A stretch of 64,000 nt of DNA from an uncultured Bacteroidales bacterium (GTDB taxonomy: Bacteria; Bacteroidota; Bacteroidia; Bacteroidales; Bacteroidaceae): contig CACXKA010000002.1 of assembly GCA_902768125.1 (NCBI GenBank), positions 1 through 64,000 on the forward strand, read 5' to 3'. Positions within the stretch are counted from its first letter, which is position 1. Each line of letters starts with the position of its first letter. The notes beneath the pieces are model-generated. The model was not told the origin of the DNA, did not search any database, and worked only from the letters and a program-made list of their open reading frames with translations. This document shows, in pieces, positions 1-64,000 of this stretch. The translations under genes were made by a program, and so were the position numbers.

Positions 1-6
1 TTCGAC

Positions 7-222
7 TTATTTCTCTTGATTGAATTCTTCCTGTCTCACCAACTCCTGCACAGGCACTTCAAGCGCATTTGCGATTGCAATGAGAGCTTCAAGGCTGGGC
101 TGGGTGGTATTGGTGACCCACTTGGACACTGTAGCAGGATCCTTGCCGAGTTTGTCGGACAGCCACTTATTGTTCAGGTCGCGTTCTGCGAGAACCACTC
201 TTATACGATTTAACTTTGCCAT
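7..222 (-). CDS. Xre/Cro-family helix-turn-helix transcriptional regulator, 71 aa
   Basis: A single-domain DNA-binding protein. Residues of about 5-62 form a helix-turn-helix: the segment WLSDKLGKDPATVSKW is the usual Xre helix 2-turn-helix 3, followed by the conserved PSLEALIAIANALEV stretch that packs helices 4 and 5. There is no second domain, so any inducer would have to act through another protein. I start it at the ATG giving MAKLNRIRV. An upstream in-frame methionine would lie upstream of the TAACTTTG promoter element and is not credible. It is transcribed away from the ATPase/RloB/SEFIR genes across a 600-bp gap containing a GTTCGG repeat array, so it is a candidate regulator of that cluster; this is inference. 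Confidence 0.9.
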   Translation of the reverse strand: MAKLNRIRVVLAERDLNNKWLSDKLGKDPATVSKWVTNTTQPSLEALIAIANALEVPVQELVRQEEFNQEK

Positions 223-245
223 GATAGATTTCTGTTGTTTGACGG

Positions 246-253
246 CAAAGTTA
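246..253 (-). promoter_or_regulatory. Bacteroidetes -7 element for the Xre gene
   Basis: The minus strand reads TAACTTTG, a match to TAnnTTTG, 24 bases upstream of the ATG of the regulator gene. A TTTG lies further upstream, but its spacing (about 16 bp) is shorter than the usual 19-21, so the -33 element is uncertain. Confidence 0.6.
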
Positions 254-385
254 CAAAAATTAATCGAGACAAATGCTGATATGCTCAAAAAACTCTATAA
301 ATAAGCCAAAATTTGATTAATAGGCCAATCTTTTGATGAATTAATGACAAAATTCATGCCTGTATTATATATAATGTGTATTTGA

Positions 386-421
386 AATATCATTTGAAAT
401 GGTTGACGACCATTTGATATT
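386..421. repeat. Imperfect inverted repeat in the intergenic region upstream of the defence-like genes
   Basis: The left half AATATCATTTGAAATGGT and the right half ACCATTTGATATT pair with a five-base bulge around a TGACG loop. It could be an operator or the end of a transcript. Apart from this, the GTTCGG array and the two promoters, I see nothing else in the 600-bp gap between the Xre gene and the ATPase gene. Confidence 0.4.
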
Positions 422-459
422 CTTAGTGACAATCCCCATTCATTATGGAAGCAATGAAA

Positions 460-526
460 GTTCGGAGATAAGTTCGGAGATAAGTTCGGGAACAAACGCA
501 AAGAGTTCGGAAACAGGTTCGGGAAC
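460..526. repeat. GTTCGG tandem array (five cores)
   Basis: GTTCGG occurs five times at offsets 0, 12, 24, 45 and 57. Three of the five extend to the palindrome GTTCGGRAAC (starting at 484, 505 and 517), and the first two are GTTCGGAGAT. The regular spacing and dyad symmetry suggest a cluster of binding sites for a dimeric protein, possibly the divergent Xre regulator. That link is inference. Confidence 0.55.
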
Positions 527-770
527 ATCTATACAACAAGGAACAAGCGAAAAACATATAGAATTCGATTTAAGTACAAAAATTTCGAGAAGTTAGCAAA
601 ATTCGCATTTAAAAATGGGTTGAATATCGATTTGAACATTTTCTCTTAGCATCACAAAAGGTTGCTAAAGAAAGTGTATGATTCTTACCATTTTTGCCAC
701 ATCAAACTATTATTTCGGTTGATAAATGTTAAAAATGACAGCAACAAAGCAAATAATCTCCTCAAAACCA

Positions 771-800
771 TTGTTGATTCAACTTTAATCGCTAATTTTG
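771..800 (+). promoter_or_regulatory. Promoter of the ATPase-RloB genes
   Basis: TTG at 771 is followed 19 bases later by TAATTTTG at 793-800, a full TTG-N19-TAnnTTTG match. It lies 28 bases ahead of the ATG of the ATPase gene and gives a leader of roughly 20 nt. Confidence 0.65.
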
Positions 801-827
801 CAGCAATCCTACAAAATCAGGCGTGTA

Positions 828-2051
828 ATGATACTAAAAATTGAATTTGAGAATTTCTTTTCTATTAGAGATAGAATAAGAATCGACTTCAGAGCAGGAA
901 ACATCAATACGGCTCTTGCTCGGGAGTTAAGCCATAATGTGATGGAGTGGAACGGTGTGCCAGTACTTAAAACCATTGGACTCTTTGGTCCCAACGCTTC
1001 TGGCAAATCGAATATTCTGAAAGCCATTACTTTTTGCTGTAGAATGATTTTGGAGTCACACCTCTACAACGAAGGTGCGACATTCAATTTCGAGCCTTTC
1101 AAATTTGATGGTTGGCAAGATAAATCAAGTAAGTTCTTGATTGATTTTGTGTGCGATGACGTGGAATACGAATACGCTTTTGAATTAACTCGTGAACGTA
1201 TTATCAGCGAAAGTCTATATCATTACCCAGTTGGCAGACGTGCAAAGATATTTGTTCGTGATGCAGAAGGAAAATACAGCTTTGGTACTGGCGTTATGGC
1301 TAAGCCTTCGGATGTGGTTACAAACACCAGTGAGAAGAACCTTTTCCTAAGTCGTGCCAGCTCGATGAACAGGGAAATTGCCCAAAAGCTTTATCGTTAT
1401 TTCATGAATCAATTCTTGCTTGGACTTGTGAATGTGAATGACATGATGGTGTTGGATAGTTTCAATGCTTACAAGAAGGTGATACTCAAAGCACTTGAAA
1501 TATGCGATACAGATATTACTGACATCGAGGCAAGGAAAGAGCCGGCTCCTGTGGTTGTTCCTGGACAAACGGAACTATCATACAAGTTGGTGGATGTGCT
1601 TCGCTTCAAGACGTTCCATCGCAACCAAAAGGACATCATGTTCGACATGGACATGGAAGAATCTAATGGTACAAGAAAATTGTTCCAGATTCTTATACGT
1701 CTTTTGGATGTGGTAAAGAATAAGAAGAGCATTATGATGGACGAGTTTGACATGGGATTGCACACTCGTCTAGCTGATTTCATTCTCGACTTGATTCATG
1801 CCTCTGAGAGCAGTCAGTTATTGTTCACGTCCCACAACACGAACCTTATCGATGTCAAACGACTGAGACGTGACCAGATTGTTTTTGTCAACAAGTCGGA
1901 GCAAGGTGCAACGGAAGTATATTCATTATATGACTTCAAGGATTTTCGTGAAAATATGGATGCCGAAAAGGGATATATACAAGGACGCTTTGATGCTGTG
2001 CCTTATGTTGATTCATCGGTATCAAGTATCAAACAATTATTGGAAGATTGA
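828..2051 (+). CDS. AAA15/OLD-like ATP-binding protein, defence-type (partner of RloB)
   Basis: A 407-residue ABC/SMC-like ATPase without a fused nuclease domain. The start MILKIEFENFFSIRD is the usual N-terminal strand of AAA15/21 proteins. Walker A is GPNASGKS at residues 54-61. A Walker B region reads SIMMDEFD, and LLFTSHNT provides the switch histidine near the C terminus. I chose the ATG at 828 because it follows the promoter and matches family N termini. The stop overlaps the region just ahead of the RloB gene (2-nt gap), so the two are probably translated together. ATPase plus RloB pairs are known from abortive-infection systems such as AbiL, and distantly resemble PARIS and Gabija pairs. 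An anti-phage role is inference from family and context. Confidence 0.85.
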   Translation: MILKIEFENFFSIRDRIRIDFRAGNINTALARELSHNVMEWNGVPVLKTIGLFGPNASGKSNILKAITFCCRMILESHLYNEGATFNFEPFKFDGWQDKSSKFLIDFVCDDVEYEYAFELTRERIISESLYHYPVGRRAKIFVRDAEGKYSFGTGVMAKPSDVVTNTSEKNLFLSRASSMNREIAQKLYRYFMNQFLLGLVNVNDMMVLDSFNAYKKVILKALEICDTDITDIEARKEPAPVVVPGQTELSYKLVDVLRFKTFHRNQKDIMFDMDMEESNGTRKLFQILIRLLDVVKNKKSIMMDEFDMGLHTRLADFILDLIHASESSQLLFTSHNTNLIDVKRLRRDQIVFVNKSEQGATEVYSLYDFKDFRENMDAEKGYIQGRFDAVPYVDSSVSSIKQLLED

Positions 2052-2053
2052 TT

Positions 2054-2614
2054 ATGGCAAGCAAAAGAGAACCATCTCCATCCCTGCGGATGCGAAAGAT
2101 CGCTCTCGTCATTTGCGAGGGCGAGACAGAGGTTTGCTATATCAATCTTTTGAAATCGTGGTATAAGTCACCCATCAGAATCATTTCGCACATGGAAGGC
2201 ACAAAGATTACTCCGTCGTTGGTTGAGAAGCGTACAAAGGAACTCAAAATCTCACAATGGGATAAGGTGCACACATTCCTCATGTACGACATGGACGTGC
2301 AAGCCATCAATGAGAAATTGCAGAAATGTAACGCTGAAATGCTGCTTAGCAATCCTTGTTTTGAAATATGGTTTTTGCTTCATGCCAAAGACCAAAAGGC
2401 TGCCATTGAAACAGACGCCCTCATCAAGGAATTGAAGAAGAGCGCTCCCGTGTGGAAGAATTATTCCAAGTCTGCCTTTACGGATACGCAAAAGGCATTC
2501 TTGAAGAACAACAAGGATGTTGCTGTTGCAAGAGCGAAAGACTTGTGTGAATTCCAGAATCCATCCACAGGTATTTATAAATTGATTGAGATGCTGAAAG
2601 AGGATGCGCATTAG
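2054..2614 (+). CDS. RloB family protein (Toprim-like), second gene of the ATPase-RloB pair
   Basis: A 186-residue protein with the three RloB/Toprim-like signatures in order: the acidic motif CEGETEVCYIN near residue 27, YDMDVQ near residue 75, and SNPCFEIWFLLH near residue 95. In related defence pairs such as PARIS the Toprim-fold partner is an effector released by the ATPase, acting on nucleic acid; here that role is inferred. The ATG at 2054 lies 2 nt after the ATPase stop codon. A TTG six bases earlier would overlap the stop and is less likely. A hairpin follows the stop codon, so the pair may be its own transcription unit. Confidence 0.85.
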   Translation: MASKREPSPSLRMRKIALVICEGETEVCYINLLKSWYKSPIRIISHMEGTKITPSLVEKRTKELKISQWDKVHTFLMYDMDVQAINEKLQKCNAEMLLSNPCFEIWFLLHAKDQKAAIETDALIKELKKSAPVWKNYSKSAFTDTQKAFLKNNKDVAVARAKDLCEFQNPSTGIYKLIEMLKEDAH

Positions 2615-2655
2615 TATTCTTCCATCAAGATTTTTTTTGCAAAAAATCAAGAATA
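2615..2655 (+). terminator. Hairpin after the RloB gene
   Basis: GATTTTTT and AAAAAATC pair around a TTGC loop, flanked by a second matching pair TATTCTT/AAGAATA with a bulge. It directly follows the RloB stop. It is AT-rich with no clear T-run, so it could be a terminator or an mRNA 3'-end stabiliser. Confidence 0.4.
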
Positions 2656-2732
2656 GCAGACAATCATATCCTTTCAATAAGTTAGTATTCGGCAGATTGA
2701 TATAATTATTCATCGTTATTATTGTTTTTAAG

Positions 2733-4493
2733 ATGATCAATACAAGTTCGAAACGATATGCTCCTTTGGAGTTAAAACAAATATCACAAGTATTTGCATC
2801 TAAATATACTGGAGAAAATAAGGAACCAAATTATCTTACGGGAGAAGATTTGGTAGACCTCTTCAATTGTTTAGGGTTCAAAGACGATTATATTTATGAA
2901 AATGGTGGCATTATTGCAGATGACTTTGAAAACCGTCCCTCCAGAGCGCAATATACACTTGCCCGTTTAAGGAAGCTAAATGATGAAGGACGTTTAAGTG
3001 AAGCAATGCTGACTTTTATCAACTCGGTAAAAGATAAAGAGAAAGCCACGCGTGATTTATCTCCATATATAGGAGAGATGCCAACAAAAGCGTCAAACAA
3101 CAAGGAGTATCCAAAAAATGATGGACTCTCTATGTCAGAGATTTCAAACGAACTCAAATTCTCAAAAGAGTCAATATTCGACAATGTACCAGATAATCAT
3201 CCTATAGTATTTATTAGCTACTCATGGGATGATGAAAGTCATAGAGCATGGGTAAAAAAGTTTGCAAATGAGTTAGTGGAAAATGGCATCTATGTTTTTT
3301 ACGATGGGTATGCTCCTGATGGAACAAATATAGTTCAGTTCATGATTGATGGAATCAAACGCGCTGATAAAGTTCTAATTGTTGGCACTCCAATTTACAA
3401 AGAAAAGCTTGAACGAAATAATGGTGGTGCTAAGTTTGAAGACCAGATAATAAACGCTGCTATATATCACGATGCTGGTACTACAAAGTTTATTCCGTTA
3501 TTACGAAGAGGTGCAGGGTTTGATGATTCATTCAGCGAACTTATTGAGAACAGAAAAGGTTATGATTTCCGTCTTGACGAAAACTTCAAAGTGGAATTTA
3601 CCAGATTAGTCAAAACACTTTGGGGGGAACCGGAATCAAAAATGCCTCAACTGGGCGCAAAACCTTCTTTTTTTGAGGAGTCATGTGTGGAGCCTGATGC
3701 AATTAGTCCAACTCAAGAGTCATGGATAAAACTTCGTGAGTTCCGTTGCTTTTCAAATGAAGAAGCAGCAAATATTAGCAAACAAGTTGTTTCAGATATA
3801 GGTGATGGGAAACTGAAAAAACCAGAACAATTAGGAAATACAATAGCCATTTTGGCATTTATGATGGCTAATGATATAATTGAGAGAAATACTGAAACTA
3901 TCGAACTGTTACTTGATGCTGTAAAGGAACTTGAAAATCATATCATCTCTAAGAATGATTTATATGATTATCATATTTCTTTGATGCAAGGAATCAATTA
4001 CTTCTCGTCAGACAACGAGGTAATAGCGCAATTCTGTGAGGACTATAATAGTTATTATAAAGAAAAGTATTCTCAGGCAAAAGACAAAATGACACTTGCC
4101 CTAGAAGGACTTACGGATGAGATAGCAGAGGATTTGAATCGTTTGGATACTGAAGCATGGCCTGACCACTCCATTAGTTATGACATGGGGCCAGTTTTCC
4201 AGTATTGTGATGCAAACGCAGTGGTTCAAGCATTGGTTAACTTGTCAAATGCGGGTCGAACTTCAGTATCTAGTTTTATAATATCCCATTACAAATTAGC
4301 ATATTATATTCAGGGAGAAAAAGATTACTGCTTTAAAGAAGATGTGCCAGTATTGGAAGAAGTAATCAAGGGATTGGAGTCACGTTTGACAGGATTAAAA
4401 GGGAATGATAAGTTTTCAACATCTTCCTTGATTGACAGAATGAAACAGGCAGTTCTTCGCTGTAAAGGAAATAGAAATAGCTTTATAAAATGA
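2733..4493 (+). CDS. SEFIR/TIR-domain protein, likely defence effector
   Basis: A 586-residue protein. Residues of about 157-290 form a SEFIR/TIR_2 fold: VFISYSWDDESHRAWV, then VFYDGYAPDGTNIVQFM, then ADKVLIVGTPIYKEKL and the FEDQII segment with the conserved glutamate. Residues 1-105 (LTGEDLVDLFNCLGFKDDY, then RPSRAQYTLARLRKLN) look like the small helical N-terminal domains seen on AbiJ-type proteins; I am less sure of this. The C-terminal 250 residues are helical and unrecognised. Bacterial TIR/SEFIR proteins often cleave or bind NAD-derived signals after phage infection. The gene is AT-rich, follows the ATPase-RloB pair by 118 bp in the same direction, and may form part of the same island or a separate one-gene system. 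Confidence 0.8.
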   Translation: MINTSSKRYAPLELKQISQVFASKYTGENKEPNYLTGEDLVDLFNCLGFKDDYIYENGGIIADDFENRPSRAQYTLARLRKLNDEGRLSEAMLTFINSVKDKEKATRDLSPYIGEMPTKASNNKEYPKNDGLSMSEISNELKFSKESIFDNVPDNHPIVFISYSWDDESHRAWVKKFANELVENGIYVFYDGYAPDGTNIVQFMIDGIKRADKVLIVGTPIYKEKLERNNGGAKFEDQIINAAIYHDAGTTKFIPLLRRGAGFDDSFSELIENRKGYDFRLDENFKVEFTRLVKTLWGEPESKMPQLGAKPSFFEESCVEPDAISPTQESWIKLREFRCFSNEEAANISKQVVSDIGDGKLKKPEQLGNTIAILAFMMANDIIERNTETIELLLDAVKELENHIISKNDLYDYHISLMQGINYFSSDNEVIAQFCEDYNSYYKEKYSQAKDKMTLALEGLTDEIAEDLNRLDTEAWPDHSISYDMGPVFQYCDANAVVQALVNLSNAGRTSVSSFIISHYKLAYYIQGEKDYCFKEDVPVLEEVIKGLESRLTGLKGNDKFSTSSLIDRMKQAVLRCKGNRNSFIK

Positions 4494-4611
4494 TAATCCA
4501 CTATAGCATAGAAGCATGTGCTAAGCCTATCACAAGTGCCACACCTGTCTTGCATAGTCAATCCAAATCAAAAAAATGTGGCAAGTTTATGATTTTTTCT
4601 GTGTTTTCTTT

Positions 4612-4641
4612 TGGTTGTTTAGGGAGAAATTTATACCTTTG
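4612..4641 (+). promoter_or_regulatory. Orphan promoter with no downstream ORF
   Basis: TTG at 4611-4613 is followed 20 bases later by TACCTTTG at 4634-4641, a full Bacteroidetes promoter match. No convincing reading frame follows before the hairpin terminator at 4783. Confidence 0.55.
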
Positions 4642-4647
4642 TGGTGA

Positions 4648-4816
4648 TTTTGTAACATGTTGATTATCAATGGTTATTTCCGTTTTTGCGACATGTGCGC
4701 AACATCCGGTGCTAACGCATTGATAGTCAGTTAAAGTCGTTTTCGAGGAGGTCAAGTAACGATTAGTAATCATATAGTATGGAAAAGCGTATCAATCTCG
4801 GTTGGTACGCTTTTTT
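4648..4816 (+). ncRNA. Candidate small RNA, about 165 nt
   Basis: Bounded by a consensus promoter just upstream and a strong intrinsic terminator at its end, with no plausible ORF between. It contains short self-complementary segments such as TTGATTATCAA and AACATGTT. It does not carry the conserved GCCACTG/B12-box features I would expect of a cobalamin riboswitch, although the cobalamin operon begins 60 bp later. The terminator makes an independent transcript more likely than a leader. Confidence 0.4.
4783..4816 (+). terminator. Rho-independent terminator upstream of cbiP
   Basis: AAAAGCGTATC pairs with GGTACGCTTTT (one G-T wobble) around a 10-nt loop and runs into TTTTTT. It separates the upstream region from the cobalamin operon. 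Confidence 0.75.
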
Positions 4817-4863
4817 CATCTTCGATTTTTCCCGTTTCGTTTCTTATTCCCTAAAAAAGTTTG

Positions 4864-4871
4864 TATCTTTG
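4864..4871 (+). promoter_or_regulatory. -7 element of the cobalamin operon
   Basis: TATCTTTG ends only four bases before the ATG of cbiP. With the usual start site a few bases downstream, the operon mRNA would be leaderless or nearly so, unless a later start codon is used. Confidence 0.65.
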
Positions 4872-4875
4872 CGGC

Positions 4876-6327
4876 ATGAAAGCGGAACAAAACGAACGAA
4901 GTGTGCTCCATCCCGTCATGTTGGCAGGAACGGGTAGCGATGTGGGCAAGAGTGTCATTGCGGCAGCCTTGTGCCGTATCTTCAAGCAGGACGGCTACCA
5001 CCCAGCTCCCTTCAAGGCGCAGAATATGGCCCTGAACAGCTATGCCACCCCAGAGGGTTTGGAGATAGGGCGTGCTCAAGCAGTACAGGCAGAAGCAGCG
5101 GGCATCCCTTGTCACACAGACATGAATCCGCTGTTGCTGAAACCTCAGAGTGACCACACTTCCCAAGTGGTGCTGAACGGAAAGCCTATCGGCAATAAGG
5201 ATGCGTATGATTATTGGCGAAGAGGTGAATCTGAGATTGATTTCCGTAAGGAGGTGTGTGCCGCTTTCGACCGTTTGGCTGCCCGATATAATCCGATTGT
5301 GATGGAGGGTGCTGGTAGTATCTCAGAAATCAATCTTCGTCATACGGATTTGGTGAACTTGCCGATGGCTCGTCATGCTGGAGCCGATGTAATTTTGGTG
5401 GGTGATATCGATAGGGGAGGCGTGTTTGCTTCCGTCTATGGCAGCATCATGTTGCAGACACCAGAAGACAGGAAACTCATCAAGGGCGTCATCATCAATA
5501 AGTTTCGTGGCGATATGCGGCTCTTTGAGGAGGGAAAGCGGATGTTGGAGGAGATTTGTGGGGTGCCCGTCTTGGGTGTAGTGCCTTATTACAAAGACAT
5601 CTATATTGAGGAAGAGGATTCCGTAAGTCTTGAGAAGAAACAACGGGAGTTGGCTGAAGGGAAGGTGAACATTGCGGTGGTGTTATTACGCCATATTAGT
5701 AACTTTACAGACTTCGATACGTTGGAGCGTGACCCTCGCGTCAATCTCTTCTATACCAACAATACCAGCGATATTAATCGTGCCGACATCATTATCTTGC
5801 CAGGTACGAAGTCCACCTTGGATGACCTTCTGGAACTACGACGAAATGGTTGTGCGCAGGCAATCATCCGTGCTCATCGTGAGGGGAAGATGGTGGTGGG
5901 AATCTGTGGCGGCTATCAGATGTTGGGACAGACAGTCAGCGACCCAGATGGCATCGAGGGCAGTATTGCCCATCTTCCAGGTCTTGGTTTGTTACCGATT
6001 CATACGACCATCACAGCAGAGAAGACCACCCGACAAATCACCTTCCAATTCGATGGAAAGGAGTGCAGCGGCTACGAGATACATCAAGGTGTCAGCGATA
6101 CGGAAGAAATGGTGATGCTAACCGACCATTGCATCGGCACCTATATCCACGGATTCCTTGACAATGCTCCTGTGATTGATTTCCTTCTCAAGGATCAAGC
6201 CAAAGACGAGGTTTCTGTGCAAAACTATGCTGATTTTAAGGAACAGCAGTATGATTTGTTGGCTGACCACGTGCGACGTTACGTGGATATCCCCCAACTC
6301 TACAAAATACTTCAAGGCGATGATTGA
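4876..6327 (+). CDS. cbiP: Cobyric acid synthase (glutamine-hydrolysing)
   Basis: A 483-residue cytoplasmic amidotransferase that amidates the b, d, e and g side chains of adenosylcobyrinic acid diamide. The N-terminal synthetase domain begins with the P-loop-like GTGSDVGKS (residues 17-25) and FKAQNMALNSY. The middle has the LPGTKST motif. The C-terminal glutaminase domain carries the nucleophile in GICGGYQMLG (Cys near residue 343) and the histidine motifs SGYEIHQG and TYIHGFLDN. The length is normal for CbiP/CobQ. The start is taken as the first ATG after the promoter; a downstream methionine (VMLAGTG) is possible. It heads the operon, and its stop overlaps the start of cobD. Confidence 0.95.
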   Translation: MKAEQNERSVLHPVMLAGTGSDVGKSVIAAALCRIFKQDGYHPAPFKAQNMALNSYATPEGLEIGRAQAVQAEAAGIPCHTDMNPLLLKPQSDHTSQVVLNGKPIGNKDAYDYWRRGESEIDFRKEVCAAFDRLAARYNPIVMEGAGSISEINLRHTDLVNLPMARHAGADVILVGDIDRGGVFASVYGSIMLQTPEDRKLIKGVIINKFRGDMRLFEEGKRMLEEICGVPVLGVVPYYKDIYIEEEDSVSLEKKQRELAEGKVNIAVVLLRHISNFTDFDTLERDPRVNLFYTNNTSDINRADIIILPGTKSTLDDLLELRRNGCAQAIIRAHREGKMVVGICGGYQMLGQTVSDPDGIEGSIAHLPGLGLLPIHTTITAEKTTRQITFQFDGKECSGYEIHQGVSDTEEMVMLTDHCIGTYIHGFLDNAPVIDFLLKDQAKDEVSVQNYADFKEQQYDLLADHVRRYVDIPQLYKILQGDD

Positions 6328-7321
6328 CGGACACGGTGACGATGCATATAAATACGAGGGTATTAAGAGTGATTTCTCTTCCAATATCTGTCCGCATGTC
6401 TCCCATCAGGAATTGATGGACTTCTTGGCGTCATCCTCTGATATTATTGACCACTATCCAGAGCCAGAACCTTCGTCATTGGAGAAGATGATAGCCGAAC
6501 GACATGACTTGAAACCCAATCAAGTGATTGTGACAAGTGGTGCGACGGAAGCCATCTACCTTATCGCACAGACATTCCGACAGAAGGTGGTGATCCCTCA
6601 ACCCACCTTTAGCGAATATGGTGATGCTTGCCAATTATTTCCTCGCAGGGCTGATGTTGTTTCAATCGAATCTGGCAACAATAAATCGGGAGAAATGCTT
6701 TGGCTTTGCAATCCCAACAATCCTACAGGAGAGGTGTATGACCAATTGTATATCGACCGTATGATGGCGGAATACGAGATGGTGGTGATTGATCAGTCGT
6801 ACGAAAACTACACCCATGCTCATGTGATGAATCCTCGTTGGGGAGCACGTACCCCTTATTCGATACAAATCCATTCGATGACCAAGAATTATGGTGTGCC
6901 GGGATTGCGATTGGGATATATCACGGCTCATGAAAGCCTTACGAACAAAATTCGGAAGTGTATTCGTCCGTGGAGTGTTTCTTCGCTTGCCATAGAGGCA
7001 GGCAAATATCTACTACAACATGATGAGTTGCTGTGCAAGCCAGACCTTGTTGAAGCGCAACGCCTTGCAAACATGCTGAGGGATATCTGGGGAATCTTCG
7101 TGAAGCCCAGTCAGACGAATTTCATGCTCTGCCAAATCGTGAACCATTCAGCTGCCGAATTGAAAGACTATCTCATTACGGAGCACGGAATGCTTATCCG
7201 TGATGCTTCCAATTTCGAAGGACTCACGCCTCACCACTTCCGTATTGCCGCACAATTACCCGCAGAAAACGATGCGTTGGTGGAAGCAATTAAAACTTTT
7301 ATGAAGAAGCAACATGAGTGA
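6320..7321 (+). CDS. cobD: L-threonine-O-3-phosphate decarboxylase-like PLP enzyme
   Basis: A 333-residue fold-type I PLP enzyme of the histidinol-phosphate aminotransferase group. GHGDDAYKYEG opens the protein. VIVTSGATEAIYLIA binds the cofactor phosphate, LCNPNNPTGEVY is the usual aspartate-proximal loop, and SMTKNYGVPGLRLGY contains the Schiff-base lysine (about residue 189). In cobalamin operons this enzyme makes aminopropanol phosphate for the nucleotide loop linker. I start it at the ATG overlapping the cbiP stop by 8 nt. Its stop overlaps the cbiB start by 8 nt, so translational coupling on both sides is likely. Sequence alone cannot fully exclude histidinol-phosphate aminotransferase; context favours CobD. 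Confidence 0.9.
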   Translation: MIDGHGDDAYKYEGIKSDFSSNICPHVSHQELMDFLASSSDIIDHYPEPEPSSLEKMIAERHDLKPNQVIVTSGATEAIYLIAQTFRQKVVIPQPTFSEYGDACQLFPRRADVVSIESGNNKSGEMLWLCNPNNPTGEVYDQLYIDRMMAEYEMVVIDQSYENYTHAHVMNPRWGARTPYSIQIHSMTKNYGVPGLRLGYITAHESLTNKIRKCIRPWSVSSLAIEAGKYLLQHDELLCKPDLVEAQRLANMLRDIWGIFVKPSQTNFMLCQIVNHSAAELKDYLITEHGMLIRDASNFEGLTPHHFRIAAQLPAENDALVEAIKTFMKKQHE

Positions 7322-8231
7322 TGCGCTGATATACATATTACCTCTACTCATCGGTTGGTTGCTTGACCTTCTGTTGGGCGATCCCTCATGGTTGCCACAT
7401 CCCGTTGTGGGATTCGGCAAGATGATTTCCTTTGGTGAGAAACGGCTCAATAAGGGTAGTCGTCGGATGCTGAAAGGTGCCTTGATGGCAATCTTTCTCA
7501 TCGGTTTTGTCTTTGCGATCACTTGGTTCATTTGTTATCCTCTTACTTCTTACTTCAAACTTTTTACCTCCATACTGATCTTCTTTTGTCTCGCAGGGAC
7601 AACGTTGATTCGAGAGGTGAGGGAAGTGTTTCGTGCTGTAGATCGTTCGTTGGAGGAAGGAAGAAAACAAGTGGCACGCATTGTGGGACGAGACACCTCA
7701 GAACTTTCTGCACAGGAGATTCGTACGGCAGCCCTCGAGACTCTCGCTGAGAATCTGAGCGATGGAGTGATAGCACCTTTGTTCTGGTTGGCAGTAGGAG
7801 GTGTTCCTGCCATGATGGCATACAAAATGGTGAACACACTTGACTCGATGATTGGCTATCGCACAGAACGCTACAAGGACTTTGGATGCTGGGCGGCTCG
7901 AATAGATGATATTGCAAATTTTATTCCTGCCCGTCTGACTGCTCTGTTGATGGTGCTGGCAGCAGGAAAACCACAACTTGTTGGCTTTGTGTGGAGAAAT
8001 GGTCGCAAGCATGCCTCTCCCAACAGTGGCTATCCTGAGGCTGCTTTGGCTGGTGTCCTTGACTGCCGTTTTGGTGGTCCTCATTACTATTTCGGAGAAT
8101 TGTTTGATAAACCCTATATTGGTGAGAATGCTTGCGAATTGACCACAGCCGACATGCAGAAGGCAGTGCGCATCAACCGTATTGCAGAGATTCTAGCCAT
8201 TGTCATTATAATTGTCATTTACTGCCTATGA
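7314..8231 (+). CDS. cbiB: Adenosylcobinamide-phosphate synthase
   Basis: A 305-residue inner-membrane protein that joins aminopropanol (phosphate) to adenosylcobyric acid. It shows the family N terminus LLIGWLLDLLLGDPSWLPHPVVGFG, several hydrophobic spans (residues 5-25, 55-95, 150-175, 210-230, C-terminal), and the diagnostic stretch LAENLSDGVIAPLFW followed by KMVNTLDSMIGYRTERYKDFG. The C-terminal region ASPNSGYPEAALAG is also typical. The start overlaps cobD, and the stop is 4 nt past the cobU start. Confidence 0.95.
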   Translation: MSDALIYILPLLIGWLLDLLLGDPSWLPHPVVGFGKMISFGEKRLNKGSRRMLKGALMAIFLIGFVFAITWFICYPLTSYFKLFTSILIFFCLAGTTLIREVREVFRAVDRSLEEGRKQVARIVGRDTSELSAQEIRTAALETLAENLSDGVIAPLFWLAVGGVPAMMAYKMVNTLDSMIGYRTERYKDFGCWAARIDDIANFIPARLTALLMVLAAGKPQLVGFVWRNGRKHASPNSGYPEAALAGVLDCRFGGPHYYFGELFDKPYIGENACELTTADMQKAVRINRIAEILAIVIIIVIYCL

Positions 8232-8740
8232 AAAAAGTGATATTGATAACAGGCGGCGCCCGCTCTGGCAAGAGCCGATATGCCGAGGAACTGGCTTTGT
8301 CGCTGAGCAAGAACCCTGTCTATGTGGCTACGGCTCACGTTTGGGATGAGGAGTTTCGTGAACGGGTGAAGAAGCATCAGGAACGACGCGGCTCGGAGTG
8401 GACGAATATCGAAGAAGAAAAACAACTGAGCAAGCACGACCTCACAGGACGAGTTGCTGTCATCGATTGTATCACGCTTTGGTGCACCAACGTGTTTTAT
8501 GAATTGCAGGAGGTGGAACCCTCGTTGGAGGTATTGAAAGCTGAGTTCAACAAGTTTATTGCTCAGGATGCCACCTTGATTTTTGTGACCAACGAGATTG
8601 GAATGGGTGGTGTGAGCGAGAATGCCGTGCAGCGGAAGTTTACAGATTTGCAAGGATGGATGAACCAATATGTTGCCAGCAAGGCAGATGAAGTGGTGTT
8701 GATGGTGAGTGGCATCCCAGTTAAGGTTAAAGGCGAATGA
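8228..8740 (+). CDS. cobU: Bifunctional adenosylcobinamide kinase / guanylyltransferase
   Basis: A 170-residue cytoplasmic enzyme that phosphorylates adenosylcobinamide and then attaches GMP to give AdoCbi-GDP. The P-loop is GGARSGKSRYAE at residues 8-19. The family motifs VYVATAHVWDEEFRERVKKHQERR (split here by the usual loop) and GMGGVSENAVQRKFTDLQG follow. I chose the ATG giving MKKVILITGG. The frame extends further upstream but would overlap cbiB by 100 bp. The stop codon overlaps the cobT start as ATGA. Confidence 0.95.
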   Translation: MKKVILITGGARSGKSRYAEELALSLSKNPVYVATAHVWDEEFRERVKKHQERRGSEWTNIEEEKQLSKHDLTGRVAVIDCITLWCTNVFYELQEVEPSLEVLKAEFNKFIAQDATLIFVTNEIGMGGVSENAVQRKFTDLQGWMNQYVASKADEVVLMVSGIPVKVKGE

Positions 8741-9789
8741 TTAACATGAGAAATTTTAAGATAGAGAAACCGAACGATGGTATGCGTCCTGCAATTCAGG
8801 ACAAGATTGATAACCTGAACAAACCGAAAGGCTCGTTGGGTGTGTTGGAAGAATTGGCGATGCAGGTGTGTCTGGTTCAGCAGACGCTTACTCCTTCATT
8901 GGCTCATCCCTGCCATCTGTTGTTGGGTGGTGATCACGGCATTGAACGTGAAGAGGTTAGCGTGTCACCTCGTGAAGTCACTTGGCAACAAATGATTAAC
9001 TTTACGAAAGGGGGCGGTGGTGTCAATATGTTCTGCCGTCAGCATGGTTTTAAACTGCGTATTGTTGATGTGGGCGTTGATTATGATCTCTCCCAAGTGC
9101 CTGGTATCATTGACCGTAAAATCGCGAGAGGCACGAAAAACTTTCTATACGAGCCTGCAATGTCAGAAGAGGAATTCGACAAGGCGATTGAGATTGGTGC
9201 TTCGTTAGTGGATGACTGCATTGCTGATGGTTGCAAGGTTCTCTGTATTGGAGAGATGGGAATTTCCAACACCTCGCCTTCAAGCATTTGGATGAGTCTC
9301 TTTTGTGACATTCCTCTTGATGAGTGTATAGGTGCTGGTGCAGGTCTCGATACTCCTGGAATACGACACAAGAAGGAAGTGCTTTCTCAGGCAGTGGCAA
9401 ACTCTAAACTCTCCACTCTAAACTCTCCACTTTCCATTCTCCGCTATTTCGGCGGTTTTGAGATGATTACAGCTGTTGGCGCGATGTTACGAGCTGCTGA
9501 GCAACACCTGATTGTATTAATTGATGGTTTTATCATGACAGCTTGTGCCCTCGCTGCTTGCCGACTCTATCCTGATGCACAGGACTATATGATATTCGGA
9601 CATAGTGGTGACGAGAGTGGACATCGACGGATGTTGGATGCTATGCACGCCAAGCCCTTGCTCTCTTTGGGACTTCGTTTGGGCGAAGGTACGGGTGCAT
9701 TGTGTGCTTTCCCCATCGTGGATTCGGCAGTGCGAATGATCAACGAAATGAATAACTTCGACAATGGAAACATCACAAAATACTTCTAA
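8737..9789 (+). CDS. cobT: Nicotinate-nucleotide--dimethylbenzimidazole phosphoribosyltransferase
   Basis: A 350-residue enzyme that makes alpha-ribazole phosphate from DMB and nicotinate mononucleotide. It shows LNKPKGSLGVLEELA near the N terminus, GDHGIEREEVSVSP, GEMGISNTSPSS, and the C-terminal GHSGDESGHRRML and LRLGEGTGA with the catalytic glutamate near residue 316. The start overlaps the cobU stop. One oddity: the linker between the GLDTPGIRHKKEVL and FGGFEMITAVG blocks is encoded by a microrepeat of AACTCTCCAC/AACTCTAAACT type (residues of about 222-236), the same class of simple repeat seen between genes elsewhere in the window. It stays in frame, so the gene is probably functional. 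Confidence 0.95.
   Translation: MINMRNFKIEKPNDGMRPAIQDKIDNLNKPKGSLGVLEELAMQVCLVQQTLTPSLAHPCHLLLGGDHGIEREEVSVSPREVTWQQMINFTKGGGGVNMFCRQHGFKLRIVDVGVDYDLSQVPGIIDRKIARGTKNFLYEPAMSEEEFDKAIEIGASLVDDCIADGCKVLCIGEMGISNTSPSSIWMSLFCDIPLDECIGAGAGLDTPGIRHKKEVLSQAVANSKLSTLNSPLSILRYFGGFEMITAVGAMLRAAEQHLIVLIDGFIMTACALAACRLYPDAQDYMIFGHSGDESGHRRMLDAMHAKPLLSLGLRLGEGTGALCAFPIVDSAVRMINEMNNFDNGNITKYF
9399..9442 (+). repeat. Microrepeat inside cobT
   Basis: Units of AACTCTAAACT, CTCCACTCTA and AACTCTCCAC run for about 44 bp and encode a Ser/Leu-rich linker. The same composition occurs as TTTAGAG repeats ahead of gltX/yfhO. Confidence 0.7.
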
Positions 9790-10594
9790 AATTCCCGAGC
9801 AAGGCTCGTCTACCCGTAGCCGTTGGTATGACCGCCTTTGGGCATCATTCATCTTTTTTACTCGTCTGCCTTTCTGGCGAATCTACCAACCGCCCAAAGA
9901 GGCTTATCAGGGTGTCGTGGAGTTCTGGCCTTTGGCTGGTTGGCTCACAGCTGGGGTGATGGCTGGAGTGCTTTATGGTTCTTCGCTGGTGTTCAGTTAT
10001 GAGATTGCCATCGTGCTTGCTATGGTCAGTCGTCTGCTACTGACTGGAGCATTGCATGAAGATGGCTTGGCGGATTTCTTCGATGGGTTTGGAGGAGGTG
10101 GTCAAGACCGTCAACGTATCCTCAATATCATGAAGGATTCCCACATTGGCACCTATGGTGTATTGGCACTCATTGTCTATATGCTGACATTGTGGTTCGC
10201 CCTCCATTCATTGACACCCATCAATGCCACATTGACCATTTTGGCTGTTGATCCCTTTGCGAAAATGTTGAGCGCCCAAGTGATACAGATGATGCCATAT
10301 GCCCGAACGGAAGAGACTGCCAAGAATAAAACCGTCTATCGCAAGTCTCCTGTTGCTGCCAGCATCGGTCTTGCTTTCCAGGGATTGCTCCCAATAGGCT
10401 TGTATCTTTGGTGGATGCAAGAACGTGTTGGCTGGCTCTTGCTCATCTTCATTCCACTTCTCGTGATGAGTCTCCTTAGTTTCTTTATTTGGAAACGATT
10501 GCGTGGTTATACAGGCGATTGCTGTGGTGCACTCTTCCTGTTAACCGAACTGAGTGCTTATCTCGTGGCATCTTTCTATCTCCAAACAGTATAA
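9764..10594 (+). CDS. cobS: Adenosylcobinamide-GDP ribazoletransferase (cobalamin synthase)
   Basis: A 276-residue polytopic membrane protein that joins AdoCbi-GDP and alpha-ribazole (phosphate), the last step of coenzyme B12 assembly. The active-site signature HEDGLADFFDGFGGG with DRQRILNIMKDSHIGTYG lies at about residues 94-130. At least five hydrophobic spans follow, and the family C-terminal GYTGDCCGALFLLTEL is present. The start ATG lies 26 nt inside the end of cobT. No alpha-ribazole phosphatase (cobC) follows; the next gene is convergent. The operon therefore covers cobyric acid to cobalamin except that phosphatase. Confidence 0.95.
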   Translation: METSQNTSKIPEQGSSTRSRWYDRLWASFIFFTRLPFWRIYQPPKEAYQGVVEFWPLAGWLTAGVMAGVLYGSSLVFSYEIAIVLAMVSRLLLTGALHEDGLADFFDGFGGGGQDRQRILNIMKDSHIGTYGVLALIVYMLTLWFALHSLTPINATLTILAVDPFAKMLSAQVIQMMPYARTEETAKNKTVYRKSPVAASIGLAFQGLLPIGLYLWWMQERVGWLLLIFIPLLVMSLLSFFIWKRLRGYTGDCCGALFLLTELSAYLVASFYLQTV

Positions 10595-10606
10595 GGGAGT
10601 AGGGAC

Positions 10607-11635
10607 TTATTTTTTGAGATAAAGGAAGTTGTTGTTGATAATGGTTTGAACGAGTTCGGCACCTCGGGTGTGGTATCCGTTGCTGTGGTCAACACCAACA
10701 AAATCCATGAGGATAATGCCTGTAGGTCCTGCAGGATGGTTCTGAAGATAATCGAGGATGGCTTTGTGGGTATGGGTGGCATTGTCACGATAGCCGTTGC
10801 TCAACGAAATTTTCCTGCCGAAGATGGATTCCACTTTTGAATAGGCAGAAGCAAAGTTGAACACCCACACAAGGCTTTTGGAATCAGTCAGGTTCATGTG
10901 TGTGCTGCTATCCAGCATCTGTTTGATGGCATTGACCTTGAGGTTCACGCCTCCTGTATGATGTGTGGCTGAATAATCCTGTACATACAGTTTGCCTGTT
11001 GCATTTTGGGTGCCTGTGATGATGCCTGCTGTTTGACGATGCCAGTTGAGGCTCCCTGTCCAGTTGTTGAATACTCCTCCGATGGGCGTGTTGCTGTAAT
11101 GGTTTCGGCTGATGATGAGAATTTTTCCTCGCATGTCGCTGACCTTGAGGTCGTGCTTGTAGTTGACAAGGAAACGTTTGTATTTGTCTTGCCGAAGCAA
11201 TGCTTGTATTCTGGTGTTGTAGACATCCTTCACCTTGTCACCATCGGCAGCATGCAAGAGATGGATGATGACAAACTCGGAAGGGTTGGCTTTGAGCGAA
11301 TCGCACAGGAGTTGGAGTGCTTTGTCAAATCGCATCTTCGTAGGCATGATACCATGATTGGTGTTGATGTAGTTCTTGTACACACTGGGACGCAAGTCGA
11401 AAGCTCTGATGCCAATGTGCCATTGTTGGGCGATATCGATGTCTTGTGTACGAGCATAACGATTGCCAAAGATGCCTATCAATCCACTAAAACCATACCC
11501 TGTTGCTGCATCGTGTGCACCAGGAATGGAAAGGGTTGCCACATAAGCGTCATCGGGAAGTCTGCTCATCCAGTTTCCTGCATGGAGCGTAATGACATTG
11601 AAGAAGATGACGACTATGAGAATAAAGCTTTTCAT
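10607..11635 (-). CDS. Secreted phosphatidylinositol-specific phospholipase C-like protein
   Basis: A 342-residue PI-PLC X-domain protein with an N-terminal signal peptide (MKSFILIVVIFFNVITLHAG, cleavage near residue 19). The first catalytic histidine lies in LSIPGAHDAATG and the second in YINTNHGIMPTK, with GIRAFDLRPS between them as in bacterial PI-PLCs. The usual reaction is cleavage of phosphatidylinositol to cyclic inositol phosphate and diacylglycerol; the actual substrate here is unknown. It is the last gene of the minus-strand run gltX-kdtA-HAD-PLC, 2 nt after the HAD stop, and converges on cobS with a 12-bp gap. Confidence 0.85.
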   Translation of the reverse strand: MKSFILIVVIFFNVITLHAGNWMSRLPDDAYVATLSIPGAHDAATGYGFSGLIGIFGNRYARTQDIDIAQQWHIGIRAFDLRPSVYKNYINTNHGIMPTKMRFDKALQLLCDSLKANPSEFVIIHLLHAADGDKVKDVYNTRIQALLRQDKYKRFLVNYKHDLKVSDMRGKILIISRNHYSNTPIGGVFNNWTGSLNWHRQTAGIITGTQNATGKLYVQDYSATHHTGGVNLKVNAIKQMLDSSTHMNLTDSKSLVWVFNFASAYSKVESIFGRKISLSNGYRDNATHTHKAILDYLQNHPAGPTGIILMDFVGVDHSNGYHTRGAELVQTIINNNFLYLKK

Positions 11636-11637
11636 CC

Positions 11638-12339
11638 TTACAAGAAACCGATAATGTCGCGAAGATGATGCACTTCATGAGTGACAGGTTCGGGAGCCGG
11701 ATAGTCTGGGAAACGGTTGAAGTAGATGGTGTCGAGTCCTGCTTGTTTGGCTCCGAGAATGTCGGTGTTGAAATTGTCTCCAATCATGAGGGTGTTTTGG
11801 GGAGATGCACCTGATTGCTTGAAGGCATACTCGAAGAATTGTGCAGAGGGCTTGTTGGCACCAGCATCTTCGCTGAGGATGATGGTGGTGAAGTAATCGA
11901 AAAGCCCACAGGCATGGAGTTTCTTATATTGTACTTCATGAAATCCGTTGCTGCACATGTGCATACGGTATCCTTTCCCTCTGAGGTGATCCATCAACTC
12001 TTGTGCGCCATCCACCAATCCAGGTTTCGTCGAACAGAGTGAGAGGAATTTGTCACTCGCTTTTCGACAATAATCAACGGTCGGGTTAAGACCTTTTCCA
12101 AGACTTAGTGGATGACGGAAACGTTCCACAATGAGGTAATCACGCTCAATCTCTCCTTTGGCATATTGTGTCCAAAGGCGGATGTTTGTGTTCCAATAGT
12201 CGTCGTGGAACACTTTGGGATCATCGAAGTACTGATCCAGATGTAGGTACTCATACAACTCTCCCAAAGCAATAATGGCATTGCCGTGGGTGTCGTAGAG
12301 GGTGTCATCGAAGTCGATGAAAAGGTCGGTGTACTTCAA
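11638..12339 (-). CDS. YjjG-type HAD family (pyrimidine nucleotidase-like) hydrolase
   Basis: A 233-residue HAD-superfamily phosphatase. Motif I is FIDFDDTLYDT (nucleophile Asp at about residue 9), followed by a helical cap domain. Motif II is MCSNGFHEVQ, motif III is the lysine in GANKPSAQFFEYA, and motif IV is MIGDNFNTDILGAKQAGLDTIYFNR. This pattern and size match the YjjG noncanonical nucleotidase group, which dephosphorylates nucleoside monophosphates, but HAD substrates are hard to predict. It is packed between kdtA (3-nt gap) and the PI-PLC gene. Confidence 0.85.
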   Translation of the reverse strand: MKYTDLFIDFDDTLYDTHGNAIIALGELYEYLHLDQYFDDPKVFHDDYWNTNIRLWTQYAKGEIERDYLIVERFRHPLSLGKGLNPTVDYCRKASDKFLSLCSTKPGLVDGAQELMDHLRGKGYRMHMCSNGFHEVQYKKLHACGLFDYFTTIILSEDAGANKPSAQFFEYAFKQSGASPQNTLMIGDNFNTDILGAKQAGLDTIYFNRFPDYPAPEPVTHEVHHLRDIIGFL

Positions 12340-12342
12340 GAG

Positions 12343-13599
12343 TTATTTGTTTAAGAAGATGGCGTTGAAGCATTTGTCGGCTGCACCAGCATTGGCATTG
12401 ATGTAACCTCCAGCTGCTTCACCTGCTTTTTGGAGTGCTTCAGGGTTGTTGATGAAGTTGTCCATCAAGGAAGCGAAAGAGGCATCGTCTTGGTATTCGA
12501 ATGAACCACCACAAGCCTTGAGTGCCTGTGCCTCACGGAATTTCTCGTTGTTAGGTCCAAAGAGCACAGGGATGCCATACACGGCAGCCTCAGGCACATT
12601 GTGGATGCCCACACCAAATCCGCCTCCCACGAGTGCTACCTTGCCGTAGCGATAGATGGACGAAAGCTTGCCAAAGCAATTGATGATGAGGGCTTGCCCC
12701 TCTGTTTCAGTGGCTGGCATGACCTCTCCCTTTTCCAAATCTGTGTATCTGATGGACTTGAAACCATTGTCTTCCAGCAGCTTCTCGATGTCTTTCAGGT
12801 GCGTCTCGCTGATGACGTGAGGAGCGATGATGAGTTTCCAATCCTTATGCTGGGCAAAGTAGGGGATGTAGATTTCTTCGTCAGGTCCCCATGAAGAACC
12901 GGCGATGAAACATGGAGCATCACCAGCAAATTGCTCCACCAATGGAAGTGGGGCTGCTGCATCTTTAATGGCGATCACACGGTCAAGACGGGTGTCACCC
13001 ACCACCGTCACTTTTGTGATGCCGTATTCAGCCAATAGTTCTTTGGAACTTTCGTTCTGCACAAACAGGTGGTCAAACTGTCTGAGTGGCTTGAGCGTCG
13101 GGTGTTTACCGAACATGTGCCACTTGAAGAAGTACTGGTCTGGACGGAAGATACTGCTCACACTATAGGTTTTGATGCCCTTGTAGCGACAAGTGATCAG
13201 ATAGTTTGTCCAGAACTCGTATTTGATGAAGATAGCAATCTCTGGATGTGCCAGACGCAAGAAAGAGAATGCATTGCCTGGGGTGTCGAAGGGCAGGTAG
13301 CATACGAGGTCAGCCCCTTCGTAGTCCTTTCTCACTTCATAACCTGAGGGTGAGAAGAAGGTGAGCAGAATCTTGTATTCGGGACATTCTCTGTGCAGAC
13401 GCTCCATGAGGGGACGTCCTTGTTCAAATTCGCCCAATGAAGCCGCATGGAACCACACCACACGGTCAGTCTTCTTGATGTGGCGGCGCAAGAGCAGGTA
13501 AGTCTGACTGATACCCACCACCATTTTCCTTGCTTTCTTGTGGAAAATGGAGGCAATCAGCATGCCCAATACATAGATATATATACCAATCGTGTACAC
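12343..13599 (-). CDS. waaA: 3-deoxy-D-manno-octulosonic acid (Kdo) transferase
   Basis: A 418-residue inner-membrane-associated GT30 glycosyltransferase that adds Kdo to lipid A precursor. An N-terminal membrane anchor (GIYIYVLGMLIASIFHKKARK) is followed by HAASLGEFEQGRPLMERL with the catalytic glutamate, IFIKYEFWTNYL, and a C-terminal nucleotide-sugar-binding half with GGGFGVGIHNVPEAAVYGIPVLFGP. The start is a GTG, because the family N terminus MY.I.IY.Y begins there; an ATG 36 bases later would cut into the anchor. It lies 38 bp after gltX, across a short TTTAC/ATTTGAC microrepeat. Confidence 0.93.
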   Translation of the reverse strand: MYTIGIYIYVLGMLIASIFHKKARKMVVGISQTYLLLRRHIKKTDRVVWFHAASLGEFEQGRPLMERLHRECPEYKILLTFFSPSGYEVRKDYEGADLVCYLPFDTPGNAFSFLRLAHPEIAIFIKYEFWTNYLITCRYKGIKTYSVSSIFRPDQYFFKWHMFGKHPTLKPLRQFDHLFVQNESSKELLAEYGITKVTVVGDTRLDRVIAIKDAAAPLPLVEQFAGDAPCFIAGSSWGPDEEIYIPYFAQHKDWKLIIAPHVISETHLKDIEKLLEDNGFKSIRYTDLEKGEVMPATETEGQALIINCFGKLSSIYRYGKVALVGGGFGVGIHNVPEAAVYGIPVLFGPNNEKFREAQALKACGGSFEYQDDASFASLMDNFINNPEALQKAGEAAGGYINANAGAADKCFNAIFLNK

Positions 13600-13637
13600 A
13601 ATAACAATTTACAATTGACGATTTACGATTTGACCAT
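13600..13637. repeat. Microrepeat between gltX and kdtA
   Basis: AATTTAC, AATTGACG, ATTTACG and ATTTGACC follow one another directly between the two genes. It is one of several short degenerate 8-9-bp tandem runs found at gene boundaries in this window. Confidence 0.5.
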
Positions 13638-15200
13638 TTATCCTAACGTTTCGATGGCAAATTTCATTCTCTTCATCACCTCTTCCTTACCCAAGAAAGC
13701 AGAGAGTTCGTACATGTCGGGACCTTGTCCAGCGCCGACCAATGCCACACGCCAAGCGTTCCAAGGTTTGATGCCTGTCTCTTCTGTCCAAGGGTCGATG
13801 ATGGCTTTTTGACCTTCCACGCTCCAGTCGTTGATGCCTTCCAGCACTTTCATCATCTGCAGCAGTTCATCCGCTGTCGTTTCTTTCCAATTCTTGCGGA
13901 TAAACTTGTCGTTCTCCTTGTCAAACTCTGTCGGAGCCACAAAGAAAAACTTCGTGAGTGGCCACAAGTCGCTGGGGAAGGAGATATTGCGTTTCTTCTT
14001 ATTGCCTTGTCCGTCCGTGTATTCGATGACTTTCAACTTCATCATTCTCACCACTTCTGCTTCCTGTTCTGTAGTGGCATCGATGCCATTCTCTTTCAGC
14101 ACCTTGTCGAAGGCAGGACACCAATCCGTGTCTGGACGCTGGATGAGATATTGGTGGTTGAACCAAGCCGCTTTCACATAGTCGAACTTGGCACCATTCT
14201 TGGAACATTTCGAGAGGTCGAACAACTTCACCATTTCCTCCAAAGTCATCAACTCCTGGTCATTGCCAGGGTTCCAACCCAAGAGCGCCAAGAAATTCAC
14301 CACCGCTTCAGGCAGATAGCCCTTTTCACGGTATCCTGAACTGATTTCGCCACTCTTGGGATCGTGCCATTCGAGTGGGAACACAGGGAAGCCCAGTTTG
14401 TCACCATCACGCTTGGAAAGCTTACCGTTGCCGATAGGCTTCAAGAGCAGTGGCAGGTGGGCAAAGCGTGGCATTGTGTCTGCCCATCCGAATGCTTCAT
14501 ACAACAGCACATGGAGTGGGGCAGAGGGCAACCATTCTTCACCACGAATCACGTGAGTGACTTCCATCAAGTGGTCGTCCACAATGTTTGCCAAATGGTA
14601 AGTGGGCAGTTCATCAGCACTCTTGTAGAGCACCTTGTCGTCAAGGATGCTGGAGTTTATCTTCACCTCGCCACGAATCAAATCATCCACCAGTACATCC
14701 CTTCCGGGTTCAATCTTGAAACGCACCACATACTGTTCGCCATTGGCAATCATGCGTTCCACTTCCTCTTTAGGCAGGGTGAGTGAGTTGCGCATCTGAC
14801 CACGTGTCGAAGCATCATACTGGAAGTTTTCCACCTCCTCGCGCTTCTTGTTCAGTTCCTCTGGGGTGTCGAAGGCATAATAAGCCTTGCCGTTGTCGAG
14901 CAGCACCTGCACATATTTCTTATAGATGTCTCTGCGTTCGCTCTGACGGTAAGGACCATAATTGCCACCAAACGAAACTCCCTCGTCAAACTTGATGCCC
15001 AGCCAGTTGAATGCCTCAATGATGTATTCTTCGGCACCAGGCACAAAACGGGTTGAATCCGTATCTTCGATGCGGAAAATCAAGTCACCGCCATGCTGTT
15101 TGGCAAAGAGGTAATTATAGAGAGCAGTGCGCACACCGCCAATATGAAGAGGTCCCGTGGGACTTGGTGCGAAGCGCACCCTAACCTTTCTTTCTACCAT
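13638..15200 (-). CDS. gltX: Glutamate--tRNA ligase
   Basis: A 520-residue class I aminoacyl-tRNA synthetase charging tRNA-Glu. [25 protein letters not shown] holds the HIGH-type motif (LHIGG at about residues 18-22), and the KMSKS equivalent is [10 protein letters not shown] near residue 255. The C-terminal half is the usual anticodon-binding helical domain. The length fits the slightly longer Bacteroidetes enzymes. It is the first gene of the minus-strand run towards kdtA and has its own TACCTTTG promoter element 22 bp upstream, facing away from yfhO. Confidence 0.97.
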
Positions 15201-15222
15201 AGATGTTTTTCTGATTTGGGTG

Positions 15223-15230
15223 CAAAGGTA
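15223..15230 (-). promoter_or_regulatory. -7 element of gltX
   Basis: The minus strand reads TACCTTTG, 22 bases before the gltX ATG. The region where a -33 element should lie is occupied by the TTTAGAG microrepeat. Confidence 0.7.
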
Positions 15231-15238
15231 CGAAAAAG

Positions 15239-15272
15239 TTTAGAGTTTAGAGTTTAGAGTTTAGAGTTTTTT
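15239..15272. repeat. TTTAGAG microrepeat between the gltX and yfhO promoters
   Basis: About four tandem GTTTAGA/TTTAGAG heptamers end in a TTTTTTG. It starts eight bases upstream of the gltX -7 element. The gap upstream of trpB2 is organised the same way. Confidence 0.8.
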
Positions 15273-15325
15273 GCGATTCGGGTTGTTTTTTTGCAACTCC
15301 TGCCTGCTAACTCCCAACTTTTTCT

Positions 15326-15333
15326 TACCTTTG
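15326..15333 (+). promoter_or_regulatory. -7 element of the yfhO-like gene
   Basis: TACCTTTG lies 28 bases before the ATG. I see no TTG at the expected distance upstream. Confidence 0.6.
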
Positions 15334-15360
15334 CACGCTGAAAACAATACCTCTTTATAT

Positions 15361-17928
15361 ATGCAATTCAATTTCAAGAAAATTTTGCCCGATGTGTATT
15401 GCATCGCATTGTTTGCGGTTATCGCTTGGGTGTATTTTATGTCGCCAGTGAGCAAGGGTTATCGTCTGGAACAGCACGATAGTGGCGCGAATGACGGTAT
15501 CAATGTGGAAATCAATGCGTATCGTGATGCGCACAATGGAGAGACCCCTCGTTGGACGACGAGCCTGTTTGGTGGTATGCCCACCTATCAGATTGCTCCG
15601 TCTTATGACTCTGTGAAGCCGATGATATTTGTGGAAAAAGCGTATCACTTGTGGTTCCCTGACTATGTGTGGTACATCTTCGTGTCGATGCTGGGTTTCT
15701 ACATCTTGTTGAGAGCCTTTGACTTCCGTCAATGGATGGCAGCGTTGGGTGCTGTCGTGTGGGCATTCTCCAGCTATTTCTTCATCATCATCGCGGCAGG
15801 ACACATCTGGAAAGTGATGGCATTGGCATATATTCCACCTACCATTGGAGGTATGGCGTTATGTTATAGGAAGAAATACTTGTTGGGCACGGTGGTGACG
15901 GCTCTCTTTGCCACGTTGCAGATTCAGGCAAACCACGTGCAAATGTCCTATTATTTCCTGACGGTCGAACTGCTGATGGTGATTGCCTACCTCATCATGG
16001 CAATCAAGGCGAAAGAATTGGCATCTTTTGGCAAAGCGACGGCAGGCATCGCTTTGGCGGCTGTGATTGCCATTGGTCTGAATGCCAGCATTCTTTATCA
16101 TACTTACGAATACTCGAAAGACACCATGCGTGGCAAGAGTGAACTCGTGAAGCAAGGCAAGGCAGAAGACCAGACCGACAGCGGCTTGGAACGCAGCTAC
16201 ATCACGGCTTGGAGTTATGGCATCGACGAGAGTATGACCTTCCTCATTCCTGATGTGAAGGGTGGGGCAAGCATGCCGCTTTCGATGAACAAGACTGCCA
16301 TGAAGAAGGCAGATGGGCAATTGGAGCAGATGGGCATTTATGGTGCTTTCACCCAGTATTGGGGTGAACAGCCAGGCACGAGCGGACCTGTCTATCTGGG
16401 TGCGTTGGTGTGCATGCTCTTTGTGATGGGACTCTTGGTGATTCCGAATAAAAAACCACTCAAGTGGGCGCTCATCGTGGCAGGCGTGTTGACGCTGTTG
16501 CTGAGTTGGGGACATAACTTCATGCCATTCACCGACTTCTTCATCGACCATGTGCCGATGTACTCCAAGTTCCGCACGGTGGCAAGTATCTTGGTGGTGG
16601 TGGAGTTTGTGGTGCCGTTCATTGCTTTGTGGGGTTTGAAGTTGTGGGTGGAGAATCCTCGACAGAAACCGCTCTATGCCGCTACGATCTTCACGGTCGT
16701 AATCTGTTTGATTTATGTGATGGCGCCAGGGCTTGGAAGTGATTGTCTCAGTTCCAGCGATAAGGATGCTGTCAATCAATATGTGGGTGCAGGTTATTTC
16801 GATGCAGCATTTGGTCAGGACATCCTTCGCAGCATTTCCGAAATGCGTGGTGCGATGGTGACTGCCGACGCTTGGCGCAGCATCCTGTTCATTTTGTTGG
16901 GTGCTGCAGCGATGTGGTGGTACACCAAGAAAAAGAAAGGTGAGACGAAGCCTGTGCAGGTGACCTTGCTGAGTGTGGCTTTGCTGGCAATCAGCTTGGT
17001 GGATATGTGGGGTGTGAACAAGCGTTACCTCCACGACGATATGTTTGTGGAGCCACAAGGTGTGGCACGTATTCAGAAGACCGATGCTGACCGATACATC
17101 ATTGAGCAGAGTGGGGAAGGACGCGACTATCGTGTGCTGAACTTCACCGTTTCCACTTTCAACGACAACAACACGAGTGCGTTCTACAGTTCTGTGGGTG
17201 GTTATCATGCTGCCAAGTTGCGTCGTTATCAGGAACTCATCGAGGCACATATTGCTCCTGAGATGTCGAAGGTGTATGAAGCATTGCGTCAGGCTCCGAT
17301 GGACACGATTGCCATGATGGAGCGTCAGACCCCTTATCCGATTTATGATCTCTCTGTCGTCAACACCGATTCACTCTTCCCAGTCATCAATATGCTCAAC
17401 ACCCGCTGGTTCATCTTGGGTGCTGGTGAGAAGGGTGAGGTGAAGATGCCTGTGGAGAACACCACTGCGATGGGCAATGCTTGGTTTGTGACCGACATCC
17501 AATGGGTAGCCAATGCCAATGAAGAACTGGATGCACTCGGACAAGTGAATCTTCGCAAGACCGCTGTGGTGGCGAAGGCAGATTTCGATTTCTTGAAAGC
17601 TGGTGGTGAGGGTACGGTCAAATTGACTGCTTACGAAGCCAACGAGGCGAAATATGAGATTGAATCCGACAAGGGCGGTTTGGTGGTCTTCTCTGAGGTG
17701 TATTACCCAGGTTGGACAGCCACCATTGACGGACAGCCTGCAGAAGTGGGGCGTGCCGATTATGTGCTGCGTGCCATCAACGTGCCTGCTGGTCATCATG
17801 AAGTGGTGTTCAAGTTCGACCCACAGAGCATTCACACCACCGAAACGATTGCCTACGTGGCATTGGGTGTGCTGATCTTGCTGGTTGTGACAGCCATTGT
17901 GTTGAATCTGAAAAAGAAAAAAGAATGA
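15361..17928 (+). CDS. YfhO-family membrane glycosyltransferase-like protein
   Basis: An 855-residue polytopic membrane protein. About a dozen hydrophobic spans cover residues 10-560. An extracytoplasmic loop after the first span carries the family-like segment HDSGANDGINVEINAYRD and then TPRWTTSLFGGMPTYQI. The last 250 residues form a soluble beta-rich domain (NTRWFILG through YPGWTATIDGQPAEV) ending in one final span and a KKKKE tail. YfhO proteins are GT-C-like and, in Firmicutes, help glycosylate lipoteichoic acid; the Bacteroidetes role is not established. I chose the ATG giving MQFNFKKILP, which follows the promoter. Its stop overlaps the next start by 4 nt. Confidence 0.85.
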   Translation: MQFNFKKILPDVYCIALFAVIAWVYFMSPVSKGYRLEQHDSGANDGINVEINAYRDAHNGETPRWTTSLFGGMPTYQIAPSYDSVKPMIFVEKAYHLWFPDYVWYIFVSMLGFYILLRAFDFRQWMAALGAVVWAFSSYFFIIIAAGHIWKVMALAYIPPTIGGMALCYRKKYLLGTVVTALFATLQIQANHVQMSYYFLTVELLMVIAYLIMAIKAKELASFGKATAGIALAAVIAIGLNASILYHTYEYSKDTMRGKSELVKQGKAEDQTDSGLERSYITAWSYGIDESMTFLIPDVKGGASMPLSMNKTAMKKADGQLEQMGIYGAFTQYWGEQPGTSGPVYLGALVCMLFVMGLLVIPNKKPLKWALIVAGVLTLLLSWGHNFMPFTDFFIDHVPMYSKFRTVASILVVVEFVVPFIALWGLKLWVENPRQKPLYAATIFTVVICLIYVMAPGLGSDCLSSSDKDAVNQYVGAGYFDAAFGQDILRSISEMRGAMVTADAWRSILFILLGAAAMWWYTKKKKGETKPVQVTLLSVALLAISLVDMWGVNKRYLHDDMFVEPQGVARIQKTDADRYIIEQSGEGRDYRVLNFTVSTFNDNNTSAFYSSVGGYHAAKLRRYQELIEAHIAPEMSKVYEALRQAPMDTIAMMERQTPYPIYDLSVVNTDSLFPVINMLNTRWFILGAGEKGEVKMPVENTTAMGNAWFVTDIQWVANANEELDALGQVNLRKTAVVAKADFDFLKAGGEGTVKLTAYEANEAKYEIESDKGGLVVFSEVYYPGWTATIDGQPAEVGRADYVLRAINVPAGHHEVVFKFDPQSIHTTETIAYVALGVLILLVVTAIVLNLKKKKE

Positions 17929-18674
17929 TACTTTCCTTGTTGCAAAATGACATCGTGTGGGGCAATCCCACAGCGAATCAAGAGAAGATAGCCGAAATCC
18001 TTTGGGGACTCGACAAGAGCGATGTGTATGTGTTGCCAGAGATGTTCTCTACGGGCTTTGCCGTCAATCCAGAGGGCATCGCAGAGAAGGACGGTTGTTC
18101 CCTCGAGTGGATGAAGAAGATGGCAGCCGAGTTGAAGGGTGCCTTGTGTGGTAGTGTGGCTATTGAGGAGGATGGGCGTTTCTACAACCGCCTCTACTTT
18201 GTCAAGCCCAATGGTGAGGTGGCTTTCTACGACAAGCGTCACCTCTTCACCAATGCTGACGAGCATCTTCGTTACACTCGTGGAAATGAGCGTGTGGTGG
18301 TGGAGTTCCGAGGTTGCCGATTCCTCTTGCAAGTTTGCTACGACCTTCGTTTTCCCGTTTTTTCACGCAACAACGAGAAGATACCTTACGATTGTGCCAT
18401 CTATGTGGCTTCATGGCCTACCTCACGCTTGGCGGTGTGGGATACATTGCTCCATGCACGTGCCATCGAGAACCAATGCTATGTGGCAGGCGTGAACCGC
18501 ATCGGTGAAGACCAGAGTGGTCGCTACAGCGGAGGCACCCTGTTGGTTGACCACTATGGCAACACGCAGGCAGCCTGTCCGTTAGACGAGGATTCTGCCA
18601 TCACGATTGAACTCGACTTGCAGAAACTCCGTGAGTTCAGACGTAAATTCCCTGTACTGAAAGACGCTGATTAA
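17925..18674 (+). CDS. Omega-amidase / nitrilase-family hydrolase (YafV-like)
   Basis: A 249-residue carbon-nitrogen hydrolase. The catalytic triad is visible: Glu in VLPEMFSTGF, Lys in FYDKRHLF, and Cys in LQVCYDLRFPVFSRN. The last motif (CYDLRFP) is characteristic of the Nit2/YafV omega-amidase group, which hydrolyses alpha-ketoglutaramate and similar repair or salvage substrates. The ATG overlaps the yfhO stop (ATGA), so the two are co-translated. It converges on the carboxylesterase with a 2-bp gap. Confidence 0.9.
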   Translation: MILSLLQNDIVWGNPTANQEKIAEILWGLDKSDVYVLPEMFSTGFAVNPEGIAEKDGCSLEWMKKMAAELKGALCGSVAIEEDGRFYNRLYFVKPNGEVAFYDKRHLFTNADEHLRYTRGNERVVVEFRGCRFLLQVCYDLRFPVFSRNNEKIPYDCAIYVASWPTSRLAVWDTLLHARAIENQCYVAGVNRIGEDQSGRYSGGTLLVDHYGNTQAACPLDEDSAITIELDLQKLREFRRKFPVLKDAD

Positions 18675-18676
18675 AG

Positions 18677-20329
18677 TTATTTGTGTGTCTTTCGGAATTC
18701 ATCCAACTGCTTGAAGCAGTGTCTGTCGATGATTTCAGCCAGTTGGCGGTCGTGGTTGTGATGAATGGTGGGCCGTGTGCCGCCCAATTCCAGTAATTCG
18801 CCATTCTCGGCAGTGTAGGGTTGCCATTTGGGACGCCAGTCTTCCAGGTATCTTTCCTCTCCGAGGTTCGGATTGCCGTCATGAGCGAATTTCGCCCAAA
18901 CCGCACTCATGTAGTTTGCCCATTCCTGGTTTTCCTCAATGCATTTTCCTGCCAATTGATCCTGATAGTGGTGGAGCACATCGAAGCAGTATTTCAGTTC
19001 GGCTCCATGCGCTGAACCCTTGAATTCGTTGTTGTGTGACACATCGTTCACCGTGAACATATACATATATGTGTCAGCCTTGCGCTTGCCACCGATGGCA
19101 TCAGCCGTGATGAGCGTCTTGGGACGGAAAAGCCAGTCGATGCTCAGCAGGTCTTGGGGAAGACGTTTCTGATCTTGTGCCTTTTGTGGATAGGCCTTCT
19201 TGAACGCCTCGATGTAGGCATCTGTTTCCTCTCCAAAAGTCCTTTGCAGTTCTTCACGCGCCTGCTGCATCGTCATGGGCTGGTTATAGCGTTGGCGTTG
19301 CAGTTCGTTGAAGGTGGTGCCAATCAAGATGGGGATGTTGTCGCTGAAGTCGGGGAAACCTGGCTGGAAAGGCTGCTGCACCATATCCTCCCCATCTGGA
19401 GTAGGACCGAAACCCCACATCATCGGAGTGCCAGGACGACGGGTGCCGATGCTGGCAGCCATGGCGCGCTGTCCTGCGGCATACAGGTCCTTGTAGGGCA
19501 CATCCTTGATTTTGTCCACCTCATCCTTGCTGATGCCCAGTTCCTTCAGCACAGCCTCACCCAGTTCTTCTGTCATCGCCTTCGTGTTCACGTTCAGGAT
19601 GGTGCCGCTCATGATGATCGCCTTGTGGAAAAGTCCCCTGGCTGGAGGCATGCAGAGCAAAGTGCCCACTTTGCCACCACCACCTGACTCACCGAAGATC
19701 GTTACATTGTAAGGGTCACCACCAAACTTGGCAATGTTGTTGCGCACCCATTGCAATGCCTGCACCACATCGAGCATACCCACATTGCCAGAGTGCTTGT
19801 ATTTCTCACCACAAGTGGAGAGGTCGAGGAATCCGAGGATGTTCAGACGGTGAGCCACACTCACCACCACCACATCTTTCTTTGCCAGACACATGCCTGG
19901 GTCCCATGCGGGCGTGCCGCTGTCGAAACCACCACCATGCAGCCACACCATCACGGGCTTAGGTTCTGCTGGCTTGATGTGTGCTCCTGCTGGACGAGGC
20001 TGGATGTAAGGTGTCCACACGTTCAATTTGCAGCATTGTTCCGACATCTCATCCTCTGACATCGGTCGGTTCACCTGCTGCATCGCTTGTGGTCCCCACT
20101 TGTCACACTTCCTCACGTCCGTCCAAGGCTTCACAGGCTTGGGAGGCATGAAACGCTCCACTGTTGCGTAAGGGATGCCCAGGAAAGCCATTGTGCCCTC
20201 CTGCATGATTCCCTGCACCTTTCCCAGCGTCGTCTCGACCACTGGTGTCTTCTCGCTTTCTTGTGCCATTCCAGCCACCGCCACCATCAACGTGGCAGCC
20301 AGCATCATAAGTCTCAGTCTTGCATTCAT
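18677..20329 (-). CDS. Secreted type B carboxylesterase
   Basis: A 550-residue alpha/beta hydrolase with a signal peptide (LRLMMLAATLMVAVAGMAQ). The oxyanion-hole motif is VWLHGGGFDSG. The nucleophile elbow is FGESGGGGKVGTLL, differing from the usual GESAGG. The histidine lies in GSAHGAELKYCFD. Proteins of this family hydrolyse carboxylic esters; in gut Bacteroidetes they often act on plant esters, but no sugar-utilisation genes flank this one. I prefer the ATG at MNARLRL because an upstream ATG lies almost on the expected transcription start. Confidence 0.88.
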   Translation of the reverse strand: MNARLRLMMLAATLMVAVAGMAQESEKTPVVETTLGKVQGIMQEGTMAFLGIPYATVERFMPPKPVKPWTDVRKCDKWGPQAMQQVNRPMSEDEMSEQCCKLNVWTPYIQPRPAGAHIKPAEPKPVMVWLHGGGFDSGTPAWDPGMCLAKKDVVVVSVAHRLNILGFLDLSTCGEKYKHSGNVGMLDVVQALQWVRNNIAKFGGDPYNVTIFGESGGGGKVGTLLCMPPARGLFHKAIIMSGTILNVNTKAMTEELGEAVLKELGISKDEVDKIKDVPYKDLYAAGQRAMAASIGTRRPGTPMMWGFGPTPDGEDMVQQPFQPGFPDFSDNIPILIGTTFNELQRQRYNQPMTMQQAREELQRTFGEETDAYIEAFKKAYPQKAQDQKRLPQDLLSIDWLFRPKTLITADAIGGKRKADTYMYMFTVNDVSHNNEFKGSAHGAELKYCFDVLHHYQDQLAGKCIEENQEWANYMSAVWAKFAHDGNPNLGEERYLEDWRPKWQPYTAENGELLELGGTRPTIHHNHDRQLAEIIDRHCFKQLDEFRKTHK

Positions 20330-20365
20330 GTCTCTATCAGTTTTAGTTTTGTTCATTTGATGTTG

Positions 20366-20373
20366 CGAAGGTA
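20366..20373 (-). promoter_or_regulatory. -7-like element of the carboxylesterase gene
   Basis: The minus strand reads TACCTTCG, one base off TAnnTTTG, 37 bases before the chosen ATG. Confidence 0.45.
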
Positions 20374-20431
20374 CAACTTTTTTGTGACACGAACAAAATA
20401 TAGAACCATAATCTTGTTCATGGTCATTTTA

Positions 20432-20488
20432 ACCTTAACGATAACCTTAACCTTAACTGTTCTAATCTCACACAGCCACCCCCCCCCC
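20432..20488. repeat. CCTTAA-type repeat followed by a C10 homopolymer
   Basis: Several TTAACC/CCTTAA hexamers (TTAACCTTAACGATAACC and similar) are followed by ten consecutive C at 20479-20488. It lies between the divergent carboxylesterase and DUF4160 genes. A C10 tract is prone to slipped-strand length change. Confidence 0.7.
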
Positions 20489-20512
20489 TTAGATTAACAT
20501 CGATTCTTCAAA

Positions 20513-20556
20513 CTTGAGGTAACCTTGAGGTAATCTTGAGGTAACCTTGAGGTACT
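20513..20556. repeat. 11-bp GGTAACCTTGA array
   Basis: GGTAACC or a close variant (GGTAATC, GGTACTC) occurs four times at exactly 11-bp spacing, joined by TTGA. The palindromic core repeats about once per helical turn, upstream of the DUF4160 gene. Confidence 0.75.
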
Positions 20557-20652
20557 CCTTGGGCACGTTTTTCAAAAAAGTTCTGGAAAAGTTTGGAAGA
20601 TACTGAAAAATGTCGTTAATTTGCAACGAGATATAAATATAAACCATCTATT

Positions 20653-20955
20653 ATGCCTAAAATCTTTGAATACTTCGGCTTTATCTTCTACTTCTTTTCG
20701 AATGAGCATGAACCTATCCATGTGCATGTGAAGCATGGAGGTTGTGAAAGTGTTTTTGAACTGATTATGGAAGACGGAAAGTTGATGGAGATTAGAAGAA
20801 GAGAAAAGCCTGGGGTTGATCCGCTTGTATCAAAAGATGCTTCTACCGCGATGGCATTTATTCAAGTGTATTGGCAGGATATTGTTGCAAAATGGGTGGA
20901 TTTCTTTGTATACAAACGTGAGGTGAAAACCACACGAATCAATAAAAAGTTGTAA
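20653..20955 (+). CDS. DUF4160 family protein
   Basis: A 100-residue protein with the family pattern YFGFIFYFFSNEHEPIHVHV followed by a short beta region and a C-terminal helix. DUF4160 proteins are small and usually paired with a DUF2442 protein, as here. The pairing suggests a toxin-antitoxin-like or regulatory two-gene module, but no activity has been shown that I know of. The ATG follows an AT-rich leader. The next gene starts 3 bp after its stop. Confidence 0.85.
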   Translation: MPKIFEYFGFIFYFFSNEHEPIHVHVKHGGCESVFELIMEDGKLMEIRRREKPGVDPLVSKDASTAMAFIQVYWQDIVAKWVDFFVYKREVKTTRINKKL

Positions 20956-20958
20956 GAT

Positions 20959-21210
20959 ATGAGAACATTGTACATTTTGAAAGCAGAACCTGCAGGGAAC
21001 TTGTCGGTGAACTTGTACTTCAACGACAACACCTCTAAAGTGGTGAACATTGGTGACTTCATCCGTCGTCACCCACATCCACAGTATAACAAATACCTTG
21101 ATGAGCGCCTCTTCAACACTTTCCAACTTGAAGATGGTAATATAGTATGGGGCGAAGATTGGGATTTGATATTTCCCATCGAACAGCTCCATGAGGGTGT
21201 TGTGTGCTAA
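20959..21210 (+). CDS. DUF2442 family protein
   Basis: An 83-residue protein with the DUF2442 layout: an N-terminal strand pair (LYILKAEPAGNLSVNLYF), the DNTSKVVNIGDFI segment, LFNTFQLEDGNIVWGEDWDL, and a short tail. It is the downstream partner of the DUF4160 gene, co-transcribed with a 3-bp gap, and is followed by a strong terminator. Confidence 0.85.
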   Translation: MRTLYILKAEPAGNLSVNLYFNDNTSKVVNIGDFIRRHPHPQYNKYLDERLFNTFQLEDGNIVWGEDWDLIFPIEQLHEGVVC

Positions 21211-21284
21211 AATGACTATTCAATAATTATTCACTAAAACCCAACATGCCTATAGACTGAGGTAACATAACTAAAGATATAAAG

Positions 21285-21323
21285 AAGCAAGCGTGAACAA
21301 GAGATTTGTTTGCGCTTGCTTTT
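21285..21323 (+). terminator. Terminator after the DUF4160/DUF2442 pair
   Basis: A 16-bp stem pairs AAGCAAGCGTGAACAA with TTGTTTGCGCTTGCTT (two G-T wobbles) around a 5-nt loop and runs into TT. Confidence 0.8.
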
Positions 21324-21337
21324 ATATTAGTCGCTTT

Positions 21338-21530
21338 TTAAAACAGCCCCTTTTGGAGTCCGCTTGGCACTCTCTGGTAGTCCGCTTGGCTCGGACTCCT
21401 CTTCCGCTTGGCTTATCCCCCAACAACCAGCCTCTGCTGTTCAATACTCGTGCGTTATTAAGAAATAAGGTGCCTCTGCTGAGGAATAAGCGTGCGTTAT
21501 TGAAAAAAAAGTTTTAGAAAAGTTTGACTT
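21338..21530. repeat. Dispersed repeat family 1, copy a (with GAGTCCG module)
   Basis: A first module has AGTCCGCTTGGC repeats bounded by the inverted pair GGAGTCCG/CGGACTCC. It is followed by two tandem units built on GCCTCTGCTG then AATAAGCGTGCGTTATT. The same two modules in the same order recur near 44990-45130. It ends in AAAAAAAAGTTTTAGAAAAG, which also follows copy b. Confidence 0.75.
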
Positions 21531-21724
21531 TGAGTCTTATTTTGTCACGACTCAGCAGAGAAAAAACATTTTTTTCTGCATTCGCTGCTCCAAAATTTGG
21601 AGGATAAGGAAATTTTGCCTTTTCTTGATTTCACTTGACAGTTTTCACCGGGTTAAACTGAATTACTTGTCAACATCGTTTAAATCGTACTGAAAACCTT
21701 GTCAGTCGAATACGTTGAGGTGTT

Positions 21725-21815
21725 TTGTTGCCTCCCGAGGGTACACTTGTTGGCTCCTCGGGGGAACACTTGCAGGCTCGGGAGGGTGCAACTGTAAGTT
21801 CGAGGGGGCAATTTA
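21725..21815. repeat. Phased array of CTCCCGAGGG-type cores, 22-23-bp period
   Basis: Four units start with TTGTTG, TTGTTGG, TTGCAGG and TGTAAG. Each is followed by a G/C dyad core (CCTCCCGAGGG, CTCCTCGGGGG, CTCGGGAGGG, TTCGAGGGGG) and an ACAC/CAAC tail. Spacings are 22, 23 and 23 bp. No ORF is involved. Confidence 0.7.
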
Positions 21816-21857
21816 TTTGCAATTCTACCCCTACTTTTTGTATTGAGACTGGTCATT

Positions 21858-21985
21858 TGACGACAAATACCCATCCAAATGAGATGTTGAGGCTGATTTT
21901 TTGAAAAGCCTTCGAGGGCACAAAGTGGCAGATATGGCATCAAAACACAAGGTTTATGCTTGTTTTAGAGCCCTAAAAAAGCCTA
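21858..21985 (-). repeat. Dispersed repeat family 2, copy a
   Basis: Read on the minus strand it has, in order, CTCTAAAAC, CACTTTGTGC, CAGC, TCAACAT and CATTTGGATGG. The same order and spacing occur at 53340-53455 and 57605-57735. Confidence 0.6.
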
Positions 21986-22098
21986 TTTTTGAAGGAAACT
22001 GTCCTATTCTAATCCATTAGTGTCTTGAGTTGGGAAATGAGAATATGCTGCATCTTATTGTATTATAGCCTTTTAGAAAAAAAGACAAACAACTGAGT

Positions 22099-22245
22099 GT
22101 GACAGTTACAGTTGTTACAGTTTATTTTTAAGGGTATCGCACTTTTCTCTATATACTATATAACTATATATATATGAATTAATTAGATAGTATTTAAAGA
22201 GATATGTAGTGCTTGTTTTTTAACTGTCACAACTGTAACTGTCAC
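22099..22245. repeat. Inverted-iteron element A (about 147 bp)
   Basis: The left arm has GTGACAGTTAC, AGTTGTTAC and AGTT. The right arm is its inverse, AACTGTCAC, AACTGTAACTGTCAC, matching 23 of 24 positions. Between the arms lies an AT-rich core with AAGGGTATC, CTCTATATAC, TATAACTATATAT and ATTAATTA. The left flank is GACAAACAACTGA. Elements at 57051 and 57356 have the same layout and size. Confidence 0.75.
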
Positions 22246-22280
22246 GCGTTTAGGCTGATTCTTCTCTATAAAGCATATTC

Positions 22281-22400
22281 CCCAATACCCCGCCTCTGCT
22301 GAGCAATACTCGTTCGTTATTGTGAAATAAGGTGCCTCTGCTGATGAATAAGCGAGCCTTATTGAAAAAAAAGTTGAAGAAAAGTTTGGAGGATAAGGAA
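22281..22400. repeat. Dispersed repeat family 1, copy b
   Basis: Two tandem units, CGCCTCTGCTGAGCAATAC then TGCCTCTGCTGATGAATAAG, each followed by a TTATTG end. They run into AAAAAAAAGTTGAAGAAAAG and TTTGGAGGATAAGGA, as after copy a. Confidence 0.75.
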
Positions 22401-22630
22401 TTTTGTTGTTAATTTGCAAATGTTCTCTTACAGAAGTCTCGCTTTCGGGTGGGATTGAGGGAGAGAATCTATATATAGAAAAGGCGTACTTGACGCTTTG
22501 TGCTTGACGAATAGAAATCTGGCAGTTTCGAATTGATTGTCAAGAACAATGCAACAAAGTCGTCCATCAGGTGTATATTCATGACACTAAGAACAGGAAA
22601 GCCATTATTGGCTTCTTGCCACAATGTCGT

Positions 22631-22742
22631 TTATATACAATGCGTGGGCTTCGGCGTTGCTCGTTCGACAATCAGGGCGATGCCAGAGCCTCTATTCGTG
22701 GGACGAGTGACAAGAGAACTCCCCACGCTTTTTGTATGTATA
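22631..22742. ncRNA. Candidate structured RNA or dispersed palindromic element
   Basis: A closing stem pairs ATACAA-GCGTGGG (22635-22648) with CCCACGC-TTTTTGTAT (22722-22737). Inside, CTCGTTC (22660-22666) pairs with GGACGAG (22701-22707), leaving a 27-nt terminal region with partial GGGC/GCCT pairing. It is markedly GC-richer than its surroundings. The strand is not determined. A short frame across it has no protein-like character. Confidence 0.4.
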
Positions 22743-22902
22743 TGTCACAGCAATTATTTATTCCATCAGGATGTAGGGGATCTTGCTGATATATATTATT
22801 GAAGTGTGCGTGAAACGAAAAACGAAACAAAGAAGGTGGCGTAATCGCAAAAGACAATTAGCAGAGGCGTACAAAAAGCAAATTGTCAATAGAATTATAC
22901 AG

Positions 22903-23502
22903 ATGTCGAAAACCGAGATGTATAATAATTTGTGTTTAGTTCCGCCTATACAAATAAAAGATGAACTTTTTGTTGAAAGTTCAAATATCGAAGATTCAAT
23001 GCTTGGACGTGGATTATGGCTAAATGAAAACGCATATATTGAAGGTTATGCAGGAACAGCGATTTTACTTCTTGACATGATTCTAATCTCGAAAAATAAT
23101 GCAGTTAAGGATAGCTATATTTTTGTATCTTTATTTTGTTTCAGACATTTTCTGGAATTGTCCATGAAAGACACCATTAAACATGTATTTAGCACAAGCT
23201 GGCAAGATATAAGAGGACATAATTTGAAAGAATTATATAAGAAGATTCTAGAAATACCTAATATGAATGAAGATGAAACGACAAGGGCTATAAAGAAAAT
23301 GATAGACACCATAAATGATTATGATCCATCAGGAACAGCTTTTCGTTATCCATATAGTGTTCAAAATGATACGGGAGAACTAAAAACAACAATGCGTTAT
23401 CCTCCCACACTAATAGAAGTGCGTACCTTGAAAACTCGTCTTCTTCAACTTTATGCCTTTTTTGATGGTATTAATAGTATGGTTCAATATAATAACAATT
23501 AA
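22903..23502 (+). CDS. Protein of unknown function with RHFLEL / GHNL motif
   Basis: A 199-residue, AT-rich gene product I do not recognise by name. CFRHFLELSMKDTIK followed about 20 residues later by IRGHNLKELYKKI is a pattern of helical, HEPN-like or abortive-infection-associated hypothetical proteins. A final SGTAFRYPYS and a C-terminal helix follow. I start it at the ATG giving MSKTEMYNN. A GTG at 22810 would add 31 very basic residues (KRKTKQRRWRNRKRQ) and remains possible. It stands alone after a repeat-rich gap and 13 bp before the MBG surface-protein gene. Base use unlike its neighbours suggests recent acquisition; function unknown. Confidence 0.65.
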   Translation: MSKTEMYNNLCLVPPIQIKDELFVESSNIEDSMLGRGLWLNENAYIEGYAGTAILLLDMILISKNNAVKDSYIFVSLFCFRHFLELSMKDTIKHVFSTSWQDIRGHNLKELYKKILEIPNMNEDETTRAIKKMIDTINDYDPSGTAFRYPYSVQNDTGELKTTMRYPPTLIEVRTLKTRLLQLYAFFDGINSMVQYNNN

Positions 23503-23515
23503 ATCTAAATGAATT

Positions 23516-26161
23516 ATGAAACAGAAAATGAAAAGAGCATTATGGATGCTCGTGTATTTTGCCACATTAAGTGTAAATTCAGCACTAGCATTAGTGGTTG
23601 ACATTGATGGTTTGACTTATGAATTATCGGGTGTTTCAGCAAAAGTAATACATGTCACATCTGGAAACACCAAAACGACGATAGAAATTCCATCAATAGT
23701 CACTTATGAAGGATTAAAATATACGGTTAATGAGATTGGTGAAAGATGTTTTGTGAATTTTGAAGACCTTTACAACAATCCTATGTATTATTTTTATTTA
23801 TACGAAGATGGAAAATGTGTCGAGAACGGTCGTGGTTATTCTTATCATCCTGATGGCATAGATTTCGGCGCTCTTTTACGAGAGGATGGTAGAGCTCGTG
23901 CCAATTCATACGTAAAAAATGTCATCCTACCTGAAACAATAGTACGAATAGGAAGCTATGCTTTTTGTAACACACAGATACAAACCATACAGATAAATGG
24001 AGGCATACAGATAATTGACGATTATGCATTTAATACCCCCAATTTAAATCTCATAAAACTTCCTTCCTCATTACAAAGTATAGGTGAGGCTGCTTTTTAT
24101 CATACCAAACTGAGAAAGATAATTATTCCCTCATCAGTAGAATCTTGTGGAAAAAATATATTTGAATCTTGTAGTTTGCTACGTGATATTACTTATTTAG
24201 GGGCAACACCTCCAACAAATTGGACCGCCACCTCCCAAACTTATGTTCCGAGCAAAAAAAATTACTCAAAACCATATGCCTCTATCAATAATGCCAATAT
24301 CATTGAGATGATCTCATTCTCTGGAGACACTTTCTCCTATACAGGAAAGGCACCTAACGTTACTTGGACGAATAATGTTGAAGGCTATACAGCCAAACTG
24401 ACAATGCCCACACTACATTCAGAAGTTGGAACATACGAAGAGGTGATTCCTGCAACCTTCACCAATGGAGAAGAGACATTTACGGCTTACATCCCTTACT
24501 CCTACACGATTAACCCAGTGAAATTGACAGCAAAAGTCAACGATGCAAGCCGTGTGTATGGTGAAGAGAATTCGACCTTCACCGTCAGCTACACGGGTTT
24601 CGTCAACAGCGAGAAAGAAAGTGTCTTCACCACCAAGCCCAGCATTACGACAACAGCCAATGCAAAGAGTGGAATCGGCACTTATCCTATCACGATTAGC
24701 GGAGGAGAAGCCAAGAACTATACGTTTGAATATGAAGAGGGAACTTTGACTGTAAAGAAAGCACCATTAACTATTAATGTGGATGAGGCAACAAGGTTGT
24801 ATGGCGAAGAAAACCCGACGTTCTCCCTGAACTACTCAGGTTTGAAGAATAATGAAACTGCCCCAGCATGGACAACAGCCCCAACTTTCACCACAGAGGC
24901 GACCAAGACGAGTGATGTCGGCACTTATGTGGTCAAGGTGACTTGTGAACCTCAAAACTATCAAGCAACCATCAAGACTGGTAAACTTAAGGTCATGAAA
25001 GCACCTTTGACCATAGGCGTTAAGAATGTCACACGTCAGTATTGTGGTGAAGAACCCGAATACACCTATACTTACAAGGGCTTTGTGAATGGTGACGATA
25101 AAGATGTGTTGACAACGCAACCTACCATCAAGACAGAAGCAACTGTCACAAGCAATGTGGGTGATTACACTATCACTCCTACTAGTGCGAGGGCACAGAA
25201 CTATGACATCAGCTACGAATCGGGCACATTAAACATTACCCAAGTGCCTTTGACAATCAAAGCTGTCTCTGAGACACGCGATTATGGCAAGGAGAATCCG
25301 ACGTTCTCTCTCATCTATGAAGGATTCGTGAATAACGAGACGAAGGATGTGCTGTTGTCCGAACCAACAATAAGCACCTCTGCCAAGATTAACAGCAATG
25401 CCGGCACATATGACATCCGAGTAAGCGGCGGACGCGCCTTCAACTATGCGCTAAACTATGAGAGTGGACAATTGACAATCAATCCTGTGCCTCTGAAAAT
25501 CTCTGTTGGCAACTATGAACGTCCATACAATGAGGCGAACCCAAAGTTTGAAATCATCTATGAAGGACTGGTGTCAAACGACACGGAGGCTTCTCTTCAA
25601 AACAAGCCGGTAGTGAGAACAAACGCCACGAAGACATCAGAACTGGGAACCTACACGTTGGATGTGTCGGGAGCTTATTCCCCTAACTACACCATCACTT
25701 ATTCCTCCGGTTCGCTCACAATCGTCAAAGCTGAACAGACTTTGAAATGGAATCAAGACATTCAAATCTTGATTGTTAATGATCAGGTGGAACTGGAGGC
25801 AAAAGCCTCATCAGGGTTGCCTGTCACATACACGATGGAAAGTGTCAATGGGGCAGAACTCTATCCTGCTGGCAGCAAGACTTATCTGGAATGCAAGGCT
25901 CCATGCGAGCTCACCATCACGGCTATACAAAGCGGCGACAACCATTACTACTCAACCCAACGCATCACAAAGAAGGTGAAAATTGTAAAGGAAGAGGATT
26001 ATGAGAAGGAGAAGGCTGCTGCCATTGAAGGTGTAGAAGCGGAGAATGAAAAGGATGTAATCATCTACAACATGAATGGACAGCAAATTGCATCACCTCA
26101 GAAGGGAGTGAACATCATTCGCTATTCTGATGGAACCACAAAGAAAGTATATGTGAAGTAA
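23516..26161 (+). CDS. Large secreted surface protein: BspA-type LRR plus five MBG repeats, T9SS-like C-terminal signal
   Basis: An 881-residue exported protein. A signal peptide (LWMLVYFATLSVNSALA) is followed by a BspA/LRR_5 region of about residues 120-220 (VILPETIVRIGSYAF, IKLPSSLQSIGEAAF, IIPSSVESCGKNIF). Five MBG-type beta repeats of about 77 residues cover roughly 320-715, each with a VYGEENPTF-like start, a GTYxIxxSGG-like middle and a YESGTLTI-like end. A Big-like stretch follows. The C-terminal 35 residues (VIIYNMNGQQIAS, KGVNIIRYSDGTTKKVYVK) match the Por/T9SS-type sorting ends of Prevotella BspA proteins. It is probably displayed outside the cell through SprA-dependent secretion, and an adhesin role is inference. 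The N-terminal third is more AT-rich than the repeat region. Confidence 0.85.
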   Translation: MKQKMKRALWMLVYFATLSVNSALALVVDIDGLTYELSGVSAKVIHVTSGNTKTTIEIPSIVTYEGLKYTVNEIGERCFVNFEDLYNNPMYYFYLYEDGKCVENGRGYSYHPDGIDFGALLREDGRARANSYVKNVILPETIVRIGSYAFCNTQIQTIQINGGIQIIDDYAFNTPNLNLIKLPSSLQSIGEAAFYHTKLRKIIIPSSVESCGKNIFESCSLLRDITYLGATPPTNWTATSQTYVPSKKNYSKPYASINNANIIEMISFSGDTFSYTGKAPNVTWTNNVEGYTAKLTMPTLHSEVGTYEEVIPATFTNGEETFTAYIPYSYTINPVKLTAKVNDASRVYGEENSTFTVSYTGFVNSEKESVFTTKPSITTTANAKSGIGTYPITISGGEAKNYTFEYEEGTLTVKKAPLTINVDEATRLYGEENPTFSLNYSGLKNNETAPAWTTAPTFTTEATKTSDVGTYVVKVTCEPQNYQATIKTGKLKVMKAPLTIGVKNVTRQYCGEEPEYTYTYKGFVNGDDKDVLTTQPTIKTEATVTSNVGDYTITPTSARAQNYDISYESGTLNITQVPLTIKAVSETRDYGKENPTFSLIYEGFVNNETKDVLLSEPTISTSAKINSNAGTYDIRVSGGRAFNYALNYESGQLTINPVPLKISVGNYERPYNEANPKFEIIYEGLVSNDTEASLQNKPVVRTNATKTSELGTYTLDVSGAYSPNYTITYSSGSLTIVKAEQTLKWNQDIQILIVNDQVELEAKASSGLPVTYTMESVNGAELYPAGSKTYLECKAPCELTITAIQSGDNHYYSTQRITKKVKIVKEEDYEKEKAAAIEGVEAENEKDVIIYNMNGQQIASPQKGVNIIRYSDGTTKKVYVK

Positions 26162-26183
26162 TCTTTTTTAACTACCAATAAAT

Positions 26184-26218
26184 GAAGGTGGGCACAATCA
26201 AGTGTTCACCTTCGTTTT
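26184..26218 (+). terminator. Terminator after the MBG surface-protein gene
   Basis: GAAGGTG pairs with CACCTTC, with a partly paired GGCAC/GTGTT extension, followed by GTTTTG. Confidence 0.65.
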
Positions 26219-26261
26219 GTCTATGTTTTATATGGTCTCATGCAAGCCCTAGGCAAGGGGC

Positions 26262-26316
26262 TCCCAAGTACTACCCAAGCCCAACCAAGCTGTTTGAGCT
26301 TGGGTAGTGCTTGGGA
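26262..26316. repeat. Long palindrome upstream of mdh
   Basis: TCCCAAGTACTACCCAAGC and GCTTGGGTAGTGCTTGGGA are complementary over 19 bp with one G-T wobble, around a 17-nt spacer. No T-run follows and there is already a terminator 50 bp upstream, so it is not obviously a terminator. Confidence 0.8.
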
Positions 26317-26411
26317 AGGGGATGGCTAGAGCGAAGGAAGAGTGAGGCAGGGAGAAAGCTGAGGGCTGATTGAAGAGTAAAGGGGGGTGAGAAAAAAAGT
26401 TGGGCAAAATT

Positions 26412-26442
26412 TTGGGGAAAAGAAGAATTGTGTGTACCTTTG
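26412..26442 (+). promoter_or_regulatory. Upstream promoter of mdh (P1)
   Basis: TTG at 26412, a 20-bp spacer, then TACCTTTG at 26435-26442. Confidence 0.65.
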
Positions 26443-26516
26443 TTGCTCAAACTTGTTGAAATCGGGCGATACTGATGAAAAAGTTTTGTGCTTTTTGAGA
26501 AAAAACTTTGTTTTTC

Positions 26517-26547
26517 TTGTGTAGTGTCGGGAAAAAGGGTAACTTTG
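26517..26547 (+). promoter_or_regulatory. Downstream promoter of mdh (P2)
   Basis: TTG at 26517, a 20-bp spacer, then TAACTTTG at 26540-26547, giving a leader of about 35 nt before the mdh ATG. Confidence 0.7.
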
Positions 26548-26589
26548 CACATACATATGAGTAACACTTAAATTAAACAATATAGTATT

Positions 26590-27588
26590 ATGGGATTTTT
26601 GACAAACGACAAACTTGTGATTGTAGGTGCCGGTGGCGCTATCGGTTCTACTATGGTTCAGCTGGCTTTGACGATGAAGCTGACTCCTAATGTGTGTCTT
26701 TATGACGTGTATGCTCCAGGTATGGAGGGTGTGATGGAAGAGATGTTCCATTGTGGTTATGACGGCGTGAACCTGACGGCTACCACTGATGTGGCTGAGG
26801 CGTTCAAGGATGCCAAGTACATCATTTCTTCTGGTGGTGCTCCCCGTAAGGCTGGCATGACTCGTGAGGATCTTCTGGCTGGCAACTGCAAGATTGCAGA
26901 GGAACTGGGTCAGAACATCAAGACTTACTGCCCTGATGTGAAGCACGTGACTGTGATTTTCAACCCTGCTGACTTGACAGGTCTGGTGACGCTGCTGTAT
27001 TCAGGTTTGAAGCCAGGTCAGGTGACCACTCTTGCTGCACTCGACTCTACTCGTCTGCAGTCTGCTTTGGCTAAGAAGTTTGGTGTGAAGCAGTATGAGG
27101 TGACTGGTTGCGCTACATATGGTGGTCACGGTGAGCAGATGGCTGTGTTTGGCAGTGCTGTGAAGGTGGCTGGCAAGCCTCTCAACGAGTTGATCGGCAC
27201 TCCTGCTTGCACACAGGAGGAGTGGGAGCAGCTGAAGGTGGATGTGACGAAGGGTGGTGCGAAGATTATCGAGCTTCGCGGACGTTCTTCTTGGCAAAGC
27301 CCTGCTTACTGCTCTGTGGAGATGATTCGCTCTGTGATGGGCGGTGAGAAGTTCCGTTGGCCTGCTGGTACTTACGTTTGCAACGAGAAGTACAACCACA
27401 TCATGATGGCAATGGACACCACGCTCGACACGAACGGCTGCACTTACAAGATGCCTACTGGCACAGCAGAGGAAATGGCAAAGCTGGATGCTTCTTACGA
27501 GCACCTTTGCAAGATGCGTGACGAACTCGTAACGCTGAACATTGTTCCTCCAATCTCTGAGTGGAGCAAGATCAATCCAAACTTGTAA
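26590..27588 (+). CDS. mdh: Malate dehydrogenase
   Basis: A 332-residue NAD-dependent enzyme that interconverts malate and oxaloacetate. The Rossmann motif is VIVGAGGAIGST, the substrate loop is GGAPRKAGMTREDLLAGN, and the catalytic-histidine region reads YGGHGEQMAVFG. The length and the non-standard GRSSWQSPA region are those of the Bacteroidetes enzyme, which feeds the reductive branch to fumarate and succinate. Its codon use is strongly biased, as expected of a highly expressed gene, and two tandem consensus promoters precede it. tamB starts 1 nt after its stop. Confidence 0.95.
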   Translation: MGFLTNDKLVIVGAGGAIGSTMVQLALTMKLTPNVCLYDVYAPGMEGVMEEMFHCGYDGVNLTATTDVAEAFKDAKYIISSGGAPRKAGMTREDLLAGNCKIAEELGQNIKTYCPDVKHVTVIFNPADLTGLVTLLYSGLKPGQVTTLAALDSTRLQSALAKKFGVKQYEVTGCATYGGHGEQMAVFGSAVKVAGKPLNELIGTPACTQEEWEQLKVDVTKGGAKIIELRGRSSWQSPAYCSVEMIRSVMGGEKFRWPAGTYVCNEKYNHIMMAMDTTLDTNGCTYKMPTGTAEEMAKLDASYEHLCKMRDELVTLNIVPPISEWSKINPNL

Positions 27589-27589
27589 T

Positions 27590-30500
27590 GTGAAAAGGTA
27601 CGGAAAGTATACGTTTTTGGGTTGGAGTTGGCGCATCCTTCTGGGGATTGTGCTAACTCCAATCTTCTTATTGCTGTTGCTTTTCGTACTGCTCTATACG
27701 CCTCCTGTCCAGAAGTTCGCAGTGGATAAGGCTGCTGAGATTCTGAGTGAGGAGATGGGCATGGATGTGACGGTGGAGAGTGTCCACCTGAAGTTCCCGC
27801 TCGATCTCTCGATGGGAGGATTGCTGGCCATTCAGGAGGGCGACACGGTGGTGTATGCCAAAGAATTGGACATCAGCATCAAGGCGTTGCCGTTGCTGGA
27901 ACTGAAGGCGGAGGTGGATGGCATCCATCTGTATGACGCCAAGTTGAACACGAAGGGGCTGATTGACTCTTTTGTGATCAAGGGAGACCTTGCAGAACTG
28001 AGTCTTGATAGCCACAGCACAGACATCAAGGAAGAACTTGCTGTGGTTAACAAGGCGCTGTTGAGGGATGCCGACTTGATGGTGCTGCTGAATGACACGG
28101 TGCCAGAAGACACGACCACCAGCGACGTGAAATGGAAAATCCAAGTGGATGACTTGGCGTTGGAGAATGTGAAAGCGGCTGTGTTGCTCACTCCACAGGT
28201 CGACAGCACTTGGGCAACTGCCCACTTTGCGGAAGCCCACGCTTCGGCATTCATTGACCTCGGAAATGAAATCTATCAGGTTCCTCAATTGGAACTCAAG
28301 AACTCGAAGGCTGGCTTTGAGTATCGAAACGACCCTCGATACCCTCAGCAGTTTGATCCCTCCCACATGCTTTTCAGCGAAATCAACATGGAGGTGGATT
28401 CCTTTGAATACAAGGGTAAAACAGGCGAGATGGCATTGAATATCCGTCAACTCGCAGGTGTGGAGCAATCGGGCTTGACCATCACGGAAACACAGGGCAG
28501 GGTGGAGATGGACACGCTCTCCCTGACGGTGCCTCACCTTCACATGAAGACGGCAGACAGCGACCTGACGGTGGCGTATCGGATGGACATGAATGCCTTC
28601 GACGAGGTGAATCCGGGCACGTTCTCCCTGATTGGGGAAGGACAAATCGGCAAGGGTGATGTCATCTTCTTCACGCGCATGGGAGGACCAGACACGAAGG
28701 ATGTGTGCACGATGCTGAACAGACAGCTGTCCGTGCGTCCGATGGAAGTGCAGTTGAAGGCGGAGGGTAACCTCGAAACGTTGACTGTGCCTCAGTTGCA
28801 CCTGAAAGCCCCAGGCTTGGCTGTCGTGGATGGCAACGTGACTTTGTGGGATGTGGCGAATGACCTCTCTCTGAAGACCAACCTGAAAGCAAAGGATGCG
28901 CATGGGGCAAGCATCGATTTGGATGGCGGCTATGTGATGGCATCGGATGCCTACAGGGCTGATTTGGTGTTCAACAATCTGGTGGTGAACAACTATGTGC
29001 CGATGGAGGAACGAACCGTCTTGACGGGTAAGGCAAAGGTGAACGGCAGGGGCTTTGATTTCCTCTCGACCTCCACCACACTGGATGCCACCGCTCATCT
29101 CTCCAATGGCTATATGGGCAAGGTGAACCTCAGCAACGTGGATGCAGATGCCACCTTGAAGGGGGGCAACTTGCAGTTGGCATTGACGGCTGAAAATGAC
29201 CAGGTGAAGACTGACCTGACTTTTGACGGAACGCTGAAACGAAACTTGATAGAGGGTGTGCTTGACCTCAACCTGCCTTATGCCGATTTGCAGAGCATGG
29301 GCTTCAGCGAGGATGTGCTGACGACCCGTGCGAACGGCACCATGCAGTTTTCCTACAATATGGACAAACTGGTGCGTGTGGAATCTCAGGTGGAGACATT
29401 CCACTTGAAGTTGGGGAACGACAGCATCCATACGAATGCGTTCTATCTGTTTGCCGAGGCATTGAAGGACACGACTTCTGCCACCATCCAGACGGGTGAC
29501 CTCGACTTCACGTTCTTCGCGCCATACAATATGTTCAACCTGATGCCGAAGGTGGAAAAGCTGCAGAAGGAAGCGGTGAGCCAGTTCAAGAAGCGTGATG
29601 TGGATCTCAATGTGCTGAGGTCTTATCTGCCAGAACTGACCCTGCATGTTGCCGCAGGCAGCGACAACCCCTTCACCGACATCCTTGAGACCTATGGCAT
29701 TGAATTCAGGGAGTTTGTTGCCGATGTGGAGGCTTCACCCCACACAGGCTTGATGGGCAACGGACATCTGTATGACTTCAGGAAGGACAGCGTGAGGGTG
29801 GACACTGCTTTCTTTGAACTGGCACAAGACTCCACGAAGTTTGACTATCGTGTGGGTGTGCAATGTAACGACCAACCCCTGCTTCCTGCTTTCCGTGCCT
29901 ATCTGGACGGTTACCTGAAAGCGAATGAGGTGGATGCCCACCTGACCTACTTCGACAAGAAAGACCGCAAGGGTATAGACTTGGGTGTGAAGGGTCTGGC
30001 AAGCGACACTTGTGTGACATTCAACCTGTATCCGAAGACACCCATCATTGCCTATCGGGAATTCTCAGTCAATAGCGACAACTACATCATTACCCGTCCT
30101 GACAAGCCTTTCCTTGCCGATGTGCGTCTGGCGAGCTTGTCGGACAGCACCTACTTGGCTGTGTATGCCGATGAAAGTGCCATTGGGAAACAAATCGCCA
30201 ATATCATCGCCAATGACCTCAACATTCAGGAGTTGCTGACGGTGTTGCCGATGCCAGGAATCCCTTCCATGAGTGGTATCTTGAATGTGGATGCCACCTA
30301 TATCGACCAAGGAGAAAACTTCATGGTGGAAGGCTCCTTTAATGCTGAGCGCTTTGCCTACGAAGGCATGAATGTGGGTAATGTGTCCTCACGCTTCACC
30401 TATATGCCAGAAGGAGAAACCCGTCATGTGATTGATGGAACATTGGCTTATAATAACCTTGACATCCTCGAACTTGACGGCACTTACAATGCAGAGGGAG

Positions 30501-32167
30501 AAGGAGCACTGGATGCCAAACTCCAATTCTTGGATGTGCCTATGGAGATGTTGTCTCCGTTCATGCCTGACCAGTTGGTAGGCTTCAGTGGAGCAATGGC
30601 TGGAGAGATGAAGGTGACAGGTCCGATGAGCGCATTGCTGTTCAATGGTGCGTTGCTGCCCAAGGATGTGCATGTGCTCTCCAAGCCTTACAGCATCGAC
30701 CTCGCTTTGGCAAACGACTCGCTCATCTTCAACAATAGCCGTATTGATTTCGATTCGTATAAATTCTATGGGGCTGATGTGACCAATCCGCTCACGCTGA
30801 ACGGTTATGTCGATTTCGCCAACTTCGACGAAATCTTCATGTCGCTCTCGCTCAACGGCAGGAACTTCAAATTGGTTGAATCACCCTATAGCAGCCAGAA
30901 GTTGCTGTATGGCGATATGTATGGTGACTTCTTTGCCCGTGTCATCGGTTCCACGAAGGATTTGACGGTGCGTGGTCTTGTGCGTGTGTTGCCTACCACC
31001 AACATCACCTACATTTTGTCGGAAACGGCACTCTATCAGACCGACCGACTGGAAGACATTGTCACCTTTGTCGATTTCGATGCGCCACCGCCTCCGAAGG
31101 AATCCATCCCGAAGAAGACCTATATGGGTATCGATATGAACTTGGTGCTGAGCATCGAGGATGGTGCCAAACTGCGTGGTGAGTTCTCGGCAGACAAGCA
31201 GAGTTACGTCAATGTGCAGGGTGGTGGTAACATCACGATGTCCTACACGCCATCAGGTGTGTTCAACATGCAGGGTCGCTACACCATCAACGAGGGTGAG
31301 ATGAAATACACCCTTCCTGTCATTCCACTCAAGACCTTCTCCATCCATCCAGGTTCGTACATCGAGTTCACGGGACAACCAGGCAACCCACTTCTTAACA
31401 TCACCGCTACAGAACGTGTGAAAGCCTCTGTCGCCAAGAGTGACGGCTCTACCCGAACGGTGCCATTCGACGTCGGTTTGAAGATTTCCAACACCTTGCA
31501 GAACATGGGATTGGAATTCATCATTGATGCTCCTGAAGACCAATCGGTGCAGAACGAACTGGCGGCAAGTTCAGCAGAGGATCGCAACAAACTGGCAGTC
31601 GGCATGTTGGCAACGGGTATGTATCTCTCCAGTACCAACGGCAAGGGATTGGCTGCTGGCGATGCGCTGAGTGGTTTCTTGGAGGATGAAATCAACAAGA
31701 TTGCCGGCAATGCACTCTCAACGATGGTGAATGTGAGTGTGGGTGTGGGACAAACGGTTCGTGAAGATGGTTCGAGACGCACCGATTACTCCTTCCAGTT
31801 CTCTCGCAAGTTCTTCTCTGACCGCCTGAATGTGATTATTGGTGGTAAGGTAAGTTCTGACAACAATACGACGAGACGCAGTGAGTCAGGTGCCTACATC
31901 GACAACGTGTCGTTGGAGTGGCGACTCAATAATGGCGGCACACAGTATATCCGTCTTTTCCACGAGAAAGACTACTCCAGTTTGATTGAAGGCGAACTGG
32001 ACAGGAACGGATTTGGTGTGGTGCTGCGTAAGAAGGTGGACAAACTCTCAGACTTGGTCATCTGGAAACGACGCAAGAAGGAAGTGGAGCAGCAGGAAGA
32101 CAACATCAATGCTGAGACTACGGAAGATAACATCAACGCTGACAAGACAGAAGATAGAACACAATGA
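27590..32167 (+). CDS. tamB: TamB-family translocation/assembly module protein
   Basis: A 1525-residue periplasm-spanning protein anchored by one N-terminal membrane helix (ILLGIVLTPIFLLLLLFVLLY). A long repetitive beta-rich AsmA/TamB-like body follows, with the DUF490 domain at the C-terminal 350 residues (YTINEGEMKYTLP, then TGQPGNPLLNITAT, then VSVGVGQTVREDGSRRTDYSFQFSRKFF). TamB proteins carry lipids or assist outer-membrane proteins between the two membranes. I use a GTG start directly after mdh; no better ATG exists before the membrane helix. Its stop overlaps tamL by 4 nt, the conserved tamB-tamL arrangement in Bacteroidetes. Transcription may depend on the mdh promoters. Confidence 0.92.
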   Translation: MKRYGKYTFLGWSWRILLGIVLTPIFLLLLLFVLLYTPPVQKFAVDKAAEILSEEMGMDVTVESVHLKFPLDLSMGGLLAIQEGDTVVYAKELDISIKALPLLELKAEVDGIHLYDAKLNTKGLIDSFVIKGDLAELSLDSHSTDIKEELAVVNKALLRDADLMVLLNDTVPEDTTTSDVKWKIQVDDLALENVKAAVLLTPQVDSTWATAHFAEAHASAFIDLGNEIYQVPQLELKNSKAGFEYRNDPRYPQQFDPSHMLFSEINMEVDSFEYKGKTGEMALNIRQLAGVEQSGLTITETQGRVEMDTLSLTVPHLHMKTADSDLTVAYRMDMNAFDEVNPGTFSLIGEGQIGKGDVIFFTRMGGPDTKDVCTMLNRQLSVRPMEVQLKAEGNLETLTVPQLHLKAPGLAVVDGNVTLWDVANDLSLKTNLKAKDAHGASIDLDGGYVMASDAYRADLVFNNLVVNNYVPMEERTVLTGKAKVNGRGFDFLSTSTTLDATAHLSNGYMGKVNLSNVDADATLKGGNLQLALTAENDQVKTDLTFDGTLKRNLIEGVLDLNLPYADLQSMGFSEDVLTTRANGTMQFSYNMDKLVRVESQVETFHLKLGNDSIHTNAFYLFAEALKDTTSATIQTGDLDFTFFAPYNMFNLMPKVEKLQKEAVSQFKKRDVDLNVLRSYLPELTLHVAAGSDNPFTDILETYGIEFREFVADVEASPHTGLMGNGHLYDFRKDSVRVDTAFFELAQDSTKFDYRVGVQCNDQPLLPAFRAYLDGYLKANEVDAHLTYFDKKDRKGIDLGVKGLASDTCVTFNLYPKTPIIAYREFSVNSDNYIITRPDKPFLADVRLASLSDSTYLAVYADESAIGKQIANIIANDLNIQELLTVLPMPGIPSMSGILNVDATYIDQGENFMVEGSFNAERFAYEGMNVGNVSSRFTYMPEGETRHVIDGTLAYNNLDILELDGTYNAEGEGALDAKLQFLDVPMEMLSPFMPDQLVGFSGAMAGEMKVTGPMSALLFNGALLPKDVHVLSKPYSIDLALANDSLIFNNSRIDFDSYKFYGADVTNPLTLNGYVDFANFDEIFMSLSLNGRNFKLVESPYSSQKLLYGDMYGDFFARVIGSTKDLTVRGLVRVLPTTNITYILSETALYQTDRLEDIVTFVDFDAPPPPKESIPKKTYMGIDMNLVLSIEDGAKLRGEFSADKQSYVNVQGGGNITMSYTPSGVFNMQGRYTINEGEMKYTLPVIPLKTFSIHPGSYIEFTGQPGNPLLNITATERVKASVAKSDGSTRTVPFDVGLKISNTLQNMGLEFIIDAPEDQSVQNELAASSAEDRNKLAVGMLATGMYLSSTNGKGLAAGDALSGFLEDEINKIAGNALSTMVNVSVGVGQTVREDGSRRTDYSFQFSRKFFSDRLNVIIGGKVSSDNNTTRRSESGAYIDNVSLEWRLNNGGTQYIRLFHEKDYSSLIEGELDRNGFGVVLRKKVDKLSDLVIWKRRKKEVEQQEDNINAETTEDNINADKTEDRTQ

Positions 32168-34506
32168 AAACGTTACGACACATAATATATATATGTATAG
32201 CTTGCCTCTTTGTGGCTTGCTCCACCACTGACCATCTGCCAGAGGGGGAGAAACTCTATACGGGTGTGAAGAAGATGAAGGTGCAAGGACAGAAAGGAAC
32301 CCCTGCTGAAGATGTGGCTGTGACGGAAGTGAAAGCGGCGTTGGCATACAAGCCCAATGGCTCCCTCTTGGGCAGTTCTTCCAAGCGAAGCCCTCTGCAG
32401 GTGGGACTCTGGATTTATAATGCCTATGTAGATAAGCCCCGAAAGGGATTCAACAAGTGGATGTTCAACTCCTTTGCAGGCACACCTGTCACCATTTCCA
32501 GCGTGTCGCCTGAGACGCGTACCAAAGTGGCAACCAACATCTTGCAGAACTACGGTTATTTCCGTGGAAATGTGGATTACACCCTCATTGACCAGAAGAA
32601 CCCTCGCAAGCAACGCATTGCCTACGACATCCATTTGGGTGAGCCTTATCTCTATGACAGCATCCGCTATGCTTTCCGCGATAGCATACAGGACAGCATC
32701 ATTCATGCTACAGAGAAGGAGGCATACCTTCATCAAGGTGACCAGTTCTCCACACTCAACCTCACCAACGAGAAAGATCGCATCGTGAGTGCTTTCCGCA
32801 ACAATGGCTTGTATTATTATCGTCCTGATTACATCAATTACTTTGCCGATTCCACCAACATCCCTTATCGGGTGAAGTTGCTGGTGGTGCCTGATTTGGA
32901 TGTGCCTGACTACGCATCTCGTCAATTCTATTTCGGCAATACCAGTGTGTATATCCGTAAGAGCCGCACCAGAACGGCGGGTCAACGACGTCGTAGAAAT
33001 GGTGAGTCAGAGGTGTTTGATGATTCCATTCAGCGTCGTCGGCTGAAGATTGCTTATCAAGGTGAGAAAATCCCGATCGCTCCACGTGTGGTGATGAAGA
33101 ACTTCAAGTTCCATTCTCGCCAGATGTTCAATCAATCCAGTGTGGATCAGACGTTGACCAACCTACATCGCATGGATATCTTCTCAAATGTCAGGCTTGC
33201 CTTCACCCCTCGTGACACCACCAGTTTGAATGACACTATTGACACGCGCATTGACCTGACGATGGACCAACTGATTGATGCTGAGTGTGATTTCAGCTTC
33301 ACCCATAAGTCCAACTCTCAGATTGGTCCTGCAGGAGGTGTCACTGTCTCCAAGCGTAATGCGTTCCGTCATGGCGAGACTTTGTCGGTGGGCGTTCGAG
33401 GCAGTTATGAATGGACCACAAGGAAAATGTATGGGGAAGAAGAACGCGTCAATTCCTATCTGGCGGCACTCGACGTCTCTCTGTCTTATCCTTGGATTGC
33501 GTTCCCCTGGCTCAACAAGCGTTTCTACAAATACCCTACCTCTACAGAATTCAAGGTGACTTTGGAGCAACGAAAACGAGCATACTACTATCGTTTGATG
33601 TCCTCCACGATTGAGGCGACTTACGATTTCCAGACGTCCCGTTCATGGAGCCACAAGTTGACTCCTCTGACGGTCACTTACAATAAGATGCAGAATACGA
33701 CGGACCGTTTTGATTCCATCTATTTTTTCAATCAAGCCCTCTATGTGTCTCTGCAAGATGTGTTCATTCCTGCACAGCAATACACCATCACTTACGACAA
33801 CACGTGGAACAACCGCATTCGTCATACGATGCACTTTGAGGGAACGGTGAAGCAGTCATCTAACTTCCTCAACCTCACCAACGCTATACTGGGATTTAAT
33901 TACTATCAAAAGGACAAGAAGCTGCTCTCCACGCCTTATTCGCAGTTCCTTAAGTTCAATTTCCAACTCAAGAACATCTTCCACATCACAGAGAAGACCT
34001 CTATCGCCACTCGTATACAACTGGGCGTTATTTGGTCATACGGAAACTCTGATTATGCACCCTACAGCGAACTCTTCTATGTGGGTGGTGCCAACAGTAT
34101 CCGAGCCTTCTCCATTCGTAGCATTGGACCTGGACGTTTCCGCGATGACTATTTGGGCATCTATTTGGCTCAAACGGGTGATGTGAAGTTGGAAATGAAT
34201 GCTGAGTATCGTTTCCCCATCATCAATGCCTTCCAAGGAGCACTCTTTGTCGATGCCGGCAATGTGTGGCTCATGCGTGATGATGCCTATCAGGTGGGAG
34301 GCAAGTTAGGTGATGGCGGTTTCTTCAATACGATGGCTGTCGGCACAGGTTGCGGACTTCGTTACGATCTCGACTTTCTCATCCTGCGTCTTGACTTGGG
34401 TGTAGGAATCCATTTGCCTTACGATACTGGCAAATCCACTTATTACAACATTCCAAGGTTCAAGGACTCTATGACGGTTCACTTCGCGGTGGGATACCCC
34501 TTCTAA
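32164..34506 (+). CDS. tamL: TamL: lipoprotein TamA/BamA-like outer-membrane protein
   Basis: A 780-residue Omp85-family protein. It has a lipoprotein signal with lipobox LFVAC (Cys at about residue 19), which distinguishes Bacteroidetes TamL from proteobacterial TamA. POTRA-like domains cover about residues 40-330, and a 16-stranded-barrel region runs to the C terminus with GGANSIRAFSIRSIGPG (barrel motif) and the terminal strand MTVHFAVGYPF ending in Phe. It acts with TamB in outer-membrane assembly. The start overlaps the tamB stop. Its stop overlaps the convergent GH43 stop by 4 nt. Confidence 0.92.
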   Translation: MKTLRHIIYICIACLFVACSTTDHLPEGEKLYTGVKKMKVQGQKGTPAEDVAVTEVKAALAYKPNGSLLGSSSKRSPLQVGLWIYNAYVDKPRKGFNKWMFNSFAGTPVTISSVSPETRTKVATNILQNYGYFRGNVDYTLIDQKNPRKQRIAYDIHLGEPYLYDSIRYAFRDSIQDSIIHATEKEAYLHQGDQFSTLNLTNEKDRIVSAFRNNGLYYYRPDYINYFADSTNIPYRVKLLVVPDLDVPDYASRQFYFGNTSVYIRKSRTRTAGQRRRRNGESEVFDDSIQRRRLKIAYQGEKIPIAPRVVMKNFKFHSRQMFNQSSVDQTLTNLHRMDIFSNVRLAFTPRDTTSLNDTIDTRIDLTMDQLIDAECDFSFTHKSNSQIGPAGGVTVSKRNAFRHGETLSVGVRGSYEWTTRKMYGEEERVNSYLAALDVSLSYPWIAFPWLNKRFYKYPTSTEFKVTLEQRKRAYYYRLMSSTIEATYDFQTSRSWSHKLTPLTVTYNKMQNTTDRFDSIYFFNQALYVSLQDVFIPAQQYTITYDNTWNNRIRHTMHFEGTVKQSSNFLNLTNAILGFNYYQKDKKLLSTPYSQFLKFNFQLKNIFHITEKTSIATRIQLGVIWSYGNSDYAPYSELFYVGGANSIRAFSIRSIGPGRFRDDYLGIYLAQTGDVKLEMNAEYRFPIINAFQGALFVDAGNVWLMRDDAYQVGGKLGDGGFFNTMAVGTGCGLRYDLDFLILRLDLGVGIHLPYDTGKSTYYNIPRFKDSMTVHFAVGYPF

Positions 34507-35549
34507 CGGAAGTGTTTTTCCAATCGTTTGTATTCCTTCTTGGTGAGGCGCATGAAACTGCCGTGCTGAGGAGCGGTGACTCCTTGAATGTCAGCAGGGG
34601 AGTGGAAGCCCTTGAGGTATTCGTCGGTTTGGCAGATGCGGTAGTGCTTGGGACGGTCGCTGTATTGGATGTAAGCCACACGCCACCCTTTCTCTCCGAC
34701 AATCTGAAAGGCACTGCTGCCTTCGCATTTCTTGTTGCCCTCGAAACTCACAAAGTCGCTTTCATCGGGTTCTGGCCAAGGTCCTGTGAGACGGTCGGCT
34801 TTGGTTTGGAAGATACCCGGATGTCCTCCTTCTTTCTTGATGAGCATGTGATACTTGCCATCACTCTTCAGGTAGTTGATGTCTGCATCAATCGTGGCAT
34901 AGCCCCAATCGAAGAGGATGCGTGGCTTGGTGAGTTGGGTGAAGGTCTTGTCTGCATAGCTATACACCATTCGGTCGTACTTGTCATCTTCGTTGAAACT
35001 CCAAATGGAGTAGTAGATGAAGTAACCCCCTTTCTCACCATTCTTCCATACATAATCAGGGTCCCAGAAGATTTGGGGTGCCCATACACGGTTGATTTTG
35101 CTCCAGTCGGCAATGATGTCAGGACTTTCAGGGTCACAGAAGATTTCGTTGCCTTTGCGAAAATCAAAAGTGGTGGATGTCCAATGGATGAGGTCATCAC
35201 TCTTGAGGAGATTGATGCCGTAGTTGTACCACTGCTTGCTCTTGGCAACACACATATCGGTTGTCACCATCAGATAACCCTTTCCAGAATCCGACTTGCG
35301 ACACACATATGCATCACGTTGTCCTCCTTCGATGCCAGCCAACTTCTGTGCATCCATGATGGCTTTCCCTTCGTTGAGGTCGTGGTAGTGAAGTCCGTCG
35401 CGACTGAGGGCATAAGCGGTGAATTCACCATTGTCACTCATATGGCAGTAGAGATAGCCGTAGGTGCCCTTCTGGAGATTCTGGGCAGAAAGGTTGAAGC
35501 TCACACAACATACAAAAAAGAGTATTGCAAAATAGTTTAATGATTTCAT
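34503..35549 (-). CDS. Secreted GH43-like glycoside hydrolase
   Basis: A 348-residue protein with a signal peptide (LNYFAILFFVCCVSFNLSAQ) and a five-bladed-propeller pattern. LSRDGLHYHDLNEG, LLKSDDLIHWTSTTF, NRVWAPQIFWDPDY and YGFIYYS-like GYFIYYSIW match GH43/GH117-type enzymes, which release arabinose, xylose or galactose side chains. The WAPQIFWD segment is especially typical. No SusCD pair or regulator is adjacent, so the substrate cannot be inferred. It follows sprA by 38 bp across an AAATAGTAAATGG microrepeat. Confidence 0.8.
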   Translation of the reverse strand: MKSLNYFAILFFVCCVSFNLSAQNLQKGTYGYLYCHMSDNGEFTAYALSRDGLHYHDLNEGKAIMDAQKLAGIEGGQRDAYVCRKSDSGKGYLMVTTDMCVAKSKQWYNYGINLLKSDDLIHWTSTTFDFRKGNEIFCDPESPDIIADWSKINRVWAPQIFWDPDYVWKNGEKGGYFIYYSIWSFNEDDKYDRMVYSYADKTFTQLTKPRILFDWGYATIDADINYLKSDGKYHMLIKKEGGHPGIFQTKADRLTGPWPEPDESDFVSFEGNKKCEGSSAFQIVGEKGWRVAYIQYSDRPKHYRICQTDEYLKGFHSPADIQGVTAPQHGSFMRLTKKEYKRLEKHFR

Positions 35550-35587
35550 CAGTCGTTAAATAGTAAATGGTAAAATAGTAAATAGAA
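35550..35587. repeat. Microrepeat between sprA and the GH43 gene
   Basis: TTAAATAGTAAATGG, TAAAATAG and TAAATAG follow in tandem between the two minus-strand genes. Confidence 0.5.
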
Positions 35588-38500
35588 TTATCTCGTTAAT
35601 GAGAATTTCATGCTGACACCGAAGTCGGCAGTGGTGGTGGGGTAGGAGGATTGTGAGACAAGCGGCACATTGCGCTGCCAGTCGAGGAATCCTGTAAGAC
35701 TAAGGAGACGGCTGAAGGTGTAATCACCTGTGAGGGTGAATCTGTAAGCCGTAGCACCGCTGGTAGCCGTAGTCACAGCCGTCTGGATATTGCGGTTGAG
35801 GGCATTCTGCAGACGATAGGTGAAGCTTGCCTTCAGGTTGAGGTCGTGGCTCACTGTGCTGCGTGTGCGTGCATTGGTGTTAGTGGTTGTGGTCTCTTTC
35901 TTGTTCTTGGATTTCGACTTGGTTTTCCTGCTTTCGTTGCTCTGGATGCTCTTGGCACCAAAGAGACCGACATCCTTGATTTTGTAACCCATACCGACCT
36001 CGATGTCATTGGAGAAGTTCTCTGTGAGGGCAACGCTGGTCATGGAGAGGTTGAGGGTACGGGTCTTGTTGTATTTCACAGAGGCAGTCATTCCGCTGTT
36101 GAATCCCATATCGATACCGATGAGCGGCGAGAAGGACTCGTTGATGCTGACGGTGGATACATTGTACATTGATGATGGGATAGGGTTGCCAGTGGTGACA
36201 TCCTTGATGAATCCCCAACCATTCATGTACTCCATGAAATTGGAGTAGGAGTTGTAGGCACCAACAGAGTAAACGCTCTTGTAGGTATGATTGATGTTGA
36301 AGCTCTTGAAGTGGTCGGCAAACCATGGGGAGAGCTTGATCAGTCCACCGTATGAGAGGCTCCAGTTCGGCATGAGGCGAGAGATGGCAGGGAAGATGTC
36401 CAGCGGAGAAGAGATGGCATTGCCTCCACAATAGGCAGAGAGGAATGCGGGCACCATCACGTCGGCAGAGTAGAGTTCCACACCACCATTCTCTGGATTG
36501 TAGGTTTTTCCTGCCCATTCACTACCTGCCCTCTTGGGGTAGGTGACATTGGCATATCGTGCTTCGATGCGGCTCTTTATAATCGGCAGGTTCTTGAGGA
36601 ATTTCTCGAAGTGCTTTGAATGATAGTTGTTGTTGATGTTACCACCTGACTCGAATGCGGAACCGATAGAGATGACAGTCATGGAGAACGAACCGCTTTG
36701 CGTCGCAGGCATTCCCTCATACATGAACTGGATGCTTCGAGACTTATTGACAGTACGAGTGGCAGTGAGGTCAATCTTGAGGTCTTTGATAGGCTCCAGA
36801 GTGGCTTTCAGCTGGAGGTCTTCCATCGCTGCTGTTGTGGCAGGGGTGGTGATATTGCTGTCATTCTGCATGAGCCATCCGTGGCGTGCAGCCTTGTCGA
36901 TATAGCTGTCACCCACCGCTCCGAGGGCAAATGGAACACCAGGAGAGAGGATGCCGTCAATGTGCTTCTGTCCGAAAGCATCACCCACTTCTGTACGGAA
37001 TCCTGGCAGGGTGAGTGCATACGTGTTGCGATAGGAGATGCTGGCGTTGCGAACCATCATCAGTCCTCGTGCGAACACCTGTGCCGTCTTGTACCAAGAG
37101 AGTTCATCCAAAGGACGTTTTGCCACCACGTTGATCTTGATAGGGATGGTGTCTTGGTTCTTCACCTTGATGGTGTTGGCATCCACTTTCTTATATTTCA
37201 GCTTGTAGGTCTTTCCCTCAGCAGTTGTGGCACGCACAATGAGCCGCTTGGAGTTCTGGCTGTGCTTCACCTCCGTGCTGGTGGAGTCGTTAAGGGTCAC
37301 TTCTTTGGTGAATCCTCGGTTCTTCTTGCTGTTATCGTTCTTTGCCGTCTTGTTCTTACTGTCTTTATCGTTCTTGCTGTCTTTACTGTTCTTGCTGTCT
37401 TTACCGTTCTTGCCGTCGTCTTCTTTCTCTTCATCTCTTTCTTTGGCAGCAGTTCTGGCATTTCTGGTGGCAGTGTTACGGGTGTTGGTCGTACTCTTCT
37501 TGGTGTTACCTGAGAGTCGCTTGTCAGCATCGGCAAGGAACTTCCATTTCTTGTAGAGTGTGTCGAAGTTCAGACGACCATTGAGATTAACTGTACGCTG
37601 GGTGCTGACGGTGTTACCAAGTGATGTGCCGTCTTCCAGTTCTGTGCCTCGTGTCCAGTTGTAGTTAGCATTGTAGGTTCCATCAGCAGTAATCCAGTCG
37701 AAAATAGGAATCTTGTTGATAGGCACCTGATAAGAACCATTGAAGGTGCTGCGATAGGTGAGTGGACGTCCGAAAGAAGCCAAACTACGCTTCACTGAGT
37801 CTTTCCATATGGCATACTCATCGGGATAGAGGTGCTTGTTGACAATGACGTGTGGCTCCTCAATCTCTGCATGCGTGGAGGATGTCCACGACATCTTGAG
37901 TGCCTTGAAGATGTCCCACTTCACGGTCAAGTCTCGGTTCCATAAGATTTGGTCGGAGAAGATGACGGGCATCTTGGTACCTGCATCGATGTCACGCTCT
38001 TGGAACTCATAGTAGCTACGTGTGAGGTCGGTGTTGAACGAGATACTTTGAGGTAGCCACTGGAGGTTCTGTGCCTTGATGATGTCAAGCCACTTTGACT
38101 TTCCCTTCAGGTTCTTGAAAGGCTCCCATGCCTTGTACTTCGGTGCATAGTTGTAGCCGAGGTTGAGACGCCAGTTCTCTTCATTCTCATACACGGTGGT
38201 TTCGCCTGTCTTGTAGCGTTGGCTGTAACTATAGCTGAAATTGAAGTTGGCGGGGTCGTATGGCATCGGCTTGCGACTCTGTACATTTGATTTCCAGTTG
38301 GTGAGCGACAGATTCTTGTTCTTGACAATGCTCTCCGTGAGATTGCTCAGGGAATCGCGTGCAGCCTTGGTCTCACATTCATCGAGGGCATCCTTCAGCA
38401 GCATGTCGGTATCGAACGGATTGTACTTGGGCGAGATTTTCTGCCAAGAGTAAGAGTAGTAGAGTGGCAGGTTCATCTTCCATTTGTCGGGGAAGAACTT

Positions 38501-41500
38501 GCCCAGTTCGAATTGAGTGGTGACGCTCCACTCGTAGAGGTTGTCGTTGCGGCGTTGAGCCACCTTGTCTTCCAATCCGCCGAAACCTGCTGTCTCCACA
38601 TGGCCTGTTACGTTGACAGTACCGAGGTCGGACATCTGCACATTCAAGTTTCCTTGAGCTGCCCAACCGCCTTCGACGCTGTAGTCCTGCATGCGAAGTT
38701 CATTCACCCACACTTCTACATTGCTGGTGCGGCTTCCATTGTTGCGCACACCAATCATCATTGTCTTTACTTCTCCCAACGAAGGATTACCGATGATGCT
38801 CACCTTGTTGTTGGGGCGGTCTTTGTCATACTCGTAATAGAGTTGTGTGTAGCTGGCAGCACCGTTTGCCTTTGCCTTGTTGCGTTCGTGCTTCAAGTCG
38901 GTGAAAGTACTGAAGTCGATGTCGAGCATGTTCTCCTCTGGCCATACTGCCTTGCAACCTTGTGCGGTATAGGTGTCGTAGTGTCCCTCTGGGGTGAGCT
39001 TGAGAGGTATCTCGTATTCGTAATAGTTGCTCTTGTAGTCGCTACCCATTCGGATGAAGAGACTCATCTGGTTGTCTTTCAATTCTGTGTCACCCTCCAT
39101 TGCATTGGCGTGAACGAACATCTGCAGGTGCTTGTAGTTGCGGAAGTCCATGTTCATCGTCTTGTACACAGCTCGTGCATCACCTGATGCCAAGTTCTCG
39201 ACGGTGAGTGCTAAAGCCTGCTCATTCTCTTGTGAGAGCTGAGGCTGTGAGGGGTCGAGCACACGGGTGATGCCTGGAGGCAGCACATAGTTCACAGGGG
39301 TCTTGTCGTTGTTCTCCTCAATGTTGACGGCAGATGGCACGATGGTTCCGCTCACACTGGGCTTCTCGTTGGTGTAGAGGGCTTGGGTGTATGTGCGCCA
39401 TTCACCTTCCACCAAGTCGAGGTTGGCAAGACGCACCACGATAGGCTCTTCGAATCCTGTCATGTACATTCGCATGAAGCGGATGCTGGAGAAGTCGTTG
39501 ATGGTTCCCTCCTTGCTGTCATACTCATCCACAGGGATGCGGAACTGATACCAAGTGGCATTCTCTTTGTTTCCGTTGCGAAGTCCGACACTGGTTTCAC
39601 GAGAATCGACGATGTAGTTCCGACCTACCACCATATCTTGTGGACGGAGGCTGATGTGGTACTCATAGAAGTTCTCATACTCGTTCATCGTGTAGTCGGA
39701 GTTCACATCTTCTGCATCGGGCGTGCTCTTGTAGGCTGTTGAATATCGTTCACCAGTGCCACCACTGTTGGGTGAGTTGCCTTCTGGTGAGTTGATGTAC
39801 TTGTAGCGTTCGAGGATCGAAGTGTGAGCTGCGTCGTAGTCGCTGCCTCTGAAGTAGTGGTAGTCGTCACCTGCGGGGTCTTCGAAGATGGAGTCATAGG
39901 CAGCTGTACTCACCTTACCCTTCAAGGTATTGAGGTAATCAGCATAAATTCCATAAGAACGTTCCTCCACATCCGACAGACCATTCAAACCGATATCCTG
40001 CTTGGGACGAGCACCGCTTTCGTTCGAGAAGGAATAGACGACGGACTTTTCGCTGGGCACGCGTCCCCAGAGAGTTTCCACGTAGGTGGAGGCATTGTTG
40101 ACTGGCATACCGCTTTCATATGCCTTCTTACCATCTTTCAGCACATCCTCACTGATGTCACCCAAGTTGAAGTAGAGGTCGCCACCATATCGGCTGTCAT
40201 TCTTCGTGTAGATGAATGGGTCGAGCATCCAGAACTCAATGTACTGGACATTGCTGGCTTCAAAGTCGCTGAAATCCAGTTTCCTCATCATACCTCCCCA
40301 TCGCTTCTTGGGGTCGTTCAAATGAGCATTCTGATCCACGTCTGTGTCGAGGTTGTAGGGACCGCGCTCAGAAGGGTAGTAAGCCATGTTGAGGATTTCC
40401 AGCGTGTTGGCATCGCCTGTGTTGGTGTCTCGGTTCGGATAGACCTCGCGCACATAGACCTCACGCACATAGTGGTTAGACAGTTGATCCACATCTGACT
40501 TGATGTGGGCAGGCGTCATTGAAGAAGAACGACGAGTGAAGAGAGGGTCGATTCTATACCAAGCCAGTCGGGCACGGTTGTAACCATACTTCACATCGTT
40601 GGTGAGTTTACCATATTCCAAATGGGATGGGGTGGAAGCCAGCACCCATTCTTTCGGGTTGCTCACGCTATGTGGCAGTTTGGTGCGCTCAAAGTCATCC
40701 AAATAGGAAGCATTGCCTTGCGTGTCCTCTGAGGTGCCTGCTTTCAGTTGGGCATATTCACCTGTGAAAGAGATGCTGGAGGGAGCACTCAAATTGAGGA
40801 GTGGCAGCTTGTCGAGCATGTTGGTGAGCCATTGTGAGTTTTGTTTCCAGTTGATGTGGAAACCCCACATGGTGTTGTTCAGTGGTTCGCTACCCATTGT
40901 CACTTTTGAGGTAAGCGGTTTCTCCTTCACTCTCATAAAGGTACCACCGATGTTGAAGTTCTTGGAGAAATCATAATCCCAGTTCACACCTAACATTGTC
41001 TTGCGCATAAAGGAGAATGTGTCCATATCCTCCAAGCTGACACTTACATTCGTACCCGCATCAATAAGACTTTGGTTGATGATTTTGACCACACCATTGG
41101 AGTAATCGACACTATAGTCGGTGCCTTCTGTCAGGGTGACACCACCTGCCGTCACCTTCACGGAACCTGGAGCGATACCTCTGGTGCCGAGAGAGATTTC
41201 ACTACCGCTGGTTGCCTTGTATTCACCAGTCAGCGTGAACTTGTTCTTCTCGGCTATCTGTTTTGCCACCGTCTTGGTGGAGTCGTACAGTTGGTCGTAG
41301 CAATATTTGTCAGCTAAGTTGTCATCACCTAACTTCTGACGCAACCAATCGCCGAAAGGTTCCACCACAGGGAAGATGACACGACCTGACTGTGCCTGGA
41401 TGGTGTAGCCCTCGATAAAGTCAAATCTACCGTTCGGATTGGTCTTCTGGTTGTCATCCAATCGGTCGAGGTTCATCATCTTCAGCAGGGTGGTTTGCTT

Positions 41501-43210
41501 GAATGGTTCTTCAGGAATGTAGCTGAGGTTCACACCTGTTGTGTCGCTCAGATACTTGATGTCCATCTTGAACTTCTCTCGTTGCACGGATGTGGCCTTC
41601 AGGTTATAGACGTTCTTCATCATCAAATCCCAGTTGGCAATCTTGGGCGAACCTGACGTGTTCTTCAACAACTTCACGTAGAGAGCCTTGTCGTTATCTT
41701 TCTGGTCAGCAGAGAACTCACCCACCTGATAAGTCTGTCCGTTGTAGGTGTATTCGTAAGCCACAGCCAGCACCTGATTGGGTTGAAGATTGCTTTTCAA
41801 ACTGATATAGCCCAAGTGCTGATTCAAAGTGTATTCTGAAGAAGAGAGCAGACGTGCATTTTCCACTTTCTCATACTCGATACCACCGATCATCACTGGT
41901 TCCAGCACGCGGCTCGTCTGATCCACGTTGCGGGCATCGACGTAAGTGCTGACCATCTGGGCATATTGTTTGTTGCTCTCGTTGCTGGGGATTTCGAGAC
42001 GAGCACCAGCCCACGTGCTATTGCCAATCTTGATACCTTCTGCCAAATCCACCAAACCCACGATATTGCGGGTGTTCATCGTCTGTCCACCAGTGTTGGT
42101 CACCCACACCTCAAGGCGGTTGATGGTGATACCGCTGGTGATGTTCGGCAGGGTAGAGCACGCTCTGTCGTAAGTGTCGTGGAAATAGTGGGCGAGGAAG
42201 AAGTGGCGGTTCTCGTCGTAGTCGTATGCCTGAATCTCATACGTGTTCGTTTGGCTACCTCCTCGGCTGCCGACGGTGGTTGATTGTGTCTTCTTCTGAC
42301 TCACCACAGTTTGAAGTTTCAAACGTCCAAACTGCAAGTCCGTTCTGATACCGAACAGCACGCTGGAACCCCTGATAAGGCTTGAGTTGGTGGGAAAATC
42401 GACATAACCTGCTTCCAACTTCTTCACAATGTCATCTTCCTTTCCTTCGTAGGCAAGTTTCAGGTTCTTCTTGTCAAACTCAAAGGTGGCATCTGTGTCG
42501 TATCGGATGTTGAAGCCCATCTGGTTACCCACCTTTGCATCCACGTTGATGTTGATTTTCTCGTCAAAGTCGAATGCCTTGGTCACACGAGCACGTTCCG
42601 AGAGGGACGGGTTGTCCACAAACTTGTAGTTGTAGCCGAATTTCAGTTCCGCACTTCCTCGTGTGTTGATTTGCACGCCACCAGGACCGAATATCTTCTC
42701 CGCAGGACCCAGGTCGAAGTGCATGTTGGTGAAGTCAAACTTCTCCTTTCCTTTCGTCGTGAACAACGAATCGTTCCTCACCTTGAAATAATCGCGGAAC
42801 GACTTCTGCTCCGACCACTTCATGTACTCCTGTGGGGTCAGCATCCAAGGTTGGCTCAAGAAGTTGTCGCCCAACTTTGTACCTACCTTGTAATAGCCTG
42901 ATTTTTCGTCATATACAGCTGTGTCTGGCTTGAGGTTTTCAGGGTCTTGCAAGTCCATAGAAAACTCCTCTGAATGGGCATCCAGTGGATAATCCGTCTT
43001 CTTCACCTTCACGGAATCCCCCGACAAAACACCAGATGACGAGAACACACTACTGCCGCTCACCCTCGCGATGGCACTTATGCTCGTCATTACCAGAAAG
43101 ATATATAATATATTTCGAAGAATCCGTTTCAAGATGCAACGTCTATGTTGTGAGGCATCGAAGCCCCTTTCTTTTCTATACCAAACATAAAAACGTAAAA
43201 ATTCCCACAT
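35588..43210 (-). CDS. sprA: SprA/Sov, type IX secretion system outer-membrane translocon
   Basis: A protein of about 2540 residues, the giant beta-barrel through which T9SS cargo leaves the cell. The N terminus has a hydrophobic export segment (ILYIFLVMTSISAIA) and then LSQPWMLTPQEYMKWSE, NMHFDLGPAEKIFGPGGVQI and RGSAELKFGYNY, which are strongly conserved in SprA. SISFTGEYAQLKAG and YLDDFERTKLP lie mid-protein, and a barrel strand ends the protein (FGVSMKFSLTR). The start is uncertain: I used the ATG giving MWEFLRFYVW, but the first part lies under the divergent pepD promoter and a later start just before the export segment is possible. A Lys/Asp/Ser/Asn-rich low-complexity stretch (encoded near 37330-37470) looks like a variable insertion. 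Confidence 0.93.
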   Translation of the reverse strand: MWEFLRFYVWYRKERGFDASQHRRCILKRILRNILYIFLVMTSISAIARVSGSSVFSSSGVLSGDSVKVKKTDYPLDAHSEEFSMDLQDPENLKPDTAVYDEKSGYYKVGTKLGDNFLSQPWMLTPQEYMKWSEQKSFRDYFKVRNDSLFTTKGKEKFDFTNMHFDLGPAEKIFGPGGVQINTRGSAELKFGYNYKFVDNPSLSERARVTKAFDFDEKININVDAKVGNQMGFNIRYDTDATFEFDKKNLKLAYEGKEDDIVKKLEAGYVDFPTNSSLIRGSSVLFGIRTDLQFGRLKLQTVVSQKKTQSTTVGSRGGSQTNTYEIQAYDYDENRHFFLAHYFHDTYDRACSTLPNITSGITINRLEVWVTNTGGQTMNTRNIVGLVDLAEGIKIGNSTWAGARLEIPSNESNKQYAQMVSTYVDARNVDQTSRVLEPVMIGGIEYEKVENARLLSSSEYTLNQHLGYISLKSNLQPNQVLAVAYEYTYNGQTYQVGEFSADQKDNDKALYVKLLKNTSGSPKIANWDLMMKNVYNLKATSVQREKFKMDIKYLSDTTGVNLSYIPEEPFKQTTLLKMMNLDRLDDNQKTNPNGRFDFIEGYTIQAQSGRVIFPVVEPFGDWLRQKLGDDNLADKYCYDQLYDSTKTVAKQIAEKNKFTLTGEYKATSGSEISLGTRGIAPGSVKVTAGGVTLTEGTDYSVDYSNGVVKIINQSLIDAGTNVSVSLEDMDTFSFMRKTMLGVNWDYDFSKNFNIGGTFMRVKEKPLTSKVTMGSEPLNNTMWGFHINWKQNSQWLTNMLDKLPLLNLSAPSSISFTGEYAQLKAGTSEDTQGNASYLDDFERTKLPHSVSNPKEWVLASTPSHLEYGKLTNDVKYGYNRARLAWYRIDPLFTRRSSSMTPAHIKSDVDQLSNHYVREVYVREVYPNRDTNTGDANTLEILNMAYYPSERGPYNLDTDVDQNAHLNDPKKRWGGMMRKLDFSDFEASNVQYIEFWMLDPFIYTKNDSRYGGDLYFNLGDISEDVLKDGKKAYESGMPVNNASTYVETLWGRVPSEKSVVYSFSNESGARPKQDIGLNGLSDVEERSYGIYADYLNTLKGKVSTAAYDSIFEDPAGDDYHYFRGSDYDAAHTSILERYKYINSPEGNSPNSGGTGERYSTAYKSTPDAEDVNSDYTMNEYENFYEYHISLRPQDMVVGRNYIVDSRETSVGLRNGNKENATWYQFRIPVDEYDSKEGTINDFSSIRFMRMYMTGFEEPIVVRLANLDLVEGEWRTYTQALYTNEKPSVSGTIVPSAVNIEENNDKTPVNYVLPPGITRVLDPSQPQLSQENEQALALTVENLASGDARAVYKTMNMDFRNYKHLQMFVHANAMEGDTELKDNQMSLFIRMGSDYKSNYYEYEIPLKLTPEGHYDTYTAQGCKAVWPEENMLDIDFSTFTDLKHERNKAKANGAASYTQLYYEYDKDRPNNKVSIIGNPSLGEVKTMMIGVRNNGSRTSNVEVWVNELRMQDYSVEGGWAAQGNLNVQMSDLGTVNVTGHVETAGFGGLEDKVAQRRNDNLYEWSVTTQFELGKFFPDKWKMNLPLYYSYSWQKISPKYNPFDTDMLLKDALDECETKAARDSLSNLTESIVKNKNLSLTNWKSNVQSRKPMPYDPANFNFSYSYSQRYKTGETTVYENEENWRLNLGYNYAPKYKAWEPFKNLKGKSKWLDIIKAQNLQWLPQSISFNTDLTRSYYEFQERDIDAGTKMPVIFSDQILWNRDLTVKWDIFKALKMSWTSSTHAEIEEPHVIVNKHLYPDEYAIWKDSVKRSLASFGRPLTYRSTFNGSYQVPINKIPIFDWITADGTYNANYNWTRGTELEDGTSLGNTVSTQRTVNLNGRLNFDTLYKKWKFLADADKRLSGNTKKSTTNTRNTATRNARTAAKERDEEKEDDGKNGKDSKNSKDSKNDKDSKNKTAKNDNSKKNRGFTKEVTLNDSTSTEVKHSQNSKRLIVRATTAEGKTYKLKYKKVDANTIKVKNQDTIPIKINVVAKRPLDELSWYKTAQVFARGLMMVRNASISYRNTYALTLPGFRTEVGDAFGQKHIDGILSPGVPFALGAVGDSYIDKAARHGWLMQNDSNITTPATTAAMEDLQLKATLEPIKDLKIDLTATRTVNKSRSIQFMYEGMPATQSGSFSMTVISIGSAFESGGNINNNYHSKHFEKFLKNLPIIKSRIEARYANVTYPKRAGSEWAGKTYNPENGGVELYSADVMVPAFLSAYCGGNAISSPLDIFPAISRLMPNWSLSYGGLIKLSPWFADHFKSFNINHTYKSVYSVGAYNSYSNFMEYMNGWGFIKDVTTGNPIPSSMYNVSTVSINESFSPLIGIDMGFNSGMTASVKYNKTRTLNLSMTSVALTENFSNDIEVGMGYKIKDVGLFGAKSIQSNESRKTKSKSKNKKETTTTNTNARTRSTVSHDLNLKASFTYRLQNALNRNIQTAVTTATSGATAYRFTLTGDYTFSRLLSLTGFLDWQRNVPLVSQSSYPTTTADFGVSMKFSLTR

Positions 43211-43212
43211 TA

Positions 43213-43245
43213 TTGTATAAAAGCAAAGAAAAAACAGTAACTTTG
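43213..43245 (+). promoter_or_regulatory. Promoter of pepD
   Basis: TTG at 43213, a 22-bp spacer, then TAACTTTG at 43238-43245, 18 bases before the ATG. It overlaps the region from which sprA must be transcribed in the other direction. Confidence 0.6.
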
Positions 43246-43263
43246 CAAGAAATTCAACAGCAA

Positions 43264-44700
43264 ATGACACCCCAGATGAATACAATAGAACGCGTTTTTA
43301 GTATCTTCCATGAACTGAACCAAATTCCGCGCCCTTCCCATCATGAAGAACGGGTGGCTGATTATCTCTGTCAGTTTGCAGAGCGACTTCAGTTGGAATA
43401 TGAGCGAGATAGGGAGAATTGCGTGGTGATTCGTAAACCTGCCAGTCCTGGGTGTGAAGAGGCAGAACCCATCGTGCTGCTCAACCACATGGATATGGTG
43501 TGTGTCGGGATGAACGACCCGCTGAACGATCCCATCGAGGCGTATGAGGAAGATGGTTGGATGAAGGCTCGTGGCACCTCGCTGGGAGCGGATAATGGCA
43601 TCGGACTTTCAATGGCACTTGCCGTTCTCGAAGACGACAGTATCGTGCATCCTGCACTTGAGGTCATCACCACCACAAACGAAGAGGATGGTATGTCAGG
43701 TGCTGCGCAGTTGAGCAAGGACTTCCTCAAAGGTCGCAAGGTTATTAACCTCGATTCTGAAGATTACGATACCATCACAACTGGTGCTGCAGGGGCTTGC
43801 TTGCAGTTTCATCGCATTCCAATGCAGCGAAAGCCTGCACCAGAGGGACTTTGTTGGAATCGCATCCGTTTGGAAGGAGGATTGGGAGGACATTCAGGCG
43901 TGGATATCAACAAGGGACGTTGTAGTGCAATACTCCCAGCAAAAAACCTTCTCAAAGCAATCTGTCAACGGAGCGATATCGTGGTGGCTCACATCGACTT
44001 GGGTGAAGCCAACGCATCAATTGCTTCGAAGGGCGAAATCGTGGTGGGTACTCCTGTTGGTGAGGCTTCCGAATTCCTTCAAAAGACCGTTGAAAGCATC
44101 AATCTCTGGCTGCGTGAGGAATTTGGCAATACTGACCCTCGCATCCTTTGCCGCATCGAGGCTTGTGAACAGCCCGACACCATCATCCCTCAACAGGCTT
44201 TGGCAGCATTGGTGAACGCTTTGGAGCAAGTGCCACAAGGTGTGGTGAAGATGAGTGAAGCAATGTCAGGAACGGTGGAGACTTCCAACAATGTGGGACG
44301 CATCATGACAGAAAAAGAGCACATCTTCATCTCCACCCACACGCGCAGTTTCATCGACGAAGATATGGCTGACCTTAGCAAAGAAATTGCCAGCGTTTTT
44401 CCAAAATCTGAAATCGTGATGTCCGCCCCTGCATGGCAAGAAGATCAGCAATCTCCTTTCCTGCAACTGGTTAGCGACACCTTCCAAGATGTGTTGGGTT
44501 GGCGTCCTCGTATGGTGGCGATGCACTTTGTCCTCGAAGCAGGCTTCTTTGTGCAGCACTATCCTGGCATCCAGATTGCCAGCATCGGTCCTCGCATCGT
44601 GGAGCCTCACTCCACCAGCGAACGAATCGAACTCTCCACTATCCACGACATTTGGCAAGTGCTCCTCAAACTGCTCCAACGATTGGCAGGAAAAATGTAG
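43264..44700 (+). CDS. pepD: Aminoacyl-histidine dipeptidase (peptidase M20)
   Basis: A 478-residue cytosolic metallodipeptidase hydrolysing Xaa-His and related dipeptides. The metal ligands are in VLLNHMDMVCVG (His-x-Asp) and SLGADNGIGLSMALAV. The catalytic acidic pair is ITTTNEEDGMSGAAQL, with NLDSEDYDTITTGAAG and the C-terminal PGIQIASIGPRIVEPHSTSER typical of PepD. I chose the ATG after the TAACTTTG promoter; MNTIERVF four codons later is an alternative. The gene sits alone between sprA and the repeat-rich gap at 44701-45200. Confidence 0.93.
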   Translation: MTPQMNTIERVFSIFHELNQIPRPSHHEERVADYLCQFAERLQLEYERDRENCVVIRKPASPGCEEAEPIVLLNHMDMVCVGMNDPLNDPIEAYEEDGWMKARGTSLGADNGIGLSMALAVLEDDSIVHPALEVITTTNEEDGMSGAAQLSKDFLKGRKVINLDSEDYDTITTGAAGACLQFHRIPMQRKPAPEGLCWNRIRLEGGLGGHSGVDINKGRCSAILPAKNLLKAICQRSDIVVAHIDLGEANASIASKGEIVVGTPVGEASEFLQKTVESINLWLREEFGNTDPRILCRIEACEQPDTIIPQQALAALVNALEQVPQGVVKMSEAMSGTVETSNNVGRIMTEKEHIFISTHTRSFIDEDMADLSKEIASVFPKSEIVMSAPAWQEDQQSPFLQLVSDTFQDVLGWRPRMVAMHFVLEAGFFVQHYPGIQIASIGPRIVEPHSTSERIELSTIHDIWQVLLKLLQRLAGKM

Positions 44701-44839
44701 CATATCGTAAAATACCCTAACAACCTAACATTTGTCCTCAAATAGATTGTGGTTCAGGTAGTTGTCTACGTTAGGTCTTTTTGCAAAAACACTCTTTTTC
44801 CCAAGAAAAACTTCTTCGTTTCCCTTCCAATTTTTGCTC

Positions 44840-44980
44840 CCCCACGGGGAAATTTTGCAGCCCCTAGGGGTAACAAAAATTTCCCTTAGGGATTGCAAAA
44901 AAAATGCCGACGGCTCTCTAAGGTTTTGCCGACGGCAAAAGGGTGCTTTGCCGCCGCCTCTTTGATGCTTTGCCGTCGGC
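44840..44980. repeat. Phased array of seven palindromic cores, 21-23-bp period
   Basis: Cores start at 44840 (CCCCACGGGG), 44861 (CCCCTAGGGG), 44883 (CCCTTAGGG), 44906 and 44928 (GCCGACGGC), 44950 (GCCGCCGCC) and 44972 (GCCGTCGGC). Spacings are 21, 22, 23, 22, 22 and 22 bp. The spacers are AT-rich and mostly end in TTT or TTGC. Confidence 0.8.
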
Positions 44981-44988
44981 AATTTAAA

Positions 44989-45132
44989 AACAGCCTTCTG
45001 GTAGTCTGCTCGGCACTCTTTGATAGTCCGCTTGGCTCGGACTCTCAATAACCTGCCTCTGCTGAACAATAAGCGTTCCTTATTGGACAATAACCTGCCT
45101 CTGCTGAGTAATAAGCGTTCCTTATTGAAAAA
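44989..45132. repeat. Dispersed repeat family 1, copy c (with GAGTCCG module)
   Basis: The first module (TCTGGTAGTCTGCTCGGCAC, AGTCCGCTTGGCTCGGACTC) matches copy a. It is followed by two 42-bp tandem units, each CAATAACCTGCCTCTGCTGA followed by CAATAAG-CGTTC-CTTATTG or a close variant. That second part is a perfect 7-bp hairpin. Confidence 0.8.
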
Positions 45133-45200
45133 AGTCTTGCCTTTCACTTTCAGACTCCAATAATCAAGGGAAATCAGAGGACGGTTCTTCTTCTTTCTTG

Positions 45201-47411
45201 TCAGAACTCGAAGCCGAGGTTGAGGTAGAGATGGATTTTCTTGGTTTCGTTTGAATAGCCCATAGTGGCTCCCAACGGACCAACGACGGTGTTGTAGTAG
45301 TAGGCGAGTTGACCACCTAACAGCGTTTGGTGTTCAAACAAGTGCTTGAAATCCTTGTCATGTTGTGCAGCACCAAACCGTAAGAGGATGTAATGATTGG
45401 GGAAAAGTTGCTCTTGTGCCTGTAGTTGCAAGGCAAGGAAGTGCTTGTCGGTATATTCGAGGTTGCCTGTCCCCGCAAAGGGCATTTGTTGTTCCACGTA
45501 GTGTCCGAACCATTCCCCTCCGATGGTGTTGCCATAGATGACCGGAATCTTTGCTCCAAAGAGGCATCTGCTGTAAATCATGGGTTGTAGGGTGAACCGC
45601 TTGCTGAAGGGGATGGAGGTACGCCAATGGGCATTGATATCGCTCACGCCTGCCTTCTTGTTCATCTCGGCAAAATTGTCGGTCAGGTAGGCATATTCCA
45701 TCTTGAAACGCGAACCAATCGTGGGGAAGTTCCAGTTGTCCTCTGAGTTGTATTTGACCAATGCATGATAGCTGATATAGTGGTCGTTGTCCAGTTTGAT
45801 GGGTTTGGCACCCGTGGTCAGAATGTTGCCAAGGAAATGGAGGTAATCCCATCGAATGGTGGCTTGCAGGTTGAAATTGCGCACGTTGAAGTTGATGGGC
45901 GTCAAGTTTATTTGGTGCTGGTTGTACTTGAAGCTGTGATCTCGTTCACCTTTTTGGTAGATGTCCATGTCGTTGTGGCGGAACACATACGAGATGCTGG
46001 GACGTGTGAAGCTACGGGGATGGAAGGTCAGTTCACCCTTTCCCATGATGCGCTTGCCCAAACGGAGCGTCACGTCCACATCGATGGGGATGGAGGTGCG
46101 GAGCGGATGGTCGGCATTGACCTGCAGCGCCACAATCTCTTCTGTGTCAAATCGCGCACCCAAGTTCACCTGACTGGTTTTCTTGTTGCCGGCGGTGAAG
46201 ACAAGTGTGTACCCATCCCCTTCAGGAATGGAACGCGTATCGACGGTCTGGTAGAAGAGGTCCACACGCATGGAGGTGGCAATCTCTTCCTCTCGATGCG
46301 AGTCGATGCTGTCGTATCGGTCCAGGTGGAACTTCGAACGGATGAAATGCTCGTCGTGAGAGGTGATGTTCTCAAAGATAAAACCATTGACTTTCACCTT
46401 CTCTGTCAGCACCGACGCATTCTTGGGGGTGTGGATTTCTGGCTGGAAATCATCGCTGATGCCAATGCGCCGTTTCAGGGCGATGAGTTCGTCCCAATGT
46501 TTCATGGCTTCATCCTCACCTCGTTGGATGAGTTCGTTGATGGCGTTATCTGTGAAACTGGCAGCATTGAACCCCTCTGTGTTCACACGGATAGGCACAT
46601 CGGTGATAGCCAAGTTCTCATCATATTTGTTCTTACAGTTCACATCAATGATCTGGCTCAGGATGCTAATTGTATGCCCCAAATCATCACTCGTCTTGGG
46701 TGCACCTTGCACCGTCACACCAATGATGATGTCGGCACCCATTTCACGGGCGATGTCGGCAGGGTAGTTGTTCCTCAAACCACCATCCACCAGCACTTTG
46801 TCGCCAATGCGTACAGGGGAGAAAGCCGCAGGAATTGCCATCGATGCCCGCATAGCTTGTGGCAGAATACCTGAATGGAAGTCATATTCCGTGTTGTCGA
46901 TGATGTCTGTTGCCACACAAGCAAAGGGAATGGGGAGTGTGTTGAAATCCAACGAATCTGTATAACCCAGACAAAGTTTCTGAAACAACTGTGCAAGATT
47001 TTTGCCCTTGATGATACCTCCGTCATTGCTGTTGCTCTTCCCCAACGTGAATCCTCTGGAGAAAGCGTAGGTGTACTGTTTTTCACGGTCACGCAGACTC
47101 TGCTGACTCATGTCCTCGCGGTCGGAGAGGGTATAGTTCCAGTCGATGGTGCGCACCAGCGAATCAAGAATGGTGGCATTATATCCAATTGAATACAATC
47201 CGCCCACGATGCTGCCCATACTGGTTCCTGTGACAATATCCACAGGAATGCCTGCCCGTTCAATCACTTTCAACGCTCCGATATGCGCCATGCCCTTGGC
47301 ACCACCGCCACTCAGCACCACCGCCACCTTCTTCCTGTCTGGTTCGTCATCCTGGCACCACATTGTGGTCACCATCAAAAACAGGGCAATCAGTAGTAAT
47401 ATCTTCTTCAT
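45201..47411 (-). CDS. Patatin-like phospholipase with C-terminal outer-membrane barrel
   Basis: A 736-residue exported protein. The signal peptide is KILLLIALFLMVTTMWCQ. The patatin domain has VVLSGGGAKGMAHIGAL (oxyanion hole, residues 35-40), TGTSMGSIVGGL (Ser 64) and VDGGLRNNYPADIA (catalytic Asp near residue 213). A POTRA-like linker (VNGFIFENITSHDEHFIRSKF) leads to a C-terminal barrel of about 16 strands ending in LNLGFEF, as in type Vd autotransporters such as PlpD. It probably displays or releases a lipase at the surface. It lies downstream of ruvA with a 17-bp gap. Confidence 0.88.
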   Translation of the reverse strand: MKKILLLIALFLMVTTMWCQDDEPDRKKVAVVLSGGGAKGMAHIGALKVIERAGIPVDIVTGTSMGSIVGGLYSIGYNATILDSLVRTIDWNYTLSDREDMSQQSLRDREKQYTYAFSRGFTLGKSNSNDGGIIKGKNLAQLFQKLCLGYTDSLDFNTLPIPFACVATDIIDNTEYDFHSGILPQAMRASMAIPAAFSPVRIGDKVLVDGGLRNNYPADIAREMGADIIIGVTVQGAPKTSDDLGHTISILSQIIDVNCKNKYDENLAITDVPIRVNTEGFNAASFTDNAINELIQRGEDEAMKHWDELIALKRRIGISDDFQPEIHTPKNASVLTEKVKVNGFIFENITSHDEHFIRSKFHLDRYDSIDSHREEEIATSMRVDLFYQTVDTRSIPEGDGYTLVFTAGNKKTSQVNLGARFDTEEIVALQVNADHPLRTSIPIDVDVTLRLGKRIMGKGELTFHPRSFTRPSISYVFRHNDMDIYQKGERDHSFKYNQHQINLTPINFNVRNFNLQATIRWDYLHFLGNILTTGAKPIKLDNDHYISYHALVKYNSEDNWNFPTIGSRFKMEYAYLTDNFAEMNKKAGVSDINAHWRTSIPFSKRFTLQPMIYSRCLFGAKIPVIYGNTIGGEWFGHYVEQQMPFAGTGNLEYTDKHFLALQLQAQEQLFPNHYILLRFGAAQHDKDFKHLFEHQTLLGGQLAYYYNTVVGPLGATMGYSNETKKIHLYLNLGFEF

Positions 47412-47428
47412 ACTTTCCCTTTCGTGGC

Positions 47429-48028
47429 TTAGAGCATCTTGAGGGCGAGCTTGATGACCTTTTCGACAGGGGCAGCAGGCTCGTCCTTGAGTATGGCTTT
47501 GACGGTCTTGGCAACAGGAGCAGGTGGGAAGCCGAGCATCTTGAGAGCTTCACAGGCTTCGTTGTAAATTTCGCTGTTGAGGGTGGCTGGAGCTTCCTCG
47601 CCTGATACGGGAGCCGCAGCGATGCCGAGGGAAACGACTTTGTCACGAAGTTCCACGATAATGCGCTGAGCAGTCTTGGCACCCAGTCCCTTGATGGTTT
47701 TAAGCATCCGTTCGTTGCCGTCCATAATGAGACCAGCCAGTTCGGCAGTCGTGAAACTGCTGAGCATGGTGCGGGCGGTGTTGCCTCCTACACCACTGAC
47801 GCTGATGAGCATGAGGAAGAGTTCGCGTTCCTGTTTGGTGGCAAAACCAAAGAGTGTCCATGCGTCTTCGCGGATGGATTCATAGACAAAGAGTCTTGCC
47901 TCGCTCTTCCCTTGCAGGGCGGTGTAGGTGTTGAGGGATATGTTGAGAAGATAGCCAACGCCATGCGCTTCGATGGTGGCTTGGGCGGGGGTGAGTTCGT
48001 CGAGAATGCCTCGGATGTATTCAATCAT
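47429..48028 (-). CDS. ruvA: Holliday junction DNA helicase subunit RuvA
   Basis: A 199-residue DNA-binding protein that holds Holliday junctions for RuvB-driven branch migration. It begins MIEYIRGILDELTPAQATIEAHGVGYLLNIS (OB fold; the middle is the usual VGYxxxI). Tandem helix-hairpin-helix motifs are LFLMLISVSGVGGNTARTML and LKTIKGLGAKTAQRIIVELRDKV. A short acidic/Pro linker precedes the RuvB-binding domain III (ALKMLGFPPAPVAKTVKAI). In many Bacteroidetes ruvA lies close to sprA; here the patatin gene and pepD lie between them. Confidence 0.95.
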   Translation of the reverse strand: MIEYIRGILDELTPAQATIEAHGVGYLLNISLNTYTALQGKSEARLFVYESIREDAWTLFGFATKQERELFLMLISVSGVGGNTARTMLSSFTTAELAGLIMDGNERMLKTIKGLGAKTAQRIIVELRDKVVSLGIAAAPVSGEEAPATLNSEIYNEACEALKMLGFPPAPVAKTVKAILKDEPAAPVEKVIKLALKML

Positions 48029-48053
48029 GATTCTTTTTTGCGTTTTGAGAAGG

Positions 48054-48061
48054 CAAAGTTA
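48054..48061 (-). promoter_or_regulatory. -7 element of ruvA
   Basis: The minus strand reads TAACTTTG, 25 bases before the ruvA ATG. The inverted microrepeat starts eight bases further upstream and covers the expected -33 position. Confidence 0.65.
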
Positions 48062-48069
48062 CGAAAATT

Positions 48070-48168
48070 AAGTGAAAAGTGAAGAGTGATAAGTGAAAAA
48101 TCTGTTTTACCAGCTATCCGAATGGGGGATACTTAGATTTTTCACTTATCACTCTTCACTTTTCACTT
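48070..48168. repeat. Perfect 34-bp inverted microrepeat between pepP and ruvA
   Basis: The left arm is built of AAGTGAA, AAGTGAA, GAGTGAT, AAGTGAA and AAATCT. The right arm (48135-48168) is its exact reverse complement over 34 bp. The 31-nt spacer holds a smaller TATCC/GGATA hairpin. The right end reaches the last base of the aminopeptidase stop codon. Confidence 0.85.
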
Positions 48169-49931
48169 CATATTGGTTTGACAACTTCTTTCAGCCAAGC
48201 CTTGTGCTCTTCGTCGAGACGTGGGGCAAGGCGGTTATAGACGGTTTGTTGATAGTTGTTGAACCATTGGCGCTCTTCCTCTGTGAGCATCTCCACAAGG
48301 ATGGGAGAGGTGAGGATGGGACAGAGGGTCAGGTGCTCGAAAGTGTAGTAGGGACCATAAGTGATGCCCTCTGTGGCTTCGACCACAAGCAGGGTGTCTT
48401 CGTGGCGCACCCCATGACTGCCCTCGATATAGATGCCGGGTTCATCTGTGATGGTCATGCCAGGAAGTAGGGGAGTGGGTCGCCATTGCATACGGAACTG
48501 GTGCAAGTCGATGGCTTCGTGGACAGACATGAATTGCCCGACTCCGTGACCTGTGCCGTGCAGGTAGTTGATGCCGTATTTCCACATGGCTTCGCGGGCA
48601 AGCACATCGAGTTGGGTGCCACAAGTACCTTTGGGGAAGACGGCAGAGCCCAGACGAATCCAACCTTTCAGCACGAGAGTGTAATCACGTTGCATCTCCC
48701 AAGTGAGGGACCCTAATGGAATGGTTCGGGTAATGTCGGTGGTGCCGTCGAGGTACTGGCCGCCAGAATCAATCAGCAGCAATCCTTCGGGTTTGACGGG
48801 AATGTCCGTTTCAGGTGTCGGATCGTAGTGGACGATGGCACCATGATGGGCATACCCCATGATGCTTTCGAAGCTGAGCCCTTTGAACAACGGCTGTTCT
48901 GCACGGAAGGCTTCCAACTTTTTGGCAAGGGATAACTCCGTCTGACCACCTTTGGGTACATTCTCCAATGTCCACTTCATCCATTTCACCATCGCCACGC
49001 CGTCCTTTTCCATCGCGTTGCGGAAACCCCTGATTTCCGTCTCGTTCTTGATGATGAGCATCTGTTCCACCACGCTTTCCTTACGGATAGGATGATGGAT
49101 GGCGGAATAGACGGCATAGTTCGTCTTCTCAGGTTGCACATAGACGGGCAGGTCGAGTGCCTGAAGGTCGGGGATAATATCGTTGTATTCACGAATGCTC
49201 ACTCCCTCACTCTTCAGATAATCAGCCACCTCTGGGGTGACTTTTTCCTTACATATATATAATAAGGTCTCGGAAGGGGTGATGAGGACATAACCGAGAA
49301 TGAAAGGCGTGTATGCCACATCGTCACCACGCAGGTTGAGTGTCCAAGCCACTTCTTCGAGGCTCGGGAGGAGGATGGCATGCTGTCCGATTTTCTGACG
49401 GATGCGCTGAAGCTTGGAGGCAGCACTTTCGCCAGCATATTCCAATCCTTGGATAAAGGCTTTGTTCTGTGGAATGGGTGGACGGCCTGTCCAGATTTCT
49501 TCGTAAGGGTCGAGGTCGGTGCGAAGGGTGAGGCCGTAGACTTTCAGTTCCTGCTCCAGACTTTCCACGTCGGAGGTGGTGTTGACCCATCCATCGACAC
49601 CCACGACACTACCATTGGGCAGGACTGACCCTAACCACTCAGCAATAGTGGGCGTACCCTCTATCTTTTCCTTCATCAGCACGAAGTCGGTGCCAGCCAA
49701 TTGTTCGGTGGCTTGGATGAAATAGCGGGAGTCCGTCCACAGGGCAGCTTGGTCGAGTGTGACCACCGCCGTACCTGCTGAACCTGTGAAACCGCTGAGC
49801 CATCGACGAGCCTTCCATCGTTCGGGCACATACTCGCCGGCATGTGGGTCGGTGCTGGGCGTGATGAAGGCGTGGATGCCTTCCCGTTGCATGAGGCGAC
49901 GTAGCGCTGTTATTCGTTCTGTTGCTTTCAA
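48168..49931 (-). CDS. pepP: Xaa-Pro aminopeptidase (M24B)
   Basis: A 587-residue cytosolic metallopeptidase removing N-terminal residues before proline. It has two creatinase-like N-terminal domains (beginning ITALRRLMQREGIHAFITPSTDPHAGEYV) and a C-terminal pita-bread domain with LLLIDSGGQYLDGTTDITRT (two metal aspartates), HGTGHGVGQFMSVHE (metal His) and ITDEPGIYIEGSHGVRHEDT (two Glu). The start is probably a TTG giving MKATERIT: the frame reads further upstream but runs into the TATCTTTG promoter element, and the next ATG would cut the first domain. Eukaryote-like length is normal for this subgroup. Confidence 0.93.
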   Translation of the reverse strand: MKATERITALRRLMQREGIHAFITPSTDPHAGEYVPERWKARRWLSGFTGSAGTAVVTLDQAALWTDSRYFIQATEQLAGTDFVLMKEKIEGTPTIAEWLGSVLPNGSVVGVDGWVNTTSDVESLEQELKVYGLTLRTDLDPYEEIWTGRPPIPQNKAFIQGLEYAGESAASKLQRIRQKIGQHAILLPSLEEVAWTLNLRGDDVAYTPFILGYVLITPSETLLYICKEKVTPEVADYLKSEGVSIREYNDIIPDLQALDLPVYVQPEKTNYAVYSAIHHPIRKESVVEQMLIIKNETEIRGFRNAMEKDGVAMVKWMKWTLENVPKGGQTELSLAKKLEAFRAEQPLFKGLSFESIMGYAHHGAIVHYDPTPETDIPVKPEGLLLIDSGGQYLDGTTDITRTIPLGSLTWEMQRDYTLVLKGWIRLGSAVFPKGTCGTQLDVLAREAMWKYGINYLHGTGHGVGQFMSVHEAIDLHQFRMQWRPTPLLPGMTITDEPGIYIEGSHGVRHEDTLLVVEATEGITYGPYYTFEHLTLCPILTSPILVEMLTEEERQWFNNYQQTVYNRLAPRLDEEHKAWLKEVVKPI

Positions 49932-49982
49932 ATTGTTATTATTTCTGCGTGAAACCGCTATTTTTCTGCTGTAAATTTTCCA

Positions 49983-49990
49983 CAAAGATA
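49983..49990 (-). promoter_or_regulatory. -7 element of pepP
   Basis: The minus strand reads TATCTTTG. It lies about 52 bases before the TTG start used here, which argues against any start further upstream. Confidence 0.6.
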
Positions 49991-50050
49991 GTCGTTTTTG
50001 AGTAATTTTGAAACTTTTTCTTAAAAAAAGATATTTTTTTGTTAGATTTT

Positions 50051-50081
50051 TTGCAGATTTTGTAGAAAAAGTCTAACTTTG
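50051..50081 (+). promoter_or_regulatory. Promoter of gdhA
   Basis: TTG at 50051, a 20-bp spacer, then TAACTTTG at 50074-50081. The leader is about 100 nt. Confidence 0.7.
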
Positions 50082-50191
50082 CACCCGAAATCATGAAACG
50101 CAGACACGAAACACGTCTTTGAGACTCGTTTCTGGGCAGAATGAATCAATAGAAATTTACTTATTAACCAATAACATTAAAACCATTAAAC

Positions 50192-51535
50192 ATGGACGCA
50201 AAGAAAGTATTGGAAGACCTTAAGCGTCGCTTTCCAAATGAACCTGAGTATCATCAGGCAGTAGAAGAAGTTCTCGGAACAATCGAGGATGAGTACAACA
50301 AGCACCCAGAGTTCGACAAGGTGAACTTGATCGAGCGTCTCTGCATTCCAGATCGCGTATATCAGTTCCGCGTTACTTGGATGGACGACAAGGGTCAGAT
50401 TCAGACCAACATGGGTTACCGCATCCAGCACAACAATGCCATTGGCCCTTACAAGGGTGGTATCCGTTTCCACAGCTCTGTGAACCTCGGTATCTTGAAG
50501 TTCCTCGCATTCGAGCAGACTTTCAAGAACTCACTCACTACACTCCCAATGGGTGGTGGTAAGGGTGGTTCAGACTTCTCTCCACGTGGCAAGAGCAACG
50601 CTGAAGTGATGCGTTTCTGCCAGGCTTTCATGCTTGAGTTGGGTCGCCACATCGGTCCAGACATCGACGTTCCAGCAGGTGACATCGGCGTAGGTGGCCG
50701 TGAGGTAGGTTACATGTTCGGTATGTACAAGAAGCTCACTCGCGAGTACAGCGGTGTGCTCACTGGTAAGGGTCTTGAGTTCGGTGGTTCACTCATCCGT
50801 CCTGAGGCTACTGGTTATGGTACAGTTTACTTCCTCCGCGCTATGTTGAAGACTAAGGGCGACGAAGTGAAGGGTAAGAAGGTGCTCATCTCTGGTGCAG
50901 GTAACGTGGCTCAGTATGCTGCTGAGAAGGTGCTCCAGCTCGGTGGTATTCCAATGACAATGTCTGACTCTAACGGTTACATCTACGACCCAGACGGTAT
51001 CACTCGTGAGAAGCTCGACTACATCATGGAGCTCAAGAACGTTTATCGTGGCCGTATCAAGGAATATGTTGACAAGTACCCAACCGCTAAGTATGTTGGT
51101 GACGGTGCAAAGCCTTGGTTCGAGAAGGGCGCTCAGATCGCTCTCCCATGCGCTACTCAGAACGAGTTGAACGAAGAGGCTGCAAAGGCACTCGTTGCAA
51201 ACGGCGTGATCGCTGTGGCTGAAGGTGCTAACATGCCTTCTACTCCAGGTGCAATTCGCGTATTCCAGGAGGCTAAGATCCTTTACTCTCCAGGTAAGGC
51301 TTCTAACGCAGGTGGTGTATCTGTATCAGGTCTTGAGATGTCTCAGAACTCAGAGCGTCTGTCTTGGACTTCTGAGGAAGTTGACGCTAAGCTCCTCTGG
51401 ATCATGGAGAACATCCACGAGAACTGCGTGAAGTACGGCACAGAGGCTGACGGCTATGTAAACTACGTGAAGGGTGCAAACGTTGCCGGCTTCATGAAGG
51501 TTGCCAAGGCTATGATGGCTCAGGGTATCGTATAA
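50192..51535 (+). CDS. gdhA: Glutamate dehydrogenase (hexameric, class I)
   Basis: A 447-residue enzyme joining ammonia and 2-oxoglutarate to give glutamate. The active-site blocks are GPYKGGIRFHSSVNLGILKF, TTLPMGGGKGGSDFSPRGKS (catalytic Lys) and DVPAGDIGVGGREVGYMFG. The nucleotide-binding motif is ISGAGNVAQYAAEK near residue 234. The size and motifs fit the small NADP-preferring class. Codon use is strongly biased towards a small set, unlike the flanking genes, as expected for a very highly expressed gene. It is monocistronic: its own promoter upstream and a strong terminator downstream. Confidence 0.97.
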   Translation: MDAKKVLEDLKRRFPNEPEYHQAVEEVLGTIEDEYNKHPEFDKVNLIERLCIPDRVYQFRVTWMDDKGQIQTNMGYRIQHNNAIGPYKGGIRFHSSVNLGILKFLAFEQTFKNSLTTLPMGGGKGGSDFSPRGKSNAEVMRFCQAFMLELGRHIGPDIDVPAGDIGVGGREVGYMFGMYKKLTREYSGVLTGKGLEFGGSLIRPEATGYGTVYFLRAMLKTKGDEVKGKKVLISGAGNVAQYAAEKVLQLGGIPMTMSDSNGYIYDPDGITREKLDYIMELKNVYRGRIKEYVDKYPTAKYVGDGAKPWFEKGAQIALPCATQNELNEEAAKALVANGVIAVAEGANMPSTPGAIRVFQEAKILYSPGKASNAGGVSVSGLEMSQNSERLSWTSEEVDAKLLWIMENIHENCVKYGTEADGYVNYVKGANVAGFMKVAKAMMAQGIV

Positions 51536-51552
51536 TCGACACTCAATATAAG

Positions 51553-51588
51553 AAAAACGCATCGTGTATTTGCACGGTGCGTTTTTTT
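51553..51588 (+). terminator. gdhA terminator
   Basis: AAAAACGCATCGTG pairs with CACGGTGCGTTTTT (one wobble) around TATTTG, followed by a T-run. Its loop and 3' arm also contain the -33 TTTG of the next promoter. Confidence 0.85.
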
Positions 51589-51600
51589 GTTGTACCTTTG
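51569..51600 (+). promoter_or_regulatory. Promoter of metY, overlapping the gdhA terminator
   Basis: TTTG at 51569-51572, a 20-bp spacer, then TACCTTTG at 51593-51600. The ATG follows 27 bases later. Confidence 0.7.
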
Positions 51601-51627
51601 CACATCGAAAGCAATAAATCCAACAAT

Positions 51628-52905
51628 ATGAAGAAGAATCTTGAGACCATCTGCATTCATGGCGGATGGAAACCTACGAAGGGTGAGCCTCAGCAGCTGC
51701 CCATTTATCAGAGTACAACGTTCAAGTATGAGACCAGTGAGCAGATGGCTCGTCTGTTCGACTTGAAGGACAGCGGTTATTTCTACACGCGTCTGGCGAA
51801 CCCGACGAACGACATGGTGGCGAAGAAGATTGCTGCCCTCGAGGGTGGTGTGGGTGCGATGCTGACGTCGAGCGGACAGGCTGCCAATTTCTATGCGGTG
51901 TTCAACATCTGTCAGGCGGGCGACCACTTCATCACGTCGAACAGCATCTATGGCGGCACGTACAACCTCTTTGGTGTGACGATGAAGAAGCTCGGCATCG
52001 AGTGCACGTTCATCGACCCTGACTGGGACGACGAGCGCATCGAGAAGGAGTTCCGTCCTAACACGAAGTGCTTCTTTGGCGAGACCATCAGCAACCCTGG
52101 CGGCAACGTGTTCGACATCGAGCGTTTTGCCAAGATGGCGCACAAGCATGGGGTGCCACTGATTGTGGACAACACGTTCGCTACGCCTATCAATTGCCGT
52201 CCGTTCGAGTGGGGTTGTGACATCGTGACGCACTCCACGACGAAGTATATGGATGGTCATGCGACGCAAGTGGGTGGCTGTGTGGTGGACAGCGGCAACT
52301 TCGACTGGGATGCTTACGCTGACAAGTTCCCTGGCCTGACCACGCCCGATGAGAGCTATCACGGACTGACTTACACGAAGGCGTTTGGCAAGATGGCTTA
52401 CATGACCAAGCTCGTGGCTCAGCTGATGCGCGACCTCGGTTCCATCCCTGCTCCTCAGAATGCTTTCCTGCTGAATCTTGGACTGGAGACGCTTCACCTC
52501 CGTATGCGTCAGCACTGTGAAAATGCGCAGAAGGTGGCTGAATGGTTGGAGAAGAATCCGAAGGTGGGTTGGATCAACTATTGTGGTCTTCCTTCCAATA
52601 AATATTATGCACTGGGTCAGAAGTACCTGCCTAACGGCTCTTGCGGTGTCATCGCTTTCGGTTTAAAGGGAAGCCGTGAGGAGGCTATCAAGTTCATGGA
52701 CAACCTCGACTTCATCTCCATCGTGACGCATGTGGCTGATGCCCGCACTTGTGTGCTGCATCCAGCCAGCCACACCCACCGTCAACTCTCCGACGAGCAG
52801 TTGCGTGAGGCAGGTGTGGCTCCCGACCTTGTGCGTCTCTCAGTCGGCATCGAGAATGCGGAAGACATCATTGCCGACTTGGAACAGGCAATGGCAAAGA
52901 TGTAA
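51628..52905 (+). CDS. metY: O-acetylhomoserine aminocarboxypropyltransferase / sulfhydrylase-like PLP enzyme
   Basis: A 425-residue Cys/Met metabolism PLP enzyme. The start MKKNLETICIHGGWKPT and the blocks LPIYQSTTFKYETSEQMA, YFYTRLANPTNDMVAKKIAALEGG, LTSSGQAANFYAVF and THSTTKYMDGHATQVGG (Schiff-base Lys near residue 204) are those of O-acetylhomoserine sulfhydrylases, which make homocysteine from O-acetylhomoserine and sulfide. The C-terminal VADARTCVLHPASHTHRQLS also fits. Methionine gamma-lyase is a close relative and cannot be excluded from sequence alone. I used the ATG after the promoter. It is a single-gene unit ending in a strong terminator. Confidence 0.9.
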   Translation: MKKNLETICIHGGWKPTKGEPQQLPIYQSTTFKYETSEQMARLFDLKDSGYFYTRLANPTNDMVAKKIAALEGGVGAMLTSSGQAANFYAVFNICQAGDHFITSNSIYGGTYNLFGVTMKKLGIECTFIDPDWDDERIEKEFRPNTKCFFGETISNPGGNVFDIERFAKMAHKHGVPLIVDNTFATPINCRPFEWGCDIVTHSTTKYMDGHATQVGGCVVDSGNFDWDAYADKFPGLTTPDESYHGLTYTKAFGKMAYMTKLVAQLMRDLGSIPAPQNAFLLNLGLETLHLRMRQHCENAQKVAEWLEKNPKVGWINYCGLPSNKYYALGQKYLPNGSCGVIAFGLKGSREEAIKFMDNLDFISIVTHVADARTCVLHPASHTHRQLSDEQLREAGVAPDLVRLSVGIENAEDIIADLEQAMAKM

Positions 52906-52930
52906 GGAATACTACTCATTACAAAAGATA

Positions 52931-52966
52931 AAGAGGATTGGCAGTAATGCCAGTCCTCTTGTTTTT
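52931..52966 (+). terminator. metY terminator
   Basis: AGAGGATTGGCA pairs with TGCCAGTCCTCT (one wobble) around GTAA, followed by TGTTTTT. Confidence 0.85.
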
Positions 52967-53002
52967 CAATAACCCACGCTTCTCAGCAGAGGCAGGTTAT
53001 TG
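52967..53002 (-). repeat. Dispersed repeat family 1, copy d (reverse)
   Basis: On the minus strand it reads CAATAACCTGCCTCTGCTGA followed by GAAGCGTGGGTTATTG. It lies directly against the metY terminator. Confidence 0.75.
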
Positions 53003-53049
53003 ATTTAAGTTCCGGAAGTAGAGTTATTCATCATTTCACTTCAGATTTT

Positions 53050-53078
53050 TTGTTGTGTCGGCAGTTTTTGTACTTTTG
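53050..53078 (+). promoter_or_regulatory. Promoter-like element ahead of the 21-bp array
   Basis: TTG at 53050, an 18-bp spacer, then TACTTTTG at 53071-53078. No ORF follows; the downstream sequence is the tandem array. Confidence 0.4.
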
Positions 53079-53091
53079 TGCCCGAAAGCAT

Positions 53092-53221
53092 CTATGTTGC
53101 TAAATTAGCAACACAAGTTTCTAAGTTGGCAACATAAGTTTCTGAGTTAGCAACACAAGTTTCTAAGTTGGCAACATAAGTTTCTGAGTTAGCAACATAA
53201 GTTTCCAACTTAGCAACATAG
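53092..53221. repeat. 21-bp tandem array bounded by inverted ends
   Basis: Five and a half units alternate TTAGCAACACAAGTTTCTAAG-like and TTGGCAACATAAGTTTCTGAG-like sequence (each 21 bp). The block opens with CTATGTTGCTAA and closes with its inverse TTAGCAACATAG. The first 19 bases also fold as TGTTGCTAA/TTAGCAACA. No ORF is involved. Confidence 0.85.
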
Positions 53222-53339
53222 AAGAAACAAGGGGAAAAGGAAAATTTTATAGCGAGAGAATCCGTTTTTCAGTACGAGGGGCTAGGTTTTTTGCCTTCAT
53301 CATATCAACTTCCGAAAGTTGAGTTACAGATTAAAAAAT

Positions 53340-53455
53340 GTATCAAATTCCTCCTCTAAAAAGCCTCAAAAGACACACGAGAACCCCGTTTGTGTGCTTT
53401 TCCCCTCTCTTGGCGCACATATGAGTTGCGCAGAATTTCAACATCCAGTCATAGC
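53340..53455 (+). repeat. Dispersed repeat family 2, copy b
   Basis: CTCCTCTAAAAAGCCTCAAA, GTGCTTTTCCCCTCTC, GCGCACATATGAG and AATTTCAACATCC occur in the same order as in the copy at 57605. It ends just beyond the stop of the TraB-like gene that runs towards it. Confidence 0.65.
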
Positions 53456-53465
53456 CATGTTTTAT

Positions 53466-54443
53466 TCATTTTTTATATGGCGTTACAGTATATCCCAAGT
53501 CTTTCAATCTTTGCAGAATGCCTTTATCATGTTTAGTTGGTATAAGATGGGCCATACCAACAGCAATAAATGTACTTTGCTTTTGTATGGACGAAACTAT
53601 CTGGGGCATCCACTTCTCGTTTCTATCATGTATTATTTGTTTGGTATGTACTAAGGAATCCTGGTTGATAAGTATAGAAAACCGCTCTAAATCATGAAAA
53701 TAGTAAGCACTATCCGCCGCTAAATGAAAACGCAAAATAGAATCACGGTGTGTCACCTCTTCATATAATGCCAACACTTCTTCTCGAAGAGATTTGCTTT
53801 GTGTTTTATTCATAGAAGTGTCTTCCTCTTGTATTACTCCATCCAAAAACACAATTTTCTTCCCCTTTGCTAAAGTTTTGTTTTGTATCGCTAAATCCAT
53901 AAACATGTAGTCTTTGGATAATTCAATATGATTCTTTGTATTATGTATTAGTTTAGGGAATATCTCCGCATACAATGAAAGAATAAATGCATTTCTTATC
54001 ACATAGGGGCGATATTTCCAATCTGTGACATATGGGCGTAAAGCTTTTGTTTTCTCGCCCAAGATGTCTTCGTATGTCGTATCATTAGGCATCAATTCTT
54101 CCATCATTTGCGAGTTATCTGAACTTGTCATTTTGGCACCAAAGAAGCTTTCTATACAAACAGCGTCACATGAGTTGAACACAGAGTCCCATCCTTCAAT
54201 ATTTTCAAAAAAACTCTTATGCTGCAAATGCATCGTCCCAAAAACATAAGCAATTTCTTTCTTCTCGGCATTCTCGACTTTCCACATCAGAGTATGAGCA
54301 GATGTAGGGTCTATATATTGATAACTATCTTTGTTTACGACATGATTGCACGATGTCATAAACAGAACTATTGCTATGGATGGCAATAGAAACAAACATT
54401 TTTTGAGAATAGTCATAGTTGTATATTTGTCCATGGCACTCAT
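53466..54443 (-). CDS. TraB/GumN-family lipoprotein
   Basis: A 325-residue TraB/GumN (Tiki-like) protein with a lipoprotein signal (LFLLPSIAIVLFMTSC, lipidated Cys). The family's two signatures are present: AYVFGTMHLQHKSF near the N terminus and TFIAVGMAHLIPTKHDKGILQRLKDLGYTV at the C terminus. Such domains are predicted metal-dependent proteases or erythromycin-esterase-like hydrolases, and the bacterial role is unclear. The start at 54443 overlaps the previous stop (TAATG). A start at 54416 directly before the signal peptide is equally plausible. It is the last gene of a four-gene minus-strand operon and distantly resembles the second TraB-like gene upstream in the operon. Confidence 0.82.
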   Translation of the reverse strand: MSAMDKYTTMTILKKCLFLLPSIAIVLFMTSCNHVVNKDSYQYIDPTSAHTLMWKVENAEKKEIAYVFGTMHLQHKSFFENIEGWDSVFNSCDAVCIESFFGAKMTSSDNSQMMEELMPNDTTYEDILGEKTKALRPYVTDWKYRPYVIRNAFILSLYAEIFPKLIHNTKNHIELSKDYMFMDLAIQNKTLAKGKKIVFLDGVIQEEDTSMNKTQSKSLREEVLALYEEVTHRDSILRFHLAADSAYYFHDLERFSILINQDSLVHTKQIIHDRNEKWMPQIVSSIQKQSTFIAVGMAHLIPTKHDKGILQRLKDLGYTVTPYKK

Positions 54444-54931
54444 TATTTTTTCAGCCGCTTGTTGAGCAGGTTGCACAGCTTCTCAGGTTTCATGGTGAGA
54501 TTCGTGACTTGAATACAATCCTCAGCACCCATAAGGATTCGATTTATCTTACGGCCGATGCGGTCCATGCCCTTTGCCTCGCTCTTCTTCTTGGCTTCCA
54601 CGTCGGGCATGTAGTGAATGCGTATAACGTCGGATTTGGATAAATAAGCAAGGTCGAAATGGTGGATGTCTGCGAAGTTATATTCCTTTTTACCGACGAT
54701 GAGTTTATCGTCCGTGATGATGATAGCATGTTTATGTAATACCCGCTCACGAATAAGAACGGAAAGACCCCAAAGAAAGAACCCACCTGACAGCAACAGT
54801 AAAAAACAGTTCCAAAACAGAGGGCCTTTACCTTGAGAAAGAGGGATGATAGCAACTATTGATAATCCCAACAATATAAGAAGAGGGGGCAGAGCCATCC
54901 AGACCTTGTGATATAATTTGATTTCTTCCAT
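54443..54931 (-). CDS. Two-TM membrane protein with PH-like domain (STM3941-like)
   Basis: A 162-residue protein with two N-terminal membrane spans (PPLLILLGLSIVAIIPL and FWNCFLLLLSGGFFLWGLSVL) and a cytoplasmic domain of about residues 65-160. That domain's pattern, AIIITDDKLIVGKKEYNFADIHHFDL then DVIRIHYM, resembles small bacterial PH-like or YcxB-like domains. Function unknown. It sits between the two TraB/GumN genes in one operon, 50 bp after the first and overlapping the second by one base. I use the ATG giving MEEIKLYHK. Confidence 0.7.
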   Translation of the reverse strand: MEEIKLYHKVWMALPPLLILLGLSIVAIIPLSQGKGPLFWNCFLLLLSGGFFLWGLSVLIRERVLHKHAIIITDDKLIVGKKEYNFADIHHFDLAYLSKSDVIRIHYMPDVEAKKKSEAKGMDRIGRKINRILMGAEDCIQVTNLTMKPEKLCNLLNKRLKK

Positions 54932-54980
54932 TGTTGATTGTTTTATTTGCCTGCAAAAATGTTTGCTTTTCACATTAAAT

Positions 54981-56060
54981 CTATTTCACCGCCTCGACCG
55001 TGTATCCCTTGCGCCGCAGCATCGCAATCAGTCCTTTGTTGCCAAGGAGGTGGCGGGCACCCACGGCCACCATACACGACCCCTTGGCGATGTTCTGCTC
55101 GATGACGGGGAACCATGCCTGATTCATGGCTTGAGTAAGTGAGAGACTGTCTGGTATCAATGGATTTGGCATCATGGGATTGTCTGGGTCATTCTTCGCA
55201 TGATTCTCCAGCACATCATATAGGCTGCATGTGTCGTTCTCCAGATAGGCTGTTTCTATTCCCTTAACCCACTCCGGAATCTCGTCATTATTATTGTGTA
55301 TGCCTACGTAAAGCATCCAGGCTTGATACTTCAGCGGGATATTAGGACGCTGTCGTCGCGTTTTAGGGATTATAGGACCCTTTTCCCATTGTACGTGTTG
55401 CAACGCACTTTCCAATTGTCCAATCTCAATTCCTCGCTTGATGGCTTCCTGGTATAACACGACATCCGCGGTTCGAATGCCATAATACATCTTTGTCGAA
55501 TTGTATTCGGAAAGAAGGTCGAACCAATATTTCGGGGTCCTTTTCCAATACTCTGCAACACCCATCTTCTGGCTCAGGAATTGATGCACCTCCTGATACT
55601 GGGCCACGCTGTCGAAGAGGCTCTCGTAGGTAACGCCTTCAGGCATCAAATCCTCTTTTTCCGTATCCTTGTCCCATCTCGGAATCTCCGCGATACTCAT
55701 CTCTTTGGCAGCCAAACGATTCAAATCCTCTTTTTCCATATCCTTGTCGCATCCCAGATACTCCGCTATGCTCATCTCTTTGGTTGCCAAACGATTCGCC
55801 ACGGTCAAGTCCGTCTCGAAGTACACAGTCTTCACATTCGACAAGGCTTCATTGACGCCCTCAAAGCCAAAAATCTCCTCATGCGTGAAGCTGTGCCCAC
55901 CTCCGTGGCAAGTGCCAAAGAGGTATGATTTCTGAGCGAGTCCATTGCCGCTTATCTCCCACAGCCAGCCTGGATTGTCAGTTTTGGAATCGGAACAATT
56001 ATACGACGTCGCTGTAATGGCAGCGACGGCAAGGATGATTGGTAAGCTCATTTTCTTCAT
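54981..56060 (-). CDS. TraB/GumN-family secreted protein with an internal 25-residue duplication
   Basis: A 359-residue protein with an export or lipoprotein-like signal (LPIILAVAAITATSYNC). The TraB motifs are KSYLFGTCHGGGHSFTHEE near the N terminus and SCMVAVGARHLLGNKGLIAMLRRKGYTVEAV at the C terminus. Residues of about 88-137 contain two adjacent copies of a 25-residue unit (NRLATKEMSIAEYLGCDKD and NRLAAKEMSIAEIPRWDKD, each ending EKEDL), from a 75-bp tandem duplication. The gene starts at the ATG giving MKKMSLPI; the open frame runs further upstream through the neighbouring gene and is not real there. It is second in the operon, 14 bp after the hypothetical exported protein. Confidence 0.85.
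   Translation of the reverse strand: MKKMSLPIILAVAAITATSYNCSDSKTDNPGWLWEISGNGLAQKSYLFGTCHGGGHSFTHEEIFGFEGVNEALSNVKTVYFETDLTVANRLATKEMSIAEYLGCDKDMEKEDLNRLAAKEMSIAEIPRWDKDTEKEDLMPEGVTYESLFDSVAQYQEVHQFLSQKMGVAEYWKRTPKYWFDLLSEYNSTKMYYGIRTADVVLYQEAIKRGIEIGQLESALQHVQWEKGPIIPKTRRQRPNIPLKYQAWMLYVGIHNNNDEIPEWVKGIETAYLENDTCSLYDVLENHAKNDPDNPMMPNPLIPDSLSLTQAMNQAWFPVIEQNIAKGSCMVAVGARHLLGNKGLIAMLRRKGYTVEAVK
55646..55796. repeat. 75-bp tandem duplication inside the TraB-like gene
   Basis: Two copies start with TCAAATCCTCTTTTTCC at 55646 and 55721, exactly 75 bp apart, and differ at about a dozen sites. The duplication is in frame. Confidence 0.85.
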
Positions 56061-56074
56061 ATCGTTATGGTTTT

Positions 56075-56752
56075 TTATTTGTTGATGCGGATGGGTATTG
56101 TCCAGGACACTTGCTTGATTTTTCCGTTGATGTAGTAGAGGGGAAGGTATTGGTTGGCGAGGATGAGTCCGCTCGCTTCGGGGTGGCTCTTGTGGAGCTG
56201 GGCACCGAGATCGCCTAGGAACTGATTGAATTTTTTGTTTGCATCTGGGTCTTCCGTCTTCCCCTTGATGATGAGTTTGTTCTCCATCCGCTTTACTGAT
56301 ACGACTTTGCCCTGTTTCACGGCGATGAAGTCTTCGTGCTCGTAATATCGGTTCCACCCCATGTGCTCGTATGAGATTCGGCTGCCCGACACGACGCGCA
56401 GGGTGTCGCTGAACCATGTGGCGGCACACTTCCCATTCTTGCAGTACTTGCGGAGTTCGGGGATGTCATTGGGGAGAATTTTTCCTTCCTTCTCCGTCCA
56501 GATAGAACTGAGGTAGAGCATTCCGTTTTCTATCTCCCAATGGCCGATGTAGCCACGCCATAGGGAGGTGGAAGAGCATTCCTCTTCCAATTTCTTGCCC
56601 AAATTATCAAACGCATGGCAGTCATAGAGAGGGCACGTCAACATCTGATAGTTTGCCCCTTTCCAAAAGAGTTGTTCGCCCTCCTGCCCAGTGGCGCTGA
56701 CGCTGAGGACGATGGTCGTCCATGCGATGAATGTGATGATGATTTGTTTCAT
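56075..56752 (-). CDS. Exported protein of unknown function
   Basis: A 225-residue protein with a signal peptide (IIITFIAWTTIVLSVSATG). The mature part is Trp/Tyr/Cys-rich: LFWKGANYQMLTCPLYDCH, LWRGYIGHWEIENGMLYLSSIW, CKNGKCAATWFSDTLRV. The C-terminal half, FNQFLGDLGAQLHKSHPEASG then YINGKIKQVSWTIPI, looks like a small alpha/beta domain resembling the TonB-C/energy-transducer tail, but I cannot name a family. It is the first gene of the operon with the TraB/GumN pair and has a TAACTTTG promoter. Confidence 0.75.
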   Translation of the reverse strand: MKQIIITFIAWTTIVLSVSATGQEGEQLFWKGANYQMLTCPLYDCHAFDNLGKKLEEECSSTSLWRGYIGHWEIENGMLYLSSIWTEKEGKILPNDIPELRKYCKNGKCAATWFSDTLRVVSGSRISYEHMGWNRYYEHEDFIAVKQGKVVSVKRMENKLIIKGKTEDPDANKKFNQFLGDLGAQLHKSHPEASGLILANQYLPLYYINGKIKQVSWTIPIRINK

Positions 56753-56803
56753 AAGAATGAGTGATTTTTTTCAGTGAAATGTGATTATTTAACATTTCGA
56801 GGG

Positions 56804-56835
56804 CAAAGTTATACAAAACAAGAGAGCAAACCAAA
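56804..56835 (-). promoter_or_regulatory. Promoter of the TraB/GumN operon
   Basis: The minus strand has TTTG at 56835-56832, a 20-bp spacer, then TAACTTTG at 56811-56804, 52 bases ahead of the first ATG. Confidence 0.65.
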
Positions 56836-57050
56836 GAAAAACATAAGAAAATGAGCCAACCCTTTCATTTCTCAAACTACTTTAAGAGAAAGCCTTAGGA
56901 TTCGCAAGAAAATGCTTGTAAAAGAGGCTGAATAAGGAATAGACTCAATCACCACACCAATAACCGCAATTATGTTACACGTTGCAGAAAGTTTTAGAAC
57001 GCGTCCTAGAAAAACTCGCCTTTCATCCCTGTTACACACCATCCACTATT

Positions 57051-57203
57051 CCGCCAAACGCCAAATGCCAAATAAGGGTGAAGGGGCGGTTATTATATTT
57101 ATATAGTTCCTATCCATTTACTTCTATCCCTATATATTATTATAATTATATATAAGGGTAGCATTTTCCTTATTTCTTATTTGGCGTTTGGCTAATTTGG
57201 CGG
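57051..57203. repeat. Inverted-iteron element B (about 153 bp)
   Basis: The left arm is CCGCCAAA, CGCCAAA, TGCCAAATAAGG. The right arm is the inverse, TTATTTGGCG, TTTGGC, TAATTTGGCGG (one unit spacing differs). Between them lies an AT-rich core (AAGGGTGAAG, TATATTTATATAG, TATATATTATTATAATTAT). The size and layout are those of elements at 22099 and 57356; the arm sequence is unrelated. Confidence 0.7.
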
Positions 57204-57216
57204 GGTCGAGTCTTCT

Positions 57217-57300
57217 CCAATAACCCACGGTTATTTCTCAGCAGAGGCAGGTTATTGATCAATAAGGCTGGGTTATTGGAAAATAATGGCAGGTTATTGG
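57217..57300 (-). repeat. Dispersed repeat family 1, copy e (reverse)
   Basis: On the minus strand CAATAACCTGCC-type sequence occurs twice, once with the full CTGCCTCTGCTGAGAAATAA extension, together with several GGTTATTGG ends. It lies between inverted-iteron elements B and C. Confidence 0.75.
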
Positions 57301-57355
57301 AAATGAAAAAAGTCGTGCCTCATAGAGAAAGGCTGATCAACGACAAACAAATGAC

Positions 57356-57512
57356 AAGCGTTTCAGCGTTTCAGGCGTTTCATTAGCAAAAAGGGTGTTA
57401 CACCTTCTCTATTTATACTTATAACTATTTATTAATTAATAAGTTATATATCATAATAGGACATTGAAACCCCACATACCCCCTAGCTGAAACGCTGAAA
57501 CGCGAAACGCTT
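57356..57512. repeat. Inverted-iteron element C (about 157 bp)
   Basis: The left arm is AAGCGTTTC, AGCGTTTC, AGGCGTTTCA. The right arm is AGCTGAAACG, CTGAAACG, CGAAACGCTT, its inverse. The AT-rich core (AAGGGTGTTACACC, CTCTATTTATAC, TATAACTATTTAT, ATTAATTAAT) closely parallels the core of element A. The left flank GACAAACAAATGA also matches element A. Confidence 0.75.
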
Positions 57513-57604
57513 GGTTAATATAGGTGTTTTCTAACAAATTGATTTATAATTAAGTAGATGTTATCAAGTCCTCTTTCCTTGTGATTCAGACCCTCGGTTT
57601 GGCT

Positions 57605-57735
57605 CAGAAATCGTGAAATTACTCCTCTAAAAGGCCTCAAATCCATACCAAAACCCTCTCATTTCGATGCTTTTCCCTTCACTTTGTGCACATATCAGCT
57701 TTCCGAAATTCAACATTCCGACCTCATTTGGATGG
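57605..57735 (+). repeat. Dispersed repeat family 2, copy c
   Basis: ACTCCTCTAAAAGGCCTCAAA, GATGCTTTTCCCTTCAC, TTTGTGCACATATCAGC, AATTCAACATTCC and CATTTGGATGGC lie in the shared order. The rest of the gap to 57898 is AT-rich and shows nothing further. Confidence 0.65.
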
Positions 57736-57898
57736 CTTTTTGTGGTAAAAGAGCTAATCTAAATGTAAAAAGTGGGGGAAAGAAGGGGAAACGTTAAGGT
57801 TTTATGGTGGAAATACTTAAGGAAAATGGATATAAAACCTATACAAAATACTGTACAATTAGTTAAGAGTTAGGAACTGGGATTTTCAATTACTATTT

Positions 57899-60013
57899 TC
57901 AATATTCTTCAGTCTTTCGTTCCAGTACCTTGATGTTGTCGAGTGAAAGGAGGATGCCATGGGGGGCTTTGTCCAAAGCCTCCTTTTCTTTTGCTTGCAG
58001 GTAGATGGGGTAGTCCTTGCCGAGTGGAAGGATTTTCAGTTCAATATTCTTGCCGATGAGGTCGGAGAGACGGACGAGCATGGGTTTGCCGTTCCAGAAG
58101 TTGTCTTCGACAAGGATGCCATTGGCATAGATGCGAGCTGCGTCGCCTTGATAAGATATTTGCAGATAGAGATCGAGGTTCTCGTTCAGTTCGTTGAGGC
58201 TGCTGATGGTCCATGTGGCTGCCTTCTCCCAATCACTTTCAGTAGGTTGTGCCGCCACTTTCTGACTGCCCATTCTCACCTCACGCAATCCGCCATGTTC
58301 CTTGGTGAGTACATAGTTGACCTTGGTGGGGAGATAGTTCCATGTCTCTTCCATGATGCGGTTGCCATCTTGGTAGAGGATGCCGTCAGAGTAATAGAGC
58401 TTGTTGCCAATCTTATAGGCGGTATAGGCTTTCTCGCGTGAAAGGACACAGATCTTCGGTTGTACGGTTGTACGGTTTTGTGGTTTTACGGTGAAAGGTT
58501 TGTTGAGTTTGGGGGTAATGACCTTGCCGTTGATGGAGAGTTGAGGCTTCTTGCCCTCGATGGCGATGAAGTAGAAGATGCCGTCTGTTTGGCAGAAGGG
58601 TTCGACGGTGGCCCAATCAATGAGAATTGAAGAATTGAAAGATTGAAGAGTTGAAGTTTTCAGATGCCAGTTGCGAGGCGTGATGTAAGATGTTCCCTCT
58701 TCGTTGAGGATACGTACATAATCATTATGGAATTCGAAAGAGCCGCGACGGGCATCATGTTCGGAGAGCGTATCGACATCCATTTGGCTCAGTTCCTCAC
58801 CCCAATCCGCCAAGAACTGATGCAAGAGTCGGCTTTCGTGCCAAGCCGTCCAGTTGGGCTGCCCCATCTCGCCGAGCATTGCCTGAAAATCGTAGGTGAT
58901 GTGTGGCATATCGTTGTAGTTGGTCACGCTCGTGGCTTGCGTTTCTGCCATCGTGTGCTTGGGGTTGTAGGGATTCGTACCCCCATGATACATATAATAA
59001 CCGGGAAGGTTGGAGCCCGATCCCAACTTGCAAATCGCGAGGGGCTTCACCTCCTTGCCGGTCATGTTGATGCGCCGATGATAGGAAGGCATCATGCCAC
59101 CACCCAGTTCGCAGGTGAGGTAAGGGTAGGAGAGGTCTTTCGCCTCCATCTTCGTGTCTTGATTCGTGCCCAAGGCTTCTGTGGCGATGACTGCCGAAAG
59201 CCGCGTGTCCTTCATGATGAAAGCATCCTTGTAGTCGCCTGGCATATCGGTCAAAACTCTGTCCCAGAATCCGTCAGCATAGTCGCCATAGAGGGGCAGC
59301 ATCTTGCCGAACTCCTCATTGCCGTTCAGTTTCGGCCAACCTGTACGGGTATAGAAAGGAGTGTCAAAACCCACCTCCACCGCTATATCTTTCAGTGCCA
59401 TATAGTATGCCCAAGGCCCTCGACATTCGTTCTCAATCTGCACGCCGACGATGGGACCGCCATCCTTCCAAAGCAAGCCCTTCACTTGGGCAAAGATATG
59501 CTGATAGAGGTTCTTCGTCGCCTCCATAAAACCCGATGCCGTCGTCCGCAACTTATACTGCTGAGGATTGCTCTGTGCCTTGTCTGTCAGCCATACGGGA
59601 AAGCCTCCTTGATAGACTTCACCGTGACAGAAAGGACCGATACGCAGCACCACAGGCATCTTTTCTTCTTGGCAAATCTGCACGAACTTTCGCAGGTTCT
59701 TGTTCTCGTTCCAATCCCATCGTCCCTCTTCCTCCTCATGGTGAATCCAGAAGACATAAGTGGAGACGATGGTGATGCCACCTGCCCGCATCTTCTGAAT
59801 CTCACGTCGCCATTCCTGCTCGGGCATACGGGCATAGTGAATCTCACCCATCACAGGCAACACATGCTTGCCACCGATGATGAAACCACGTGAATCCACT
59901 TCGAACTTCACGCCGTCGGGATTGACGTTCGTTCCAAAACGAAAAGTCTCTTGTGCCACAACGAATGCAGCACAAGAGACTAATATGCTCGTCAGAAATG
60001 CTCTGAGACACAT
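57899..60013 (-). CDS. Secreted beta-galactosidase, GH35
   Basis: A 704-residue glycosidase with a signal peptide (FLTSILVSCAAFVVAQ). The GH35 TIM barrel begins at FIIGGKHVLPVMGEIHYARMP. VGVQIENECRGPWAYY supplies the acid/base Glu (about residue 196) and YLTCELGGGMMPSYH the nucleophile Glu near residue 300. A C-terminal galactose-binding beta domain (YLQISYQGDAARIYANGILVEDNFWNG) ends the protein. It removes terminal beta-galactose. Two stretches of the linker region are encoded by microrepeats (near 58454-58495 and 58617-58660). It follows trpB2 by 6 bp on the same strand and may share its transcript. Confidence 0.92.
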   Translation of the reverse strand: MCLRAFLTSILVSCAAFVVAQETFRFGTNVNPDGVKFEVDSRGFIIGGKHVLPVMGEIHYARMPEQEWRREIQKMRAGGITIVSTYVFWIHHEEEEGRWDWNENKNLRKFVQICQEEKMPVVLRIGPFCHGEVYQGGFPVWLTDKAQSNPQQYKLRTTASGFMEATKNLYQHIFAQVKGLLWKDGGPIVGVQIENECRGPWAYYMALKDIAVEVGFDTPFYTRTGWPKLNGNEEFGKMLPLYGDYADGFWDRVLTDMPGDYKDAFIMKDTRLSAVIATEALGTNQDTKMEAKDLSYPYLTCELGGGMMPSYHRRINMTGKEVKPLAICKLGSGSNLPGYYMYHGGTNPYNPKHTMAETQATSVTNYNDMPHITYDFQAMLGEMGQPNWTAWHESRLLHQFLADWGEELSQMDVDTLSEHDARRGSFEFHNDYVRILNEEGTSYITPRNWHLKTSTLQSFNSSILIDWATVEPFCQTDGIFYFIAIEGKKPQLSINGKVITPKLNKPFTVKPQNRTTVQPKICVLSREKAYTAYKIGNKLYYSDGILYQDGNRIMEETWNYLPTKVNYVLTKEHGGLREVRMGSQKVAAQPTESDWEKAATWTISSLNELNENLDLYLQISYQGDAARIYANGILVEDNFWNGKPMLVRLSDLIGKNIELKILPLGKDYPIYLQAKEKEALDKAPHGILLSLDNIKVLERKTEEY
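58454..58495. repeat. Microrepeat inside the GH35 gene, first run
   Basis: GGTTGTACGGTTGTACGG followed by TTTTGTGGTTTTACGG: 8-9-bp GTTGTACG/GTTTTACG units encoding the PQNRTTVQPK linker. Confidence 0.65.
58617..58660. repeat. Microrepeat inside the GH35 gene, second run
   Basis: GAATTGAA, GAATTGAAA, GATTGAA and GAGTTGAA units in tandem, encoding the LKTSTLQSFNSSILID stretch. It resembles the intergenic microrepeats at promoters. Confidence 0.7.
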
Positions 60014-60019
60014 GCTGGA

Positions 60020-61387
60020 TTACATCATTTTGTCGAGTTCAGCCAAATTGCGAGCTACTTCCTCGTCAGTAACTGTGTAGTTCTGCAAGTCACCCTTGAT
60101 GTAGGTTTCGTAGCTTGGCATATCGATGAGACCGTGACCAGAGAGGTTGAAGAGGATGACCTTCTCCTCGCCAGTCTCCTTGCACTTGTTGGCCTCGCGG
60201 ATGGTGGCAGCGATGGCGTGACAGCTCTCGGGAGCAGGGATAATACCCTCTGTGCGGGCGAAGAGCATACCAGCGTCGAAAGTCTCCAACTGTGGAATGT
60301 CCACACCATACATATAGCCATCCTTGATGAGCTGAGAGATAATCATACCAGCACCATGATAACGAAGACCACCAGCGTGGATGTTGCTGGGCTTGAAGTT
60401 GTGGCCGAGGGTGTACATTGGCAAGAGTGGCGTGTAACCAGCCTCGTCACCGAAGTCATAACGGAACTGACCACGAGTCAACTTTGGACAGCTGTCTGGC
60501 TCAGCAGCGATGAACTCGGTCTTCTTGCCGTCCTTGAGGTTATGACGCATGAATGGGAAAGCGATACCACCGAAGTTGGAACCACCACCGAAGCAAGCAA
60601 TCACCATATCTGGATATTCACCAGCCATCTCCATCTGCTTCTCAGCCTCCAAACCGATAATGGTCTGATGCAGACCTACGTGGTTCAGCACAGAACCGAG
60701 GGTGTATTTACAATTAGGCGTGGTGGTGGCGAGTTCCACAGCCTCAGAAATAGCAGTACCCAGAGAACCAGAGTGGGTAGGATCCTTCGTCAGGATGTCC
60801 TTACCAGCACGGGTGGACATAGAAGGAGAACCCTCCACGACAGCACCAAAAGTGCGCATGATGCTGGAGCGATAAGGCTTCTGCTGCATCGTAATCTTCA
60901 CCTGATAAACGGCTGCCTCCAATCCGTAGAGCTTGGCTGCGTAAGAAAGAGCTGCACCCCACTGACCGGCACCAGTTTCAGTCGTCACGTTGGTTGTGCC
61001 CTCCATTTTGGCATAGTAGCACTGTGGCAGAGCTGAGTTGATTTTGTGAGAGCCGAGTGGGTTGACACTCTCGTTTTTGAAATAGATGTGGGCAGGAGTG
61101 CCGAGAGCTTCCTCCAAACCGTAAGCACGTACCAATGGTGTGCTACGATAATACTTATATTTGTCAAGCACCTCCTCTGGAATGTCAATCCAAGCGTGTT
61201 CAGTGTCCAGTTCCTGCACACAGCATTCGCGAGGGAAGATGTGGGCGAGGTCATCCACGCCCAGAGGCTGCTTCGTTGCAGGATGAATAGGAGGCATGGG
61301 CTTGTTCACCATGTCAGCCTGGATGTTATACCACTGTGTTGGAATCTCATTCTCCGAAAGGATAAAGCGTTTTTGTTTTGTGCTCAT
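60020..61387 (-). CDS. trpB2: Tryptophan synthase beta-like enzyme, TrpB2 type
   Basis: A 455-residue PLP enzyme. Residues NESVNPLGSHKINSALPQC hold the Schiff-base Lys (115). TETGAGQWGAALSYAAKLYGL and CFGGGSNFGGIAFPFM bind substrate and cofactor phosphate. The long N-terminal extension (IPTQWYNIQADMVNKPMPPIHP) marks the TrpB2 class, which converts indole and serine to tryptophan without necessarily pairing with TrpA. No trp genes are adjacent. This is normal for TrpB2, which may serve indole salvage. Codon use is biased towards highly expressed genes. Confidence 0.95.
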   Translation of the reverse strand: MSTKQKRFILSENEIPTQWYNIQADMVNKPMPPIHPATKQPLGVDDLAHIFPRECCVQELDTEHAWIDIPEEVLDKYKYYRSTPLVRAYGLEEALGTPAHIYFKNESVNPLGSHKINSALPQCYYAKMEGTTNVTTETGAGQWGAALSYAAKLYGLEAAVYQVKITMQQKPYRSSIMRTFGAVVEGSPSMSTRAGKDILTKDPTHSGSLGTAISEAVELATTTPNCKYTLGSVLNHVGLHQTIIGLEAEKQMEMAGEYPDMVIACFGGGSNFGGIAFPFMRHNLKDGKKTEFIAAEPDSCPKLTRGQFRYDFGDEAGYTPLLPMYTLGHNFKPSNIHAGGLRYHGAGMIISQLIKDGYMYGVDIPQLETFDAGMLFARTEGIIPAPESCHAIAATIREANKCKETGEEKVILFNLSGHGLIDMPSYETYIKGDLQNYTVTDEEVARNLAELDKMM

Positions 61388-61428
61388 TGTTGTTAGGTTT
61401 TAGTTTTTAATTTGAATGAATTTTGCTA

Positions 61429-61436
61429 CAAAGATA
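61429..61436 (-). promoter_or_regulatory. -7 element of trpB2
   Basis: The minus strand reads TATCTTTG, 41 bases before the ATG. The GAGTTAA microrepeat begins seven bases upstream. Confidence 0.65.
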
Positions 61437-61443
61437 CGAAAAA

Positions 61444-61479
61444 GTTGAGAGTTAAGAGTTAAGAGTTGAGAGTTTTTTG
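61444..61479. repeat. GAGTTAA microrepeat between the trpB2 and DUF486 promoters
   Basis: AGTTGAG, AGTTAAG, AGTTAAG, AGTTGAG and AGTTTTTTG. The terminal TTTTTTG is itself the -33 element of the DUF486 promoter. Confidence 0.8.
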
Positions 61480-61508
61480 CCGTTTTCACATAGTTTCCGT
61501 ACCTTTGT
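61478..61508 (+). promoter_or_regulatory. Promoter of the DUF486 gene
   Basis: TTG at 61478-61480, a 20-bp spacer, then TACCTTTG at 61501-61508, 18 bases before the ATG. Confidence 0.7.
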
Positions 61509-61526
61509 ACCCAAAATTAAACAATT

Positions 61527-61898
61527 ATGTTGAACGGACTTTATACAATTTTGTTGCTGATTGGCAGCAACATCTTTATGACGCTGGCTTGGTATGGCCA
61601 CTTGAAGTTGCAGCAGATGAACATTTCCAACAGTTGGCCCTTGTGGTTAGTGATTATCTTCTCATGGGGTATTGCCTTCTTTGAATACTCGCTGCAGGTG
61701 CCTGCCAACAAGCTTGGTTTCGTCGGTAACGGTGGTCCTTACTCACTCGTGCAACTGAAGGTGATTCAGGAAGTGGTTTCCCTTACTGTCTTCACTATCA
61801 TCGCTTCCTTTATGTTTCAGGGTGAACATCTCCACTGGAACCACGCCGCTGCCTTCCTCTGTTTGGTGGCAGCCGTCTATTTCGTATTCTGGAAGTAA
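61527..61898 (+). CDS. DMT-superfamily small membrane protein (DUF486)
   Basis: A 123-residue protein with four membrane spans: LYTILLLIGSNIFMTLAWY, LWLVIIFSWGIAFFEY, VVSLTVFTIIASFMF and AAAFLCLVAAVYFVFW. The segment FFEYSLQVPANKLGF followed by GPYSLVQLKVIQEVVSL is the DUF486 signature. The fold is related to small multidrug resistance pumps but no substrate is known. Its ATG follows the promoter by 18 bp, and the 5'-nucleotidase gene follows by 46 bp and is probably co-transcribed. Confidence 0.9.
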   Translation: MLNGLYTILLLIGSNIFMTLAWYGHLKLQQMNISNSWPLWLVIIFSWGIAFFEYSLQVPANKLGFVGNGGPYSLVQLKVIQEVVSLTVFTIIASFMFQGEHLHWNHAAAFLCLVAAVYFVFWK

Positions 61899-61944
61899 GA
61901 ACCGATTGGTCAAGTTACATGGAATTATCATTTAAAAGAAAGAT

Positions 61945-63477
61945 ATGAAAAAGATTTTATTGATGTTGATGCTGGCTTGTACCATCATGGCGTATGGCCA
62001 GCAGCAGAAAAGCATTGTGGTGCTTTATGAAAATGATGTGCATTGTGCCGTGGATGGTTATGCCAAGCTGGCAGGATTGCGTGATGCGATTGCCGACACG
62101 GCTTATGTGGCATTGGTGTCGAATGGTGACTACGTGCAGGGTATGACCGTTGGTGCCATCTCGAAGGGACAGTATGTGGTAGACCTGATGAGGGCATTGC
62201 CTTACGATGCCATCACCTTGGGCAACCACGAGTATGACTACGGTATGGAGCGTATGTTCCAGTTGCTTCGTCAGGTGCCTGCACCGATTGTGTGTGCGAA
62301 TCTTTATGATGTGAAGCTGGAACGCAACGTTTTTGCTTCTTATGTGATGAAGCGTTTTGGCGACAAGAAGATTGCTTTTGTGGGTGCTTCCACGCCGACC
62401 TCGATGGAGACGGAGGCGTATGCTTTCCGTGACGATGAGGGCAATGTCATCTACGACCTGCAGATTCAAGATATTCCAGCGTTGGTGCAGAAGGCGGTGG
62501 ATGATGCCAGACGTGCTGGTGCTGACTACGTGATTCTCGATTCCCATCTGGGTGAGGAGGAAACCAATCGTAACTCCGATTCCCATACTGTGGTGGCGAA
62601 TACGACGGGCATCGACATCGTGTTGGACGGACACAGCCATGCTGTCATCGTGGCTGATACCGTGAAGAACAAAGTGGGTAAGCCCGTTGTAGTGTCACAG
62701 ACAGGTACAAAGTTTGCCAACATCGGAAAACTCGTCATCACTCCCGACGGAAAGATGACCACGGAGTTGATTCCAATTGAGAAGGTGACGGTGAAGGATG
62801 CTTATGTGGCAGAGCTGACGGACAGCATCCACGCCATCCTGGAGGAGCAGACGAGCCGTGTGATTTGTAACAGTGAGGTGCCTCTGCGCATTCTCGACGA
62901 TGAGGGGAATGAGATTGCCCGTATGGGGGAGACGAATGCTGGTGACATCGTGACGGATGCTTATCGTCTGATGACAGGTTCTGACATTGCTGTGCTTAAC
63001 AGCGGCAGTATCCGCAATGAGTTGAAAAAGACGGGTGACCTAACGTATGGAGACTTGCTCACGTTGTTGCCTTACGATAACTATATCGTGGTGGCAGAGG
63101 TGAAGGGCAGCACTATCCTTGAGATGCTCAAGAAGCTTGTCAGTTTCCTGCCTAAACCTGACGGACAGTTCCCTCAGGTGTCAGGCTTGAAGTTCACCAC
63201 TAAGGTGAAAGACCACAGCGTCAGCGATGTGCAGGTGCTGAATGGTGCCACTCAGCAGTATGAGCCCATCAATCCGGAGCGCACCTATAAGCTTGCCACT
63301 ACCAAGTATTGTGTGACGGATGGTGGATTGCACAACACCTTGCAGGGTTGTCCTATCGTGCTCGAAACCAAGAAGACCTACAGTGATGTGTTCATTGATT
63401 ATATCAAGGAACGTCTGAATGGTCACATTGGTCAAGAGTACGCGAAGCCACAAGGACGTATCACTGTGATTAAGTAG
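61945..63477 (+). CDS. Secreted 5'-nucleotidase / metallophosphatase (UshA-like)
   Basis: A 510-residue periplasmic or exported enzyme. The signal peptide is KILLMLMLACTIMAYGQ. The metallophosphatase domain carries VVLYENDVHCAVDG, VSNGDYVQGM, ITLGNHEYDYGMERM and VLDGHSHAVIV, the two-metal site. The C-terminal 5'-nucleotidase domain (about residues 310-500) has GETNAGDIVTDAYRLMTGSDIAVLNSGSIR and LLPYDNYIVVAEVKGSTILEML. It hydrolyses extracellular nucleotides for nucleoside and phosphate uptake. The first Asp motif is ENDVH rather than the usual TNDxH. A terminator follows. Confidence 0.92.
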   Translation: MKKILLMLMLACTIMAYGQQQKSIVVLYENDVHCAVDGYAKLAGLRDAIADTAYVALVSNGDYVQGMTVGAISKGQYVVDLMRALPYDAITLGNHEYDYGMERMFQLLRQVPAPIVCANLYDVKLERNVFASYVMKRFGDKKIAFVGASTPTSMETEAYAFRDDEGNVIYDLQIQDIPALVQKAVDDARRAGADYVILDSHLGEEETNRNSDSHTVVANTTGIDIVLDGHSHAVIVADTVKNKVGKPVVVSQTGTKFANIGKLVITPDGKMTTELIPIEKVTVKDAYVAELTDSIHAILEEQTSRVICNSEVPLRILDDEGNEIARMGETNAGDIVTDAYRLMTGSDIAVLNSGSIRNELKKTGDLTYGDLLTLLPYDNYIVVAEVKGSTILEMLKKLVSFLPKPDGQFPQVSGLKFTTKVKDHSVSDVQVLNGATQQYEPINPERTYKLATTKYCVTDGGLHNTLQGCPIVLETKKTYSDVFIDYIKERLNGHIGQEYAKPQGRITVIK

Positions 63478-63506
63478 GGGTATATAGTTGGTGATATATA
63501 CAAATA

Positions 63507-63547
63507 GGAAGGTCGCTAGTTGGGATTAACGAGCGACCTTCCTTTGT
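63507..63547. terminator. Bidirectional terminator between the nucleotidase gene and the right-edge gene
   Basis: GGAAGGTCGCT pairs perfectly with AGCGACCTTCC around a 14-nt loop, followed by TTTGTTTTT. It serves two converging genes. Confidence 0.85.
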
Positions 63548-63550
63548 TTT

Positions 63551-64000
63551 TCACTTGATTTTCGGACAATGTGACTTGATGTATTCATACACAAAGTCAA
63601 AATCTTCGTCACGCACATACACTTGATTCTTGAAAAAGCGCTCGTTCACCTTGATGAGGTTGCGATGCTTGTGACATTGAACGCTTCTTACGTTGTCGAA
63701 GGAGGTGTACATGGAAGAGCGTGACGCAGATGTGGCACCGATGCCAGCAGTGGTGAGATTGCCTGTGGCAACACCTGCTGCAGCAGTGATGATGCCCAGT
63801 TTCCGTGCTCTCATTGCCTGCGCATTGATTTGGCAGTGATTGACGCCCTTTTCATCCATCTCGAAAAGCACAATGTATTTGCCACCATACATGGCAGCCA
63901 CAATGGCGTAGGAAATCAAGGCGATGACAGTGAACACACCTATGAGAATCAGGAAGGGTAATGAAGTGTCCCATATCTTGTCCAAATTCCACCCATCTTC
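63551..64000 (-). CDS. Membrane protein of unknown function, 5' end outside the window
   Basis: At least 149 residues are visible, with no start codon inside the window: the frame is open to the edge (reading EDGWNLDKIWDTS). One membrane span (PFLILIGVFTVIALISYAIVAAM) is followed by a soluble part with KYIVLFEMDEKGVNHCQI, a small Gly/Ala/Thr stretch (GIITAAAGVATGNLTTAGIGA) and a C-terminal EDFDFVYEYIKSHC. The layout suggests a PH-like signal or zinc-ribbon-headed membrane protein; the missing N terminus might hold a zinc ribbon. I do not recognise a family. Confidence 0.6.
   Translation of the reverse strand, partial: EDGWNLDKIWDTSLPFLILIGVFTVIALISYAIVAAMYGGKYIVLFEMDEKGVNHCQINAQAMRARKLGIITAAAGVATGNLTTAGIGATSASRSSMYTSFDNVRSVQCHKHRNLIKVNERFFKNQVYVRDEDFDFVYEYIKSHCPKIK

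Follow-up and report, generated by a model that had tools for sequence, protein, structure and literature searches.

Hairpins with inverted repeat-unit arms in Prevotella-like bacteria, a probable replication origin of a small integrated gene module

The window, the stretch of 64,000 nucleotides of Bacteroidales DNA analysed here, contains three elements (A, B and C) that each consist of an arm of three short direct repeats, a core rich in A and T, and a second arm that is approximately the reverse complement of the first. The arm type is TT in C, TA/GA in A and GC-CAA in B. In the reading favoured here, the hairpin is probably a replication origin that binds an initiator and belongs to a small integrated module of the order X-origin-Y-Z in Prevotella-like bacteria, and A and C in the window would be remnants of such modules.

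Architecture and distribution of the hairpins

Elements A, B and C were found within about 2 nt of the positions given by the original prediction and have the common architecture of three repeats and inverted arms that it described (Table 1). The single-strand folds predicted for them were compared with dinucleotide shuffles and gave z-scores of -9.2 (C), -7.8 (A) and -6.7 (B), with none of 200 shuffles folding as well as the real element in any of the three cases. A family profile was made from 13 copies; its matches in the window at 22096-22250 (A), 57048-57208 (B) and 57357-57513 (C) follow by construction, as A, B and C were themselves included in it.

Table 1. Coordinates of the hairpins and adjoining features in the window
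Feature	Position	Strand	Remarks
Element C, whole hairpin	57355..57513	.	unit (GC)GTTTCAG, N1N2 = TT
C left arm, three direct units	57355..57382	+	
C core, AT-rich, putative unwinding region	57383..57487	.	
C right arm, left-arm units inverted	57488..57513	-	
Decayed 5' fragment of Y beside C	57571..57827	+	tblastn, Y residues about 5-93, two frames, stop in each
Element B, hairpin, GCCAAA subfamily, core conserved between species	57050..57205	.	
Tail repeat (AATAACC.../CCTCTGCTGA) between B and C	57218..57299	-	
Element A, whole hairpin	22099..22245	.	left units GTGACAG/TTACAG/GTTACAG
A left arm	22099..22122	+	
A right arm	22222..22245	-	
Left flank of A, read as decayed Y	21754..22012	-	77% identical to C4 flank carrying Y fragment
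Tail repeat beside A	22292..22375	+	

A and C are members of one family, as had been proposed, and are oppositely oriented inside a larger repeat. B had been placed in the same family; by its GCCAAA units it is a separate, well conserved subfamily, with 34 matches, some of them partial, in 16 of 45 genomes of the same genus. No gene was linked to the B-type copies, as no neighbour was common to more than 3 of 23 loci, some of which are duplicates.

The family is larger than the three copies originally supposed. In the genome of the window the profile search gave matches at E<1e-3 in 16 separate places, plus one weak match (E=0.011) that is a B-type copy, and it matched 27 of 61 genomes of relatives (27 of 37 from the same genus and 0 of 24 from other families). 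Later searches found the hairpin in other genera of the same family as well. A degenerate pattern that did not fix the variable base on either side was run against a collection covering 84,980 species and matched 58 stretches, 56 of them in records titled Prevotella, Bacteroidales or similar and two in Olsenella. Viral contigs contained no match to this pattern, and one hairpin searched against plasmids and one against phages gave no match either. After removal of identical copies, 131 distinct elements were catalogued. According to the original prediction, the resemblance would be due to chance if related genomes had no more copies or if the arms failed to co-vary; copies are present in 27 of 61 genomes and the arms do co-vary (see below). 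Given also the fold z-scores of -6.7 to -9.2 and the concentration of 56 of the 58 pattern matches in Prevotella- or Bacteroidales-type records, with two in Olsenella, an origin of the three elements as chance palindromes is hardly conceivable.

Three further observations concern the surroundings and spread of the hairpins. The Olsenella pair (L167:3568-3700 and L185:7512-7644, G+C about 63%) has inverted arms of GTTnCAGTT units around a core that is not AT-rich, with no X, Y or Z within 3 kb, an instance of the arm grammar in another phylum. A second dispersed repeat, CCTCTGCTGA with AATAACC/CAATAAG stretches, occurs in the window at 21473, 22293, 22335, 31571, 45056, 45098, 52983 and 57238; it stands beside many hairpins and also alone, and in L044 it seems by eye to follow directly after a stop codon. 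Tandem hairpins of differing arm type are present at L009:2929-3671, L029:3959-4366 and 57050-57513 of the window, as if newcomers had landed beside residents.

The X-hairpin-Y-Z module and its decayed copies

In many copies the gene order is X - hairpin - Y - Z. Y is about 436 aa long when whole and has a C-terminal QLxxW motif; the hairpin sits 5' of Y, mostly 36-60 bp from its start. X, about 124-190 aa when whole, lies across the hairpin from Y. The product of Z, the gene downstream of Y, contains a CHC2 zinc finger (E=1.3e-16 and 1.9e-15) and a Toprim match below threshold (E=3.6e-4), and is on this domain content a DnaG-type primase. When the neighbours within 1.3 kb of the 131 elements were clustered by protein, homologues of Y were obtained at 23 elements (some truncated) and of X at 16. 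Within 3 kb, 51 of the 131 elements have X, Y or Z sequence (16 XYZ, 4 XY, 30 Y only and 1 X only) and 80 have none. A second core type, defined by a rule of our own, comprises 39 of the 131 elements, 37 of them without X, Y or Z; among the other 92 elements the genes are missing from 43. Comparison of flanks for the boundaries of the second core type gave homologies that were mostly one-sided or at varying offsets, with no clear boundary.

The P-loop-like stretch of Y has a mostly irregular Walker A motif (..NKGQ), SGxGK being present in a few rows only. One of four Y proteins tested had a sub-threshold match to Pfam DUF3987 (E=0.0022, 17.7 bits, cut-off 27) and the other three had no DUF3987 match at E<=1. 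Searches of PHROGs and NCBIfam with X and Y gave nothing useful, and a PDB profile search with Y gave one weak, meaningless match (E=0.014); no initiator family matched Y in the family searches made (Pfam, PHROGs, NCBIfam, PDB). Y had no match in phage records, plasmids or viral contigs. Read by eye, its C-terminus may be a winged helix.

A protein search found the short Y in 46 of 399 family genomes, spread over 10 of the 30 genera sampled, and in 2 of 393 genomes drawn from the order. Starting from Y alone, a hairpin was present at 33 of 35 short-Y loci outside the window's genus, and at both loci without one Y lies at a contig edge; the 35 were read out of 38 such places (G088:C36, G143:C14 and G289:C15 were left out), and one of the 33 (L303) has a Y without its 5' part. 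The long DUF3987-like homologues of Y in Bacteroidales (about 744-832 aa, 14 loci) match the Y profile over about 10-433 and have an extra long N-terminal part; unlike the short Y, they had no hairpin at any of the 14 loci, read about 1.5 kb on either side of the match.

The genes upstream of X are variable. A PADLOC scan of some proteins from 10 loci gave a clear defence-type match in five (L221, L222, L223, L225 and L302), a fraction that has no background control; the types were methylases of types II, IIG and III, AbiL-like, pAgo and PDC-S14, with a weak sixth match at L224. SocA/Panacea upstream of X at L218 is a weak defence case. HU-HIG DNA-binding genes (L226:5700-6101, L223:13142-13570, L083:1973-2539 and L181:4174-5001) follow several modules on the downstream side, and one solo hairpin also has such a gene next to it. 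Three modules have genes homologous to one another in their vicinity (L219:9390-10409, L221:6046-7101 and L225:9084-10106); two of these genes have weak IS200-type Y1_Tnp matches (E=0.0024 and 0.00024) and the third none. The leader upstream of X at L218, L220, L221, L225 and L226 has, by eye, a promoter-like TAnnTTTG followed by a GCAGAAA...TTTCTGC hairpin and a T-run; this conserved leader might be an attenuator. Tyrosine integrases were located at 26 places in 7 genomes and none is close to the modules examined; the nearest is about 34 kb from a module (G030), and in one closed genome (G287) the distance is about 0.69 Mb, several other module contigs being short or ending near the module.

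Beside C lies a decayed 5' fragment of Y (Table 1), whose two pieces have best E values of 6.7e-9 (first) and 1.3e-4 (second). At A no Y match was obtained at E<=1e-3, nor any among the 14 best matches listed in a second search; its left flank is homologous to a flank that does carry a Y fragment. Because of these two flanks, A and C are read as solo hairpins left beside decayed modules, and C would now be inactive. Another relic, C22, still has 77 aa of X together with a 158-aa part of Y. The window's genome (about 90% complete) contains no intact short Y at E<=1e-100, the best matches being two long homologues and a 151-residue fragment. The X, Y and Z genes were invisible in the window itself because they are decayed or absent beside its copies. 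The flank GACAAACAAnTGA, which the original prediction regarded as homologous in A and C, adjoins hairpin A on the side of Y (a side inferred solely via homology to another copy) and hairpin C on the opposite side, and is thus probably not homologous. The repeat of about 700 bp around A and C was considered as an independent mobile unit and dropped, since its head holds decayed Y.

In six of seven pairs of copies the hairpin is 95-100% identical, the left flank 48-85% and the right 60 bases 73-100%, the lowest flank identities being those of non-homologous flanks; the seventh pair (A and its counterpart in G006) has no difference between hairpin and flank. This suggests that the hairpins are conserved or converted relative to their flanks. 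The same six pairs, the many dispersed solo copies and the genes with weak Y1_Tnp matches near modules would also fit a miniature, MITE-like mobile element whose ends are particular to each copy and which a recombinase, or Y itself, moves. Beside many main-class copies, however, the sequence that is conserved is decayed Y, so the inherited unit is larger than the hairpin, and a mobile element of this kind is considered quite improbable. A rather doubtful extension of the origin reading is that solo hairpins are kept, by selection or gene conversion, as working Y-binding sites that titrate or capture incoming modules of the same specificity. Together they would then be an incompatibility (immunity) array directed at replicative islands, inherited and coded in sequence, in which residue 408 of Y is the matching key.

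Arm units and residue 408 of Y

The arms had been described as unrelated between copies. Most of them follow one grammar: 117 of the 131 elements have at least two N1N2-CAG units in both arms, with TA, TT, TG, TC, GA, AT, CT or CA as the dominant N1N2. Dinucleotide agreement was 0.85 between the arms of one element and 0.20 between elements, a comparison that is biased because detection favours paired arms. A fairer test is provided by the degenerate pattern, in which the variable base is free on both sides: 56 of the 58 matches agree left and right where 36% would be expected, and only the Olsenella pair, in which the units alternate, departs from this. The co-variation of the arms originally proposed is thereby borne out. 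The third unit is TA/TA in paralogue C7, mismatched TA/GA in A and GA/GA in the G006 counterpart, a series that offers a snapshot of change. Mixed or mismatched arms, TTTCAG on one side and TTACAG on the other, also occur at L214:2564-2715 and L154:2021-2178, which were possibly caught in mid-change.

The base N2 changes together with a single residue of Y, residue 408, which stands just before the invariant W of the C-terminal QLxxW motif. In the first 20 modules column 408 was the only one of 435 Y columns to determine N2 (20/20), with a normalised mutual information of 0.849 against 0.669 for the next column, and the code was K to C, Q and S to A, V and N to T. This rule was fixed before the arms of the held-out loci were read. 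There were 32 further modules with a readable hairpin, 28 of which carry K, Q, S, V or N at 408. The rule agreed in 26 of the 28 (K to C 5/5, Q to A 1/1), compared with 20 of 28 for always guessing T; because T is common as N2, most of the discrimination comes from the K and Q cases. The exceptions are L291 and L298 (V with A). The four held-out modules with new residues at 408 gave M-T, L-T, L-T and T-A.

Over all 52 modules column 408 ranks first (0.677, next 0.378), and its value was reached in 0 of 300 label shuffles (42 non-redundant rows). Some of the 52 are near-copy rows (L269/L270 and L284/L286), and L274 was scored as T although two of its six units read TA. Of the 12 changes of N2 on the Y tree, 9 fall together with one at 408; for the column ranked second the number is 4, and among the eight columns listed the highest other count was 7, in a column that changes 23 times. 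As controls, the best column of X reached 0.297 (40 modules, Y408 0.69) and the best of Z 0.282 (49 modules, Y408 0.66). The rows left out of the 52 were L133, L240 (Y at contig edge), L241 (mixed arms), L242 (Y frameshifted), L287 and L301 (contig edge, no hairpin visible), L302 (same place as L281), L303 (the Y without its 5' part) and L325 (divergent helix, imperfect arms). Outside the 52, exceptions were seen in L242 (K with TA, the Y split by the frameshift) and L241 (V, arms half CT and half CA); L133 (intact Y, V with CT) and L324 (V, TT), read after the table was made, both agree. An association of N1 with Y columns was confounded with one clade and was dropped.

The strong predicted folds of A, B and C and the co-variation of their arms could also reflect a structured RNA (retron-like, or a riboregulator) in which co-variation preserves an RNA stem. 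Such a stem needs neither three direct repeats per arm nor co-change with a residue of a neighbouring protein, and an Rfam scan of the window gave 0 matches; a structured RNA is therefore very improbable. A tRNA scan of the window found nothing. The candidates 'invertible promoter' and 'retron' were dropped, as neither explains three direct repeats per arm together with a base that tracks Y.

The origin reading and comparison with known systems

In the origin reading, Y, a P-loop-like protein and distant relative of DUF3987, would use its C-terminal helix, QLx[408]W, to bind the six repeat units, with residue 408 reading the base that adjoins CAG. One set of Y on each of the two inverted arms would cause the AT-rich core to open, and Z, the DnaG-type primase, would prime synthesis. 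As all six units must match the same Y, the arms would change together with Y. At A and C the module genes would have decayed and the hairpin remained. Physical binding, melting and replication are all predictions from sequence.

The hairpin might instead be an operator, bound by Y through its arms solely to control its own operon, with the AT core as a promoter or attenuator between X and Y. The position of the site between the two genes, mostly 36-60 bp before Y, suits this alternative, and the code at residue 408 suggests recognition rather than replication. An AT core is, however, unnecessary for an operator, and two iteron sets around AT-rich DNA beside primase and initiator genes are the layout published for PICI origins (excerpt of PMC6092414). 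An operator is judged unlikely. Among the four explanations offered by the original prediction, the one favoured is thus the small origin-like site that has iterons and a core for unwinding, the mobile element and the structured RNA being less favoured.

On the origin reading an unexplained genome repeat becomes linked to an unstudied replication-type module. The code at residue 408 is directly testable, by swapping one residue of Y and predicting the new iteron. The module also makes it possible to test how an initiator co-evolves with its origin if a change is needed at six sites simultaneously, and whether orphan origins affect invading elements.

No description of this hairpin family was found in the short listings returned by searches of the open-access literature. 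The original prediction knew of no described family with such a design; PICI origins, as given in the excerpt of PMC6092414, do have two iteron sets on either side of AT-rich DNA, a layout that the hairpin shares. The PICI origin lies 3' of rep and the PICI has an integrase at one end, whereas the hairpin lies 5' of Y and no tyrosine integrase is near the X-Y-Z modules examined; the two sets of the hairpin are moreover inverted copies of each other, unlike those of PICI. Because of the other side of the initiator and the missing tyrosine integrase, the X-Y-Z module would not be classed as a PICI.

In PLE a satellite-encoded initiator, RepA, binds iterons in a non-coding region; as described in part of PMC7145576, it is of RepA_N type, and its iterons are ones with inverted sub-repeats instead of a pair of inverted sets enclosing an AT core. 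A P. gingivalis MITE with a minisatellite (excerpt of PMC4596501) is another Bacteroidales repeat with inverted and direct repeats, and is likened to the hairpin by description only. In the SCCmec pattern-2 origin, according to the relevant part of PMC7581432, the C-terminal domain of the initiator helicase Cch2, encoded next to the origin, recognises the iterons and acts with a priming partner. A similar logic is proposed by analogy for Y, with C-terminal binding of iterons beside a primase. It is the layout of the PICI origin taken together with the logic of Cch2 that leads to the hairpin being read as the probable origin of the X-Y-Z module, and Y as its putative initiator.
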